64,000 nucleotides of DNA. Origin: Lachnospiraceae bacterium (GTDB lineage Bacteria > Bacillota > Clostridia > Lachnospirales > Lachnospiraceae). The stretch lies in assembly GCA_020860755.1 (NCBI GenBank), contig JAJBTQ010000004.1, forward strand, positions 30,326 to 94,325. The letters are read 5' to 3'. The notes under the pieces are model-generated. The model did no database searches, was not told the origin of the DNA, and saw only the letters and a program-made list of their open reading frames with translations. The first letter of the stretch is position 1. Each line of letters begins with the position of its first letter. The translations under genes and the position numbers were made by a program. Positions 1-64,000 of the stretch are shown here, piece after piece.

Positions 1-646
1 CCTTTTCTCTTGGTCCCTTTTTATCCGCTGTTTCTTCTGCATCTGTATCTTCTGCTGCTGGCTCTTCCGCTGCGGGTTCCTCTGCTGCGGGTTCCTCTGC
101 TGCGGGTTCCTCTGCTGCGGGTTCCTCTGCCGAAGTCTCCTCCTCCGGAGCGATTGCTTCATAGCCTCCCTTCTCGGCAAGCTGATCAAGCACACGTGCG
201 AAGTTGGCGATCGGAGACTGTAAACTTCCGAGCAGCTTTCCGAGCAGCTCCTCCCGGGAAGGAATCGACGCGATCTGCTGCATGGCAGCCGCATCATAGA
301 AATCACCCTCTACAATACCGGCTTTGATCTCAAGAGACTCCATTTTCTTCGCGTATTTCGCGATAAGTCTTGCCGGAGCGGTCGCATCGTCTTTCGAGAT
401 CGCGATGGCACTCGGTCCTTCAAGAACGGGATCGAGCTTTTCAAAATCGGTTCCCTCGAATGCGCGCTTCATCATGGTGTTCTTGTACACTTTGTATACG
501 ATACCCTCTTCTCGGAATGCTCTTCGAAGCTCGGTGTCATCTGCAACATTGATTCCGCGATAGTCGATCACTACTACAGACTGTGCGCCTTCCACCTGGC
601 CGGCGATTTCCTGAATGATCGGCTGTTTCAGTTCAACATTTGCCAC
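1..646 (-). CDS. rplJ: 50S ribosomal protein L10, 3' end truncated by window edge; GTG start; acidic (AEEPA)n C-terminal tail
   Basis: Reverse-strand translation from GTG at 646 reads VANVELKQPIIQEIAGQVEGAQSVVVIDYRGI..., typical L10; open to base 1. Missed by the ORF track because of the GTG start and truncation. Confidence 0.93.
   Translation of the reverse strand, partial: MANVELKQPIIQEIAGQVEGAQSVVVIDYRGINVADDTELRRAFREEGIVYKVYKNTMMKRAFEGTDFEKLDPVLEGPSAIAISKDDATAPARLIAKYAKKMESLEIKAGIVEGDFYDAAAMQQIASIPSREELLGKLLGSLQSPIANFARVLDQLAEKGGYEAIAPEEETSAEEPAAEEPAAEEPAAEEPAAEEPAAEDTDAEETADKKGPREK
69..128. repeat. 15-bp tandem repeat (gctgcgggttcctct x4, plus a degenerate unit at 54-68) within rplJ
   Basis: Four identical 15-nt units read directly; in frame on the minus strand as AEEPA pentapeptides. 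Confidence 0.95.
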
Positions 647-803
647 GATTCGTGCACCTCCTTTTTATTATTTCAATAAAAAACCCCTCTGCCCATAGAC
701 AGAGGGGAAGTAAATCTTTACCCAAACACTTTGTGCTTTCGTAAATTCCCTCGGCTGGCACTAACGTTTACGCCTTGCGGCACCTGCTGTCTTCGGCAAT
801 TGC
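647..803 (-). promoter_or_regulatory. Ribosomal protein L10 leader (5' UTR of rplJ)
   Basis: About 155-nt structured region between a consensus promoter and rplJ, ending in a terminator-like hairpin just before the gene; matches the known arrangement of Firmicutes L10 leaders. Confidence 0.75.
677..707 (-). terminator. Attenuator hairpin in L10 leader
   Basis: CCCCTCTG/CAGAGGGG stem (684-707) followed on the minus strand by a T run. Confidence 0.8.
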
Positions 804-809
804 TTTTGC

Positions 810-838
810 ATTATAGCATGTTCATTTTTTAATGTCAA
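810..838 (-). promoter_or_regulatory. Sigma-A type promoter for rplJ: TTGACA-17-TATAAT
   Basis: Perfect -35 (833-838) and -10 (810-815) on the minus strand with a 17-nt spacer. Confidence 0.88.
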
Positions 839-856
839 CCAACCTTCGGGTCGGGA

Positions 857-1552
857 TCAGGCGGTCAGCTTTGTCGGATTGATCTTGACGCCGGGTCCCA
901 TCGTAGATGTGATGACAACACTCTTTAAGTACTGGCCTTTCAACGCAGCCGGTCTCGCCTTTAAGATGGCTTCCATCAAAGTCTCGAAATTTTCCTGAAG
1001 CTGCTCTTCACTGAACGACGCTTTTCCGACCGGTACATGGATGATGTTGGTCTTGTCCAGTCTGTATTCGATCTTACCGGCTTTGACATCCTGAATCGCC
1101 TTGGCCACGTCCATGGTCACGGTACCGGCCTTCGGGTTCGGCATTAATCCTTTCGGTCCGAGCACACGTCCAAGCCGTCCGACGACGCCCATCATGTCCG
1201 GTGTGGCAATGACTGTGTCAAAATCCAGCCAGCCTTCATTCTGAATCTTCGGGATCAGCTCTTCGCCGCCCACAAAATCAGCTCCTGCCTCCTTGGCCTC
1301 GTCCAGCTTTTCTCCTTTGGCAAACACTAAGACTCGCACACTCTTGCCTGTGCCGTTCGGCAGAACGACTGCTCCACGGATCTGCTGATCTGCATGCCGT
1401 CCGTCACAACCTGTCCGGATGTGAAGCTCAATGGTCTCGTCAAACTTTGCGGTCGCATTCGCTTTTACTGTCTTGATCGCATCCTCGACATCGTACTGCT
1501 CTGCCTTGTCGTAACTTTTTACCGAATCGGTGTATCTCTTTCCTCTTTGCAT
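857..1552 (-). CDS. rplA: 50S ribosomal protein L1
   Basis: 231-aa ORF with the L1 signature region [22 protein letters not shown]. Confidence 0.98.
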
Positions 1553-1614
1553 AATGACCTCCTGTGGTAATATCGGGGGAATGCCCTCCCACTTTATACT
1601 GCGCGGCAGCGGGA

Positions 1615-2040
1615 TTAATCCACTACCGTTACGCCCATACTTCTCGCCGTACCGGCGATCATGCTGATCGCTGCCTCTTCAGAAGCAGCATTTAAATCCG
1701 GCTTCTTCATCTCCGCGATCTCCTTTAACTGATCCCGGGTGATCGTCGCCACCTTAACCGTGTTCGGAGTGCCCGAACCGGACTGGATCTTGCAGGCTCT
1801 CTTGATCAGAACCGGAGCCGGCGGTGTCTTTGTAATAAAGCTAAAGCTTCTATCCATATAGACAGTGATCACAACGGGAATGATCAGGTCACCCTGATCC
1901 GCGGTTTTCGCGTTGAACTGCTTCGTGAATTCGACAATGTTCACGCCGTGCTGTCCAAGCGCAGGTCCGACCGGCGGAGCGGGAGTCGCTTTCCCGGCGG
2001 GAATCTGTAATTTGATATATCCTTCTACCTTCTTTGCCAT
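1615..2040 (-). CDS. rplK: 50S ribosomal protein L11
   Basis: 141-aa [30 protein letters not shown]. Confidence 0.98.
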
Positions 2041-2083
2041 TTGTGACTGCCTCCTGTTATCTTAAAAAGCCTCTGCTTTTATT

Positions 2084-2599
2084 TCACTGTTTCTGTATCT
2101 CTGCAAAACTGATCTCCACCGGAGTCTCCCGGCCGAACAGCTCCACGTTAATCGTCACCGTCTGTTTATTCTCATTCATGGACTGGATCACACCGACGGT
2201 GTCCTTCCAGACTCCGCTGATCACGGAGATCGTGTCACCCGTCTTAAAGTCGTATACGTAATTCTCGGACTGGATCCCGAGCGGTCTCATCTCACGGTCC
2301 GTTAAGGGTACCGGCTTGGACCCGGGGCCGACAAATCCGGTCACGCCTCTCGTGTTCCGGACGACATACCAGGTATCATCATTCATAAACATATTGATGA
2401 GAACATATCCGGGAAACAGCTTCTTCTGGACTGTCTTGCGTGCACCGTTCCGGATCTCGATCACATCTTCCATCGGGATCCGGACCTCGAGGATCTCGTC
2501 CTCCAGATGCCGGTTTTCTATTGTCTTTTCGATATCGGCCTTGACTTTGTTCTCGTATCCGGAATAGGTGTGAACTACATACCAGTTCGCCTCTGCCAT
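2084..2599 (-). CDS. nusG: Transcription termination/antitermination protein NusG
   Basis: 171-aa ORF, NWYVVHTYSGYENKVKADIEK... and KOW region. Confidence 0.97.
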   Translation of the reverse strand: MAEANWYVVHTYSGYENKVKADIEKTIENRHLEDEILEVRIPMEDVIEIRNGARKTVQKKLFPGYVLINMFMNDDTWYVVRNTRGVTGFVGPGSKPVPLTDREMRPLGIQSENYVYDFKTGDTISVISGVWKDTVGVIQSMNENKQTVTINVELFGRETPVEISFAEIQKQ

Positions 2600-2618
2600 A
2601 TACTCGCCCCCGCCTTTC

Positions 2619-2825
2619 TTATAAGGTTACCAGAAAATCGATCCCGTGCTGAATACCAAAGTCCAGCACCGCAATGATAATTGCCAGGATCACCGTAACA
2701 AGGATGACGGCCACCGTCTGTCTTCCGAGCGTAGCCCGATCCGGCCAGACGATCTTTTGAAATTCCGCTCTAAGCCCTCTGAACCAATTTCCGATCCTTG
2801 AAGTACCGTTTGAATTCTCGTCCAT
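2619..2825 (-). CDS. secE: Preprotein translocase subunit SecE
   Basis: 68-aa single-TM protein, FRGLRAEFQKIVWPDR, upstream of nusG. Confidence 0.93.
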   Translation of the reverse strand: MDENSNGTSRIGNWFRGLRAEFQKIVWPDRATLGRQTVAVILVTVILAIIIAVLDFGIQHGIDFLVTL

Positions 2826-2850
2826 TTTTAGCTCCTTTTTGCTGTCCGGA

Positions 2851-3000
2851 CTACTTTGTTTCCTTATGTAAAGTATGCTTTCTGCAGAACTTGCAGTACT
2901 TGTTCATTTCCATTCTGTCCGGATGAGTCCGCTTATCCTTCGTGATGTGATAATTGCGCTGATTGCACTCGGTACATGCCAGAATCACTTTCGTACGCAC
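2851..3000 (-). CDS. rpmG: 50S ribosomal protein L33 (GTG start)
   Basis: Read from sequence: [49 protein letters not shown], with two CxxC motifs. Not in the ORF track (short, GTG start). Confidence 0.95.
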
Positions 3001-3132
3001 GGCTGTCCACCTCCACCAAATGTTCTATGTTAAATATATGTCTTTTTGCGTAAAAAAAAAGACCTGTTTCCGTCGCCCATACACTATAGCATAGAAAACA
3101 AGCCTTCGTCAACCGTTTTTTGTGATAATTCT

Positions 3133-3633
3133 TTAGGAAAACGCCTCCCGGATACTTTCATAATGAAGGAACTTGCCCTGCTTGGCCATCTCGCGGATCT
3201 TTTCGGCGTCAGCCAGCATAAAATCGTCCGTTTCCTCGATCTGCAGGTGGACGTCCTCCTTGCCAAAATCCAGAGTAAAGCGATAGACATCCACAAAGTA
3301 GTTGTCTCCCTTGCCAGGATTCTCCCGGTGATACGTGAACAGATATTCACACGGGCAGCCGGATACATCAAGTCCGGTCTCCTCTCCGACCTCACGGATC
3401 ACCGCGTCGCGGGATTCCTCCCCGGCCAAAACGCCGCCGCCCGGAACCTCCCACATGCCGGGGCCCCAGAGTTTGGGCCCCGCCCGCTTTGGGATCAGAT
3501 ACATTCCGTCCATCCGGCGGACTACGCCAAGCGCCGTCAGATGATACTCGTCGTCTTTTAAGCACCAGTCATCGCGTTTCATCAGCCGTCCTGTTTTTTG
3601 TTTGTCTTTATCATAAATGTCCCAATATTCCAT
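3133..3633 (-). CDS. NUDIX hydrolase
   Basis: GGGVLAGEESRDAVIREVGEETGLDV matches the Nudix box GX5EX7REUXEEXGU. Confidence 0.92.
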   Translation of the reverse strand: MEYWDIYDKDKQKTGRLMKRDDWCLKDDEYHLTALGVVRRMDGMYLIPKRAGPKLWGPGMWEVPGGGVLAGEESRDAVIREVGEETGLDVSGCPCEYLFTYHRENPGKGDNYFVDVYRFTLDFGKEDVHLQIEETDDFMLADAEKIREMAKQGKFLHYESIREAFS

Positions 3634-3830
3634 GACAGAAATCTCCTTTCCGACATTTTCCTATTATAAGCCTATCTCCGGGAAATGTCATCCCTTTGCA
3701 CACTGAAAAAAACATAAAGCCATTGAATTTGCCATATCTTTGTGCTATAAATGATACGATTCGACCAAAAGCAGATTTGATTAAAAAACTATTATTTTAA
3801 ACGCTATATATTAAAGGAAGCGATGCCATC

Positions 3831-4781
3831 ATGAAAAAGATTTTTATCAACGGAAGCGAAGGCACGACCGGCCTTCGGATTTTCGAACGATTTGAAAAGC
3901 GCGATGACGTGGAGCTGCTTAAGATTCCTTCCGAACTGCGAAAAGATCCGCACACGGTCAAACAGTTTATGCACGATTCGGACGTGACATTCCTCTGCCT
4001 GCCGGATTCCGCAGCAAAGGAGGCGGCTGCGCTGGCAGCCGATGAGGAGGTGATCTTAATCGATGCCTCCACCGCACACCGGACTGAACCTGGCTGGGTC
4101 TATGGATTCCCGGAGCTTAGTGCCGATCACCGGGAAGCCATCCGAAGCGCACAGCGGATCGCTGTGCCGGGCTGCCATGCCACGGGCATGATCTCGCTCG
4201 TATATCCGCTGGTCGCCGGCGGCATTCTGCCTCCCACCTATCCTGTCTCCTGTTTTTCCGTAACGGGCTACAGCGGCGGCGGGAAAAAAATGATCGAAGC
4301 ATACGAGGCAGACGACCGCAGCCGGGAACTGTATGCTCCCAGAGAGTACGGCCTTTCCCAGATGCACAAACACTTAAAGGAGATGACGACTGTGACCGGG
4401 CTGTCCCGGGATCCGCTCTTCTCCCCCATCGTGGCAGATTTTTACAGCGGCATGCTCGTGTCCGTGCCGGTCTATGCCGATAGGTTAAACGGCAGCCAGA
4501 CCCTTACGACCATTCACGACGCCTATGCGGCACACTATGACGGGGAAAAACTGATCCGCGTCATGCCCCTCGGAGCGGAAAACGACATGGAAGGTTTCCT
4601 CGGCAGCAACAACTGTGCCGGCTGGGACGGACTGGAGATTTTTGTCACCGGAAATAATGACCGGATCCTTTTGTCCGCTCGTTTTGACAATCTGGGGAAA
4701 GGCGCCTCGGGCGCCGCGATCCAGTGCCTCAACATTGCACTCGGATGTGAGGAAACGACGGGACTGAATTTAGATATGTAA
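3831..4781 (+). CDS. argC: N-acetyl-gamma-glutamyl-phosphate reductase (short, type-2-like)
   Basis: 316 aa; INGSEGTTGLRIFERF, VPGCHATGMISLVYPLV active-site Cys region. Confidence 0.92.
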   Translation: MKKIFINGSEGTTGLRIFERFEKRDDVELLKIPSELRKDPHTVKQFMHDSDVTFLCLPDSAAKEAAALAADEEVILIDASTAHRTEPGWVYGFPELSADHREAIRSAQRIAVPGCHATGMISLVYPLVAGGILPPTYPVSCFSVTGYSGGGKKMIEAYEADDRSRELYAPREYGLSQMHKHLKEMTTVTGLSRDPLFSPIVADFYSGMLVSVPVYADRLNGSQTLTTIHDAYAAHYDGEKLIRVMPLGAENDMEGFLGSNNCAGWDGLEIFVTGNNDRILLSARFDNLGKGASGAAIQCLNIALGCEETTGLNLDM

Positions 4782-4802
4782 CAAACCAATGAAATCGCAA
4801 AA

Positions 4803-4842
4803 GGGGGAAGCGTGGAAACCCGCTTCCCCTTCTCTATTTTTC
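4803..4842 (+). terminator. Rho-independent terminator after argC
   Basis: GGGGAAGCG...CGCTTCCCC stem followed by a T-rich tract. Confidence 0.75.
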
Positions 4843-4915
4843 ACTTGACTTTAGTCTGTTAGATTGCTACTATGTTAGCGTATCACGAAAATCACCAAAG
4901 AGAGGAAGATCAAAC

Positions 4916-5824
4916 ATGAAAAAGAAAAAAGTTTTGAGTCTGGTTTTAGTCGCAGGGATGGTTGTCTCCATGACAGCCTGCGGCAGTTCAAGCAGCAGTG
5001 ACGCCTCGAAAGAGACACCGGAAGAAGTGGAAGTGTCTGTGGAAGAAGAGGTAATATCCGTGGAGGACGAAGCGGCAGACGAAGCCGCCGGTGAGACAGT
5101 CGAGGAGTCTGACGCAGACAGCGATGCGGCCTACGTCACTGACAAAGGGACACTTGTAGTCGGCATTACGGACTTTGAGCCCATGGACTATCAGGATGAA
5201 AACGGCGACTGGATTGGCTTTGATGCCGACATGGCCACAGCATTCGGTGAATACATCGGCGTCGATGTAGAGTTTCAGGAGATCGACTGGGACAATAAGA
5301 TCCTTGAGTTAGACGGCAAATCCATCGACTGCGTATGGAACGGTATGACACTTACCGACGAAGTGACGAGCTCCATGGAGTGCTCCAACGCATACTGCAA
5401 CAACCAGCAGGTCGTTGTGGTTCCGGCTGAGATCGCTGACGATTATCAGGATGTTGACAGTCTGTCTTCTCTGTCCTTTGCAGTTGAGGCGGGAAGCGCA
5501 GGCGAGGAGCAGGCTGAGGAATATGGCCTGGACTACACTCCGGTTGAGACACAGTCCAACGCGCTGATGGAGGTCGCGGCAGGAACATCCGATGCGGCGA
5601 TCATCGACCTTCTCATGGCCGCAGCCATGATCGGAGAGGGAACCAGCTATGATGACATGACTTACACCGTCGGCTTGAACGACGAGAAGTATGGCGTCGG
5701 ATTCCGTCAGGGCTCCGACCTGGCCCAGGAGTTGAACGACTTCTTTACAGCAAGCTATGAGGATGGAACTATGATGTCCATCGCTGAGACTTATGGAGTA
5801 CAGGCTTCTATCATCGAGCCTTAA
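4916..5824 (+). CDS. Amino-acid ABC transporter substrate-binding lipoprotein
   Basis: Lipobox (VSMTACGSSSSS), acidic linker, then SBP_bac_3-type domain; followed by permease and ATPase genes. Confidence 0.93.
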   Translation: MKKKKVLSLVLVAGMVVSMTACGSSSSSDASKETPEEVEVSVEEEVISVEDEAADEAAGETVEESDADSDAAYVTDKGTLVVGITDFEPMDYQDENGDWIGFDADMATAFGEYIGVDVEFQEIDWDNKILELDGKSIDCVWNGMTLTDEVTSSMECSNAYCNNQQVVVVPAEIADDYQDVDSLSSLSFAVEAGSAGEEQAEEYGLDYTPVETQSNALMEVAAGTSDAAIIDLLMAAAMIGEGTSYDDMTYTVGLNDEKYGVGFRQGSDLAQELNDFFTASYEDGTMMSIAETYGVQASIIEP

Positions 5825-5836
5825 GCAAACTGAAAG

Positions 5837-5878
5837 GAAGGGAGAGCGGTTTCCCCGTTCTCCCTTTTCTTTTCCCAT
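5837..5878 (+). terminator. Intercistronic hairpin/terminator between SBP and permease
   Basis: GGGAGAgCGG...CCGtTCTCCC stem followed by a T-rich tract. Confidence 0.6.
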
Positions 5879-5905
5879 TTTATCAACAGAAAGCAGGGTA
5901 AAGAC

Positions 5906-6592
5906 ATGAGAGTGTTTTTTGAACAACTGCCGATCGTCCTTCATTCTTTGAACATCGGCTTTTTACAGACAATCAAACTGTTCGGGGTCACATTGTTGGG
6001 AGCGCTCCCCTTAGGGCTTGTGATCTGTTTCGGATCGATATCCCGGTTTAAGCCTCTGGCAGGTTTTTGCAGGGTCCTTATCTGGATCATCCGGGGAACA
6101 CCTTTAATGATCCAGCTTCTGATCATCTACTACTTCCCGGGGCTTGTGCTCGGAAACGCCATCTGGGGCGGCGGAGAGCGGGGGCGCTTTATCGCGGCGT
6201 CCGTCGCGTTTATCATCAATTACTCCTGTTACTTCGCCGTGATCTACCGGGGCGGCATACAGGGTGTACCCGTCGGTCAGGAGGAGGCCGGGCTCGTGCT
6301 CGGTCTGACAAGGCGTCAGATCTTCTCCCGCATCACATTACTTCAGATGGTCAAGCGCATTGTGCCGCCCATGTCCAACGAGATCCTGACACTGGTCAAG
6401 GATACTTCTCTGGCCCGCATCATCGCGCTGCAGGAGATCATCTGGGCCGGCCAGTCATTTATGAAGGGATCCCAGGGGATCTCGGGAGTTATCTGGCCGC
6501 TGTTTTTTACCGCGGTCTACTATCTCATCTTCAACGGCGTCTTAACGATCGTATTCGGGCGCATCGAGAAGAGACTGGAATTTTTCCAATAG
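5906..6592 (+). CDS. Amino-acid ABC transporter permease
   Basis: 228 aa, polar amino-acid permease family; RGTPLMIQLLIIYY and EEAGLVLGLTRRQIFSRI. Confidence 0.94.
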   Translation: MRVFFEQLPIVLHSLNIGFLQTIKLFGVTLLGALPLGLVICFGSISRFKPLAGFCRVLIWIIRGTPLMIQLLIIYYFPGLVLGNAIWGGGERGRFIAASVAFIINYSCYFAVIYRGGIQGVPVGQEEAGLVLGLTRRQIFSRITLLQMVKRIVPPMSNEILTLVKDTSLARIIALQEIIWAGQSFMKGSQGISGVIWPLFFTAVYYLIFNGVLTIVFGRIEKRLEFFQ

Positions 6593-6604
6593 GAGGAGAA
6601 GACA

Positions 6605-7387
6605 ATGCCTATCTTAGAAGTCAAAAATTTGTGCAAATCATTCGGCAAGACCGAAGTGTTAAAGGATATCAACTTTACGCTGGAAGAAAACAATGTCTTG
6701 TCCGTGATCGGCTCCTCCGGCAGCGGAAAAACGACCCTGCTGCGCTGCTTGAACTTCCTGGAGCGACCGGACAAAGGAATCATTGAAGTCCGTGATCAGG
6801 TCCTGTTTGACGGGAATGACGCCTCTACAAAGAGCGATGCCGAGATTCGAAAAAACAGGCTCCACTTTGGACTGGTCTTTCAAAACTTTAACCTTTTCCC
6901 GCAGTATACCGCGCTGGGCAATGTCATGCTCGCCCGGGAACTGCAGGCAAAGGAGCTGCCCGATTACAAAGAGCGAAAAAAAGAGCTCACCGATGAGATC
7001 CGGGAGGAAGCGGTTGCCCTGTTAAACCAGATGGGTCTGGGGGATCGCATGGAAAACTATCCTCACCAGCTCTCCGGCGGACAGTGCCAGCGTGTGGCGA
7101 TCGCCCGGGCACTGGCCTTAAACCCGGACATCCTCTGTTTTGACGAGCCGACTTCCGCGCTCGATCCGGAGCTTACCGGAGAGGTCTTAAAAGTCATCCG
7201 CGAGCTGGCTGATAAAAACACTACCATGATCATTGTCACCCATGAGATGACGTTTGCCCGGGATGTATCGGATCAGGTCATCTTCATGGACGACGGTTAC
7301 GTGCTGGAACAGGGTGATCCGCGTCAGGTCATCGAAAACCCGACCGAAGAGCGGACTAAACAGTTCCTCGCAAACTTTCACGACTGA
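6605..7387 (+). CDS. Amino-acid ABC transporter ATP-binding protein
   Basis: Walker A GSSGSGKTT, signature LSGGQCQRVAIARAL, Walker B ILCFDEPTSALDPE. Confidence 0.97.
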   Translation: MPILEVKNLCKSFGKTEVLKDINFTLEENNVLSVIGSSGSGKTTLLRCLNFLERPDKGIIEVRDQVLFDGNDASTKSDAEIRKNRLHFGLVFQNFNLFPQYTALGNVMLARELQAKELPDYKERKKELTDEIREEAVALLNQMGLGDRMENYPHQLSGGQCQRVAIARALALNPDILCFDEPTSALDPELTGEVLKVIRELADKNTTMIIVTHEMTFARDVSDQVIFMDDGYVLEQGDPRQVIENPTEERTKQFLANFHD

Positions 7388-7402
7388 ATAAAAATGCATA
7401 AA

Positions 7403-7455
7403 AAAGGGATGCACGCTGTGATATGATCACACACTCCTCGTGCATCCCTTTGTTC
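7403..7455. terminator. Bidirectional terminator between convergent genes
   Basis: AAAGGGATGCAC (7403-7414) / GTGCATCCCTTT (7440-7451) inverted repeat flanked by A- and T-rich tracts. Confidence 0.75.
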
Positions 7456-7462
7456 TTTTATT

Positions 7463-8332
7463 CTACAGAGACATTTTTCGGAGCACGCCCTCCGCGTCGA
7501 TCCCCTGGTGGGTGACATAAAGGCGGCAGATCTGAGCTGCCAGATCCTCTTCGATCCCCTGCTTTTTTGCGATCGTGGGAACCGAAGTACCGGCATTGAT
7601 ATCCGAGATAACCTGCTCAACCAGCTCTGTCGTAACGATCGGTTCCTTTGCCCGGCTCGAACTCTTTTTCCTCGTGCTTCTTCCTGAGGAACTCGTTTTA
7701 GCCGCACTCGTCCTTCTTAAATTCTTCTTTCTTCGGGAAACTTTTTCCGAGTCCCGCTTATCGGTATCTTTGCTGCGGGAGATATTTTTCTCATCACTCT
7801 TTTTACGGGAGCTCTTCTGCGGGCTCTTTTTGCGGGAGTTCTTCTTTTCCTCGCTCTTCTTTTCCTCCTCGGAGTGAGGGAGGTCGATCTTCTGCACCTG
7901 AAATGAACCGTCCCCCTCCGTTGCGATGATCGCGATCGTGATCGGCGATGAGACGCGGCGCGGGCCGCAGCTGCCCGGATTCAGCCAGAGCTGACCCTTG
8001 ACGATCTTCTCTTCATACTTGTGCGTATGTCCGGTGATGATGATATCGCGGTCTTCGATCCCTTTTTCGATGTGCTTTTTCATATGGGACATGTAAAATT
8101 TTAAGCCGAACAGATCCAGACTCGTCGTCAGCTCCAGGCCTTCCAATGCCGCCCAGGACTCATCGGCATTGCCGCAGACTGCGCGGACGGGCGCACACTC
8201 CCGCAGCTCATCCAAAAGCTCCGGTTTGTCGATATCCCCGGCGTGCAGGATTGCGTCGCAATCTCTTAACTGTTCTTTTACTTCCGGCCTCAGCAGGCCG
8301 TGCGTATCAGATAAGACCCCGATCTTTCTCAT
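7463..8332 (-). CDS. YfcE/MJ0936-family metallophosphodiesterase with K/S/R-rich linker and C-terminal helical extension
   Basis: N-term GVLSDTHGLL, LHAGDID, GNAD, GHTH motifs; then SEEKKNSRKKSPQKSSRKKS... and about 60 aa of extra C-terminal domain. Confidence 0.9.
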   Translation of the reverse strand: MRKIGVLSDTHGLLRPEVKEQLRDCDAILHAGDIDKPELLDELRECAPVRAVCGNADESWAALEGLELTTSLDLFGLKFYMSHMKKHIEKGIEDRDIIITGHTHKYEEKIVKGQLWLNPGSCGPRRVSSPITIAIIATEGDGSFQVQKIDLPHSEEEKKSEEKKNSRKKSPQKSSRKKSDEKNISRSKDTDKRDSEKVSRRKKNLRRTSAAKTSSSGRSTRKKSSSRAKEPIVTTELVEQVISDINAGTSVPTIAKKQGIEEDLAAQICRLYVTHQGIDAEGVLRKMSL

Positions 8333-8431
8333 ATCCGTCGCTCCAATCTATTATAGATTTTAGCAGATAATCCGCATATTACAAACGAATATAAAAGATT
8401 TTATAGAATTATAATAATTGGTTATATATAG

Positions 8432-9259
8432 TTATTTTTTGCCCAACTCCCAGAACGTCACCGCACTGGCTGCCGCCACATTTAAGGAATCCACCCCGCC
8501 GGACATGGGGATCCGAACGGTATAGTCACAGTCCGCGATCGTCTCCGCAGCCAGCCCCTCACCCTCCGTACCGAGCACGACCGCCAGCCGCTCTTCCCTT
8601 TTAAGCCTGTCATCATCCACGCTGTCGGCATCCTCCCGAAGCGCCATAGCTGCCGTCGCAAACCCATGCTCATTTAACAAACGCATACCATCCTCCGGCC
8701 AGCCTGTCTTCTTGTCAAAAAATGTCCACGGGATCTGGAATACGGTTCCCATACTCACCCGGATCGCCCGCCGATAAAGCGGGTCGCTGCAGGCACGGGT
8801 CAACAATACGGCATCCATGCCGAGCGCTGCAGCCGAGCGAAAGATTGCGCCGATGTTAGTCGGGTTCACAACATCCTCCAGTACTGCCAGCCGCTTTGCG
8901 CCGGCACAGACATCCTCCGCGGACGGCAGAGGCGCCCGGCGCATCGCACAGAGCATCCCGCTCGTCAGCTTAAACCCGATCAGCTGGGAGAGCACATTAA
9001 GATCCGCTGTGTAGACAGTCTTATCCGGACACCGCGCAAGGATCGACTGAGCCTGATCACCTTTAACATGACTCTTTTCCATCACAAGAGAGATCGGCTC
9101 ATACCCGGCGTCAAGCGCCCGGTGGATCACTTTCGGACTCTCAGCCAGAAAAATACCGGGCTGCGGCTCATAGTACCGCAAAAGCTGCACCTCGGTCATA
9201 CGTGCATAGATATCCAGTTCCGGTGCTTCAAAATCAGTGATCTCGTAAATATCAGCCAT
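8432..9259 (-). CDS. TrmH-family (SpoU) RNA 2'-O-methyltransferase
   Basis: DVVNPTNIGAIFRSAAALG, VLGTEGEGL, IPMSGGVDSLNVAAASAV motifs. Confidence 0.94.
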   Translation of the reverse strand: MADIYEITDFEAPELDIYARMTEVQLLRYYEPQPGIFLAESPKVIHRALDAGYEPISLVMEKSHVKGDQAQSILARCPDKTVYTADLNVLSQLIGFKLTSGMLCAMRRAPLPSAEDVCAGAKRLAVLEDVVNPTNIGAIFRSAAALGMDAVLLTRACSDPLYRRAIRVSMGTVFQIPWTFFDKKTGWPEDGMRLLNEHGFATAAMALREDADSVDDDRLKREERLAVVLGTEGEGLAAETIADCDYTVRIPMSGGVDSLNVAAASAVTFWELGKK

Positions 9260-9380
9260 AAATGTCTCTCCAAAACATCGTTTGTTTTATTATACTACAA
9301 AATTTAAAAGTCTACCCTTCTCGACAAAACCTTTTTGTGATATAGTGGGAAATACTTACGCATTGAGAAAGGGAATTTGA

Positions 9381-10745
9381 ATGAACAATCAGAACAAAAA
9401 AAGAAGCAGTTTCACCAGCGGAATCGGATTTGTACTTGCCGCGTCCGGCAGCGCCGTAGGTCTCGGGAATCTCTGGAGGTTCCCCTATCTCGTCGCACAG
9501 TACGGAGGCGGGATCTTTATTCTTATATACATTATCCTCGCGCTGACCTTCGGCTTCACCCTGATGACCACGGAGATATCCATCGGTCGAAAGACATTAA
9601 AAAGTCCGGGAGCAGCCTATAAGGAGATCCACCCGAAGTTCGGGTTCCTGGGCTATTTTGCGACTCTGGTGCCGATCATCATCCTGCCTTACTACTGCGT
9701 GATCGGCGGCTGGGTCATTAAATATATGATCACATTTATCAGTGGAATGGGGCCGGAGGCGGCAGCCGACGATTATTTTAGTAATTTCATCGCCACCCCG
9801 GTTTCCCCACTTTTGTTTTTCGTGATCTTTCTCGCGGCGACCACGGTCATCATTCTTCTTGGAGTCAATAAAGGGATTGAAAAGATCAGCAGCATTTTGA
9901 TGCCTCTGCTTGTGGTGCTTTCGGTCGTGATCTGCATTTTTGTAATACGGATCCCCGGATCCGGCAGCGGGATACGCTTTTATCTGCTTCCGGATCCCTC
10001 GAAGTTCAGCTTTATGACGCTCTGCTCTGCCATGGGACAGATCTTCTTTTCCATGAGCCTGGCCATGGGGATCATGGTCACGTACGGATCCTATACAAAA
10101 CGGGAGACCAACTTGATCAGATCAGTCAACCAGATCGAGTTCTTTGACACTGCCATCGCCCTGCTGGCCGGCTTTATGGTCGTTCCGGCCATCTATGTCT
10201 TCAGCGGAGAAGCGGGCGCGAAAGCAAACGGTCCCGGGCTGCTGTTTGTCGCCCTGCCGAAAGTCTTCGAGCAGATGCCGATGGGAAACTTGATCGGGAT
10301 TTTGTTTTTTATCCTTGTGCTGTTCGCCGCGCTGACCAGCTCGATCTCGATCATGGAGGCGGTCGTATCCTCCTTTGTGGATCGTTTCCACATCTTCCGG
10401 AGACAAGGGATCCTGATCACTGTGCTGATCTCTGTCGGGCTGGGTCTGCCCTCCTCGCTCGGGAACGGACTGTGGTCAAACGTCCGTCTCCTCGGCATGG
10501 ACTTTTTAACGTTTTTTGACTATGTGAGCAACAGCCTCATCATGCCATTCGTGGCCCTTTGTACCTGTCTTTTGATCGGGTGGTTTGTTAAGCCAAAATG
10601 TGTGTTGGATGAGGTGACCCGGAACGGAGAAACGATACGCCGAAAAAAACTGTACCAGGTTATGATCAAAATTGTGGCGCCGGTATTGCTGGCGATCATC
10701 CTGATCTCATACTCTCTGGCACAGTTTGGCGTGATAAATATGTAG
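9381..10745 (+). CDS. Sodium-dependent transporter (NSS/SNF family)
   Basis: SGIGFVLAASGSAVGLGNLWRFPYLVAQYGGG signature; multiple TM helices. Confidence 0.95.
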   Translation: MNNQNKKRSSFTSGIGFVLAASGSAVGLGNLWRFPYLVAQYGGGIFILIYIILALTFGFTLMTTEISIGRKTLKSPGAAYKEIHPKFGFLGYFATLVPIIILPYYCVIGGWVIKYMITFISGMGPEAAADDYFSNFIATPVSPLLFFVIFLAATTVIILLGVNKGIEKISSILMPLLVVLSVVICIFVIRIPGSGSGIRFYLLPDPSKFSFMTLCSAMGQIFFSMSLAMGIMVTYGSYTKRETNLIRSVNQIEFFDTAIALLAGFMVVPAIYVFSGEAGAKANGPGLLFVALPKVFEQMPMGNLIGILFFILVLFAALTSSISIMEAVVSSFVDRFHIFRRQGILITVLISVGLGLPSSLGNGLWSNVRLLGMDFLTFFDYVSNSLIMPFVALCTCLLIGWFVKPKCVLDEVTRNGETIRRKKLYQVMIKIVAPVLLAIILISYSLAQFGVINM

Positions 10746-10747
10746 CA

Positions 10748-11740
10748 CTACTTAGAAATAAAGGCAAACAATTCCTCCCAGAAAGGCTGCACGGCAGAAT
10801 CGGAGGAATTATAGATTTCGTGTTTTGTTCCCGGAAGTCTCTGTAAACGGATGCTTCCGGGATGATTTTTGTTCCGCTTTCGGACAAAATCGTTCATGGC
10901 GGTAAGAGACACAGAACCGTCCTGCTCCGCCTGAAACGCCAGCATCGGTACATCTCCGTCAAGGGCAGAATGTTCCATCAGCTCCCGCTCCAATTGTGCG
11001 GCGGCATGGGCCCATCCGAGCGAGGCCGCAGAGGTCTGGAACAGCGGGTTGGCTGCCTTTATCTCCTGATAATAGTCAAACCGCGGGCGGGAAAGCGATG
11101 CACTCATCGCAAAATTTTCCGGTCCCTGATAGGGGTGATGTCCCGGGCAGTAGTCCTTCGACATCCCGATCGCACACAGCGCGGCAGAACCTACAACCAT
11201 AACGCGGTAGGGATATGGGCCGCACAGCGGCCGGATCATGGGCGAAGACAAAACGACCCGCTCAAAAAGTGCCGGCTCCTGCGCCGCAATGGCAAGGGCG
11301 ATGCCGCCCCCCATGGAATGACCGTACAGATACATCGGCAATAAATCTCCCCCGGCAGTCCGGTTGACATCCCTGCGCGCGATCCGGGCGATGGCCTTTA
11401 GATCGCTTAAATAGCGCTTGTAGCTGTCCACGTGGACAAGCGACAGATCGTCGACCAGACGGTAACTCCGTCCGTGACCGCAGTGCTCCGGTATATAGAC
11501 ATGGTATCCCTCATGGAGAAAATACCAGATGGATTCGGCATATTTCGCCGCGGACTCCTTAAACCCGTGGGAGATCAATACCACGCCGCGGGGCTCTTTC
11601 GCAAGATAGCGCTCACAGTAGAGCCGCTGCCCGTTTGCGCGCTTTGCACAAAATACAGTCCTTCGTGTGGCCAGCCAGGGCTCGACCTCCTCCTTCATGG
11701 TCTCAATATAATGTTCCTCTGTGATCAGTGGTGTCTCCAT
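10748..11740 (-). CDS. Alpha/beta hydrolase (lysophospholipase/monoacylglycerol-lipase-like)
   Basis: GVVLISHGFKESAAKY, YGHSMGGGIAL nucleophile elbow. Confidence 0.88.
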   Translation of the reverse strand: METPLITEEHYIETMKEEVEPWLATRRTVFCAKRANGQRLYCERYLAKEPRGVVLISHGFKESAAKYAESIWYFLHEGYHVYIPEHCGHGRSYRLVDDLSLVHVDSYKRYLSDLKAIARIARRDVNRTAGGDLLPMYLYGHSMGGGIALAIAAQEPALFERVVLSSPMIRPLCGPYPYRVMVVGSAALCAIGMSKDYCPGHHPYQGPENFAMSASLSRPRFDYYQEIKAANPLFQTSAASLGWAHAAAQLERELMEHSALDGDVPMLAFQAEQDGSVSLTAMNDFVRKRNKNHPGSIRLQRLPGTKHEIYNSSDSAVQPFWEELFAFISK

Positions 11741-11783
11741 ATGCTGCCTCTTTATGAGAAAATTCTAACTGTTTCTGCCGCAG

Positions 11784-12284
11784 TCACGACAGTTCAAGGT
11801 AATATAAGACAATGGTCTCAAAATGACCGTCCTTCATCCTAAACCCGTTTGGGATCCTTCCGAGCTCATGAAACCCAAGCCGTTCGTAAAGATGAATCGC
11901 ATGGATGTTGGTCTCCACGACGGCGTTAAACTGCAGGACCAAAAAGCCAAGCTCTCTCGCCTTATCCACGCTGGCCAGGACCAGCTGTTCTCCGATATGC
12001 TGCCCGCGCAGATCAGAACGCACGGCATAGCTGGCGTTGCATAGCGTTTTGCAGCGGCCCACATTATTCGGGTGCAGGATATAAAGGCCGTAAACTTCTC
12101 CTGTCTCAGCGTCCACGGCTACCGAACAGTGGGACTGGGACGCAAAAAACTCCGGCCCTGTCTCGGCGGTCAGATCTTCTTCCTGGGGAAAGGCGATGCC
12201 TTCGTCCACAACTTCGTTCCAAATTTGTATGGCATCAGCCAGATATTTTTCTTCCAATGGGATAATGTTACAGTTCATCCTCAA
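11784..12284 (-). CDS. GNAT-family N-acetyltransferase
   Basis: 166 aa; RSDLRGQHIGEQLVLASVDKARELGF acetyl-CoA motif. Confidence 0.88.
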   Translation of the reverse strand: MRMNCNIIPLEEKYLADAIQIWNEVVDEGIAFPQEEDLTAETGPEFFASQSHCSVAVDAETGEVYGLYILHPNNVGRCKTLCNASYAVRSDLRGQHIGEQLVLASVDKARELGFLVLQFNAVVETNIHAIHLYERLGFHELGRIPNGFRMKDGHFETIVLYYLELS

Positions 12285-12915
12285 ACTCGTCCAGAAGCTC
12301 CTGTACTCTATTCATATAGATCGCCACGTGATAACCGTCCGCAAGGGCGTGATGCGCCTGCACGGAGAAAGGCATTTTAAGCCTTCCCTTGTCATCCCAC
12401 TCATATTTACCCCAGGAAAGCCGGGGAATGTTGTCTGTCTTGGCATTGTCGATCGTCCGGATAAACTGCGTGTATTTTATCCAGGGGATACAGGAAACAT
12501 AGACCACTTCCGGCGTACCCGAGTAGGAAATCCGGTCTCCGTCCACATCTCCCTCCGCCTTTTCCATCATTTCCTGCGTGTTTTTGCAAAAAGTCATAAG
12601 ATCCTCACAGTATTCTCCGTGTAAAACTATAAAGTCCTCGCTTCCCGGAGCCATATGGGTAAAGTTCGGATCCAGCCGTTCACAAAGATAGGGCTCCCCA
12701 TCGATCATACGGTAGTGCAGATTCCGAAATTCATTGGCAGCGCGCACCGCCGTGTGCATCATGGCACAGTAAAATGAGATCTCATGTTTTTTTGCAAAAC
12801 GGTACAGTCCGGTCACGTCCACATCTGCGCTTAAAATGACATACGGAAGTACATAGTCAGCGTATTTTTCGACCAGATTCGCTCGTTCCCAGTTATCTTT
12901 GTCCAGTTTCTGCAT
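12268..12915 (-). CDS. Chloramphenicol acetyltransferase-fold (CatA-like) acyltransferase
   Basis: Catalytic HHALADGYHV motif near the C-terminus, 215 aa, CAT-like N-terminus. Confidence 0.82.
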   Translation of the reverse strand: MQKLDKDNWERANLVEKYADYVLPYVILSADVDVTGLYRFAKKHEISFYCAMMHTAVRAANEFRNLHYRMIDGEPYLCERLDPNFTHMAPGSEDFIVLHGEYCEDLMTFCKNTQEMMEKAEGDVDGDRISYSGTPEVVYVSCIPWIKYTQFIRTIDNAKTDNIPRLSWGKYEWDDKGRLKMPFSVQAHHALADGYHVAIYMNRVQELLDEFEDEL

Positions 12916-12930
12916 AATGTTTCCTCCTGT

Positions 12931-13557
12931 TTACCCTGCGTTTTGGGGTCGAAGCACGATCACCTGCGTCGGCAGATCATCCGTGCTGTCAATCGAACTT
13001 TCCGGAAGGATCGTTGCATCCTCCACCTGATCCATAAAATCTTCCACGGTTCCTATTACATCAAAGCCGAAACCCATAAGGTCATCGCGGTAGTGCATCG
13101 GGATCACGATGCGCGGCCGGATCTCTTTTACCAGATCCGCTGCCTGCGCCGCATCAATGGTATAAAATCCGCCGACCGGGATCATGACGACATCCGCTCC
13201 CCGGATCATGTTAAGCTGATCCGGCTCTAACTCACACCCCAGATCTCCGAGGTGGATCACCTTTGTCTCCCCGTCATCTAAGATATGGATCCGGTTCGGA
13301 CCTCTTTCGGAGCCGTTCGTATCGTCATGGTACGTGTCGATCGTGGTGACCGTGAACGGACTATCCCCCTTATTCGTAAGCTCCAACACCTCTACGGCAC
13401 CGTGATCAAAATGGTCGTGGCTGCAGAGCGCTTCATCGGCCTTCTCCCGCACCGGGGCAAGCCCCGGCACGCTGTCGTCCTCATATGGGTCAAAAACAAT
13501 TGTATATCCATCTTTATCGATCTTAAAGCACGAATGCCCGATCCATGTCACTTTCAT
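12931..13557 (-). CDS. MBL-fold metal-dependent hydrolase
   Basis: SHDHFDHG motif; ITWIGHSCFKI-like N-terminus; HLGDLGCEL. Confidence 0.9.
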   Translation of the reverse strand: MKVTWIGHSCFKIDKDGYTIVFDPYEDDSVPGLAPVREKADEALCSHDHFDHGAVEVLELTNKGDSPFTVTTIDTYHDDTNGSERGPNRIHILDDGETKVIHLGDLGCELEPDQLNMIRGADVVMIPVGGFYTIDAAQAADLVKEIRPRIVIPMHYRDDLMGFGFDVIGTVEDFMDQVEDATILPESSIDSTDDLPTQVIVLRPQNAG

Positions 13558-13747
13558 GTCTTCCCCCCTCTTTTACTGATAGTTTTAGGCGTAAATCTGA
13601 GAAAAGTATAGCACAGAGGGTAGGATTTGTCAGCAGATACGCCCAAAAAGCTCTTGACGCGGAGAGCACAGCATCCATTGCTCTGCAAGCCGTCTTACAT
13701 TGCTATATTATTAGTCGTATGGTAAAATATCCCCCATAGGGAAAGGG

Positions 13748-16351
13748 GTGACCACTACCATGAACATCGTGAAAAGCATCTATTGCCGCATCTATCAACT
13801 GGTCTTAAGAATCCTGCTGCCCTTCCTTCCGTATCGCAATCCGGAGATCGTCAGCAGTGTCCGCGATCTGCCGGATATAATTAAGAAAAACGGGAGCAGC
13901 CATGTCCTGCTCGTAACGGATAAGGGGATCCGGTCGCTCGGGCTGACCAAAGAGCTGGAAGAGGCACTGACGGAAAGCGGGATTCCCTACTCTGTCTATG
14001 ACGGGACAGACCCCAACCCGACCACAGCCAACGTGGCGGAGGCGGAGGCTCTCTACAAGTCAGAAGGGTGTGACGCGATCATAGGCTTTGGTGGTGGTTC
14101 CAGCATGGACTGCGCTAAGGGAGTCGGTGCACGCATCGCGAAGCCGAATCAGACACTCGCGCAGATGGCCGGCATCTTAAAAGTACACAAAAAACTGCCG
14201 CTTTTGATCGCGGTCCCGACGACGGCGGGCACCGGCTCTGAGACGACGCTGGCGGCTGTCATCGTGGATGCCGAGACCAGACATAAATATTCGATCAATG
14301 CATTTGTGCTGATCCCGCGCTATGCGGTTCTCGATCCGAAGGTCACGTTAAGCCTGCCCCCATCCATCACGGCGACCACCGGTATGGATGCCTTAACCCA
14401 TGCAATAGAGGCTTACATCGGCCGTTCAACAACAAAAGAAACGCGAAAAGACGCCGAACAGGCGGTAGCGCTGGTCTTTGCAAATCTGGATAAAGCTTAC
14501 ACTGACGGAAGCGACGAGACGGCCAGGGAAAATATGCTTCACGCCGCTTACTATGCGGGCTGTTCATTCACCAAATCCTATGTCGGCTATGTTCACGCGG
14601 TAGCACACTCTCTCGGCGGGGAGTACAATGTCGCGCACGGACTTGCGGTTGCGATCGTGTTGCCGTATGTTCTGGAAGGTTACGGTGAAAAGATATATGA
14701 AAAATTGGCAAAACTGGCCGTGGCGGCCGGCATTGCCTCAGAAGAGACCTCCGAAACAGAGGCTGCGCGGAAGTTTCTCCGGGAAATCCGGGAGATGAAT
14801 GCACGCTTTGGCATCCCGGAGACCTCAAAGGATCTCCGTAAGGAAGATATCCCGAAGCTGGCCAAGCTGGCTGATCACGAAGCCAATCCGCTCTATCCGG
14901 TTCCGGTCCTGATGGGTCCGGAAAAACTGGAGCCGTTCTATTATATGATATTGGAAGAGACGGCAGAAAGCGTGGAACAGAAAGATGTCCACGCCCTGCT
15001 GGAGGCGCAGCGGGCATTTTTCGACTCCGGGCAGACGCTCCCGTTGATATTTCGGCAGCGTGCACTTGCAACCCTGCAGGACGGACTCGCCAAATATGAA
15101 AACGAGATTGATGAGGCACTCCGCCGGGATCTCGGCAAGAGCGGATTCGAGAGTTACATGTGTGAGGTCGGTCTGACGTCGAGCGAGCTCAGTTATATGC
15201 AAAAGCACGTAAGGCGCCTTGCAAAGGAGAGACGGGTGAAAACCCCTCTGGCCCAGTTCCGTTCGCGGAGTTATGTCAAACCGTCTCCTCACGGGGTCGT
15301 ACTGGTCATGAGTCCCTGGAACTACCCGGTCCTGCTGACTCTTGATCCGCTGATCGATGCACTGGCAGCCGGCAATACGGTCATCTTAAAGCCGAGCGCC
15401 TATTCGCCGCACACAAGCAGGGTCTTAAAGGAGATGCTCGCGGACTGCTTCCCGGAGGAGTATGTCGCGGTGGTGACCGGCGGGAGGAAGGAAAACAGCG
15501 CGCTCTTGCAGGAACATTTTGACTACATCTTCTTTACCGGAAGCAAGCCGGTGGGGCGTGAGGTCATGCTCGAAGCCTCCAAGCATCTGACTCCGGTGAC
15601 CTTGGAACTCGGCGGCAAAAGTCCCTGCATTGTCGATGCGAGCGCAAAGATCGAGCTCGCGGCCAAGCGGATCGTATTCGGCAAGTTCTTAAACTGCGGG
15701 CAGACCTGCGTCGCACCGGACTACATCTACTGCGATGCGTCGATAAAGGACAAATTAATTCAGGAACTGATATCCCAGATCCATATCCAGCTGGGGGAGG
15801 CTCCGCTTCAAAACCCGGATTACGGGCACATGGTCAACCAAAAGCACTTTGATAGGGTCTGCGGTCTGATCGAATCCGAAAAGGTGGCGGTCGGAGGCGG
15901 ATCAAATCCGGACACACTGCAGATCGAGCCGACTGTGATGGATCGGGTGACATTTGAAGATCCCGTCATGCAGGAGGAGATCTTCGGACCGGTCCTTCCG
16001 GTATTGACCTACGATTCGCTGGATGCTGCGATCCAAAAAGTTAACTCCATGGAGTATCCTCTTGCGGTGTATTTGTTTACTGAAAACAAGGAGGCCGAGA
16101 AAAAAGTCACCTCCGAGTGCCGGTTTGGCGGAGGCTGCATCAACGACGTGGTGATCCACCTGGCAACCAGCGAGATGGGCTTCGGCGGATTCGGCGAGAG
16201 CGGAATGGGCTCTTACCATGGAGAAAAGGGATTTCTGACGTTTTCGCATGAAAAGAGCATCGTAGATAAAAAGACCGGCATCGATATGCCGATGCGGTAT
16301 CAACCATATAAGAAACTATATGAGTGGATGGTTCATCTGCTTGTCCACTGA
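13748..16351 (+). CDS. Iron-containing alcohol dehydrogenase (N-term) :: aldehyde dehydrogenase class-3-like (C-term) fusion
   Basis: Single 867-aa ORF. Residues ~30-405 Fe-ADH (GFGGGSSMDCAKG, HAVAHSLGGEYNVAHG); residues ~415-867 ALDH (MSPWNYP, TLELGGKSPCIVD, FLNCGQTCVAPDY). Confidence 0.93.
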   Translation: MTTTMNIVKSIYCRIYQLVLRILLPFLPYRNPEIVSSVRDLPDIIKKNGSSHVLLVTDKGIRSLGLTKELEEALTESGIPYSVYDGTDPNPTTANVAEAEALYKSEGCDAIIGFGGGSSMDCAKGVGARIAKPNQTLAQMAGILKVHKKLPLLIAVPTTAGTGSETTLAAVIVDAETRHKYSINAFVLIPRYAVLDPKVTLSLPPSITATTGMDALTHAIEAYIGRSTTKETRKDAEQAVALVFANLDKAYTDGSDETARENMLHAAYYAGCSFTKSYVGYVHAVAHSLGGEYNVAHGLAVAIVLPYVLEGYGEKIYEKLAKLAVAAGIASEETSETEAARKFLREIREMNARFGIPETSKDLRKEDIPKLAKLADHEANPLYPVPVLMGPEKLEPFYYMILEETAESVEQKDVHALLEAQRAFFDSGQTLPLIFRQRALATLQDGLAKYENEIDEALRRDLGKSGFESYMCEVGLTSSELSYMQKHVRRLAKERRVKTPLAQFRSRSYVKPSPHGVVLVMSPWNYPVLLTLDPLIDALAAGNTVILKPSAYSPHTSRVLKEMLADCFPEEYVAVVTGGRKENSALLQEHFDYIFFTGSKPVGREVMLEASKHLTPVTLELGGKSPCIVDASAKIELAAKRIVFGKFLNCGQTCVAPDYIYCDASIKDKLIQELISQIHIQLGEAPLQNPDYGHMVNQKHFDRVCGLIESEKVAVGGGSNPDTLQIEPTVMDRVTFEDPVMQEEIFGPVLPVLTYDSLDAAIQKVNSMEYPLAVYLFTENKEAEKKVTSECRFGGGCINDVVIHLATSEMGFGGFGESGMGSYHGEKGFLTFSHEKSIVDKKTGIDMPMRYQPYKKLYEWMVHLLVH

Positions 16352-16393
16352 AAAAAACCGGCTGTGAAGTTGTTTCACAGCCGGTTTTTTATA
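16352..16393. terminator. Bidirectional terminator between convergent genes
   Basis: aaaaaaACCGGCTGTGAAgttgTTTCACAGCCGGTtttttt. Confidence 0.88.
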
Positions 16394-16395
16394 CC

Positions 16396-17961
16396 CTATT
16401 CGAACTCTATTGTCCCCGGAGGTTTCGAAGTGAGATCATACATGACCCGGTTGACTCCCTTAACCTCATTGATGATCCGGTTCATCACTTTGTTTAAAAC
16501 ATTCCACGGGATCTGCGCCGCCTCGGCGGTCATAAAGTCAATGGTCTCCACGGCGCGGAGCGCCACGGCATAGTCGTAAGTACGCTCATCTCCCATAACG
16601 CCCACGGAGCGCATATTGGTCAGTGCAGCAAAGTACTGGTTGACCCCGCGGTCCAATCCCGCATTGGCAATCTCCTCGCGGTAGATGGCATCCGCCTCCT
16701 GCACGATCCGCACCTTCTCCGCCGTCACTTCGCCAATAATCCGGATCCCGAGCCCCGGTCCCGGGAACGGCTGGCGATACACAAGGTACTCAGGGATCCC
16801 GAGCTCAAGTCCTACTTTTCGCACCTCATCCTTGAACAAGCTGCGAAGCGGCTCAATGATCTCCTTAAAATCCACATAGTCCGGCAGTCCGCCGACGTTA
16901 TGATGTGATTTGATCACAGCGGACTCTCCGCCGAGACCGCTCTCCACGACATCCGGATAGATGGTCCCCTGCACGAGAAAATCCACGGCACCGATCTTTT
17001 TGGCCTCCTCTTCAAAGACGCGGATAAACTCCCCGCCGATGATCTTTCTCTTCTCTTCGGGCTCGGTCACGCCGGACAGCTTGTCATAAAATCTCTGCTG
17101 CGCGTTGACACGGACAAAGTGCAAATCATAGTTGCCGTCCGGTCCGAACACGGCCTCCACTTCGTCGCCCTCGTTTTTTCGGAGCAGGCCGTGATCCACA
17201 AAGACGCAGGTCAGCTGGTCTCCGACCGCCTTGGACATGAGAACTGCCGCTACGGAGGAATCCACCCCGCCGGACAGAGCACAGAGCACCTTGCCGCTGC
17301 CCACCTTCTCCCGGATGATCCGGACCGACTGTTCCACAAACGAATCCATTCTCCAGTCTCCCGAACAGCCGCAGATCCCGCGGACGAAGTTATAGATCAT
17401 CTTCGTCCCCTCCTGAGTGTGCAGCACCTCGGGGTGGAACTGGATGACATAAAGACCACGGTCTAAGTCCTCCGCCGCCGCGACGGGACAGTGTTGGGTA
17501 CGTGCCGTAACCGTAAAGCCGGGCGCCGGTTCAGAAATGGTGTCGAAATGACTCATCCAGCAGGTAGTGCTGGGCAGGACACCCCGAAACAGTTCGCTTT
17601 TTGTATCCACGAGGACATCCGTCTTGCCGTACTCCCGCACCTCGGCCCGCTCCACTTTCCCGCCAAGGATGTGCTGCATCAGCTGTGCGCCGTAACACAG
17701 TCCCAGGATCGGAATGCCGAGCTCAAAAAGCTCCTCTGTACAGGTCGGCGCATCTGCCTCATAACAGCTGTTGGGGCCGCCGGTCAAAATGATCCCCTTC
17801 GGATTCATCTCTTTTATTTCAGCCAGTGGGGTTTTATAGGAATAGATCTCGCAGTATACATTGCACTCGCGGACGCGGCGCGCCACGAGCTGATTGTACT
17901 GACCGCCGAAATCCAGGACGATGACCATCTCTCTGCTCATGAAACTTCTCCTTATTTTCAT
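16396..17961 (-). CDS. guaA: GMP synthase (glutamine-hydrolyzing)
   Basis: GATase ([10 protein letters not shown]) + ATP-pyrophosphatase ([12 protein letters not shown]) + C-terminal IEFE. Confidence 0.97.
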
Positions 17962-18143
17962 CTGTCATACACACAGGGCAGCAGTGCTGTCTTCTATGTA
18001 CAGTTTAGTCCAGCACATTCCATTTTACAAGAAAAAATATGGATATGCCTCTCAGAAAATTGAGCATGCTTGACAAAGTGATTTTATAGAATATATAATG
18101 ACATGGGTGATTGAAACATCAGCTATTTGGGAGATAAGAGAAA

Positions 18144-18809
18144 ATGATGGATATCATATATGTCCGACTTATTGTTATAATAAGTATCTGCGGCTTCTTT
18201 CTGGGCAGCATCCTCTTTTCAAAGATCCTGCCTCGTGCGATCTGCGGGATCGATATCGTAGAGGTCAGTGAGGACGGTAATCCGGGCGTTTCCAATGTCT
18301 TTAAGTATTGCAGCGTTCCCGTCGGCATCCTGACAGCCCTTTGTGACTTCGGAAAAGCATTCGCTCCGGTTTTAGCCGCCGACATTCTCATTCCGATGGA
18401 GGTGCGCACGCCGCTGTTCGGACTTGTCATCTGTTCCGGTGTGCTGGGGCACATTTTTTCCATATTTAACCACGGCAACGGCGGCATGGGCGTGGCACCG
18501 TTTTGGGCCACTTTGATGGGCGTATTTCTTCAGTGCCAGCTGATCTTTGCCCTGGTTATCATCTATGTCTTTATCCGCTATGTGTTCCGGGTTCATGCGC
18601 AGCATCTGCGGACGATCCTTTGCTTTGGCATCTTTTTCGCCTTTATAATGGCCTTTTCGACAAATATGGTCTACAAGCCGGCCTATCTGATTCTATGCGC
18701 GGTTATATGCTTAAAGTGTCTCTATATCGCCGTCAAGCAGAAACGCCTGCCGGAGCAGGACACAGTCGAGCAGCAGTCCGGCGCCGGAGGAAACAGCATA
18801 AACACTTAA
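18144..18809 (+). CDS. PlsY-like glycerol-3-phosphate acyltransferase family membrane protein (divergent)
   Basis: GSILFSKIL, EDGNPGVSNVFK and HGNGGMGVAPFWATLMG resemble the three PlsY motifs; polytopic. Confidence 0.75.
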   Translation: MMDIIYVRLIVIISICGFFLGSILFSKILPRAICGIDIVEVSEDGNPGVSNVFKYCSVPVGILTALCDFGKAFAPVLAADILIPMEVRTPLFGLVICSGVLGHIFSIFNHGNGGMGVAPFWATLMGVFLQCQLIFALVIIYVFIRYVFRVHAQHLRTILCFGIFFAFIMAFSTNMVYKPAYLILCAVICLKCLYIAVKQKRLPEQDTVEQQSGAGGNSINT

Positions 18810-18813
18810 AAAC

Positions 18814-18849
18814 ACCGCATGCTGCAACTGCAGCATATGGCATTTTTTT
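18814..18849 (+). terminator. Putative terminator
   Basis: ATGCTGCAactGCAGCAT hairpin followed by a T run. Confidence 0.5.
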
Positions 18850-18899
18850 GTAAAACATCAAGATATTTTTGCCAAAAAACAGCTCCGACACATTTCGTA

Positions 18900-19496
18900 T
18901 CAGAGCTGTTCTTTCATACAGTCAGCAAATTTTCGATTGCCCTCCTCGGAAAAGTGTACCCCGTCGAACAGCACGGGAATGTCCCACTCTCCGGCACAGG
19001 TATACGCGATCCCAAGCCGCTTTGCCAGGTCCCGATAGAGCTCATCCAGCCTTTCAGATTCCCGGCATCTCTCATCGGTCTCAACCCACATGCCGCGGGA
19101 TAAGTGCACCGGCGAGATCAGGCGCAGCCGGATCCTTCCATCCGCGATCTCATCGCAGGCCATGAGCTTTTTTAAGAACCGCTCCATCCGCTCGGTCACG
19201 GCCTCGGCGGTCATCTGCGGGTTGTGGAGCAGATCGTTTGTCCCGAGCATGACCCAGAGCCACACCGGCTCCTCTTCGCCTGCCCATTGCGGCAGGCGGT
19301 TGGTCACATACTCGATCTCCGGCAGAAAATAGGGCGTGCAGCGCCCGTTTAAACCAAAGTTTAAAAACTTCCAGTCCGTCTCCCTGTTTAAGATCTCCGG
19401 CCAGCGCTTTTCCTCCTCGTAGCGCCCTCCGAAAAACGAACGCGGGTCAAACCCGTATGTATTGGAATCCCCGTAGCATATGATCGTTCCGGCCAC
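18900..19496 (-). CDS. SGNH/GDSL-type hydrolase
   Basis: IICYGDSNTYGFDP block I, GTNDLL block; 198 aa. Confidence 0.9.
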   Translation of the reverse strand: MAGTIICYGDSNTYGFDPRSFFGGRYEEEKRWPEILNRETDWKFLNFGLNGRCTPYFLPEIEYVTNRLPQWAGEEEPVWLWVMLGTNDLLHNPQMTAEAVTERMERFLKKLMACDEIADGRIRLRLISPVHLSRGMWVETDERCRESERLDELYRDLAKRLGIAYTCAGEWDIPVLFDGVHFSEEGNRKFADCMKEQL

Positions 19497-19569
19497 AGTA
19501 TCTGTCTCCTTTCCATTCCTTCGTAAAAGTCTGTCTCCATTCTAAAATACATTTTGACGGTTCGGCAAA

Positions 19570-20070
19570 TCAGTCAAACTCATCGGTAAACTTGTACCCG
19601 ATTCCCCATATCGTCAAAATATATTGCGGCGCATCCGGATTCGGCTCTACCTTTTTCCGGAGCTTCCGGATAAATGCCATGACATTGCTGTCATCCAAGA
19701 GATATTCATTTTCCCAGACCGCCTGATAGATCTGTTCTTTTGTGAACACCTCGCCGCGGTTGCGCGCCAAAAACCAGAGGATGTCAAACTCCTTCGGAGT
19801 CAGGGAGATCTCTTCGTCTCCCCGGATTACTCTCCGAGCCTTGGAAAAGATCTTGAGCTCCCCGCAAACGATCTCATCATTTGTCTGAGTAACGCTCCCC
19901 TCCTCATTCGATTCCAGCATCAGGGAACTGCTGTCTCCCCGTGCCAGTTCTGCAAGCGCCGCATAAAATTCATCCGCGCCGGCTACATCTCCGGGAGCCA
20001 TCTTCAACTTCTCCAACATCCACTCGATCAGGGAGGAGTCCATATTAATAAATCCGATTCTTTTCTTCAT
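19570..20070 (-). CDS. Winged-helix (OmpR/PhoB C-terminal type) transcriptional regulator without a recognisable receiver domain
   Basis: LTPKEFDILWFLARNRGEVFTKEQIYQAVW...NVMAFIRKLRKKVE...YILTIWGIGYKF; no Asp-box receiver N-terminus. Confidence 0.85.
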   Translation of the reverse strand: MKKRIGFINMDSSLIEWMLEKLKMAPGDVAGADEFYAALAELARGDSSSLMLESNEEGSVTQTNDEIVCGELKIFSKARRVIRGDEEISLTPKEFDILWFLARNRGEVFTKEQIYQAVWENEYLLDDSNVMAFIRKLRKKVEPNPDAPQYILTIWGIGYKFTDEFD

Positions 20071-20088
20071 GGATCTTTCTCCCTCCCT

Positions 20089-22767
20089 TCAGATTAAGTT
20101 CCTGTATCTTTTAATATACAGTGTCTTCATCATTCGCACAAGAAGCAGATACAGGCCGACGATTCCGACAAGGAACAGGAAAAACAGTGCAGGCATCGCA
20201 GTCAGCCCGATCCATCTGCCGAGCGGCGTAAACGTCAGCACGGTAAACAAAATGACGCCAAATACTGTGACAAGGATCACCTGATTGGAAGGTCTGCTCT
20301 TTGTAAACGGGATCCGCTTGGTTCGGAGCATGTGCAGGATCAGGATCTGCGTCCAAAGGGATTCCAAAAACCATCCCGTCTGAAACAGGGCGATAAACTG
20401 TGCCTGTCCCAATGCATCAAGGGCATGAAATACACCCCCGCACATGGCCGGACACAGATAGAAATATAAAAACGCGAAGGTCAGACAGTCCAAAACGGAA
20501 CTGACGATCCCGAAATACAGCATAAATCGCCCCAGGGACCAGCCGGACCATTCAAGCGGCCGTTCCGTGAGCTCCGGATCCACATTATCCCAGGGCAGGA
20601 CCAGACAGAGGATGTCGTACAGCAGATTTAAGAGCAGCAGCTGAAGTGCCGTCATCGGGAAGAAGGGAAGAAGTACACTGGCGACCACAATGGCAAGGAT
20701 GTTTCCGAGGTTGGATGAGGCTGTGATCCTGACATATTTTTTCATGTTGGTAAAAGCTTTCCGCCCTTCTAAGACGCCCTCGTCCAATACGTTTAAGTCT
20801 TTCTTAAGCAGGATTACGTCGGCATTCTCCTTCACCGCATCCGTGGCAGTGTCGACGGAGATTCCCACATCCGCCCGTCCGACCGCGTGGAGGTCATTCA
20901 TGCCGTCCCCAAGGAATCCCACATCATGGCCGTTGTCCTGGAGGATCTCCACAACGCGGGCTTTCTGCTGCGGAGACAATTCCGCGAAGATGCTGGTCCT
21001 CTCTACGGCGACCGGCACATCGTTTTCGATCAGCGCATCCAGCTGTACACCGGTCATGACCCTCTCCGTCGGGATGCCGAGACGGCGACAGATGGAGATG
21101 GCAACCTCCTCATGGTCTCCGGTTAAGACTTTGATGCCGACATGAAGGTTCTGCAGCTTTTCGATCGCGCTGGCTGCGCTCTGTTTCGGCGCGTCAAAGA
21201 ACGCGAGAAAGCCCATCAGCGTCAGGTCATACTCATCCTCCTGAACCACCGTTAGCTTGTCTATGCGTTTTGATGCCACCGCGAGCACTTTCATACCCTC
21301 TTCCAGCATCTCATCCACGATCTCATGGACACTGCGCTCGCCATCCTCGCCGATCTCATGCTGTTCTCCCTGATAAACGACATACTTACAGCGGTCAATG
21401 ACCCGGTCCACATTGCCCTTGACCATCAGGATATTCTCCCCGTCTCTCTGTACGAGCACGCTGGCAAACATCCTTTCATAATCAAAAGGCACCTCATCCA
21501 GCTGCCGCGACTGTCCGATCAGCCTGTCAAAATGTTCCCTCTGACCCGGCATCTTTTTCGCATGCAGGATTTCCTTATCTAAGTGATTGGATACGCCGGT
21601 ATGATAATAGCTGTTGATATATGCTGCATCCAGGGTATCCATGCTCTCATTCCCCAGCACATCCATGTAGTATTCTAAGATTACCCGGTCGCTTGTCAGC
21701 GTACCGGTCTTATCGACACACAAAATATCCATGCTGCCGAAGCCCTGCATGGCATTTGTGGTTTTTACGATCGTTTTCTTTTGACCCATCTGATGACTGC
21801 CCTTAGCCAGACAGGCCGTGATCACCATGGGAAGGAGCTCCGGCGTCAGCCCGATAGCGACGGAAAGCGCGAAGATCAGAGCTGCGAGCCAGTCATTCTT
21901 TGTCAGGCCGCAGGCCACAAACACGATCGGTACGAGCACGACCATGAAGCGGATCAACACCCAGGCAATGGCATTTTCGCCGCGGTCAAATCCGTGCTTT
22001 CTCTCATTTTCCTCAAGAGAGAAGCCCCCGTAGAGCGTATCCTGCCCGACCGCAAGGACAACCCCCTCGGCAAGTCCACCGATCACGGTAGATCCGAGGA
22101 ATACGGTGTTGGTGTAATCTTCCACCCCGACAGGCTGCCCCGAAAGGGTCTCCCCTGTCTTTTCCATGGCATCGCTTTCCCCGGTGATGACCGACTGGGA
22201 GACAAAAAAATCTTCCGCCTTCGTCAGACGGATATCCGCAGGCACCCGGTCTCCGGCATCCAGCCGTACGTGATCCCCAACGACCAATTCGGAAGAGGGG
22301 AGCTCCTGCCAGTGTCCGTTCCGGAATACCTGTACTGTCGTATGAACCAGGCGGAGCAGCTGTTCCGTGACGCGCCGTGCCCGTATTTCCTGAATAAAAC
22401 GGATCACACCGCTTACGATCAACATGACGATAATGATGATAAACGTCGTAATGTTCCGACTGAAGTTGGAGGCAAGGATTACATCCGTAAAGAGTGAGAC
22501 GACTGCCAGCAGCAGCAAAACAATGGAAAACGGCGTGAAAAACGACCGGGCCAAAAGATGAGCCGTCGTCTCCTTTTTCTGTCCGATCAGGATATTCTCT
22601 CCATAACGCTTCCTGGATTTTCCCACGTCTTCATCCGACAGCCCTGTCTCGGGCATGTGGAGATTTAAAAAGATAAATTCCGGATCCATCTGGGCATAGT
22701 CCGATACCCTTTCATGGATCGAATGATTCGGCGTCAAACGGCTCACCTCCTTTCTCAAAGACCTCAA
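20089..22767 (-). CDS. mgtA: Magnesium-translocating P-type ATPase (MgtA family)
   Basis: 892 aa; CVDKTGTLTSDRVILE phosphorylation site, GDGMNDLHA, P3B-type architecture. Confidence 0.9.
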   Translation of the reverse strand: MRSLRKEVSRLTPNHSIHERVSDYAQMDPEFIFLNLHMPETGLSDEDVGKSRKRYGENILIGQKKETTAHLLARSFFTPFSIVLLLLAVVSLFTDVILASNFSRNITTFIIIIVMLIVSGVIRFIQEIRARRVTEQLLRLVHTTVQVFRNGHWQELPSSELVVGDHVRLDAGDRVPADIRLTKAEDFFVSQSVITGESDAMEKTGETLSGQPVGVEDYTNTVFLGSTVIGGLAEGVVLAVGQDTLYGGFSLEENERKHGFDRGENAIAWVLIRFMVVLVPIVFVACGLTKNDWLAALIFALSVAIGLTPELLPMVITACLAKGSHQMGQKKTIVKTTNAMQGFGSMDILCVDKTGTLTSDRVILEYYMDVLGNESMDTLDAAYINSYYHTGVSNHLDKEILHAKKMPGQREHFDRLIGQSRQLDEVPFDYERMFASVLVQRDGENILMVKGNVDRVIDRCKYVVYQGEQHEIGEDGERSVHEIVDEMLEEGMKVLAVASKRIDKLTVVQEDEYDLTLMGFLAFFDAPKQSAASAIEKLQNLHVGIKVLTGDHEEVAISICRRLGIPTERVMTGVQLDALIENDVPVAVERTSIFAELSPQQKARVVEILQDNGHDVGFLGDGMNDLHAVGRADVGISVDTATDAVKENADVILLKKDLNVLDEGVLEGRKAFTNMKKYVRITASSNLGNILAIVVASVLLPFFPMTALQLLLLNLLYDILCLVLPWDNVDPELTERPLEWSGWSLGRFMLYFGIVSSVLDCLTFAFLYFYLCPAMCGGVFHALDALGQAQFIALFQTGWFLESLWTQILILHMLRTKRIPFTKSRPSNQVILVTVFGVILFTVLTFTPLGRWIGLTAMPALFFLFLVGIVGLYLLLVRMMKTLYIKRYRNLI

Positions 22768-22844
22768 AACCCGTTATATTATAGCATACATTCCAAATTA
22801 GAAAAGCCCTTTTATCCGTCCATGCGTATGCACAGGCGGGTGAA

Positions 22845-22882
22845 ATAAAAAATCTCCGGCTGGATTACCCAACCGGAGATTT
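22845..22882 (-). terminator. Terminator downstream of 22909..23232
   Basis: AAATCTCCGG...CCGGAGATTT inverted repeat with T run on the minus strand. Confidence 0.75.
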
Positions 22883-22908
22883 CCCATTTGAAAAATATTG
22901 CAGACTTA

Positions 22909-23232
22909 TTACTCCTGAGCCGCCTCTTTGTTCTCTTGAATATCTTCTTTTTCTTCCTGGACGCCTTCCTGGACATCATCTTTGACATCTTCTGCCAAGT
23001 CCTCGGCACCCTCGGCTACTTCCTCACCGGCATCCTTGGCTGTCTCGGCAACATCCTCAGCCACGTCTTCCGTAGCCTCGGCAGCGGTTTCGCCGATATC
23101 TTCCGCCGTATCCTCAACATCCTGTACGACCTCCTGCGCATCGTCTTCCGCCTGACTGCAGGCAGTGGCACCAACCATGCAACCGGCCATTACAGCTACA
23201 AGGGCAAGCACTTTAAGTCTCTTCATATTCAT
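22909..23232 (-). CDS. Small acidic lipoprotein with Ala/Glu/Asp/Val-rich amphipathic repeats
   Basis: Signal peptide + lipobox VGATACS; remainder VQDVEDTAEDIGETAAEATEDVAEDVAETAKDAGEEV... Confidence 0.85.
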   Translation of the reverse strand: MNMKRLKVLALVAVMAGCMVGATACSQAEDDAQEVVQDVEDTAEDIGETAAEATEDVAEDVAETAKDAGEEVAEGAEDLAEDVKDDVQEGVQEEKEDIQENKEAAQE

Positions 23233-23396
23233 TTTCCTCCTTTACGCTTGGGACGAAATATTTCCGCTCCTGTCATCTTTCCTATGCCGTCCAAAAAATT
23301 TATGCTATTGAATTTCTTGGACTTTCATAAACAGATGCATTATATCACAGGAAATTATCGTTTGCAACCATTTTGTGTCTTTGAAAGTGCCACGAT

Positions 23397-24749
23397 CTAT
23401 CTGCAAAGAAGCGCCACGGTTTCCACGTGAACCGTCTGGCAGAAATTGTCCACCGGACGCACGCGTTTTAAGCGGTAACCTCCCGCGCAGAGTATCTGCA
23501 GATCCCGAGCCAGAGTCGCAGGGTCACAGCTGACATACACGACCCGTTCAGGCGCTGTCGTAAGGATGGCATGAAGGAGCTTCCCGTCACATCCCTTCCG
23601 CGGCGGGTCAACGACAACAACATCCGGCCGCCCCGTATGCTCTGCATAAAATGCCGGAAAGATCTCTTCCGCCTTCCCCTCAATAAACTCCACATTCGTG
23701 ATCTGGTTTTCTTCAGCGTTCCTTTTCGCGTCCTCCACTGCCTGCGGGATTTCTTCAACGCCGTAAATATGTCCCGCCTCCCCGGACAGAAACAGCGAGA
23801 TGGTCCCGATGCCGCAATAGAGATCCCACAAGGTCTCCGCTCCCCCAAGATCCGCATAGTCCGCGGCCAGCCGATATAAGACTTCTGTCTGCACCGGATT
23901 GACCTGATAAAAAGATACCGGCGAGATACGAAACCGGATATCTCCGATCTGATCCGATATGTATCCCTGTCCCCAGAGTACCCGGGTCTCGGTCCCTAAG
24001 ATCACATTTCCGCGATCCGTATTGACGTTGATCGAGATGCTCATCATTCCCGGCAGGGCGGTGAGCTCCCGGATCAACTCCCCGGCACAGGGCAGATCCG
24101 CCCCGTTTAAGATCAGGCAGACCATGATCTCCTCCGTGCGAAACCCATAGCGGATCAGCACATGGCGAACCAGCCCCTGCCCAGTCGTCTCATCGTAGGC
24201 TGAGATACCGCAGCGCTCCATAAATCCGATCACGATATCCAGGATCGTTTTGTTGACCGGTACGCCAAGTGCGCAGTCCCGGTTCGGGATGATCCGATGA
24301 CTCCGCCCCGCATAGAATCCGGTGACGATGTGGCCGTCCCGGTCCGTTCCGATCGGAAGCTGCGCCTTGTTCCGATAGTGAAACGGATCGTGCATACCCA
24401 CAATGGGCTCCATCGGAATCTCCGTAAATCCGCCGATGCGGCGCAGGTCGTTTGCCACCAGCCGCTGCTTGAATTCCAACTGCTTTTCGTAGCTAAGCGC
24501 CTGAAGCTGACAGCCGCCGCACGGTCGGGAAAACGCGCATATCGGCTCCACGCGGTCCGGAGACGGTTCTACGACCTCGATCAGGCGCGCATAGCCGTAA
24601 GTCTTTTTCATCTTTGTGACTCCAACCCGCGCCAAATCACCAATGAGGGCATCCTTTACAAAAAAAGTCATGCCCTCATACCTGCCGATGCCTTCGCCGT
24701 TTACACCCATATCCTCTATGTTCAGGATAAATTCATCATTCTTTTTCAT
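23397..24749 (-). CDS. rlmD: 23S rRNA (uracil-5-)-methyltransferase RlmD/TrmA family; start MKKNDEF
   Basis: TRAM-like N-term, CGGCQLQALSYEKQL Fe-S motif, DPPRKGCD; start overlaps the stop of the upstream gene (TGATG), so the ORF-track upstream extension is unlikely. Confidence 0.88.
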   Translation of the reverse strand: MKKNDEFILNIEDMGVNGEGIGRYEGMTFFVKDALIGDLARVGVTKMKKTYGYARLIEVVEPSPDRVEPICAFSRPCGGCQLQALSYEKQLEFKQRLVANDLRRIGGFTEIPMEPIVGMHDPFHYRNKAQLPIGTDRDGHIVTGFYAGRSHRIIPNRDCALGVPVNKTILDIVIGFMERCGISAYDETTGQGLVRHVLIRYGFRTEEIMVCLILNGADLPCAGELIRELTALPGMMSISINVNTDRGNVILGTETRVLWGQGYISDQIGDIRFRISPVSFYQVNPVQTEVLYRLAADYADLGGAETLWDLYCGIGTISLFLSGEAGHIYGVEEIPQAVEDAKRNAEENQITNVEFIEGKAEEIFPAFYAEHTGRPDVVVVDPPRKGCDGKLLHAILTTAPERVVYVSCDPATLARDLQILCAGGYRLKRVRPVDNFCQTVHVETVALLCR

Positions 24750-25702
24750 CAATCTTTTATCTTTCCTGTGCGCCGGATATTGCTCTCCACAAACCGGTTG
24801 TATCCAAGCCACTCCGTACTTCCTTCCGGAACCGCCGCAAGCGCCTCTTTCATCGTCTCGAGCTTTGCGTCTGCATTGTCTGCAAAGCTTAAGGCCACCG
24901 CCTCGATTAAGGCCGGCTTTTTCGGAGAGCCGTACTCCAGCTCTCCGTGGTGGGAAAGGATGCAGTGGATCAGCTCGGATGCCGTCTGCTCGGGGAACCC
25001 GGAGATCGCCTCGATGTGCCTCTCCACCTCCATGGCACCGATCACGATATGTCCCATGAGCTGACCGTCATCTGTATAGTCATTCTGCGGAAAATCAGAC
25101 AATTCTCTTAACTTTCCGATGTCATGAAACATGGCTGCCGCAAGCAGCAGATCCCGGTTTAACATCGGGTACTGCCTGCAGAAAAAATCGCAGGTCTGCG
25201 TCACGTTGAGTGTATGTTCCACGAGGCCTCCGACAAACCCGTGGTGAACCATCTTTGCCGCAGAATGCGACTGAAACCTCTTTGCAAACTCCTCGTCATC
25301 AAAAAAGGACTCCGCCAGCTGCTTAAGATGAGGGCTCTTGATCTGCCCGATGTAGGCGGTGAGCTGACCGTACATCTGCGGGATGTCCTTTTCGCTGACC
25401 GGGAGATAATCTGACGGGTTGACGCTGCCCTCCTCTACGCGCTTTACCCGCTTTACATTCATCTGAGGCTTCCCCTGAAAGCTTGTAATGTCTCCCATCA
25501 CATAGACATAATCAAGCGCGTCAAACTCCTCGATCCCGCCGGAGTTCACATCCCAGATCTTGGCATCCAGCATACCCGTCTTATCCTGAAGGATCAGGGA
25601 GTCGTAAGGTTTCCCCGCCTTTGTCAGACAAGTCTGTTTTTGTTTGCACAAATATACTTCGGATACGCGTTCGCCTTCCCGCAGGGTTTCAATATACTTC
25701 AT
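24749..25702 (-). CDS. 3'-5' exoribonuclease YhaM-like (OB-fold + HD domain)
   Basis: LILQDKTGMLDAKIWDV OB region; HHGFVGGLVEHTLNV, MFHDIGKL HD motif. Confidence 0.9.
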   Translation of the reverse strand: MKYIETLREGERVSEVYLCKQKQTCLTKAGKPYDSLILQDKTGMLDAKIWDVNSGGIEEFDALDYVYVMGDITSFQGKPQMNVKRVKRVEEGSVNPSDYLPVSEKDIPQMYGQLTAYIGQIKSPHLKQLAESFFDDEEFAKRFQSHSAAKMVHHGFVGGLVEHTLNVTQTCDFFCRQYPMLNRDLLLAAAMFHDIGKLRELSDFPQNDYTDDGQLMGHIVIGAMEVERHIEAISGFPEQTASELIHCILSHHGELEYGSPKKPALIEAVALSFADNADAKLETMKEALAAVPEGSTEWLGYNRFVESNIRRTGKIKD

Positions 25703-25870
25703 ATGATCAACCTCGTTTAAATTGCAGTTTTTCCCTTTTTTACAAAGTATGGTTCCTTAGTATTATACTATATTATAGATTCAACAACACCGCCTTGCAA
25801 CCGCAAAATATTCCTTTCTCTTCCATTTTATGGTATACTTTAGAATAATTCTTTTTAAGGCAGCGATCCT

Positions 25871-28273
25871 ATGAATCAAAAAGTATTGCACGTATTGGAA
25901 TACGACAAGATCATCCGACTCCTGGTAAAACAGGCCGATTCCGAATCCGGCCGCAGGCTCTGTGAAGAGCTCAGGCCCATGTCGGATATGGGACAGATCA
26001 ACGAGGCGCTGGGAGAGACGGGTGATGCGCTGGCCCGCACCCTCCGGAGAGGAGATCTGTCGTTTGCCGGACTTTCGGATCCGGGAGAGTCGATGAAGCG
26101 CCTGGAGGTCGGTGGAGCTTTAAACGCCGATGAGCTGTTGGCGCTGCTAAGCCTTTTAGATGTGACAAAGCGCGCCAAGGCCTACTCCCGGGAGGCGCGT
26201 CCGGACGCAGTTCCCCGCGAGGAGAACGCAGTCGGTGCAGGTGATTCGTTAAGCGGCATGTTCGATGCGCTGGAGCCTTTAAGCCCGCTCGCGGAGGAGA
26301 TCCGCCGATGCATCCCTTCCCCGGATGAGATCAGCGAAGATGCCAGCCCGGAGCTTAAAAATATTCGACGGAAGATCCGGGGCACAGGCGATCGCATTCA
26401 CAATGCGCTAAACGGCATGCTGAACAATTCCGTGACCCGGTCGTATCTGCAGGACGCGGTGATCACAATGCGCAACGATCGCTATTGTCTTCCGGTTCGG
26501 GCAGAATACAAAGCGAAGGTGCCGGGGATGATCCACGATCAATCCTCCAGCGGCTCCACGCTTTTCATCGAGCCCATGGCTGTTGTAAACTTAAACAATG
26601 ACTTAAGGGAATTATTCTTGCAGGAACAGGCGGAGATCGACCGCATCCTGTCCGAGCTAAGCGGGCAGGCCGCGGAACACATCCCGGAAATTTCCGAAGA
26701 TTTTCATATCCTCGTGACTCTGGATTTTATCTTTGCGAAGGCAAAGCTTGCACGGATCCAGGATGCCATGCTTCCCGTTTTCAACACGGAAAGGCGGATC
26801 TGCATCCGAAAAGGGCGCCATCCTCTGCTGGATCCAAAGAAGGTCGTTCCGATCGATATCCGGCTGGGTGAGGACTTTTCCCTGTTGGTCATAACGGGCC
26901 CGAATACCGGGGGCAAGACTGTGACGCTTAAGACTGTCGGCCTGCTGACCCTGATGGGACAGGCGGGACTTTATATCCCGGCAGGAGACCACTCCGAACT
27001 GGCGGTATTTAAGCAGGTCTATGCAGATATCGGGGATGAGCAGAGCATTGAACAGAGCTTGAGCACGTTCTCGTCCCACATGACAAACATCGCATCCATC
27101 TTAAAAAGGGCCAACCGCGGCAGTCTCGTACTCTTTGACGAGCTCTGCGCCGGCACCGACCCGGATGAGGGCGCCGCCCTGGCAATCTCCATCCTGGAAC
27201 GGCTGCGCACAAGGGACATCCGGGCCATGTGTACGACCCACTACAGCGAGATAAAGCTCTATGCCCTGTCTACGGAAGGGGTAGAAAATGCCTGCTGCGA
27301 GTTTGATGTAGAGAATTTAAGTCCCACCTATAACCTGCTCATCGGTCTTCCCGGCAAGAGCAACGCCTTTTCCATCTCTCAGAAACTGGGATTGGACGCA
27401 AGACTGATCGACGATGCGCGTTCCCGCATCTCCGCCGAGACGGAGAGCTTTGAGGACGTCATCTCCAATCTGGAGGAGAGACGCCGCAAAGTAGAGCAGG
27501 ATCAGGCCGAGATCGGCCGCTTCAAAGCGGATCTCGAATCACAAAAGGAACAGCTTGATAAGCAGCAGGAGGACCTGGAGGAAACCAAAGCCCAGATCCT
27601 CAGGGAGGCAAACGAGGAAGCCGCCGGCATCTTAAAAAACGCAAAAGCCGTGGCGGATGAGGCGATCCGCAATTTCCATAAATTCGGGACCGCAAGCCCG
27701 GACGCCGCTGACATGGAACGCGAGCGCAACAAGGTTCGGGAAGAGATGACAAAGGCGCAGAATGCGTCTGCAGTCCCGAAAAAAGCCAGGAGAAATTCCC
27801 CGGCTCCCGAGAAGCTTCACTTAGGCGATCAGGTCCGGATCCTTGATATGAATCTCACGGGAACCGTTCACACCCTGCCGGATGCAAAGGGGAATCTGTA
27901 TGTCCAAGCCGGGATCATGCGATATAAGGTCAACATCCGGGATCTGGCCCTGATAGAAGAAAAGGAGACGTTACCTACTGCCACGCATGCAACCGGCGCA
28001 GGCAGTCTGAAACAGTCCAAGTCGCGCTCAATCTCTCCGGAGATCAATCTCATCGGGATGACAGTCGATGAAGCGCTTATGACGCTGGACAAATATCTGG
28101 ACGACGCGTATCTCGCCCACTTAAAAAGTGTCCGCATCGTACACGGAAAGGGGACCGGGGCGCTTCGAAACGCTGTACAGAACCGTCTCCGTCAGCTAAA
28201 CTACATTGAAGATTTCCACCTCGGCGAATTCGGCGAAGGTGACACCGGCGTGACAATCGCGACGTTTTGCTAG
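25871..28273 (+). CDS. mutS2: Endonuclease MutS2 (MutS ATPase + Smr domain)
   Basis: ITGPNTGGKTVTLKTVGLL Walker A; C-terminal Smr LIGMTVDEALMTLDKYLDDA...VRIVHGKGTGALR. Confidence 0.97.
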   Translation: MNQKVLHVLEYDKIIRLLVKQADSESGRRLCEELRPMSDMGQINEALGETGDALARTLRRGDLSFAGLSDPGESMKRLEVGGALNADELLALLSLLDVTKRAKAYSREARPDAVPREENAVGAGDSLSGMFDALEPLSPLAEEIRRCIPSPDEISEDASPELKNIRRKIRGTGDRIHNALNGMLNNSVTRSYLQDAVITMRNDRYCLPVRAEYKAKVPGMIHDQSSSGSTLFIEPMAVVNLNNDLRELFLQEQAEIDRILSELSGQAAEHIPEISEDFHILVTLDFIFAKAKLARIQDAMLPVFNTERRICIRKGRHPLLDPKKVVPIDIRLGEDFSLLVITGPNTGGKTVTLKTVGLLTLMGQAGLYIPAGDHSELAVFKQVYADIGDEQSIEQSLSTFSSHMTNIASILKRANRGSLVLFDELCAGTDPDEGAALAISILERLRTRDIRAMCTTHYSEIKLYALSTEGVENACCEFDVENLSPTYNLLIGLPGKSNAFSISQKLGLDARLIDDARSRISAETESFEDVISNLEERRRKVEQDQAEIGRFKADLESQKEQLDKQQEDLEETKAQILREANEEAAGILKNAKAVADEAIRNFHKFGTASPDAADMERERNKVREEMTKAQNASAVPKKARRNSPAPEKLHLGDQVRILDMNLTGTVHTLPDAKGNLYVQAGIMRYKVNIRDLALIEEKETLPTATHATGAGSLKQSKSRSISPEINLIGMTVDEALMTLDKYLDDAYLAHLKSVRIVHGKGTGALRNAVQNRLRQLNYIEDFHLGEFGEGDTGVTIATFC

Positions 28274-28309
28274 CGCTTCGGTCACAGCTTTTACTTAGGA
28301 GGATCACAT

Positions 28310-29008
28310 ATGGGAGTCAAACAGAAAATTTTGATCGTTGATGATGATGCAAATATCGCGGAACTGATCTCGATGTATCTTGCAAAGGAGTGCTATGACA
28401 CCCGCATTGTCGGGGATGGGGAATCCGCTCTCACGGAGTTTGAAGAATATCATCCGGATCTTGTCCTTTTGGACCTGATGCTTCCGGGGATCGACGGCTA
28501 TCAGGTATGCCGGCAGATCCGCACTCACTCCAATACTCCCATCATCATGCTGTCCGCAAAGGGAGAAGTTTTTGACAAGGTGCTGGGCTTAGAGCTCGGT
28601 GCAGATGACTACATTATGAAACCGTTTGATTCCAAGGAAATGGTGGCCCGTGTCAAGGCGGTGCTCCGCCGGTTCCAGACGAGCACGACGGAGAGTGACG
28701 AAAACGAGATCAAATGTGTCGAATATCCGGATTTGGTCATCAACCTGACAAACTACTCCGTACTCTACAAAAACGAGGTCATCGATATGCCGCCGAAAGA
28801 ACTGGAGCTTTTGTATTTTCTCGCTTCCTTCCCCAATCAGGTGTTCACACGGGAACAACTTCTCGACAATATTTGGGGATATGAGTACCTGGGTGATACC
28901 CGGACCGTCGACGTACATGTAAAGCGTCTCCGCGAGAAGATCAAGGATCACGAGAGCTGGAGCGTTGCCACCGTATGGGGGATCGGATACAAATTTGAAA
29001 CCAAATGA
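28310..29008 (+). CDS. OmpR-family response regulator
   Basis: Receiver LIVDDDANIAELI, DLVLLDLMLPG; winged-helix C-term. Confidence 0.96.
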   Translation: MGVKQKILIVDDDANIAELISMYLAKECYDTRIVGDGESALTEFEEYHPDLVLLDLMLPGIDGYQVCRQIRTHSNTPIIMLSAKGEVFDKVLGLELGADDYIMKPFDSKEMVARVKAVLRRFQTSTTESDENEIKCVEYPDLVINLTNYSVLYKNEVIDMPPKELELLYFLASFPNQVFTREQLLDNIWGYEYLGDTRTVDVHVKRLREKIKDHESWSVATVWGIGYKFETK

Positions 29009-29020
29009 TCGGAGGTTGCC

Positions 29021-29920
29021 ATGAATTATCTCGTATGTGTTATTCTGTGCATTGTTATACTGGTGATCCTGCTGGTCTGCATCTTTACCGTTTGGCGTCC
29101 CTTACGGCGCATGACCAGGGAGGCGAAACGCTATGCAGAGGGGGATTACCGAACGCCTCTGGAGCCGCGGCCGGTGGGCAGTCTCGGCTTCGTTACCGAT
29201 GTCATGAACTACATGGCGGGCGAACTGAATTCTCTGGAGGATGATCAGCGCAAATTCATCTCAAATATTTCCCATGATTTCCGCTCTCCTCTGACCTCCA
29301 TAAAGGGTTATGCCGAAGCCATAGCAGACGGGACGATCCCGGAGGAAATGCAGGAGAAATACTTAAACGTGATCGTCTCCGAAACCGAACGTCTCGAGAT
29401 GCTGACCGAGAGCATTCTGGAGTTGAACAAGTTAAGCGACAAAGGCACCTACTTAAACATCAGCACGTTCGACCTGAATGAGAAGATCCGTCAGACGCTT
29501 CTGACCTTCGAGGGAAGAGCCAAAGAAAAAAATCTGACCTTCGATCTCTCCCTTACTAAACAGCCGCTGTATGTACGGGCCGATCCCGGCAAGATCGATC
29601 AAGTGCTGCATAATCTGATCGACAATGCGATAAAATTCAGCAATGACGATGCCGCGGTCACCATTGAGACGAGTTCACAAAACGGCAAAGCCTTTACTTC
29701 CGTCAAGGATTACGGAATCGGTATCCCGAAGGAAAGCCTGAATAAGATATGGGAACGATTCTACAAGACCGATCTCTCCCGCGGAAAGGACAAGACGGGC
29801 ACCGGTCTGGGGCTGGCCATTGTCAAAGAGATCATTTCCGCTCATCACGAAAACATCAATGTGATCAGCACGGAGGGCGTCGGATCAGAGTTTATTTTTT
29901 CGCTTTCCGAAGCGACATAA
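29021..29920 (+). CDS. Sensor histidine kinase (TM + HAMP, no extracytoplasmic sensor domain)
   Basis: FISNISHDFRSPLTSIKGYAEAI H-box; DNAIKFS N-box; GTGLGLAIVKEI G-box. Confidence 0.95.
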   Translation: MNYLVCVILCIVILVILLVCIFTVWRPLRRMTREAKRYAEGDYRTPLEPRPVGSLGFVTDVMNYMAGELNSLEDDQRKFISNISHDFRSPLTSIKGYAEAIADGTIPEEMQEKYLNVIVSETERLEMLTESILELNKLSDKGTYLNISTFDLNEKIRQTLLTFEGRAKEKNLTFDLSLTKQPLYVRADPGKIDQVLHNLIDNAIKFSNDDAAVTIETSSQNGKAFTSVKDYGIGIPKESLNKIWERFYKTDLSRGKDKTGTGLGLAIVKEIISAHHENINVISTEGVGSEFIFSLSEAT

Positions 29921-29944
29921 CAAAGACCTGCGGAAACGCAGAAT

Positions 29945-29990
29945 AATAAGAAAAACGGCCGTATCCGGGATACGGCCGTTTTTCCCTTTA
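29945..29990. terminator. Bidirectional terminator
   Basis: AAAAACGGCCGTATCCgGGATACGGCCGTTTTT. Confidence 0.9.
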
Positions 29991-30147
29991 CACTTTTTCA
30001 AGCATAAATTAGGAGTTTGGTTTTTTATGAAGGTTTGGTATTATAAAAGGAACGATTTAACCAGTGGTCAAATCATATGCTTATTATAAGCCGCCTTTCT
30101 CCAAAACTCCAATAGAATATTTCGCTTATATAATAACAAAAACTTAT

Positions 30148-30675
30148 TTATACTAATTCTAAGACCACCATCATTGCCGCATCCCCTTTGCGCGGTCCAA
30201 TTTTGACGATCCGTGTATACCCTCCGTTGCGGGTCTTATATTTCGGAGCGATCTCGGTAAAAAGCTTATCCACAAGATCCACATCTGTGCGGTCTTTTTT
30301 CTTCTTCTCGTTGACTTCGGTGACAGGATACAGCACCTTCAACATCTGTCTGCGTGCATGCAGACGGGAGGGAAGATCCTTTTTTATCGTCTTGTCCACC
30401 TCATCATAGAGCGTTTTCTTTTTGCCGTCCACGATCTCATGCATTTTCTGGCCATCCGCATTTTTACGGGGAACTTTCGCCTTTACCGTGACTTCCTCGT
30501 AATTGTCCGCCTCCCGCACAGCAAGTGCGATCAACTTCTCCGCATCCCTGCGGACTTCCTTCGCTTTGGCCTCTGTGGTGATGATCCTTCCATTATACAA
30601 AAGTGCCGTGATCTGGTTTCGGATCAGGGCCTTTCTCTGGTCCGACGGCCTGCCTAATTTACGATACTTCGCCAT
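30148..30675 (-). CDS. rplQ: 50S ribosomal protein L17 (175 aa, with central insertion)
   Basis: [26 protein letters not shown]...[25 protein letters not shown]. Confidence 0.96.
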
Positions 30676-30690
30676 TTTATAATCCTCCTC

Positions 30691-31650
30691 TTACTCCTCG
30701 CCCTGATTGAGCTGCAATCCCAGCTCTTTCAACTTCGCAAGGACTTCCTCCAGAGATTTGCGTCCCAGGTTCCGAACCTTCATCATGTCCTCCGGCGTCC
30801 GGTTCGTCAGCTCTTCCACGGTATTGATTCCCGCTCGCTTCAAGCAGTTATACGAACGCACAGACAGTTCCAGTTCGTCGATATTCATCTCCAGAACCTT
30901 CCCCTTCGCATTGTCTTCCTTCTCAATCATGACTTCCGCCGTCTTGGCGTTCTCAGACAGATCGATGAACAGGCTTAAATGCTCACTTAAAACCTTTGCG
31001 GCAAGGCTTACTGCCTCGTCGGCTTCCAAGGTTCCATTGGTATAGACATCCAGTGCGAGTTTGTCATAATCTGTGATCTGACCCACACGGGTATTCTCCA
31101 CCGAAAGATTTACCCGTTCTACCGGTGTGTAGATAGAATCAATGGCGATAACGCCGATCGGTGTGTCCTCTGTCTTGTTTTTTTCGGCGCTGACATAGCC
31201 GCGTCCTTTGGAGATCGTAAGTTCCATATACAGTCTGGAGTCCGTCCCGCCGTTTAAATGGGCGATCACAAGCTCAGGGTTCATGATCTCAATATCGGAA
31301 TCTACCTGAATATTCTCGGCAGTCACGACTCCTTCGCCTTCGAATTCGATATACGCAACCTTCGGCTCATTCGTCTGGCTGGAATTCTTCAATGCCAGAT
31401 TCTTAATGTTCATGATGATCTCTGTCACATCCTCCTTGACTCCCGGGATGGAACTGAACTCGTGCAGGACACCGTCAATCTTAACCTGGCTGACTGCCGC
31501 ACCCGGCAGGGAGGAAAGCATGATCCTGCGCAGGGAATTGCCAAGCGTAGTGCCATAGCCTCTTTCGAGCGGTTCAACGACAAATCTGCCATATCTCTTA
31601 TCATCTGAAATTTCTGCAATCTCAATTTTAGGTTTTTCGAAATCGAGCAC
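30691..31650 (-). CDS. rpoA: RNA polymerase alpha subunit
   Basis: [30 protein letters not shown]-terminal alphaCTD. Confidence 0.98.
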
Positions 31651-31690
31651 TGCGTTGTCCTCCTTTTTTAGTTGTTGTGTGCCGCGTTAA

Positions 31691-32284
31691 TTATTTGGAA
31701 TACAACTCGACGATCAGCATCTCGTCCACCGGGACATCGATCATCTCTCTGGTCGGGAATTCATTCACGCTGCCGCTTAAGGTTTCCGGATCCGCAGTAA
31801 GCCACTCGGGCACCAGACGGCCCGCAGTTGCCTCGAGAATATCCTTGTATCTCTGGGAACTCTTGGACTTCTCCCGGATCTCAATGCTGTCTCCCGCTTT
31901 TACTAAATAGGAAGGAATATTAACGCATTTTCCGTTTACCAGTACATGCTTGTGATCAACGATCTGTCTGGCCTCTCTTCTGGTCCTGGCAAAGCCAAGA
32001 CGAAAGATCACATTGTCCAGCCTGCACTCAAGCATCCTCATCAGGTTCTCGCCGGTCATGCCCTTCATCTGATCCGCCTTTTCATAGTAGTTGTGGAAAG
32101 GTTTCTCAAGAACACCGTAGATGAACTTCGCTTTCTGCTTCTCCCGCAGCTGAAGCCCATACTCGGAGACCTTCCGATTCGATCTCTTTAACTGCCGTTT
32201 CGATTTCTTGTCTATTCCTAAATAGGTTGGTTCTAAACCAAGTGATCTGCACCGTTTTAAAACAGGTACTCTGTTTACTGCCAT
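31691..32284 (-). CDS. rpsD: 30S ribosomal protein S4
   Basis: S4 domain [34 protein letters not shown]. Confidence 0.98.
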
Positions 32285-32302
32285 TTTCGATTAACCTCCT
32301 GA

Positions 32303-32698
32303 TCAGACTCTTCTGCGTTTGGGCGGCCGGCAACCGTTGTGCGGTACCGGTGTCACATCGGAAATACTCACTACCTCAAGACCTGCCGCGGAGAGCGCGC
32401 GGATCGCTGCCTCTCTGCCGGAACCCGGCCCTTTCACAAAAACGTCTACCTTCTTCAGACCATGAACCAGTGCTGCCTTTGTCGCGGCCTCCGCTGCCAT
32501 CTGAGCGGCATAAGGAGTCGATTTTCTGGAACCGCGAAAGCCAAGGCTGCCGGCGCTGGACCAAGACAGAGCATTGCCCTCGGGGTCAGTCAGCGTAACG
32601 ATCGTATTGTTAAAAGAAGCCTTGATGTGTGCCTGTCCATGCTCAATATTCTTCTTTACACGCTTTTTCGTTGTTTTTTTTGCGACTTTTTTAGCCAT
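32303..32698 (-). CDS. rpsK: 30S ribosomal protein S11
   Basis: [43 protein letters not shown]. Confidence 0.98.
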
Positions 32699-32723
32699 AA
32701 TAAAACGAACCTACTTTCTGATG

Positions 32724-33095
32724 TTATTTTTTCTTGTTTGCTACTGTCTTCCTCGGTCCCTTTCTGGTCCTCGCGTTGGTCTTGGTCTTCTGACCACGGA
32801 CCGGGAGCCCCTTCCGGTGACGGATCCCGCGATAACAGCCGATCTCCTGAAGCCTCTTGATGTTCATTGCAACATCCCTGCGGAGCTCACCTTCCACGAT
32901 GACCCCTTCGCTCTCGATCGCCTGACTGATGGCCCTGACCTCGTCGTCAGTCAGATCCTTCACCCGTGTATACGGACTCACTTTCGCGACAGTAAGCAGT
33001 TTTCTAGACGTGGACACACCGATTCCGTAAATATACGTCAAACCGATCTCTACACGCTTCTCTCTAGGTAAATCTACACCTGCAATACGAGCCAT
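32724..33095 (-). CDS. rpsM: 30S ribosomal protein S13
   Basis: [54 protein letters not shown]. Confidence 0.98.
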
Positions 33096-33339
33096 GTGCG
33101 TTTACACCTCCATACTGAATTTCTCTGCCTAAAAGTTTCACTCACAGCGCTTTTACTCTTCCCGTGAACAATGGGGTTAGAGGGAACACCCATTGCAGCC
33201 GCACACGACAAAAGTCTCAGGCTCACTGCTGCCCTTCTGATTCAAACAGATCCTGTTCCAATTCGGTGCTCTGTGGCAGAGTCATCCGGGGAGGAACGGA
33301 TTATGTCTCCGACCTGTTCTATCATCTATCGTTAGACAA
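33096..33339 (-). other. ~244-nt structured non-coding spacer between rpmJ and rpsM (candidate leader RNA)
   Basis: No supported ORF; several hairpins on the minus strand, including CAATGGG(N13)CCCATTG, CTCTG-CCA-CAGAG and AACAG-GAT-CTGTT. Confidence 0.45.
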
Positions 33340-33453
33340 TCAACCCTGTCTCTGTTTGTGTTTCGGATTCTCGCAAATGATCATGACACGTCCTTTTCTC
33401 TTGATTACCTTGCACTTTTCGCACATCGGTTTCACGGATGCTCTCACTTTCAT
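33340..33453 (-). CDS. rpmJ: 50S ribosomal protein L36
   Basis: Read from sequence: [37 protein letters not shown]. Confidence 0.96.
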
Positions 33454-33616
33454 AGCAATTCCTCCTTTCCCTTTCATATCATATCTATATAAAGCTTTTT
33501 GCCTCTTTTGAACCATTTCGAAAAATACGCGCAGTATTCCCCGGGTTCAGGGGCGCCAAAAAGTATTATACCATGCGGATTTTGTCATTGCAATCACTTT
33601 TTATGGCGCGTTTTGG

Positions 33617-33835
33617 CTATTTATCGCGCCAAATGATCCTGCCTTTCGTCAGATCATACGGGGATATTTCGAGTGTCACTTTGTCGCCCGGAAGGATCCG
33701 GATGTAGTTCATGCGAAGCTTCCCGCTGATGGTCGCCATGATCTGATGCCCGTTTTCCAATTCTACTTTGAAGAAAGTATTGGGAAGCTTTTCGAGAACC
33801 ACGCCCTCCACTTCGATCATGTCTGCTTTTGACAT
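33617..33835 (-). CDS. infA: Translation initiation factor IF-1
   Basis: 72 aa; [53 protein letters not shown]. Confidence 0.98.
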
Positions 33836-34125
33836 TACTCTTCCTCCTGTTTTTTGATGGCCAGATTGTACAGTTTCAGTGCCCGCTTAATCTCTGTATC
33901 CGAGGGCGGATCCCAGGAAGTAAAAACCTCAAGGATATGTGCCGGGATCCGGTTTATGATCTGGACATGCTTTCGGTTTTTCTTCTTCGGTGCCTCGGCA
34001 GTGCGGGAAATCCCATCTGCCAGATATAGATATTCCGGCTCTTCATACACGACTACATAATGCTTTCCTTTGTCGTGTCCCGCCTTCGATCGGGCGAAAC
34101 TGATCTGCATTTTTGCCTCTGTCAT
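33835..34125 (-). CDS. KOW-domain RNA-binding protein, uncharacterised
   Basis: 96 aa; [20 protein letters not shown] is a KOW/L14e-L27e-like N-terminus; coupled to infA (1-nt overlap) and map (4-nt overlap). Confidence 0.8.
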
Positions 34126-34898
34126 GCCATCATCGCCTTTTCTTCCTCTGTAAGCGTCAGAATCTCAGGCTCGCCGTCTGTGATCAGAACCGTATTCTCA
34201 TAATGCGCGGAGAGAGAGCCGTCACGGCTGACGACGGTCCACTCGTCATCCCTCCAGTCTACTTCCCAGGTTCCCGCGTTGACCATGGGCTCTATGGCCA
34301 GTGTCATTCCGGGCCGGAGCCGGATCCCCCTGCTCTTTTGCCGGAAATTCGGAATCTGCGGATCTTCATGGAGCTCGGCACCCACACCGTGTCCGACCAG
34401 ATCCTGTACCACGCCGTATCCGAAACTCTCACAGTAATCGCTGATGGCATTGGAGATCTGGTGAAGGTGATTGCCGCTTTTTGCGTAGCGCATTCCCTCA
34501 AAAAAACTCTGCCGGGTGCGCTCGATCAAAAGCTTTGCCTCCTCGGAGACTTCGCCGATGGCATGGGTCCTGGCCGCATCGGAATGATAGCCCTTGTAAA
34601 TGCAGCCCATATCCAGGCTGACGATATCCCCTTCCCGGATCACACGGCGGTCACTCGGAATGCCGTGTACCACTTCTTCGTTGAGAGAGACACACACCGA
34701 CCCGGGAAACCCCTGATAGTTTTTGAAGTTCGGTATACATCCGAAACTTCGGATCATCTCCTCCGCCTTTTTATCCACATCAAGTGTTGTCATCCCCGCG
34801 CGCAGCTCTTTTCCGAGCTCTTCATGCACGATGGCAATGATTCGGCAGGCTTCGCGGATCAGAGCGATCTCACGGTCTGATTTGATTGATACTGACAT
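34122..34898 (-). CDS. map: Methionine aminopeptidase type I
   Basis: GFPGSVCVSLNEEVVHGIP, GDIVSLDMGCIYKGYHSDAART, GHGVGAELHEDP. Confidence 0.97.
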   Translation of the reverse strand: MSVSIKSDREIALIREACRIIAIVHEELGKELRAGMTTLDVDKKAEEMIRSFGCIPNFKNYQGFPGSVCVSLNEEVVHGIPSDRRVIREGDIVSLDMGCIYKGYHSDAARTHAIGEVSEEAKLLIERTRQSFFEGMRYAKSGNHLHQISNAISDYCESFGYGVVQDLVGHGVGAELHEDPQIPNFRQKSRGIRLRPGMTLAIEPMVNAGTWEVDWRDDEWTVVSRDGSLSAHYENTVLITDGEPEILTLTEEEKAMMA

Positions 34899-34928
34899 AT
34901 CTGCCTCCGTTTCAAACAGGCAGGATGT

Positions 34929-35573
34929 TTACGCGTTTAATATTTCCTTTATCTGCGCAAAGACTTCTTCCATCGGAAGCGTTCCGTCTACGGTATGCAG
35001 GATACCCTGCTTTGTGTAATAATCGATCAGCGGCTGTGTCTGTTCGTGGTAGACATCCAGCCGTTTTTTGACTGTCTCGGGCTTATCGTCATCGCGGAGC
35101 ACAAGCTTTCCGCCGCAGATGTCGCAGACTCCTTCCACTTTCGGCGGGATGTCGACGATGTGATAGGTCGCCCCGCAGTTTAAACAGGCTCTGCGGCCGG
35201 ACATTCTCTTAATGATGTTCTCGTCCGGGACATTCACGTCAATGGCAAAATCCATGCTCTCTCCGAGCTTTCCGAGCGCGTCGGTCAGGCAGTCTGCCTG
35301 CGGGATCGTGCGGGGAAATCCATCCAGGATAAACCCGTTCTCACAGTCGTCCTGCGCGATCCGATCCACGACCAGGTCGCAAGTTAAGTCGTCCGGTACG
35401 AGCAGCCCCTGATCCATATAGACTTTGGCCTTCTGTCCCAGCTCTGTCCCCTCTTTTAAGTTGGCGCGAAAGATATCTCCCGTGGAGATGTGCGGAATCC
35501 CGTACTCTTCCGAGATCAGCTTTGCCTGAGTTCCTTTTCCGGCTCCCGGTGCGCCCAACATGATAATTTTCAT
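34929..35573 (-). CDS. adk: Adenylate kinase (Zn-finger lid)
   Basis: [22 protein letters not shown]...CDICGGKL zinc-binding lid. Confidence 0.98.
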
Positions 35574-35671
35574 TTGCCTTCCTCCTTAAAAAACCAGATT
35601 AAAAATATGGACCAAAGATGGAGATACCGGTGCCCCAGATATCTCCAGCTTTATTTAAGACCGCTGCGCGG

Positions 35672-36988
35672 TCAATCGTTTAGGAATCCCCTGTAATTTC
35701 GAACAAGCATCTGAGATTCGATCTGCTTTAGAGTTTCTATGATGACACCGACGATAATGATCAGTGATGTGCCGCCAAACGAAATATTGGCGTTAAATAC
35801 ACCCTCAAAGAAGATCGGAATGACCGCCACGATCACCAGTCCGACTGCACCGATAAATATGATGTAGTTCAACATGGTGGATAGGTAATCGCTCGTCGGC
35901 TTGCCCGGCCGGATGCCGGGGATAAATCCGCCTTGTTTCTTCATGTTGTCCGCCACTTCGAGCGGATTGAACGTGATGGATGTGTAGAAATATGCAAACG
36001 CAACCACCAGCGCGATATATATGGCCAGACCGACGTTGTAGATCGGCGTGTTAAAGTCAAACCAATTGGACTGGGACATCATGCCGAGGATCTTGCCTCC
36101 GATGCCGGTACCGCCTGTCTTGCCGAGCAGCTGGCAGATGATTACCGGGAACATCAAAAGTGACTGGGCAAAGATGATCGGTATCACGCCCGCCGTGTTC
36201 ACGCGAAGCGGGATGTAAGTTGTCTGTCCGCCTACCTGCTTCCTCCCCATGACTTTGCGGGAGTACTGCACCGGAATCCTCCGCTCTGCATCCTGAAGCA
36301 GCACGACCAAAACGACCACAAGGACAATGATCGCGATGATGATCGCCGCATTTAAGACCGCTGTCGCAACCTCTCTGCCCATCACAAACTGTTCGAATAA
36401 GTTCGATATATCCGACGGAAGACGGGAGATGATGTTGATGATCAGGACGATGGAGATTCCGTTCCCGACCCCTCGTTCCGTGATCCTCTCACCGATCCAC
36501 ATGATTACCGTAGATCCCGCAGTCAGCGTAACCACCGTCATGATCACATTAAGCGCTGTAAACTCTGTATACAGGCCCTGTCTGCCAAAGGCGATCGACA
36601 TGGCGAGGGACTCGATCAGCGCCAGCCCGACTGTGATATAACGGGTGATCGCGATGAGCTTTTTTCTGCCGTCCTCACCCTCTTTATGCCACTCCTCAAA
36701 CTTGGGGATGGCGATCGTCAAAAGCTGTACGATAATGGAGGATGTGATGTACGGTGTAATATTCAGCGCGAACACCGACATATTCTCAAAAGAACCGCCG
36801 GTAACCGCATCAAAAAATCCAAACGAACTGCCTACGTTCTCCGAAAACCAGGACGAGAAAAAATCGGCGTTGATTCCCGGCGTTGGGATCTGAGATCCGA
36901 GACGAACCACAACCAGCATTAACAGAGTGAAGATAATGCGGTTTCGTATCTCTTTGATCTTAAACGCATTAACAACAGTTTGAAGCAT
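35672..36988 (-). CDS. secY: Preprotein translocase subunit SecY
   Basis: 438 aa, 10-TM-like; RLGSQIPTPGIN, GGFIPGIRPGKPTSDYL. Confidence 0.98.
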   Translation of the reverse strand: MLQTVVNAFKIKEIRNRIIFTLLMLVVVRLGSQIPTPGINADFFSSWFSENVGSSFGFFDAVTGGSFENMSVFALNITPYITSSIIVQLLTIAIPKFEEWHKEGEDGRKKLIAITRYITVGLALIESLAMSIAFGRQGLYTEFTALNVIMTVVTLTAGSTVIMWIGERITERGVGNGISIVLIINIISRLPSDISNLFEQFVMGREVATAVLNAAIIIAIIVLVVVLVVLLQDAERRIPVQYSRKVMGRKQVGGQTTYIPLRVNTAGVIPIIFAQSLLMFPVIICQLLGKTGGTGIGGKILGMMSQSNWFDFNTPIYNVGLAIYIALVVAFAYFYTSITFNPLEVADNMKKQGGFIPGIRPGKPTSDYLSTMLNYIIFIGAVGLVIVAVIPIFFEGVFNANISFGGTSLIIIVGVIIETLKQIESQMLVRNYRGFLND

Positions 36989-37428
36989 TAGATCACCTCT
37001 GCTTTTCCGCCCAGCGCCTCAATTTTTTCCTTTGCGGAACCACTGAACGCATTGACCTGAACAGTAAGCTTTTTAGTCAGCTCTCCGTTTCCGAGGATTT
37101 TGACGCCGTCTCTCGGATTCTTCACTATTCCGGTCTCAATAAGTGACTCGACAGTGACAACGTCACCGTCTTCAAAACGCTCCAGAGAAGAGACATTCAC
37201 ACCGACGATCTCTTTGGAGTTTATGCAGTGGAATCCTCTCTTCGGGATCCGTCTGTATAAGGGCATCTGACCGCCCTCAAAGCCCGGTCTCGGAGCTCCG
37301 GAACGTGCTTTTTGGCCTTTATGTCCGTAACCTGCTGTTTTTCCGTTTCCAGAACCGTGACCGCGGCCTTTACGAAAACGGTCGCCATGCTTGGAACCGG
37401 CTGCCGGTTTTAAATTCGATAATTCCAT
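36988..37428 (-). CDS. rplO: 50S ribosomal protein L15
   Basis: [40 protein letters not shown]. Confidence 0.98.
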
Positions 37429-37448
37429 CGTGGTACCTCCTTCGTGGA

Positions 37449-37631
37449 CTAGATCTCTTCCACCTTAACCAAATGTTTTACCTGCCAGATCATGCCGCGG
37501 ATCGCGTCGTTGTCCGGCTGCTCGACCGTCATGTGCATCTTTTTTAAGCCAAGGGCTTCCACGGTCTTTCTCTGTTTCGGGATCGCGCCGATGGGCGATT
37601 TTACAAGTGTAATTCTAAGTTTGCCTGCCAT
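37449..37631 (-). CDS. rpmD: 50S ribosomal protein L30
   Basis: [31 protein letters not shown]; start set to the internal Met. Confidence 0.96.
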
Positions 37632-37644
37632 TTTCCACGCCTCC

Positions 37645-38154
37645 TTATCCAAGTATCTCTTCTACCGACTTGCCGCGAAGTCTGGCCACCTCTTCCGGAG
37701 ATTTCACCTGTTCAAGTGCCCGGATGCAAGCGAGAACGACGTTCTGCTTGTTGTTGGATCCCAGGGATTTGCTCCGGATGTTCTTGATGCCGGCAAGATC
37801 ACACACACTACGTGCGGGGCCGCCAGCGATGACTCCGGTACCTTCCGGAGATCTCTTTAAGAGCACATACGCGCCGGTATGCTTCCCAATAATGTCATGC
37901 GGGATACTGTTGTTCTCATCAAGCTTAACCTCGATCAGATTTTTCATGGCATCTTCCTTGCCTTTACGGATCGCCTCAGGAATCTCCTGTGCTTTCCCCA
38001 AACCGGCGCCGACATGACCGTTCCGGTCACCGACAACGACCAGGGCCGTGAAGCGCATGTTCCGACCGCCTTTTACGACCTTCGTTACACGCTTGATCGC
38101 AACGACTTGTTCCTCTAATTCAAACTGATTCGGATCAATAATAGTTCGTTTCAT
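37645..38154 (-). CDS. rpsE: 30S ribosomal protein S5
   Basis: [34 protein letters not shown]. Confidence 0.98.
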
Positions 38155-38172
38155 ATCTCCTAAGCCCTCCCG

Positions 38173-38541
38173 TTAAAAGTTCAATCCGGCTTCGCGCGCC
38201 GCATCGGCTAATGCTTCTACTTTGCCCTGGTAGACATAACCTCCGCGGTCAAATACAACCGTGGTAATGCCCGCATCCAATGCCTTCTTTGCGATCGCTG
38301 TTCCGACCGCTTCGGCAGCGGAGATATCATTCGTCTTTTCCAGATCCGCTTTTATATCTTTCTCCATGGTAGAGGCTGCACACAGAGTCCTCTGCGCGTC
38401 ATCGTCAATGATCTGAGCATAGACATGCTTGTTGCTCTTAAATACGGAAAGACGCGGCTTCTCGGCAGTCCCTGCCAGATGGAAACGCAGTCTCTCGTGT
38501 TTTTTTGTACGAACCTCTGCTCTTACTTTCTTTTTTACCAT
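38173..38541 (-). CDS. rplR: 50S ribosomal protein L18
   Basis: RLSVFKSNKHVYAQIIDDD...VVFDRGGYVYQGKVEALADAAREAGLNF. Confidence 0.98.
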   Translation of the reverse strand: MVKKKVRAEVRTKKHERLRFHLAGTAEKPRLSVFKSNKHVYAQIIDDDAQRTLCAASTMEKDIKADLEKTNDISAAEAVGTAIAKKALDAGITTVVFDRGGYVYQGKVEALADAAREAGLNF

Positions 38542-38558
38542 GATCTGTCACCCTCCAA

Positions 38559-39101
38559 TTAAGCCGTTGCACCGGTCTTGCCGGCCTTGCGCCGGATATG
38601 TTCATCAATGTACTTGATTCCTTTGCCCTTATAAGGCTCCGGGGGCCGCTGACTACGGATATCGGCAGCATACTGTCCGACCTTTTCCTTGTCGATCCCT
38701 GTCACCGTGATCCGGTTGCCGTCCACTGCCGCTTCGACTCCCTCCGGATCCTCCATCTCTACCGGATGGGAATACCCGAGTGTCAGGGTAAGTTTCTTGC
38801 CCGACTTCTGTGCCCTGTAGCCGACACCATTGATCTCCAACACCTTGGAATAACCTTCGGTCACACCGATCACCATGTTATTGATCAAAGTTCTGGTCAG
38901 TCCGTGCAGCGATTTCATTTTCTTTAAATCGTTCGGCCTCTCGACTGTGATCTCAGAACCTTCCTGTTTAATCTCCATCTCCTGAGGGAGCACCCTCTCA
39001 AGCGTTCCCTTCGGACCTTTTACCGTCACCTGATTATTTTCTGCGATCGTGACGGTGACACCCGCCGGGATCGCGATTGGCATTCTTCCTACTCGTGACA
39101 T
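38559..39101 (-). CDS. rplF: 50S ribosomal protein L6
   Basis: [19 protein letters not shown]...[25 protein letters not shown]. Confidence 0.98.
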
Positions 39102-39121
39102 GCCCGTACCTCCTAAATATT

Positions 39122-39259
39122 TTATGTAAAGAGGAAGTTCTTTTCGTTAAGCTCCTCCGTCGCCTTCAGCTCGGATTCGCTAATCTCAAAGAACGGCCTC
39201 GCACTAAGCTCATTCTTCGCCTTCGCCTTGAATTCGCTAAGTTGCTTTCGGTCTACCAC
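39122..39259 (-). other. Open 45-codon frame with internal repeat in the rpsH-rplF spacer (not a confident CDS)
   Basis: GTG (overlapping the rpsH end) to [48 protein letters not shown]. No clear Shine-Dalgarno. Confidence 0.35.
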
Positions 39260-39657
39260 ACGAAGGCTAACACTTCGCCGCCAACCTGCAGCTTTCTGGC
39301 CTCTTTGTCCGTGATCACGCCCTGATTGGTAGACATGATGACGGTTCCAAGTCCGCCCAGCACCTTCGGGATCTCATCTTTGTTTGCATATACGCGCAGC
39401 CCCGGCTTGGAAATCCGCTTTAAGCCGGTGATAACTCTCTCGTTTTTATCCCTGCCGTATTTCAGCGTGACACGGATCGCCTGGAAATTGCCGTCCGGGA
39501 TCATTTCATATTTTTCGATATATCCCTCGTTTAACAAAATCTCAACAATGGCGAGCTTCATTTTGGATGAAGGAATATCTACCGTGTCGTGCTTTGCCAT
39601 ATTTGCATTGCGGATCCTTGTGAGCATATCCGCAATCGGATCGTTTGTTGTCCTCAT
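39253..39657 (-). CDS. rpsH: 30S ribosomal protein S8
   Basis: [29 protein letters not shown]. Confidence 0.98.
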
Positions 39658-39673
39658 TTGCTTCTTTTCCTCC

Positions 39674-39859
39674 TTACCAACTAGCCTTTTTCACACCCGG
39701 AATCTCGCCTTTGTAGGCCAGCTCGCGGAAACAGATCCTGCAGATTCCATACTTCCGCAACACAGCGTGCGGGCGCCCGCAGATCCTGCATCTGGTATAA
39801 GCTCTGGAAGAATATTTCGGTTTGCGCTGTTGTTTCACTTTTAAAGATTTCTTAGCCAT
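39674..39859 (-). CDS. rpsN: 30S ribosomal protein S14 type Z
   Basis: 61 aa with [24 protein letters not shown] zinc motif. Confidence 0.97.
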
Positions 39860-39873
39860 AATACTCCCTCCTC

Positions 39874-40413
39874 TTATCTCGCAAACGGCATGTTGAACAG
39901 TCTCAGCAACTCACGTGCCTCTTCATCCGTCTTGGCGGTCGTGACAAAAATGACATCCATTCCTCTCACCTTGTCGACCTTGTCATACTCAATCTCCGGG
40001 AAGATCAGCTGCTCTTTGATGCCGAGCGCATAGTTCCCTCTCCCGTCAAAGGAATTCGGATTGACACCGCGGAAGTCACGCACACGGGGCAACGCCAGAT
40101 TGATCAGACGATCCGTAAAATCATACATCTTTTCTCCGCGCAGGGTCACTTTGCATCCGATGGCCATGCCTTCCCGGAGTTTAAAGTTTGCGACGGATTT
40201 CTTCGCTATCGTCTTGATGGGCTGCTGGCCGGTAATGATCGCCAGATCCTGCATGGCAGAATCAAGGATCTTGGCGTTTTCTTTCGCCTCACCCACACCC
40301 ATGTTGACGACGATCTTCTCCAGCTTCGGAACTTCCATCTTATTCTTGTATTCAAATTTGTTGACCATAGCATCTACGATCTCATTCTCATAAATATCTC
40401 TCAGTCTACTCAA
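39874..40413 (-). CDS. rplE: 50S ribosomal protein L5 (probable TTG start)
   Basis: [46 protein letters not shown] at 40413 preceded by AAAAGGAGGG; the ORF-track N-term extension overlaps rplX. Confidence 0.93.
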
Positions 40414-40429
40414 CGTATGGCCCTCCTTT

Positions 40430-40753
40430 TTAATCAATGACCTTGCCAGTCTTCTTGGCAACACGTTTTTTGATCGGTTTTCCCTTCTCGTTTTCGCCCT
40501 CATACGTGAAGCCGACTCTGGTGGGCACCCCGTCCGCAAGGTACATGACATTTGAAATATGGATCGGCGCTTCCTGCTCGATGATCCCGCCGGCCTGGTT
40601 GGATGCAGACGGCTTCACATGTTTCGAGATGATATTGACACCCTCGACCGTTACTCGGTTGCTCTTGGCGTGAACCTCGAGCACTTTGCCTTCTTTTCCT
40701 TTATCTTTTCCGGCGATGATCCGAACGGTGTCGCCTTCTTTGATCTTAAGCAT
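40430..40753 (-). CDS. rplX: 50S ribosomal protein L24
   Basis: [30 protein letters not shown] motif. Confidence 0.97.
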
Positions 40754-40766
40754 GAATCCGTACCTC

Positions 40767-41135
40767 CTATAATACTTCCGGCGCAAGAGACACGATCCTC
40801 ATGAAATGCTTGTCACGAAGCTCTCTGGCCACCGGCCCAAAAATACGAGTTCCCCTCGGCGTATTGTCATCTTTTATGATAACGGCGGCGTTCTCGTCAA
40901 AACGGATATAGGAACCGTCTTTGCGGCGGGTCTCCCTCTTGGTCCGTACAACAACCGCTTTTACCACATCGCCTTTTTTGACAACTCCGCCCGGTGTTGC
41001 ATCTTTTACAGTAGCAACGATTATATCACCAATATGCGCATATTTCCTGGTAGAGCCGCCCAGAACACGGATGCAAAGGATTTCTTTTGCACCTGTGTTG
41101 TCAGCTACCCTAAGTCTGCTTTCCTGCTGAATCAT
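40767..41135 (-). CDS. rplN: 50S ribosomal protein L14
   Basis: [28 protein letters not shown]. Confidence 0.98.
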
Positions 41136-41154
41136 ACTGGAAGCCTCCTTTTCC

Positions 41155-41412
41155 TTATCTTGCTTTCTCCACAATCTCGACAAGTCTCCATCTCTTGTCT
41201 TTGGAGATAGGCCTTGTCTCCATCACTCTGACGCGATCCCCGATTCCACACTCGTTGTTCTCGTCATGAGCTTTTAACTTATATGTCCGCTTCACAATCT
41301 TGCCGTAAAGTGGATGCCGCACCCTGTATTCCACTGCGACGACAATGGTCTTATCCATCTTATCACTAACCACTTTTCCGACTCGTGTCTTTCTAAGATT
41401 TCTTTCTTCCAC
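41155..41412 (-). CDS. rpsQ: 30S ribosomal protein S17 (probable GTG start)
   Basis: [41 protein letters not shown] preceded by AAAGGAGA. Coordinate derived from the ORF track. Confidence 0.93.
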
Positions 41413-41444
41413 TGGGATTCTCCTTTCTCGGTTCAACGCGACGA

Positions 41445-41657
41445 TCATTCCGCTTTCTCAGCGATCACGGTTTTGATTCTGGCAATGTTCTTTCTGACTT
41501 CCTTGATCCTTGCTGTATTGTCCAGCTGGTTTGTCGCATTCTGGAACCTGAGATTGAAAAGCTCTTTCTTTGCAGCCACAAGCTGATTCTGCAGTTCAGC
41601 ATCGCTTTGTGCCCGTAATTCTTCTAAATATTCCACTGCCTTCATTCTATTCATCAC
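41445..41657 (-). CDS. rpmC: 50S ribosomal protein L29 (exact start Met uncertain)
   Basis: [60 protein letters not shown]. Confidence 0.96.
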
Positions 41658-42075
41658 CGCCTTCTAAGTCTTCACGAGAAACGATCTTGCACTTGCAGGG
41701 CAGTTTGTGCACAGCAAGTCGCAGCGCCTCGCGGGCTACATCTTCCGGTACTTCGGCTACTTCAAAAAGGACGCGGTCCGGTTTTACAACCGCAACCCAA
41801 TAGTCCACCGCTCCTTTTCCTTTCCCCATTCGGGTCTCTGCCGGTGTCGAAGTGACCGGTTTGTCAGGAAAGACTTTAATCCATACTTTACCGCCACGCT
41901 TCATGTGACGCGTCATTGCAATACGGGCAGCCTCAATCTGATTGGATTTCAGCCAGCAGGGCTCCATCGCGACGATGCCGTAGTCACCGTACGTGATCGT
42001 ATTGCCGCGGGATGCCCTTCCGTGCATAGAACCACGGAACTGTTTCCGATGTTTTACTCTCTTTGGCATTAACAT
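41647..42075 (-). CDS. rplP: 50S ribosomal protein L16
   Basis: [23 protein letters not shown]...[20 protein letters not shown]. Confidence 0.98.
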
Positions 42076-42077
42076 GA

Positions 42078-42728
42078 TTAATCTCTCCCTTCCTGTGATT
42101 TTTGGGGAAGGACTTCACCTAAGTAGATCCAAACTTTTACACCCACTTTGCCGTAGGTCGTGTCGGCCTCCGCGAATCCGTAGTCAATGTCCGCGCGGAA
42201 AGTCTGAAGAGGGATTGTTCCTTCACTGTAAAACTCTTTGCGGGCGATATCCGCCCCGCCAAGACGTCCGGATACCATGGTCTTGATGCCCAGTGCGCCC
42301 GCCTTCATCGCTCTGCCCATGCAGGATTTCATCGCACGGCGGAACGAAATACGGTTCTCCAGCTGTGCGGCGATATTTTCCGCTACAAGCTGCGCATCTT
42401 TATCCGGCTTCTTTACTTCTTTTATATCAACGATAAGTTTCTTATCCGTCAGCTTCTGAAGCTCTTTTTTTACTTTCTCGATCTCGGAACCGCCTTTTCC
42501 GATGACAACACCCGGTTTTGCAGTAAAGACGGTGACCTTGACGCGGTCAGATGCCCGTTCGATATCTATGTGGGAGATTCCCGCACTGTACAGTTTTTTC
42601 TTTAAAAACTGCCTAATGTTATAATCTTCTACCAGAAGGTCCGCAAAGTCTTTCTCCGCGTACCATTTTGAACTCCAGTCATCAATGACTCCGACTCTCA
42701 ATCCATGAGGATTAACTTTCTGTCCCAT
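42078..42728 (-). CDS. rpsC: 30S ribosomal protein S3
   Basis: [34 protein letters not shown] domain. Confidence 0.98.
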
Positions 42729-42739
42729 GCTCTAACCTC

Positions 42740-43126
42740 CTACCTTTCATTCAACACGATCGTGATATGGCTCATCGGTTTGTCAATCCGGTCCGCTCTG
42801 CCCTGGGCTCTGGGACGGATCCGCTTTATCTTGGGTCCCCTGTTCGCATAACACTCTTCAATATAAAGATCGTCCGCGCTCATGCCCTGATTGTTTTCCG
42901 CATTCGCGATCGCTGATTTCAACAATTTCTCGATCACGCTCGAAGCGTATCTCGGGTTGTAGGAAAGAATCGCAAGGGCTGTCTGCACATCTTTGCCCCG
43001 GATCGCGTCCAGTACGAAGCAGGCCTTCTGTACAGATACTCTCGCATAAGATAACTTCGCCGAAGGTCTGGTATCTTTTTGCTCATTTCTTTCACGTTTG
43101 ATCTGGGATCTATGTCCTTTTGCCAT
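42740..43126 (-). CDS. rplV: 50S ribosomal protein L22
   Basis: ALAILSYNPRYASSVIEKLLKSAIANAENNQGM; RIRPRAQGRADRIDKPMSHITIVL. Confidence 0.97.
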   Translation of the reverse strand: MAKGHRSQIKRERNEQKDTRPSAKLSYARVSVQKACFVLDAIRGKDVQTALAILSYNPRYASSVIEKLLKSAIANAENNQGMSADDLYIEECYANRGPKIKRIRPRAQGRADRIDKPMSHITIVLNER

Positions 43127-43152
43127 GAATATATCCTCCTTCTCTTACGAAC

Positions 43153-43434
43153 TTATCTTACTTTCGACTTTTTCTCATCTTTGCCGTGGCCCCGGTAAGT
43201 TCTGGTCTGGACAAACTCACCGAGCTTATGGCCGACCATGTCCTCCGTGATATACACGGGCACATGTCTTCTTCCGTCGTGGATTGCTATTGTATGTCCG
43301 ACCATCTGCGGAAAGATCGTGGAGCGGCGGGACCAGGTCTTGATCACAGACTTCTCGCCGGAAGTATTCATCGCATCAATCTTTTTTAATAAACTCTCGT
43401 CAGCAAACGGTCCTTTTTTTAATGAACGTCCCAT
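43153..43434 (-). CDS. rpsS: 30S ribosomal protein S19
   Basis: [23 protein letters not shown]...[30 protein letters not shown]. Confidence 0.98.
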
Positions 43435-43444
43435 GTCTTACCTC

Positions 43445-44287
43445 CTATTTTACGGGCTTTCCGTCTCTTCTTCTCACAATCATCTTATTCGACTGCTTGT
43501 GCTTCTTCCGGGTCTTTAAGCCCAACGTAGGCTGGCCCCAGGGCGAAACCGGTGAAGGACGTCCGATCGGTGCTTTGCCCTCGCCGCCGCCATGCGGATG
43601 ATCGTTCGGGTTCATCACGGAACCACGTACGGTCGGACGAATGCCCATGTTGCGTTTCCGTCCTGCCTTGCCGATGTTGATCAGGTTGTGATCCGCATTG
43701 CCGACCTCGCCGATCGTCGCACGGCACTGGATGGGAACCATCCTCATCTCACCGGACGGAAGGCGGAGCGTGGCATATTTGCCTTCCTTCGCCATGAGCT
43801 GTGCGCTCATGCCTGCTGCTCTGGCCATCTGCCCTCCCTTTCCGGGAAGCATCTCAATATTGTGGACCTGTGTGCCGACCGGAATGTTCGCCAGCGGCAG
43901 GCAGTTGCCCACACGGATCTCGGCGTCCGGTCCGTTCATCACTTTCATGCCGTCGGTCAGTCCCTCCGGAGCAAGGATGTAAGCTTTTACTCCGTCCGCA
44001 TATTGGATCAGCGCGATATTCGCTGTCCGGTTCGGATCGTATTCGATGCCGACTACGGTTGCCGGGATGCCGTCTTTGTTCCTCTTAAAATCGATGATCC
44101 TGTATTTTTTCTTTGCGCCGCCCCCACGGTGTCTCACCGTGATCCGGCCCTGATTATTCCTTCCGGAATGCTTCGGGATAGTGACAATAAGAGATTTCTC
44201 GGGAGTCGTTTTCGTGATCTCAGAGAAATCGGAACCTGTCATCTGTCTTCTGGAAGGTGTATATGGGTTATATGTCTTGATGCCCAT
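43445..44287 (-). CDS. rplB: 50S ribosomal protein L2
   Basis: [50 protein letters not shown]. Confidence 0.98.
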
Positions 44288-44304
44288 TGTTCTCTCCTTT
44301 CAAA

Positions 44305-44610
44305 TTAAAGCCCCGAGAAAATTTCTATGTCCGCGCTCTCCTCTGTGAGCTTGACGATCGCCTTTTTTGTCTGAGCCGTCTTGCCGTACGGAGATGCCAT
44401 GCTGCGGCGCCTTTTCTTGCCTTCGCAGTTCATCGTGTGAACACTCTCCACGATCACGCCGTCAAACATTTTCTCAACTGCCTCTTTGATCATTGCTTTT
44501 GTAGATTCCGGGTGAACGAGAAATGTGTACTTTTTCTCTCCCATGAGGTTCATGGATTTCTCGGTAATCACCGGTTTGAGGATTACGTCATAGTATTGAA
44601 TATTCGCCAT
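44305..44610 (-). CDS. rplW: 50S ribosomal protein L23
   Basis: YDVILKPVITEKSMNLMGEKKYTFLVHPESTKAMIKEAVEKMF. Confidence 0.97.
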   Translation of the reverse strand: MANIQYYDVILKPVITEKSMNLMGEKKYTFLVHPESTKAMIKEAVEKMFDGVIVESVHTMNCEGKKRRRSMASPYGKTAQTKKAIVKLTEESADIEIFSGL

Positions 44611-45230
44611 TATGCATATACCTCCTCAATTTTCTCAACTCCGGCCTTGGTCGTGATCACGGTGTCGTACTTTAAAATATCGTAGACATTGATGGTGGAG
44701 ACAAGCGATGTCTTGACGTCCGGAATATTTGCCGCGGACTTCTCAACCGTAAAATCCTTGTCGGCCAGTACGACCAGTGCCTTGGAAACCTGCAGGTTGT
44801 CTAACACTTTGATAAAATCTTTTGTCTTGATCCGTTCCAGCTTCAGCTCGTCTAAGACAACGAACTTCTCATCCTGTACACGGCTCGTCAGTGCGGACTG
44901 CAGCGCTGCCCGCTTCTCTTTCTTGTTGATCTTGAACGAGTAGTCACGGGGACTCGGCGGAAATGCCACACCGCCGCCTCTCCACTGCGGAGAGCGGATG
45001 GAGCCCTGCCTCGCACGACCGGTGCCCTTCTGCCTCCAGGGCTTCCGACCGCCGCCGCGCCTCTCACTGCGGTTCTTCGCTTTCTGCGTTCCCTGACGGT
45101 TGTTGGCAAGCTGCTGCACCACTGCCTGATGCACCAGATGCTCTTTTATCTCTACTCCGAAAACAGCGTCGTTTAAATCCATGGAACCGACTTCGCTGCC
45201 TTCCATATTATAAACAGATACCTTAGCCAT
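44610..45230 (-). CDS. rplD: 50S ribosomal protein L4
   Basis: KAKNRSERRGGGRKPWRQKGTGRARQGSIRSPQWRGGGVAFPP. Confidence 0.98.
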   Translation of the reverse strand: MAKVSVYNMEGSEVGSMDLNDAVFGVEIKEHLVHQAVVQQLANNRQGTQKAKNRSERRGGGRKPWRQKGTGRARQGSIRSPQWRGGGVAFPPSPRDYSFKINKKEKRAALQSALTSRVQDEKFVVLDELKLERIKTKDFIKVLDNLQVSKALVVLADKDFTVEKSAANIPDVKTSLVSTINVYDILKYDTVITTKAGVEKIEEVYA

Positions 45231-45256
45231 CTGTACGTCCTCCTTTCCTGAACGGG

Positions 45257-45934
45257 TCAGCCCTTCACTGCCTCTTTGATCGTTACCAATGATTTCCTGG
45301 GTCCCGGTACGGAGCCCTTGATCAGCAACAGGTCGTTCTCGGCATCCACGCGAACCACTTCCAGGTTCTGGACCGTCACTCTCGCGCAGCCCATATGGCC
45401 CGGCATACCCTTGCCTTTAAACACCTTGCCCGGAAACGAGCATGCGCCGTTCGAGCCGGCATGGCGGTGATATTTGGAGCCGTGGGACATGGGGCCTCTC
45501 TTCTGGTGGTAGCGCTTGATCGCACTCTGGAACCCCTTGCCCTTTGAGACCGCAGTGGCATCGACTTTGTCACCTTCTTCAAAAATGTCTGCCTTGATCT
45601 CGTCCGCCGGTGCGTACTCATCGCAATTCTCAAATTTAAACTCGCGCACATACCTTTTGGGAGACACTCCGGCTTTTTCAAAGTGTCCGACCTCCGGCTT
45701 GTTCGCGCCATGTCTGTGTCTTACTTCTTTTCTGCCGCTGGCGTCCCGGTTGACCTCTTTTTCTTTCCTGTCAACGTATCCAACCTGTACGGCACTGTAG
45801 CCATCGTTGTCTACCGTTTTGATCTGCGTCACATAGCACGGACCGGCCTGTAATACCGTGACGGGGATCAGGACTCCATCCGGGTCGAAGATCTGGGTCA
45901 TTCCGACCTTTGTGGCTAAAATCGCTTTCTTCAT
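45257..45934 (-). CDS. rplC: 50S ribosomal protein L3
   Basis: [35 protein letters not shown]...[37 protein letters not shown]. Confidence 0.98.
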
Positions 45935-46197
45935 TATGTAATACCTCCTGTTTGTCTACAGCGGAGCGCGCACGGCGCTCATCCTAGAGTAGGGTTGCTT
46001 CTTAAAAAAATGAATTACCTATAATGAAGAAATGATACGGATTGCTTCGTGCTGCGCACTCGCGCAATCCTGCGTACACGCATGCCCCGAAGGGGTATTC
46101 GCAATCCGCCCTTTCGGGCTCCTTGCTCATGTACGTTCGGTCCCCAAAGTCATAAAACCGTCTGCAAGCAGCCATTTTATGACTTTTGGTCCCTTTA
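45935..46197. repeat. ~263-bp non-coding, palindrome-rich element between rpsJ and rplC (REP/MITE-like candidate)
   Basis: AAAGTCATAAAA/TTTTATGACTTT perfect 12-bp arms (46146-46157/46175-46186); GGATTGC (46039-46045) vs GCAATCC (46064-46070 and 46101-46107); small CCCCGAAGGGG and GCCCTTTCGGGC hairpins. Confidence 0.5.
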
Positions 46198-46509
46198 TCA
46201 TTTCATCTTTATATCAATCGCTACCCCAGCCGGCATCTCGAGCCTGCTTAAGGCATCCACTGTCTTTTGAGTCGGAGCGATGATATCGATCAGACGCTTA
46301 TGCGTTCTCTGCTCAAACTGTTCTCTGGAATCTTTATACTTATGGGGAGCACGGATGATCGTGATCACTTCCCTCTTTGTCGGAAGCGGTACCGGTCCGC
46401 TCACCTCAGATCCGTTTTTCCTTACCGTTTCGATGATTTTTTTTGCTGATGCATCCACCATCTCGTGGTCATACGCTTTCAGAATGATTCTCATGACTTG
46501 AGTTGCCAT
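46198..46509 (-). CDS. rpsJ: 30S ribosomal protein S10
   Basis: [71 protein letters not shown]. Confidence 0.98.
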
Positions 46510-46731
46510 AAAAAAAGTCGCCTCCTTTTCGCACTTTAAAAATCAGTACGACAAGCGGTGACTGTACACTCTCCCGTGTGTTTCCTCTTGATACCCACAC
46601 GACGATTCAGCCTCTCGGCTTCATTTCGTACAGTGACTTGTCGTCAGTTTCCTAACATGACATTCGCTCCACGGAAAAACCTGCCACAGCGGGCAGCAAC
46701 CTCACGCTTCCCAGCTATCAATGTCACAGCA
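46510..46731 (-). promoter_or_regulatory. rpsJ (S10) operon 5' leader, structured
   Basis: Long closing stem (ACGACAAG..ACTGTAC at 46548-46567 with GTACAGT..CTTGTCGT at 46628-46644) enclosing CGTGTG/CACACG and GCC-TCTC-GGC hairpins. Confidence 0.65.
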
Positions 46732-46737
46732 AAATGT

Positions 46738-46766
46738 AGTATACGTGATTTAAGCCTTGATTTCAA
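46738..46766 (-). promoter_or_regulatory. S10-operon promoter TTGAAA-17-TATACT
   Basis: -35 at 46761-46766 and -10 at 46738-46743 on the minus strand, 17-nt spacer, upstream of the structured leader. Confidence 0.8.
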
Positions 46767-46793
46767 GCGGTTTTTTTTACAAAAGCAAAAAAG

Positions 46794-46815
46794 ATTGTAC
46801 TTTATTTAGTACAAT
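46794..46815. promoter_or_regulatory. 22-bp palindrome ATTGTACT-ttattt-AGTACAAT (operator-like)
   Basis: Perfect 8-bp arms located ~28 bp upstream of the S10 -35 box. Confidence 0.5.
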
Positions 46816-46827
46816 TAGAAAAAATAA

Positions 46828-46858
46828 AGAGAAAGGGCCGGAAACCGGCCCTTTTCAG
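46828..46858 (-). terminator. Terminator upstream of S10 operon, downstream of the beta-helix lipoprotein gene
   Basis: AAAGGGCCGGaaaCCGGCCCTTT with T-rich tract on the minus strand. Confidence 0.8.
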
Positions 46859-46881
46859 CCATCTTCTGTTATTTTTAAAAA

Positions 46882-49018
46882 TTATTCAAAATCGTCTGCT
46901 TTGTAAGTGCCCGCTTTATAGACAATCTCACCGATCGTCAGCGTGCAGCCGTCTTTGACGACGACAGAGGACTCCTCATCCGCCAGAGTGATACCGCTGA
47001 TCAGGGAATCACCGGTCACGGTCCATGTGGATCCGTCCTGCAGGGAAATCTCGATCGTATTGGAACCGTTGTCATTGATCAGGTTTGCCACATGTCCGAT
47101 ATCATAGTAGTGGGTGATATCAAATTCCGTATTCTGATACTGCAGGATATCCTCCCTGTTTTCCTTTGTATAGGCATAGCCTCCCTGATCCCTGATCTCC
47201 TTCGCCCCATCGTATGTCACATGGATCGCAGCGGTCTGAGCGATCGCTCCCTCGTAGGATGCCGCGTCAAATGTGACCGTGAGGTCTGTGCCGCCCAGGC
47301 GGCTTAATTGGTTTTCTTCATCATTTACATTGTAAACGCTGTTATCCGAACCGGACGCATTGTATATGTTTCCGCTGTATTCTCCATTGGAAAACGTAAA
47401 GAGCTGCTGAGAGCCATCCGGTTTGTTCTCCATGGTATTAAACCCCGTGTTCTCCGTGTGGGTCGAAATAAAGTTCATATCGGATCCGTTTAAGTTAGCC
47501 GGATCGTTCGCCGCCATCATGCCGCCGTTCGTCGCATCGTCGTTGTCCATCACCTGGATCAGCACGCCTCCATTGGTGATCGTCGCGCCGTCAATGTTGG
47601 CAGTCAGGGATTCATCGTTGGAACCGGACTTTACAAGGAACGTATCAAAACCGGTGTCTACCTCGGTACCCTCCTGAATGTCAATCTCGTTCTCGTTCTG
47701 ATGGATCATAAACCCGAACGTGTCGGAGTTTATCACTGTGTTTTTGCGACGTTTCCGCGGTATATTCGTAGTCTGTATCTCCTTTCGCACTCGGCAGCGT
47801 GTAGGACTGTCCCTCCTCAATTCCCATGTAAGTGGCCGATCCTCCGGTAAAGACGGAAGCATAGGTGCCGACATTCAAGGTGGAGCCCGCAAACGTCTCA
47901 ACCGCATCGCCGATCACATATGTTCCGTAGCCGGATCCATATGTCTTGGTGTACGGATTATCAACCGTCTCATAGATCTGGCTGCTGCCGCCATTGGAGT
48001 TCACAGGCTCCTGAAGCGGGGCCGCCGAAGACTCATTTGAATTCAAGAGCTCCAGCGTGGAATTACAGATATTTAAATACATATTGCTCCCGGAATCAGT
48101 GGAGAGTACTGCCCATGCACCGGCGTAGGCGGTGGAATCCACAAAATGCATCGTGGAGTCGTCCCCCATCAGATTGCTGGCGCGGGAAGTTCCCATGATG
48201 CCGAGGATCCACGGCGGAGCCACCATAGTCGCCTGCTCCGGGCTGTTCATATAATCTCCGTAAAGAGTTCCGCCTTCGGAGATCAGCGTGGAATCATTTA
48301 TCAATGTAGTTGCTCCGTTGTCTGTAAAGACCGGCATCGTCGCAACGCCTTTACACGAGACAAGGGCGTCCGTGATCCGTGCGTATGTGTCACCGGATAC
48401 AAGAAGCGCCGATCCCTGTCCGGAAAAGTCACAGGTAGTCGTACCGTCCGCTTCGGTTTCCATCGTGATCGTAGCATGTGTGATCTCATAGTTGCCCGCG
48501 TCCACGAGAATGATCCCGTTGTGCCCGGCCTCCGTGTCCGTGATCTCCACATTGGTGGCGTCCTGTGCAGTAACATCTCCCTCGTACAGACCCTCGTTGG
48601 TATAGGTCTCAATGTCTCCTCCTATATCAACGATGGCTCCCGTATATAAATAGTCATTGTCCTCATCCTGATCCGGCCCGTCGTTCTCGTCGACGTTCTG
48701 TCCGCCGCCGGTCCAGGAACCGATCAGTCCATAGACGGAAACGGTATCTTCGTTCTGCACCGGAGTGATCTCGTTATTGTTGATCACCACGGCTTCCTCC
48801 ACAACGATTTCTTCCTCAACAGGCTGTTCTTCCGGTTTTTCCTCTTCCACGACATCCTGTGCATCTGCTTCCGCAAGTGACCCGGCATCCTGCGCAGTAT
48901 CTTCCGTTGTATCCTGAGACTGTCCCCCAGCTATCCCGGTGAGGGACTCACAGGCGGTCGTGCCAAACGCGATCACAGATACTGTCACCACAAGAGCTAA
49001 TACTTGTTTCTTTCTCAT
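46882..49018 (-). pseudogene. Secreted beta-helix-like lipoprotein split by a 1-nt frameshift (ORFs 47681..49018 and 46882..47874)
   Basis: N-part has lipobox FGTTACESLTG and repetitive beta-helix-like sequence; the downstream frame continues the same repeat style (NTVINSDTFGFMIHQN...). Shift localises to A5 at 47741-47745. Confidence 0.75.
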
Positions 49019-49231
49019 GATGGAGGTGCTCCTTTCCTTTTCCTTAAAAATCGAAACGGAAAATTATAGTCATTATATCTCATTTTTTTGTTTTCAACAA
49101 TACTTGGGATTTTGTCGCCGCAAATTGCATTGACGGACTCAATCGGAAACTCTATAATATTTGCAGGATTTCGGGAGCCCGAAGTGCGGAGAAATCCGTA
49201 GTATCATAATATATCTAGAGAGGATAGTTTC

Positions 49232-50095
49232 ATGTGGATCGCAGACAACTGGAACGATTATGAAGTGATCGATTGTTCCGACGGAGAAAAACTGGAGCGC
49301 TGGGGGGATTATATTCTTGTCCGCCCGGATCCCCAGGTTATCTGGGATACGCCGCGTACAGATGAAGGCTGGCGTCATCCGAGCGCCCGCTACCACCGCA
49401 GCAGCGAGGGAGGCGGCGAATGGGAGTTTTTTGACCTGCCCGAACAGTGGTCGATCTGCTATGAAAAACTGGAACTTACTTTCCACTTAAAACCATTCCG
49501 TTTTAAGCACACGGGTCTGTTCCCGGAGCAGGCCGCCAACTGGGACTGGTGTTCTGAAAAAATAAAAAAAGCCGGCCGCCCGGTCAAAGTGCTGAATTTG
49601 TTCGCCTATACCGGCGGAGCTACGCTTGCCGCCGCAAAGGCAGGAGCATCCGTCGTCCATGTGGATGCCGCGAAAGGCATGGTGCAGTGGGCAAAGGAGA
49701 ACGCAGTTTCTTCCGGTCTGGCCGATGCTCCCGTTCGCTGGCTCGTAGACGACTGCGTCAAATTCGTGGAGCGGGAGATCCGGCGTGGGAACCGATATGA
49801 CGCCGTCATTATGGACCCTCCGTCCTACGGAAGAGGCCCGAAGGGCGAAGTCTGGAAGATCGAGGATTCCCTTCATCCCCTGTTAAAGCTTTGCGTACAG
49901 CTCCTGTCGGACGACCCGCTGTTCTTTTTGATCAACTCCTATACGACCGGTCTTGCGCCGGCTGTTCTCGCCTATCTGCTCGGCACAGAATTAAAAGACT
50001 GCGGCGGAACGATAACGGCAGAAGAGATCGGTCTTCCGGTAACGCAAAGCGGTCTGGTCCTTCCCTGCGGAGCTTCAGGACGCTGGGAGCGCTGA
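49232..50095 (+). CDS. Class I SAM-dependent rRNA methyltransferase (RlmI/RlmK-like)
   Basis: VLNLFAYTGGATLAAAKAGASVVHVDAAKGMVQWAKEN; DAVIMDPPSYGRGPKGEVW. Confidence 0.92.
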   Translation: MWIADNWNDYEVIDCSDGEKLERWGDYILVRPDPQVIWDTPRTDEGWRHPSARYHRSSEGGGEWEFFDLPEQWSICYEKLELTFHLKPFRFKHTGLFPEQAANWDWCSEKIKKAGRPVKVLNLFAYTGGATLAAAKAGASVVHVDAAKGMVQWAKENAVSSGLADAPVRWLVDDCVKFVEREIRRGNRYDAVIMDPPSYGRGPKGEVWKIEDSLHPLLKLCVQLLSDDPLFFLINSYTTGLAPAVLAYLLGTELKDCGGTITAEEIGLPVTQSGLVLPCGASGRWER

Positions 50096-50098
50096 TCA

Positions 50099-50761
50099 TT
50101 ACGCGTTCTCAATGACATCTATCTTCGGGCAGATATCCGACAGACAGCAGTTCTCACACTGCGGCTTTGTACGGGCCGTGCACACTTCTCTACCGTGATA
50201 CACAAAACGATGGCAGAGGTCGCTGCCCTCCTCAGGCGGCACGAGCTCCCACAGCGCCATCTCCACCTTCTTCGGATCCTTTACATGATCCACCAGACCC
50301 ATACGGTTAACTAAGCGAATGCAGTGGGTATCCGTCACGATCGCAGGCTTTCCAAATACATCCCCCATGATCAGATTCGCACTTTTGCGTCCCACACCCG
50401 GCAACGCGAGAAGCGCATCAAAGTCATCCGGCACCCGTCCGCCGTACTCGTCCCGAAGCATACGCATACAGGCGCTGATATCCCGCGCTTTGGACTTTCC
50501 CAGCCCGCAGGGATGCACGATCTTTTCGATATCCTCCGGCTCTGCCTCAGCCAGTGCCTCCACGGTCGGATACTTTGCATAGAGATCTTCTACGACCACG
50601 TTCACGCGAGCGTCCGTGCACTGTGCCGCGAGACGGACGGAGACGAGCAGTTTCCATGCGTCATCATAGTCCAGCGTACACTCTGCAACAGGATATTCTT
50701 TTTTCAGGCGGTCAATGATCTCCAGCGTAAGTTCCTTTTTATCTTTCTGTTTTTCTGCCAT
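50099..50761 (-). CDS. nth: Endonuclease III
   Basis: LLALPGVGRKSANLIMGDVF HhH-GPD; C-terminal 4Fe-4S C-X6-C-X2-C-X5-C type. Confidence 0.97.
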   Translation of the reverse strand: MAEKQKDKKELTLEIIDRLKKEYPVAECTLDYDDAWKLLVSVRLAAQCTDARVNVVVEDLYAKYPTVEALAEAEPEDIEKIVHPCGLGKSKARDISACMRMLRDEYGGRVPDDFDALLALPGVGRKSANLIMGDVFGKPAIVTDTHCIRLVNRMGLVDHVKDPKKVEMALWELVPPEEGSDLCHRFVYHGREVCTARTKPQCENCCLSDICPKIDVIENA

Positions 50762-50808
50762 GACACTGCCTCTTTCTTATGATCTCATTTTTAGATCCTG
50801 TGATCCGT

Positions 50809-51552
50809 TCAGTCGTAATCTACCTTAAGCAGGCACAATCCTTTTGCCGGAGCGGTAAAGCCCGCCTTCGCGCGCTCCCGTGCCGCGAGCAGTTCTTCCA
50901 TGCTTTCCGGCGAGCGCTCCCCGTATCCGACCTCTAAGAGCGTCCCGGTCAGGATGCGCACCATGTACTGCAAAAAGCCTGTTCCGTGATAAGTGAACGT
51001 CAGATAAGGCCCCTCCCGGGCGATCTCAATTAGATCCACCCGGCGCACCGTTGATTTTTTCATATGCGGATTGCCGCAGAAACTGGCAAAGTCGTGCTCT
51101 CCGATCAGATACTCCGCCGCCTCGCGCATCCGCGCCTCGTCCGGAACTTCCTGCGTCACATAGACGTACTTCCGGTCGAAAACAGGCTTCACGGGGTCCA
51201 CCCAGCAGGTGTAGCGGTAAGTCTTGCCGATCGCATTGTAGCGGCTGTGAAACCGATCCGACGCCCTGCGGACCTCGAGAACGGCGATATCCTCCGGCAG
51301 ATAGAGATTCATATAGTCCCGGATCTCCTCCTCCGTCCGTTCTGTCTCCAGACGGGCGTTGGCCACCATTCCTCTCGCGTGGACACCGGCATCGGTCCGT
51401 CCCGCGCCGATCACCTCAACCTCCCGATCCGTCATCCGCGAAAGAACCTGTTCCAGCTTGCCCTGTATGGTATTGTCTTTGCCCGGCTGGCGCTCCCATC
51501 CGAGATAACGGGTCCCGTCATAGGACAGGGTCATCTTATAATTACTCTTCAT
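50809..51552 (-). CDS. truA: tRNA pseudouridine(38-40) synthase TruA; start MKSNYKMTLSYDG
   Basis: YDGTRYLGWERQPG..., GAGRTDAGVHARG. The longer ORF-track start runs through a terminator. Confidence 0.95.
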   Translation of the reverse strand: MKSNYKMTLSYDGTRYLGWERQPGKDNTIQGKLEQVLSRMTDREVEVIGAGRTDAGVHARGMVANARLETERTEEEIRDYMNLYLPEDIAVLEVRRASDRFHSRYNAIGKTYRYTCWVDPVKPVFDRKYVYVTQEVPDEARMREAAEYLIGEHDFASFCGNPHMKKSTVRRVDLIEIAREGPYLTFTYHGTGFLQYMVRILTGTLLEVGYGERSPESMEELLAARERAKAGFTAPAKGLCLLKVDYD

Positions 51553-51589
51553 ATAGACCAGTGTAGCACAAAGCCGGCGGATGCAAAAG

Positions 51590-51640
51590 ACGGCAAAAAA
51601 ATTCCGCGGAGCCATGATTGGAAACAGCCCCGCGGAATGT
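51590..51640 (-). terminator. Terminator downstream of lysC
   Basis: ATTCCGCGG...CCGCGGAAT stem followed on the minus strand by TTTTTTT. Confidence 0.85.
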
Positions 51641-51648
51641 ATTTCGGA

Positions 51649-52971
51649 TCAAGTTAACTTTGTAAGAATGAAGATGTCGTAGATGGCTCGGATGGCCTCC
51701 TCAAAATCCTTGTTGTCCACGCCGATGATGATGTTTAGCTCACTCGAGCCCTGATCGATCATGCGGCAGTTGATCTTGGCATGAGCAAGGGCGGAAAAGA
51801 TGCGGCCCGCCGTGCCCCGGTTTTCCCGCATACCGCGTCCCACAACGGCGATGAGCGCCAGATCCGGCTCCACATCGATAGAGTCCGGGTCGACCGCGCG
51901 CAGGATCCCGGAGAGCACACTCTGCTCTTTCTCCTGAAACTCATCCTGATGGACAAAGATGCACATCGTGTCGATCCCGGAAGGCATGTGCTCAATAGAT
52001 ATCTCATTGTCCTCAAAAACACTCAGCACCTTTCGGCAGAAACCGATCTCGGAGTTCATCATGTCCTTGTAAACATCAACCGCCACAAAGCCTTTTTTCC
52101 CGGCAATCCCCGTGACCGTAAACCGGGGCTTTTGACTGGTCGTTGCCACGATCATCGTGCCCAGATCCTCCGGGTTGTTTGTATTGCGGATGTTGATGGG
52201 AATCCCTGCTTTGCGTACGGGGAAGATCGCTTCCTCATGAAGTACGGTCGCTCCCATATAGGAGAGCTCCCGCAGCTCCCGATAAGTGATCATATCCACC
52301 ACTTCCGGATTGTCTACAATGCGGGGGTCTGACACCAGAAAACCGGGGACGTCCGTCCAGTTCTCATACATATCCGCCCCCAAAGCCCATGCTATGATGG
52401 ACCCGGTAATATCGGAACCGCCTCTGGTGAACGTCCTGATCCGGCCGTTTGCATACGCCCCGTAAAATCCGGGAATCACAGCGTTTTGGCAAAGAGACAG
52501 CCTCTCTTCCGTCAATTTTTTCGTCAGATTTGTATCGAAGGTTCCGTCGTCACAAAAGCGGATCATCTCTGCGGCGTCCACAAACTCAAAGCCCAGATAT
52601 GCCGACATCACTTTCCCGTTCAGATACTCCCCTCTGGAAGCCGTATAATCCCGATCCGGCTCCCTAAGAAGGCGCTCCTCGATCTCAGCAAAATCCTCCT
52701 CGAGAGACAGATCAAGGCCAAGCCCGGCAATGATATCCTCATACCGCTCCCGGATCTCCGCGAGCAGCAGGTCAAACGGCTCCTCCGCCTCAGCCCTTCC
52801 GCAGCACTCATACAGCAGATCCGTCACCTTGGTATCCCCGTCAAAACGCTTGCCGGGTGCAGAGGGCACTATATATCTCCGATCCTCATCGGAACAGATG
52901 ATCTCTCTGACTTTTTGAAACTGTTCTGCGGCAGCGAGCGAACTCCCGCCAAACTTTACTACTTTCTTCAT
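51649..52971 (-). CDS. lysC: Aspartate kinase
   Basis: VVKFGGSSLA; FTRGGSDITGSIIAWALGADMYENWTDVPGF; C-terminal ACT regions. Confidence 0.95.
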   Translation of the reverse strand: MKKVVKFGGSSLAAAEQFQKVREIICSDEDRRYIVPSAPGKRFDGDTKVTDLLYECCGRAEAEEPFDLLLAEIRERYEDIIAGLGLDLSLEEDFAEIEERLLREPDRDYTASRGEYLNGKVMSAYLGFEFVDAAEMIRFCDDGTFDTNLTKKLTEERLSLCQNAVIPGFYGAYANGRIRTFTRGGSDITGSIIAWALGADMYENWTDVPGFLVSDPRIVDNPEVVDMITYRELRELSYMGATVLHEEAIFPVRKAGIPINIRNTNNPEDLGTMIVATTSQKPRFTVTGIAGKKGFVAVDVYKDMMNSEIGFCRKVLSVFEDNEISIEHMPSGIDTMCIFVHQDEFQEKEQSVLSGILRAVDPDSIDVEPDLALIAVVGRGMRENRGTAGRIFSALAHAKINCRMIDQGSSELNIIIGVDNKDFEEAIRAIYDIFILTKLT

Positions 52972-53086
52972 GCTTCTTCGTCCTTTTTTTAATCTTCTTA
53001 AATTATCTTCTTTATTATAAAGTCATCGTTCGTTTGCTTATTATATATTCTTGCAGAGAGATTGGCAAATTTTTTATTTTGTCTGT

Positions 53087-55240
53087 TTAAATTTCTCTTA
53101 CTTCCTGACAGGTAAAATAAATGATCTGATAGCGCCCGGCAAGTGCCCGCATCAGGCGTCTTCCGCCCTCGCGCTTCTGCTCGTCGAGATTCACAAGCGG
53201 ATCGTCTAAGAGCAAAAACGGTCTTTCATCCGAATACATGGCATCCACGAGCGCCAACCGGAGACAGAGCCCGATCAGATCCTGCCAGCCCCGGCTCAGA
53301 AGATCCGTCTCCCGCTGAAGGCCATACTCCTCAACCGTGAGATTTGTGTTGGCATCCATCCGGAACCGCTCCACGGCAAAATCTCCGCCTGACTCCGTGC
53401 TGATCGGTCCGCCCGGCACTTCCGTCAATATCCGGTAATATTCGGAAAAACTCTTCATCAGAGGTTCCATGTACTTTGCAGTCATAGCCTCCTTGGCCGT
53501 AGTCAGGCATGCCAGCGCAGTCCTGGCCTGATCAAACTGCCGCTTCGTGCGGCTGCGCTCTTCCTTCGTCTCCTCCAGGCGTTCCCCTGCTTCGATCCAC
53601 GCATCATATGCTTCGTGAAGGGACGTCAGCTGCTTATCATAGATATCCGCCTGATCCCGCAGCGCATCTTCCTCCGTTGTAAGTTGTGTCAGCTGCCCGT
53701 TCAGATCCTCGAGAGAGGGCAGATTCCCGGTATCCTCCGCCGTCGTCAGATCACGTTCGGCATTCTCAGACTCAAACTCCTGTTTTTTCTGTCTGGCATC
53801 CTGCAGGGCCGCTTCCGCGCTCTGCAGTGCGACCCGCTGTCTCCAGATCTCCTGCAGCTGTATTTTCGGCGCCTCATTAAGGGTCAGACCCATTCGCGAG
53901 ATCTGCTCTTTCATATAGGTCTGCTCCTGCTCGTATCTCGTCTGACAGTCCCGGTAGTCCCTCTGTTTTTCGGCCAGCATCTCAAGCCGTTCCGACCGTG
54001 AGGCGGCAAGTTCCCGCTCGATGCGCTGCAGGCGCGCAGTTTCCTCAGCTGCCTTTTTCCCGCCTCGCTGCCAAAGCACCAGCCCGATCACGAGCAGGAT
54101 CACTCCCACAACTGCCACAGCGATCCAGCCCCATGCACGTCCGACCCCGAAAAACACTCCAAGCCCTACTGCCGCCAGCGCAATGCCGCAGACGAAAAGT
54201 GCGATCCAGCGCCCGGGCGCTGTGCTGCTTTGATTCTGCGCCGCTTCCTTGTCCGTGTCATCCGACTGCTCCAGAGACTGAAGCTGATCCCGCTCTTCGG
54301 GAGTGAGCGCATAGTTGCGCATGCCCTCGGCTGCCCGGCTCATCTCATCACAGGCATCGATGCATGAGTTCAATTCTTCTTCTGACAAAACTTCGCCCGG
54401 GAACTTTTCCCGCGCCTTTTGGTATGCCTCCTCCGTCTGCGCGCATGCGGCACACAGGCGACTGTACTCCTCCCTCTTCGTCTTTTGTTCCTGCGCCTTT
54501 GCAGCCTGTCCGGAGAGAGCGAGGAGTTTTTTTTGCTGCCGGCGGTTCTCATCAAGCCGGCTTTTGGCCTTTGTCTCAAGGTCCATGCATTCCCGGATCG
54601 AATCCTCCACAGTGGCATGCTGAGTCACATCCGTCTGCAGGCGGGTAACCTGGTCGTTCAGCTTATAAAGACGCCCTGTCTTCCGCCTGGGCGACAGTTT
54701 ATTTATCGTATTCTGCAAGGCCGCGGAGGCCTTCTCATAGCTCTCTAAGTCGTTTAAATTGTCCGTGATGTTGCCGATCTTGGCATTGATGCTGTCGGTA
54801 GCATAAGTCGCGCAGTCATTTTGTCCGATAAAGACAGTGCGTGCAAAAGACTCCCCGTTGATCCGGAAGATCTCCTCTCCCAGATTCTCCGAAAAATCAT
54901 CAGATGTTAAATTGGTCTGCGCATCCCGCAGCTCAAAACTGTCGTTTGCTTTTTTATCCGAAAAGATCCGGGCAGCCGTGTACGTGCGCCCGCCCGTTTC
55001 AAATGTGATCTGTCCTCCGTAGATGCCGCCCTGCCAGGGTGCAAAGCGCTTACGCTCGTTCTCTGTGGTGCTGCGCTTTCCCTCGCCCTCGAATCCAAAG
55101 AACATGACCCGGATAAACGCAGCCAGCGTGCTCTTGCCCCAACCGTTCGGCTCACGGATCAGATGAAAATCCGAATTAAATTCTACCTCTGTGTCGTGCA
55201 GCCCGCCGAAATTCTCGATATGGCACTGAATCAATCGCAT
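53087..55240 (-). CDS. SbcC/YhaN-like AAA ATPase with coiled coil and two central TM segments
   Basis: EPNGWGKSTLAAFIRVMFFG Walker A; PFLLLDDPLVNLDEQ Walker B; hydrophobic GRWIALFVCGIALAAVGLGVFFGVGRAWGWIAVAVVGVILLVIGLVLW. Confidence 0.9.
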   Translation of the reverse strand: MRLIQCHIENFGGLHDTEVEFNSDFHLIREPNGWGKSTLAAFIRVMFFGFEGEGKRSTTENERKRFAPWQGGIYGGQITFETGGRTYTAARIFSDKKANDSFELRDAQTNLTSDDFSENLGEEIFRINGESFARTVFIGQNDCATYATDSINAKIGNITDNLNDLESYEKASAALQNTINKLSPRRKTGRLYKLNDQVTRLQTDVTQHATVEDSIRECMDLETKAKSRLDENRRQQKKLLALSGQAAKAQEQKTKREEYSRLCAACAQTEEAYQKAREKFPGEVLSEEELNSCIDACDEMSRAAEGMRNYALTPEERDQLQSLEQSDDTDKEAAQNQSSTAPGRWIALFVCGIALAAVGLGVFFGVGRAWGWIAVAVVGVILLVIGLVLWQRGGKKAAEETARLQRIERELAASRSERLEMLAEKQRDYRDCQTRYEQEQTYMKEQISRMGLTLNEAPKIQLQEIWRQRVALQSAEAALQDARQKKQEFESENAERDLTTAEDTGNLPSLEDLNGQLTQLTTEEDALRDQADIYDKQLTSLHEAYDAWIEAGERLEETKEERSRTKRQFDQARTALACLTTAKEAMTAKYMEPLMKSFSEYYRILTEVPGGPISTESGGDFAVERFRMDANTNLTVEEYGLQRETDLLSRGWQDLIGLCLRLALVDAMYSDERPFLLLDDPLVNLDEQKREGGRRLMRALAGRYQIIYFTCQEVREI

Positions 55241-56346
55241 TCCAGCACCTCCTCTCCGGCAATGGCACGCAGTCCGCAGCGGATCGCACCGGCCTTGTCC
55301 TCATCGGACAGATCTTCCTGCGCCATCACAGTCCGCACAAACTCCCCTTTTAAGGATTCATCGAGATAAAACCGCTCCGCATCCACGCGCAGCGTGGTCT
55401 CATCGGAAATCTTTACAAAATAAAAATCCGGTTCCAGACGCTTTTTTAAGAACTCGGTGTACGTCTCGTCCTCCACATCCATCTCTCCGGTCAGGACGAT
55501 CTTGAGCAGATCCCGCTCTGAGACTTCAGCCTTTTCAAGAGACTCCTGTATACGTTCCAGTTCCTCAGACGGTCCCTCACATCCGCTGATATCCACTGAA
55601 ATCGTGTGAAGCCTGCGAGAGGCGAACGGTACAAATGAGCGCTGACAGGCTCCGGTCTCCTCATCCACGTCCAAAAGCACAAACCCGTGGTCCCCGCACT
55701 CGTCAAATCCGCGGCCGTCCAAGCACCCCGGATAGCACCAGGTACCCCGCTCGTCCAATTTCCCGTGTTGGAAAGAGTGGACATGACCGAGCGCCAGATG
55801 GTCTATACCTTTATTTTTTAAGTCCCGCAGACGGATCACCTCTGCCTGGTCCTTTGCACCGGTCTCCGCTTCCTGTCCGTGAAGCATCACGATATTAAAA
55901 TTCGTCGGGTCTAAGATAAGGGAATGCCAGGCTCCCGCCGCATTCTCCATGGAGAGCTCCAGACCGGAGACCACCACGCTGCCGGAGCCCAGCGGATAGG
56001 AACGCCAGGAGGAGCCGAACAGCTTTACATTCTCCGGCATATCTTCCCAATCCGCGAAAAAGTGCTCTGTGTCGTGGTTGCCCTGCAGGTAGAAAAAAAG
56101 GATTTCCTCATGCCCGCTTATGGCATCCCGGACGACATTGCGCGCCGTGGCTGAAATATTCCTCGTATCAAACAGGTCCCCCGCGATCAGGATCGCTTCC
56201 ACGTCATTTTCAGCGGCGTAATCCACCATGCGTGTAAACGTATCAAGCAGTTCTGCTTTCCGCTCCCTCGCCTTGTCTTTATTCAGATTTGAGGTCATCC
56301 GGGAATCCAAATGAAGATCCGCGCAGTGGATCAGCTTCATAACCAT
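55231..56346 (-). CDS. SbcD/YhaO-like DNA repair metallophosphoesterase
   Basis: IHCADLHLDSRM, IAGDLFDT, YLQGNHDTE, LGHVHSFQ; overlaps the ATPase gene. Confidence 0.93.
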   Translation of the reverse strand: MVMKLIHCADLHLDSRMTSNLNKDKARERKAELLDTFTRMVDYAAENDVEAILIAGDLFDTRNISATARNVVRDAISGHEEILFFYLQGNHDTEHFFADWEDMPENVKLFGSSWRSYPLGSGSVVVSGLELSMENAAGAWHSLILDPTNFNIVMLHGQEAETGAKDQAEVIRLRDLKNKGIDHLALGHVHSFQHGKLDERGTWCYPGCLDGRGFDECGDHGFVLLDVDEETGACQRSFVPFASRRLHTISVDISGCEGPSEELERIQESLEKAEVSERDLLKIVLTGEMDVEDETYTEFLKKRLEPDFYFVKISDETTLRVDAERFYLDESLKGEFVRTVMAQEDLSDEDKAGAIRCGLRAIAGEEVLECD

Positions 56347-56383
56347 CGTCCTTTCTGAAAAATCTGATCAAAAAGCAGCGTCT

Positions 56384-56845
56384 TTAGATCACCCGCATCA
56401 GGTTGACCATCTCAATGGCAGAGCATGCGGCATCATAGCCCTTGTTGCCCGCCTTGGTTCCGGCACGCTCAATAGCCTGCTCAATGTTGTCCGCAGTGAC
56501 AACGCCAAAGATCGTCGGCACACCAGTCTTTAAACCGACCTGCGCGATGCCTTTGGTCGTCTCCGAGCAGATCAGATCATAGTGGCTGGTGGATCCCCGG
56601 ATGATCGCGCCCAGACAGATCACCGCATCGTACTTCCCGGAGGAGGCCATCTTCTGTGCGATGATCGGCAGTTCAAACGCGCCCGGCACCCATGCCAGCT
56701 CGATGTCATCCTCTCCGATTCCGTGGCGGAGGCAGGCATCCTGCGCGCCGTCGATCAGCTTGGAGACAATAAACTCATTGAAGCGGGATGCGACGATCCC
56801 GATCTTGATACTTTTTGCTACTACGTTCCCTTCCAATACTTTCAT
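56384..56845 (-). CDS. ribH: 6,7-dimethyl-8-ribityllumazine synthase
   Basis: [29 protein letters not shown]. Confidence 0.97.
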
Positions 56846-56873
56846 GACTTGTTTCCTTTCTTTTTGCTAAAAT

Positions 56874-58079
56874 TTATTCATAGTCTGTCAGATGCTGCAT
56901 TTTATCCTGTTTTGTCTTCAGATAAAAATAATCAAATTTCTGCGGCGCGATCTGAATCGGCACCCTCTCCTCGATCGTAATGCCGTAGCCGGAAAGTCCG
57001 GTGATCTTCTTCGGATTGTTTGTCAAAAGGCGCAGGCGCTTTGCCCCGATATCGCACAGGATCTGGGCGCCGATACCGTACTCCCGCAGGTCGGGCGGAA
57101 ATCCGAGCTGGATATTGGCCTCCACAGTGTCGTATCCCTGATCCTGCAGTTCATAGGCCTTAAGCTTGTTGATGAGTCCAATGCCCCGCCCCTCCTGGCG
57201 GAGATAGACGAGCACGCCTTTTCCCTCTTTTGCGATTTCCTTCATGGCCTGATCCAGCTGTTCTCCGCAGTCACAGCGCGCAGATCCGAACACATCACCG
57301 GTCAGGCATTCCGAGTGCACCCGGCACAAAACCGGCTCGTCCGGAGAGATATCTCCCATGACCAGTGCAACATGGTGTTCTCCGGTCACCGTATTTTCAT
57401 AACCGTGAATGATAAATTCTCCGTACTTTGTCGGAAACTGTGCTGTCGCCTCACGTTTTACGAGACTTTCGTTGCGCATTCGGTATTCGATGATATCCGC
57501 GATCGGAATGACCGTCAGATCCAACCGCTGTGCGAACTCCAGCAGCTCCTTTGTGCGCATCATGGTCCCGTCCTCGCGCATGATCTCACAACAAAGCCCG
57601 CAAGGAGTAAGTCCGGCCAGCCGGCATAAGTCCACGGTCGCCTCTGTATGGCCGCCGCGCACCAGAACGCCGCCCTCCTTTGCCCGAAGAGGAAACATAT
57701 GTCCCGGCCGTCGGAAATCTGTCGGCTTTGCGTCCGCTTCCACCGTCTTTCGCGCAGTGATCGAGCGCTCTGCTGCCGAGATGCCCGTGCTGGTAATCGC
57801 AGCATCAATGGATACCGTAAAGGCCGTACAGTGGCTCTCGGTATTTTCGCTCACCATCTGGTCAAGCTCCAGTTTGTCGCAGAGCTCTCCGCTCATCGGC
57901 ATGCAGATCAGTCCTTTGGCTTCACTCGCCATCAGATTGACATTTTCCTGCGTGGCAAACTCAGCCGCACAGATCATGTCGCCCTCATTCTCACGTCCGG
58001 GGTCATCGATCACCAGAATGATCTTACCGTTGCGCAGATCCTCTAAGGCCTGCTCTATGGTTCCCACTTCTCTTGCCAT
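56874..58079 (-). CDS. ribBA: Bifunctional DHBP synthase / GTP cyclohydrolase II
   Basis: [51 protein letters not shown]. Confidence 0.97.
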
Positions 58080-58091
58080 TGTATTTCCCTC

Positions 58092-58754
58092 CTAAAATCC
58101 GCATTCTCGTAAAAATTCTTCCGAAAGGCCGCCTGCCGGCTGCGCATCTGCCGTTTTCTCCGGATCCGGATGTGTCAGCAGCTTTTCCACATATTTCCCG
58201 ATGATGTCACACTCCAGGTTGACACGATCACCTACGCGGCGGTCGGGGAGAGTCGTCATTTCCATCGTATGAGGAATGATGGATACCTTAAAGCAGCTCT
58301 CATCCACAAAAGCCACCGTCAGGCTGATGCCGTCGATGGCAATCGAGCCCTTTTCCACAATATAGCGCAGCAGACCAGGTACTGCCGCAATGGTATACCA
58401 GACCGCGTTGCCGTCCTCTGTGACGGACTGCACCGTACCTGTTCCGTCGATATGTCCGGACACGATGTGCCCGCCAAACCTGCCGTCCGCCGGCATGGCC
58501 CGCTCCAGATTGACCCCCGCGCCGACAGGCAGGGAACCGAGCGAGCTGCGGTTTAGCGTCTCCGCCATCATGTCCGCCTCAAAAAAGCCATCGCCCACAG
58601 AGGTTGCAGTCAGGCATACGCCGCTTACCGCTATGCTGTCTCCGACGTGAGTTCCTTTCAGGACTTCCCGACAGCTGACCTTTAGTACGCAGGCATCCCC
58701 CGCTCTTTGAATATTTTGAATCATCCCTTTTTCTTCAATGATCCCGGTAAACAT
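58092..58754 (-). CDS. ribE: Riboflavin synthase alpha chain
   Basis: MFTGIIEEKGMI; GHIVSGHIDGTG; duplicated lumazine-binding domain. Confidence 0.97.
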   Translation of the reverse strand: MFTGIIEEKGMIQNIQRAGDACVLKVSCREVLKGTHVGDSIAVSGVCLTATSVGDGFFEADMMAETLNRSSLGSLPVGAGVNLERAMPADGRFGGHIVSGHIDGTGTVQSVTEDGNAVWYTIAAVPGLLRYIVEKGSIAIDGISLTVAFVDESCFKVSIIPHTMEMTTLPDRRVGDRVNLECDIIGKYVEKLLTHPDPEKTADAQPAGGLSEEFLRECGF

Positions 58755-59874
58755 AATTTCCCCCCTGATCCATGTATGCCGGATATCCGCAGATACACAT
58801 ATCTTCCTCTATGGCCCGGATATTCACATTTGTCAGCTGCACCGCCTCCGCGATGTGGTCCGCTCCGATCCCTCCGATCGGTGTGGGCGCATCCACGCCG
58901 CCGATCAGCTTGTTGGAGATATAGGCATAGATCTTGTTTACAATGCCGTCCCGCAAAGCAGAGGAGTTGAGTGTACCGCCTCCCTCTAAGAGAATGCTGT
59001 CGATCCCCTGTCCGCCGAGCTTCTCCATCAGCTGGATCAGATTGATACCGACCCCGCCGCTGGTGGGGAGGATCTGAATGCCGGCATCGTTAAGCAACTC
59101 CACTTTCTTTTTCGCCCGCTCCGACTGAAAAACTTCGCTGGAGCAGGCTACGATCGTGGGAATCTCACGCGCCGTCTGTACGATCCGGCTGTCTTTCGGA
59201 ATCCTGAGACTGCTGTCACAGATGATGCGGGTCGGATTTGTGCCGCCCGGGATCCGGCAGGTCAACATGGGATCGTCCGCCAGGACGGTTCCGATCCCTA
59301 CCATGATCCCCATATATCGATTGCGCAGCTTTTGCACATGCTCGCGCGCCGCCTCCCCGGTCACCCACTTGGAATCTCCGGTTGCACAGGCGATCTTGCC
59401 GTCTAACGACATCGCATATTTCATGACCAGAAACGGTCGTTTTGTCGAGATATAATGATAGAACACTTCATTTATGTGTTCACATTCCTCCGCAAGGATC
59501 CCGGTCTCTACAGGGATTCCCGCATCCCGAAGGATCTGTATGCCTCGCCCGTTAACGAGCGGATTCGGATCAAGACTGCCGACAAACACGCGTCCGATCC
59601 CTTTCTCAAGGATAATATCCGTACAGGGTGGAGTCTTTCCGGTGTGACAGCACGGTTCCAGTGTGACATACAGGTCAGCGCCGGCCGGATCCTCTTCACA
59701 ATGCAGCAGGGCGTTTCGCTCTGCATGGAAGCCGCCGTACTCCTCATGCCAGCCCTCACCGATGACGCGGCCGTCCTTTACGACAACACAGCCGACCATG
59801 GGGTTCGGATTCGTGTGCCCTGCTCCCTTTTTGGCGAGTTCCAGAGCGCGGCTCATATAATCTTCTTTTTCCAT
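58735..59874 (-). CDS. ribD: Bifunctional riboflavin deaminase/reductase
   Basis: MSRALELAKKGAGHTNPNPMVGCVVV; HAERNALLHCE; PCCHTGKTPPC. Confidence 0.97.
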   Translation of the reverse strand: MEKEDYMSRALELAKKGAGHTNPNPMVGCVVVKDGRVIGEGWHEEYGGFHAERNALLHCEEDPAGADLYVTLEPCCHTGKTPPCTDIILEKGIGRVFVGSLDPNPLVNGRGIQILRDAGIPVETGILAEECEHINEVFYHYISTKRPFLVMKYAMSLDGKIACATGDSKWVTGEAAREHVQKLRNRYMGIMVGIGTVLADDPMLTCRIPGGTNPTRIICDSSLRIPKDSRIVQTAREIPTIVACSSEVFQSERAKKKVELLNDAGIQILPTSGGVGINLIQLMEKLGGQGIDSILLEGGGTLNSSALRDGIVNKIYAYISNKLIGGVDAPTPIGGIGADHIAEAVQLTNVNIRAIEEDMCICGYPAYMDQGGNYVYRDH

Positions 59875-59893
59875 ACTCCATTCCCTTCCAACA

Positions 59894-59928
59894 TAAAAAA
59901 TCCCTGAGAAACCTCTCAGGGAAACATG
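59894..59928 (-). terminator. FMN riboswitch expression-platform terminator
   Basis: CCCTGAGA/TCTCAGGG hairpin followed on the minus strand by TTTTTT. Confidence 0.85.
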
Positions 59929-59957
59929 CGAACCGATTCATTCGTATATGTTGCAAA

Positions 59958-60086
59958 ACTTTTCTTTCGTCCAGACTATACTGTCGGCTTTGGAATGTCC
60001 CAAGTGGGAGTCACCAAATCAGCGCTTGCGCGCTCGCGGGCTATACCGCCGGTCGGGAATTGCACCCTGCCCTGAAGAGTTTTCTT
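59958..60086 (-). promoter_or_regulatory. FMN riboswitch (RFN element)
   Basis: Minus strand: TCTTCAGGGCAGGGTGCAATTCCCGACCGGCGGTATAGCCCGCGAGC...GATTTGGTGACTCCC...CCGACAGTATAGTCTGGACGAAAGAA, the canonical RFN consensus, upstream of ribD. Confidence 0.97.
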
Positions 60087-60098
60087 TTGTCGAGTCCT

Positions 60099-60127
60099 AT
60101 CATAACACAGCAGCGCACGGATGACAA
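60099..60127 (-). promoter_or_regulatory. rib operon promoter TTGTCA-17-TATGAT
   Basis: -35 60122-60127, -10 60099-60104 on the minus strand, just upstream of the riboswitch. Confidence 0.75.
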
Positions 60128-60170
60128 GACAGAATTCAGCGTACTATTAAAGGTCCGGCAGCCGGTTTTA

Positions 60171-61187
60171 TCAGGCCTCCCCTCCCTCCATCACTACTTT
60201 CTTTTTCCTTCTTCCAAACAGGTGTGCGATCAGGATCAGCACCGCTCCCACCACAAACGGGAAGATAAAGGTGGCTGTGCGGTACAAAAGAGTGGCCGCC
60301 GTCGCGTTTTCCACACCGACCAGCAGACTGTAAAGGCCGCTCATGATAAGCTCAGAGGACCCGATCCCCGCCGGTGTCGGGATCACAGCCGCCGTCGTCA
60401 CGGCCAGAGATGTGACGCCGTAGGACATCTTTAAGGTCACTCCTCCGGTCGAGAGCAGTACCATAAACGGAATGCTGTACCAGCATAAGAGTTTGAGAAA
60501 ATCCCGGAGTACCGTCGTCACGATGACCCTTACATTCTTTAAAAGGTGCGGTGCCGTCTCCTCCATAATCTTCAGTTCTTCTTCCACCCTCTCGATGATA
60601 TTGTCAAGCCGATTGCGGAAATTAACCAATCTTAAGAGGCGCAGGATCACTTTGTGGAACGGTGGGAAGACGATCAGCATAGCAAAAAAGATTGCAATGA
60701 TAGCCGTCAAGATATAAGCTAAAATCAGATATACGCCGTATCTGTGGTAGTTTGAGACCATCTCTGACCAGTTGAGCAGGAAAAAGATGCCGCTGAACCC
60801 CGCGATGCTGATCTTATGAAGCGTATAGATAAACATATACATCCCTGTAGCCTCGGAATAGCTCAGTCCGTTTCTCCCGAGATATGCGATAGCGGCAAAC
60901 CCCGAGCCGATGCCCAGTGTGGACAGACGGTAAAATGAGGCATAAAACGCGCAGTACACGGCCTGATAGAAGCGGAGATCGGGGTTGTACAGCCGGCCCA
61001 TGGTATAGATGATCCATCCCTCTATTACTTCATAGGCAGCGCTTGCAGCCAATATCAGGATCAGGATGCGCGGTGCCGTTTCGACAACTCTCTCCAGGAT
61101 GTCCTGCCAGGAGCCCCAGAACGTATAGATGATAATTAAGATCAAAACGGCAACAAATATGATTCTTGCCAGAGTTCTTCTTTTCAT
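60171..61187 (-). CDS. UPF0104 / lysylphosphatidylglycerol-synthase TM-region family membrane protein
   Basis: 338-aa polytopic protein; PTPAGIGSSELIMSGLYSLLVG signature region. Confidence 0.85.
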   Translation of the reverse strand: MKRRTLARIIFVAVLILIIIYTFWGSWQDILERVVETAPRILILILAASAAYEVIEGWIIYTMGRLYNPDLRFYQAVYCAFYASFYRLSTLGIGSGFAAIAYLGRNGLSYSEATGMYMFIYTLHKISIAGFSGIFFLLNWSEMVSNYHRYGVYLILAYILTAIIAIFFAMLIVFPPFHKVILRLLRLVNFRNRLDNIIERVEEELKIMEETAPHLLKNVRVIVTTVLRDFLKLLCWYSIPFMVLLSTGGVTLKMSYGVTSLAVTTAAVIPTPAGIGSSELIMSGLYSLLVGVENATAATLLYRTATFIFPFVVGAVLILIAHLFGRRKKKVVMEGGEA

Positions 61188-61238
61188 TCGCTCAGACGGA
61201 AAATGCGTGACCCCGTCATGTCTGCCTTGATGATATGT

Positions 61239-61694
61239 TTAATTTGCTCCACACTCACAGCAAGTATGCGGCTTAGCTTCCTTTAAGATCATGGGCTGCC
61301 ACTGTCCGCCACCCAGTTCAAACAACGTCCCTGCCGGCTCGAATCCGATCTTTTCAAAAAATGCTTCTGTTCCGGCAAGCGCATCCAGATGGATCTCCTG
61401 TGCTCCCGCCGTCAGCGCCTTATCGATCAAAAGGCGCAAAATAAAATCCCCATACTCTGCTCCGCGGTATTGGGGCAGTACGGCGACATCCCGGATCGCG
61501 CAGAAAGTCCCGTCAAACAAAAGCCGCCCTGCTCCCGCCGGTTCCTCCCCGGCAAACGCAAGCGCGCCTAAGACAAACTCTTCCTCATCACCGTCATCTC
61601 CGGCAAGTCCCAATTCCTCTGCAAATACATCACAGATGATCGCCTCGACCGTCTGTAAGTCATCTCTTGTCTTCGCGAATCTGCCGTATACCAT
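61239..61694 (-). CDS. GNAT-family N-acetyltransferase
   Basis: IRDVAVLPQYRGAEYGDFILRLLIDKALTAGAQEIHLDA. Confidence 0.85.
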   Translation of the reverse strand: MVYGRFAKTRDDLQTVEAIICDVFAEELGLAGDDGDEEEFVLGALAFAGEEPAGAGRLLFDGTFCAIRDVAVLPQYRGAEYGDFILRLLIDKALTAGAQEIHLDALAGTEAFFEKIGFEPAGTLFELGGGQWQPMILKEAKPHTCCECGAN

Positions 61695-61759
61695 CTCGTT
61701 CTCTTCCTGTCAGTTTTCTTCGCCGGTACAGACATGATTTGTGATTCCCCTGTGCAGCA

Positions 61760-62608
61760 TCAGCAAAGATACGCCTTCAGCTCGTTCATCCGTTCCTTCA
61801 TCACATTTACGCCCTCCAGATAAAGTGGTTCCAGCCGGGACCAGTTACCCTCCGTGCGTCCGACTCCGAACGTGTATCGCGGCGCAAGTACAAAGACATT
61901 GCCCTTTTTCTCCTCCGCAAACAGTTCCCGTGTCGTACGATTGTAGGACTCGGTACGGCGCTTCATACACTCCACGATCTTCGGATAGTGCTGGTATATA
62001 AAGTCTACCAGAAACGTACCCCCTTCTCTTCCCTTTAGGTAATCTCGCTCGTGAGTCAGGATCACAAGGAGCCGGTCACACCCGTCCGCCAGAGCTTTCC
62101 GGAAAGGGATCGGATCGGACAGGCCGCCGTCCAGATAGTAGTTCTTCCCCAACTTGACCGGCGGAAACAATACAGGCAGCGCGCAGCTTGCAATGGTCGT
62201 CTCCCAGTGGATCTCATGCGGCGGGATCTGAAGATACTCCGCTTTTCCGGTCCGGACATTTGTCGCCACAGACAGAGCAGGTCCCGGAAACGCAGCCAGC
62301 GCATCGTAGTCAAACGGAACGAGCCGGTTGGGGATATCGTCAAAATCAAACTCCAGATTGTAGTAGCAGCGCTTTTTCGGATCAAACAGATGCTGTATGC
62401 CCATATAGCGCTTTTCATGCATATATTTGCGGGTGAACTCCACATTCCTTCCGCGCTGTTTTGACAGGTAGGATGCACCGTAGGCAACTCCGGCGGAAAC
62501 TCCGACAAAATAATCCGGATAAATATTTTCATCCATCAGGACATCCGTCACGCCGCAGGAAAAGATCGTCCGGCTGGCGCCTCCCTCCATCACAACTCCC
62601 AATTTCAT
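61760..62608 (-). CDS. Patatin-like phospholipase family protein
   Basis: GVVMEGGASRTIFSCGVTDVLMDENI oxyanion motif; VGVSAG nucleophile; YLDGGLSDPIP. Confidence 0.93.
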   Translation of the reverse strand: MKLGVVMEGGASRTIFSCGVTDVLMDENIYPDYFVGVSAGVAYGASYLSKQRGRNVEFTRKYMHEKRYMGIQHLFDPKKRCYYNLEFDFDDIPNRLVPFDYDALAAFPGPALSVATNVRTGKAEYLQIPPHEIHWETTIASCALPVLFPPVKLGKNYYLDGGLSDPIPFRKALADGCDRLLVILTHERDYLKGREGGTFLVDFIYQHYPKIVECMKRRTESYNRTTRELFAEEKKGNVFVLAPRYTFGVGRTEGNWSRLEPLYLEGVNVMKERMNELKAYLC

Positions 62609-62624
62609 AATTGTCCCCCTTAAA

Positions 62625-63959
62625 TTAATCGGATCCTCTCGTTAAAGAATCCAACAGTTCAAAATAATTTTCAAACGTCTTGCTGCAGCAGCCGGGATTA
62701 TCTATCACGATCCCGTCCGCTCCCAGTCCCATCACGGCAAAAGCCATAGCCACGCGGTGGTCATCAAACGTTTCGATCCGGCATGGTTTTGGCATTCCCG
62801 GCTCAATGCTTACCCCGTCCGGAAACTCTTCACAGGAGATTCCGGCACGCCGCAGATTTGTCACGATAGAATGGATCCGGTCAGACTCCTGCTGCCGCAC
62901 ATGAGCGATGTTCGAGATCCTGACCGATGCATTCGCATAGGGCGCAATGGCCGCAAGTGTCAGCGCCTGATCCGAAAAATCCCTCATATCGACAGGGATC
63001 CCTTTCAGGCTGCCTGCCGCCGGTCCCGAAACGGCTATTCCATCCGCTTCTTCCCAGATCACACAGCCCATCCGCTCCAGCACATCCAGAAACTTTAAGT
63101 CCCCCTGCATACTGCTGCCGTAAATCCGGTTCACCCGGACATATCCCCCGGTCACTGCCGCCGCACCGTAAAAATAACAGGCCGCCGACACATCCGGCTC
63201 CACATGGTATTTTTCTCCGGCATACGCCGCTTTCGCAGGCACAAAATACGCACTGTCCTCAAAGCGGACCTCCACACCAAAATCCCGCATCATGCGGCGG
63301 GTCATTCGAACATACGGCCCATCTTTCTTCCCGCCCGTGATGACGATCTTAAGACCGCCGGACAGCATGGGCGCAGCCATCAAAAGGGCGCTTAAAAACT
63401 GAGTGCTCTCGCCAATGTCCAACTCCACCTGTGCCGGACTCAGCATCTGATCCTTCTGCTTCGCCGCCCCGGATATTTCGATCGGCAGATGCCATTCCTC
63501 TCCCAGCCATGTGATCTGTGCGCCGAGAGACAAAAGCGCCTCAAACAGCGACCGCATGGGCCGTTTTTCCATCTGTAAAGAAGCCCGGATCCGGTAGGTC
63601 CCGTCTGACAATCCGAGCAGTGCCGTCAAAAACCGGGCCGCGGTACCCGCACTGCCCACATTGATCTCTGCCTCGGAACGAGGAATGCGCCCTCCCAGAC
63701 CCTGCACACGGACCCGGCAGTCTTGTTCGGACATCTCAACGGAAAATCCGAGCGCTCTAAGAGCATCGAGAAACGCCCTCGAATCGTCGCTGAACAAAAC
63801 TCCCTCCATCTCGACCGGGCCATCCGCAAGCGCGGACAGAAGAAGCGCCCGGTTCGTGATACTCTTCGAACCGGGAACCTCCACCTCCCAATGTATCGGC
63901 TTGGTCGGGCGTTTTATTTCATAAAATTCAGCCTTTTCATTTCCAGTATCTGCCATCAT
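62625..63959 (-). CDS. aroA: 3-phosphoshikimate 1-carboxyvinyltransferase (EPSP synthase)
   Basis: PGSKSITNRALLLSALADG; NVGSAGTAARFLTALLGL; DDHRVAMAFAVMGL. Confidence 0.97.
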   Translation of the reverse strand: MMADTGNEKAEFYEIKRPTKPIHWEVEVPGSKSITNRALLLSALADGPVEMEGVLFSDDSRAFLDALRALGFSVEMSEQDCRVRVQGLGGRIPRSEAEINVGSAGTAARFLTALLGLSDGTYRIRASLQMEKRPMRSLFEALLSLGAQITWLGEEWHLPIEISGAAKQKDQMLSPAQVELDIGESTQFLSALLMAAPMLSGGLKIVITGGKKDGPYVRMTRRMMRDFGVEVRFEDSAYFVPAKAAYAGEKYHVEPDVSAACYFYGAAAVTGGYVRVNRIYGSSMQGDLKFLDVLERMGCVIWEEADGIAVSGPAAGSLKGIPVDMRDFSDQALTLAAIAPYANASVRISNIAHVRQQESDRIHSIVTNLRRAGISCEEFPDGVSIEPGMPKPCRIETFDDHRVAMAFAVMGLGADGIVIDNPGCCSKTFENYFELLDSLTRGSD

Positions 63960-64000
63960 ATATGCTGTCTACGTTCTACCCCGTATCCTCCTCGACATAT

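Follow-up and report, generated by a model that had tools for sequence, protein, structure and literature searches.

How an alcohol dehydrogenase and an aldehyde dehydrogenase came to be joined in the order opposite to that of AdhE, and which aldehydes such a protein would handle, is the question raised by a gene in a stretch of 64,000 nucleotides from a Lachnospiraceae bacterium (the window). Features of the gene are listed in order of position, with window coordinates, strand and, in brackets, the evidence used.

13742..13748, + strand: Shine-Dalgarno-like AAAGGGG for ATG 13760 (sequence; duplex energy)
13760..16351, + strand: fused Fe-ADH/ALDH3 gene, 863 aa (open frame; Pfam domains)
13760..13834, + strand: amphipathic basic N-terminal segment MNIVKSIYCRIYQLVLRILLPFLPY, aa 1-25 (hydrophobic moment; conservation)
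13856..14887, + strand: iron-type alcohol dehydrogenase domain, aa 33-376 (PF00465 and PF25137; alignment to 3bfj)
14960..14974, + strand: junction TAES-V, from the native ADH end FYYMILEE to Val405 (comparison with the ends and starts of unfused genes)
14966..16261, + strand: class-3 aldehyde dehydrogenase domain, aa 403-834 (PF00171; alignment to 6k0z and ALDH3A1)
16283..16348, + strand: C-terminal tail DMPMRYQPYKKLYEWMVHLLVH (homologous to DLPMRYQPYxKxxxKLIRMFLK, conserved in relatives)
16356..16392, no strand assigned: inverted repeat followed by a T-run, likely a terminator common to the convergent guaA (by eye)

The reading frame 13748-16351 (+) contains no stop before the TGA that ends at 16351; the single open frame reported by the first-pass annotation was confirmed throughout, the only correction being its start. 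Two starts are possible, GTG 13748 and ATG 13760, and the latter is likely the true one (863 aa, not 867), because it has a strong Shine-Dalgarno sequence (duplex -12.7 kcal/mol, vs. -5.9 kcal/mol for the GTG) and homologue alignments begin there (MNxxKKxYCRxxQ). Pfam domains, all far over cut-off, were placed at aa 33-193 (Fe-ADH), 204-376 (ADH_Fe_C), and 403-834 (Aldedh); the reported order, reversed relative to AdhE, is therefore real, with Fe-ADH (aa 33-376) preceding Aldedh. All motifs quoted earlier were found again: GGGSSMDCAKG at 111-121, HAVAHSLGGEYNVAHG at 279-294, TLELGGKSP at 614-622, and NCGQTC at 645-650. An AlphaFold model from single-sequence input was unusable (pLDDT 36, pTM 0.24).

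The ADH half is an iron-type (type III) alcohol dehydrogenase, with both domains over cut-off (PF00465, 155.6 bits; PF25137, 142.9 bits) and the predicted metal ligands D210, H214, H279, and H293 conserved in the alignment to 3bfj. Its closest solved homologues are DhaT (1,3-propanediol dehydrogenase) and NAD-dependent methanol dehydrogenase (3bfj, 8zrl); they have the same metal ligands but are stand-alone enzymes and align without the amphipathic N-terminal segment of the window protein. D54 occupies the position of the NAD+-selecting aspartate in FucO-type enzymes.

The ALDH half is, by its PDB matches and its catalytic Asn, Glu, and Cys, a class 3 enzyme and predicted to be non-acylating, in agreement with the ALDH3 or fatty-aldehyde type proposed earlier. 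The best matches were S. aureus AldH (6k0z), ALDH3A1, and FALDH; N521, E616 (general base), and C650 (nucleophile) are in place, and all catalytic residues checked are intact. Although their catalytic residues align, these closest solved relatives (S. aureus AldH; human ALDH3A1 and ALDH3A2, the latter being FALDH) are single-domain enzymes without an ADH partner, unlike the window protein. The top NCBIfam profile was MdlD benzaldehyde dehydrogenase, at 416.8 bits and under its cut-off of 550.

Both ends of the protein had been described as hydrophobic or amphipathic, which was borne out for one of them. The N-terminal segment lies at the 97th percentile for hydrophobic moment and is conserved in about 45 homologues, fused and unfused, whereas the C-terminal tail, at the 52nd percentile, is not unusually amphipathic. 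Because unfused enzymes have it equally, the amphipathic N-terminus is not specific to the fusion and predates it; being basic and conserved, it fits contact with a membrane.

Relatives were collected by protein searches of genomes across the genus, family, order, class, and phylum of the window protein, and fusion status was assigned from open reading frames re-called on the fetched DNA, since the open-frame figures of the search overstate fusions. Many apparent fusions in the family, judged by open-frame or internal-stop figures, were after re-calling mostly two genes, in frame or close together, with a stop between them. One relative (G1217) encodes a polypeptide of 1093 aa in which a YhhN domain (PF07947, 79.5 bits, cut-off 25.6) precedes ADH and ALDH3. 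In its family (f207), 201 genomes were searched and their open reading frames re-called, which gave the following arrangements, with genomes in brackets.

L196:5925-9206; L250, L251, L252, L255, L256, L258: single open reading frames of about 1083-1174 aa with YhhN, Fe-ADH, and ALDH3 (n = 7: G1217, G1383, G1452, G1508, G1410, which runs to the contig end, G1431, G1400)
L257, L263-L269: YhhN fused to Fe-ADH only, with a separate ALDH3 as the next gene (n = 8: G1482, G1405, G1398, G1467, G1418, G1424, G1436, G1457)

Five further ADH-ALDH3 fusions of this family are without YhhN. The linkage of YhhN to the ADH-ALDH3 module is a new finding that comes from one clostridial family and not from the window. 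YhhN also lies directly downstream of the ADH-ALDH3 pair in G161, which belongs to the same family as the window bacterium. On the tree, at least five changes are needed to explain the joining of YhhN to ADH; the f207 YhhN fusions do not form one clade, and one group of them branches near the window's own group. PF07947 was not found by Pfam in the window protein itself; the window genome's own YhhN over cut-off is a stand-alone gene (L241:2052-2711, C5) on the same contig, about 17 kb past the end of the window and about 64 kb from the fused gene. Among 80 genomes, YhhN occurred in 11 of the 45 with the pair and in 3 of the 35 without it, a weak association (Fisher p = 0.08). In human, Legionella, and M. 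tuberculosis, YhhN (TMEM86) proteins act as lysoplasmalogenases, freeing fatty aldehyde (PMC9052158); the clostridial YhhN domains, from the same family of membrane proteins, are putative lysoplasmalogenases.

The reading that we favour, with modest confidence, is that the window protein combines two activities, is probably membrane-associated and NAD-linked, and serves to clear aldehydes, most likely fatty ones from membrane-lipid turnover. YhhN, where fused or adjacent in relatives, would probably supply the aldehyde, so that the input there would be aldehyde rather than alcohol; the ALDH3 half would convert aldehyde to acid with reduction of NAD(P)+ to NAD(P)H, and the Fe-ADH half would interconvert aldehyde and alcohol with NADH/NAD+. 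Acting together, the halves would make an acid from one aldehyde and an alcohol from another with no net redox change, a dismutation that would suit a fermenting anaerobe. Aldehydes derived from lipids are the substrate with the most support, since fatty aldehydes are what YhhN enzymes release; the earlier guess of lipid substrates has gained independent support from relatives in which YhhN is fused to this module, with the substrate itself still putative. Because YhhN is present in just 11 of the 45 genomes with the pair, it is not the sole source of aldehyde, and others must exist.

A wider proposal, to which we give slightly less than even chances, is that anaerobic Clostridia use these genes as a dedicated system for plasmalogen breakdown, in which YhhN would free a fatty aldehyde, ADH-ALDH3 would dismute it, and the parts would have been fused repeatedly. 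On the same tentative footing, the window protein may combine the final two steps in a single chain, with the triple polypeptide as the extreme case. Anaerobic gut bacteria make plasmalogens, and the synthase genes are known, according to a review (PMC9702350); a text search of it returned nothing on plasmalogen breakdown. A lysoplasmalogenase-family domain joined to fatty-aldehyde enzymes constitutes a directly testable candidate for this breakdown.

A role in general detoxification of short-chain or aromatic aldehydes from diet or fermentation, with no part in membrane lipids, is unlikely in our view, yet it accounts for several observations. ALDH3-type enzymes have a broad substrate range, and the top NCBIfam profile of the ALDH half is that of MdlD benzaldehyde dehydrogenase. 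MarR-type regulators, which often sense small aromatics, adjoin many pairs, being encoded directly upstream at about 15 pair loci, at the fused gene of G295, and at f207 loci; YhhN is missing from most genomes with the pair. This explanation also holds that YhhN fusions of a single family are not transferable to the window protein, against which stand the scatter of these fusions over more than one clade (at least five changes), with one group near the window's group, and the YhhN gene adjoining the pair in the window's family. Conservation of the amphipathic N-terminus likewise favours the membrane-associated enzyme for fatty aldehydes over a general detoxifier.

As to its origin, the fusion comes from an operon, because at about 70 loci of related Clostridia ADH is directly followed by ALDH3, as two separate genes with a common orientation that mostly overlap or lie less than 100 nt apart. 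Pairs within 400 nt numbered 68, 22 of them in frame, and in several relatives one stop codon and a gap of 3 nt are all that divides the in-frame genes. How widespread the fusion is, an issue raised by the first-pass annotation, can be answered by these unfused pairs together with about 20 other genomes in which the ADH-then-ALDH order recurs in fused form; this recurrence excludes chance. Fusions were found in genus g115 (G114, G895, G899; also G904, cut by a contig end, and G897, with a broken frame), in G295, G441, and the divergent G1206, and in twelve genomes of family f207. In the window's genus, 1 of 20 genomes carries the fusion and one (G880) the unfused pair.

The halves of the window protein meet in a spacer of four codons without a stop, followed by Val405, a GTG where the native ALDH start codon sits. 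Its Shine-Dalgarno score of -4.1 compares with a background median of -3.7 and a native median of -8.8; an internal ribosome-binding site at the window junction, also considered, is unsupported at this background level. The g115 fusions (L077, L163, L164, L168, L169) retain an internal ATG and a Shine-Dalgarno sequence of native strength at the old ALDH start, and may therefore yield free ALDH in addition to the fused protein. Junctions differ from lineage to lineage. The fusion probably arose when a two-gene operon with a short in-frame spacer lost the stop codon of its ADH gene, a course probably taken in other lineages as well.

A single clade of fused genes was rejected in the first tree (AU p = 1.6e-5), in which well-supported branches force at least four changes between fused and unfused states; with the f207 genes added, at least seven changes are forced, and the same holds once long branches are removed. 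As its sister the window gene has a pair of separate genes (G1031; support 94-97), and grouping it with the nearest f207 fusions was rejected (AU p = 0.0004). Seven independent fusions are not strictly proved, because the changes counted may be gains or losses; trees and differing junctions support several separate gains of the fusion.

The window fusion is known from one draft genome, 79% complete, none of the other genomes of the genus (20 in all) has a fusion, and in several relatives the genes share a frame and are interrupted by one stop codon and 3 nt, all of which would agree with an assembly or consensus error at the stop codon between two truly separate genes. We regard such an error as very improbable: the junction has no stop in the window DNA; the background-level Shine-Dalgarno score at the native ALDH start fits dependence on the fusion; and the same architecture is found in many other genomes.

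Among known systems, AdhE is likewise a polypeptide of similar length that unites an ALDH with an iron-type ADH, but in the window protein the order is reversed, the ALDH is of class 3 and non-acylating by sequence, and the fusion has a separate origin. BdhE (Konno et al. 2025; PDB 9LDL; PMC12454647) is an ALDH-ADH fusion that arose independently of AdhE from neighbouring genes; its ALDH comes first and its ADH is nearest maleylacetate reductase, whereas the window protein has ADH first, not the BdhE order, and an ALDH3. It is very unlikely that the window protein is a reverse-order equivalent of AdhE or BdhE with a fermentative role in converting acyl-CoA, aldehyde, and alcohol into one another, for although the two enzyme classes are identical and BdhE, with a different ALDH, also reduces acetyl-CoA (PMC12454647), the ALDH half is nearest ALDH3 and retains the general base Glu616 used for hydrolysis, which points away from a CoA-acylating enzyme, and the AdhE profile PRK13805 reached 252.6 bits against a cut-off of 951, with its best stretch in the ADH part. 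Konno et al. (2025) listed just five reverse-order ADH-ALDH proteins in InterPro and left them unstudied (PMC12454647); in the open-access literature, outside which most subscription journals lie, we found no paper on an ADH-ALDH3 fusion or on the joining of YhhN to a dehydrogenase. The fusion described here adds a third example, in reverse order, to the known ALDH-ADH fusions; with its several apparently separate origins and the operons that survive unfused, it bears on how fusion enzymes and channelling evolve.

Some distant or irregular relatives were also recorded. A reverse-order ADH-ALDH fusion of 881 aa (L197:2632-5277) is 33% identical, has the catalytic motif NAGQIC, and sits on a very long tree branch. 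An open reading frame of 1210 aa (L262) was rejected as a triple fusion, its N-terminal part having no Pfam domain and being probably a false upstream extension. Searches of genome contigs and viral contigs for related loci returned distant relatives or none, and the plasmid search gave no record covering 80% of the query.

The ADH-ALDH3 pair forms a module complete in itself, and the genes around it vary. A TetR-like protein is encoded ahead of three g115 fusions; the window gene has no such regulator, MarR-type or TetR-like, and its upstream neighbours are on the opposite strand. The identity of one regulator as FabT was dismissed, at 43 bits far below the cut-off of 200. About 2 kb upstream of the fused gene, window positions 10748-11740 (-) encode an alpha/beta hydrolase (PF12146, Hydrolase_4; monoglyceride lipase/lysophospholipase type), for which no evidence of a tie to the fused gene was found. 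At L083, L087, and L088, a different Fe-ADH precedes the same ALDH3, and the small protein encoded upstream has a hydrophobic N-terminus and no Pfam match. A choloylglycine-hydrolase-family gene (PF02275; L253:3676-4920) is located between a MarR regulator and a fused ADH-ALDH3, and a patatin-like phospholipase gene (L110:13845-15044) about 4 kb downstream of ADH-ALDH-YhhN genes.
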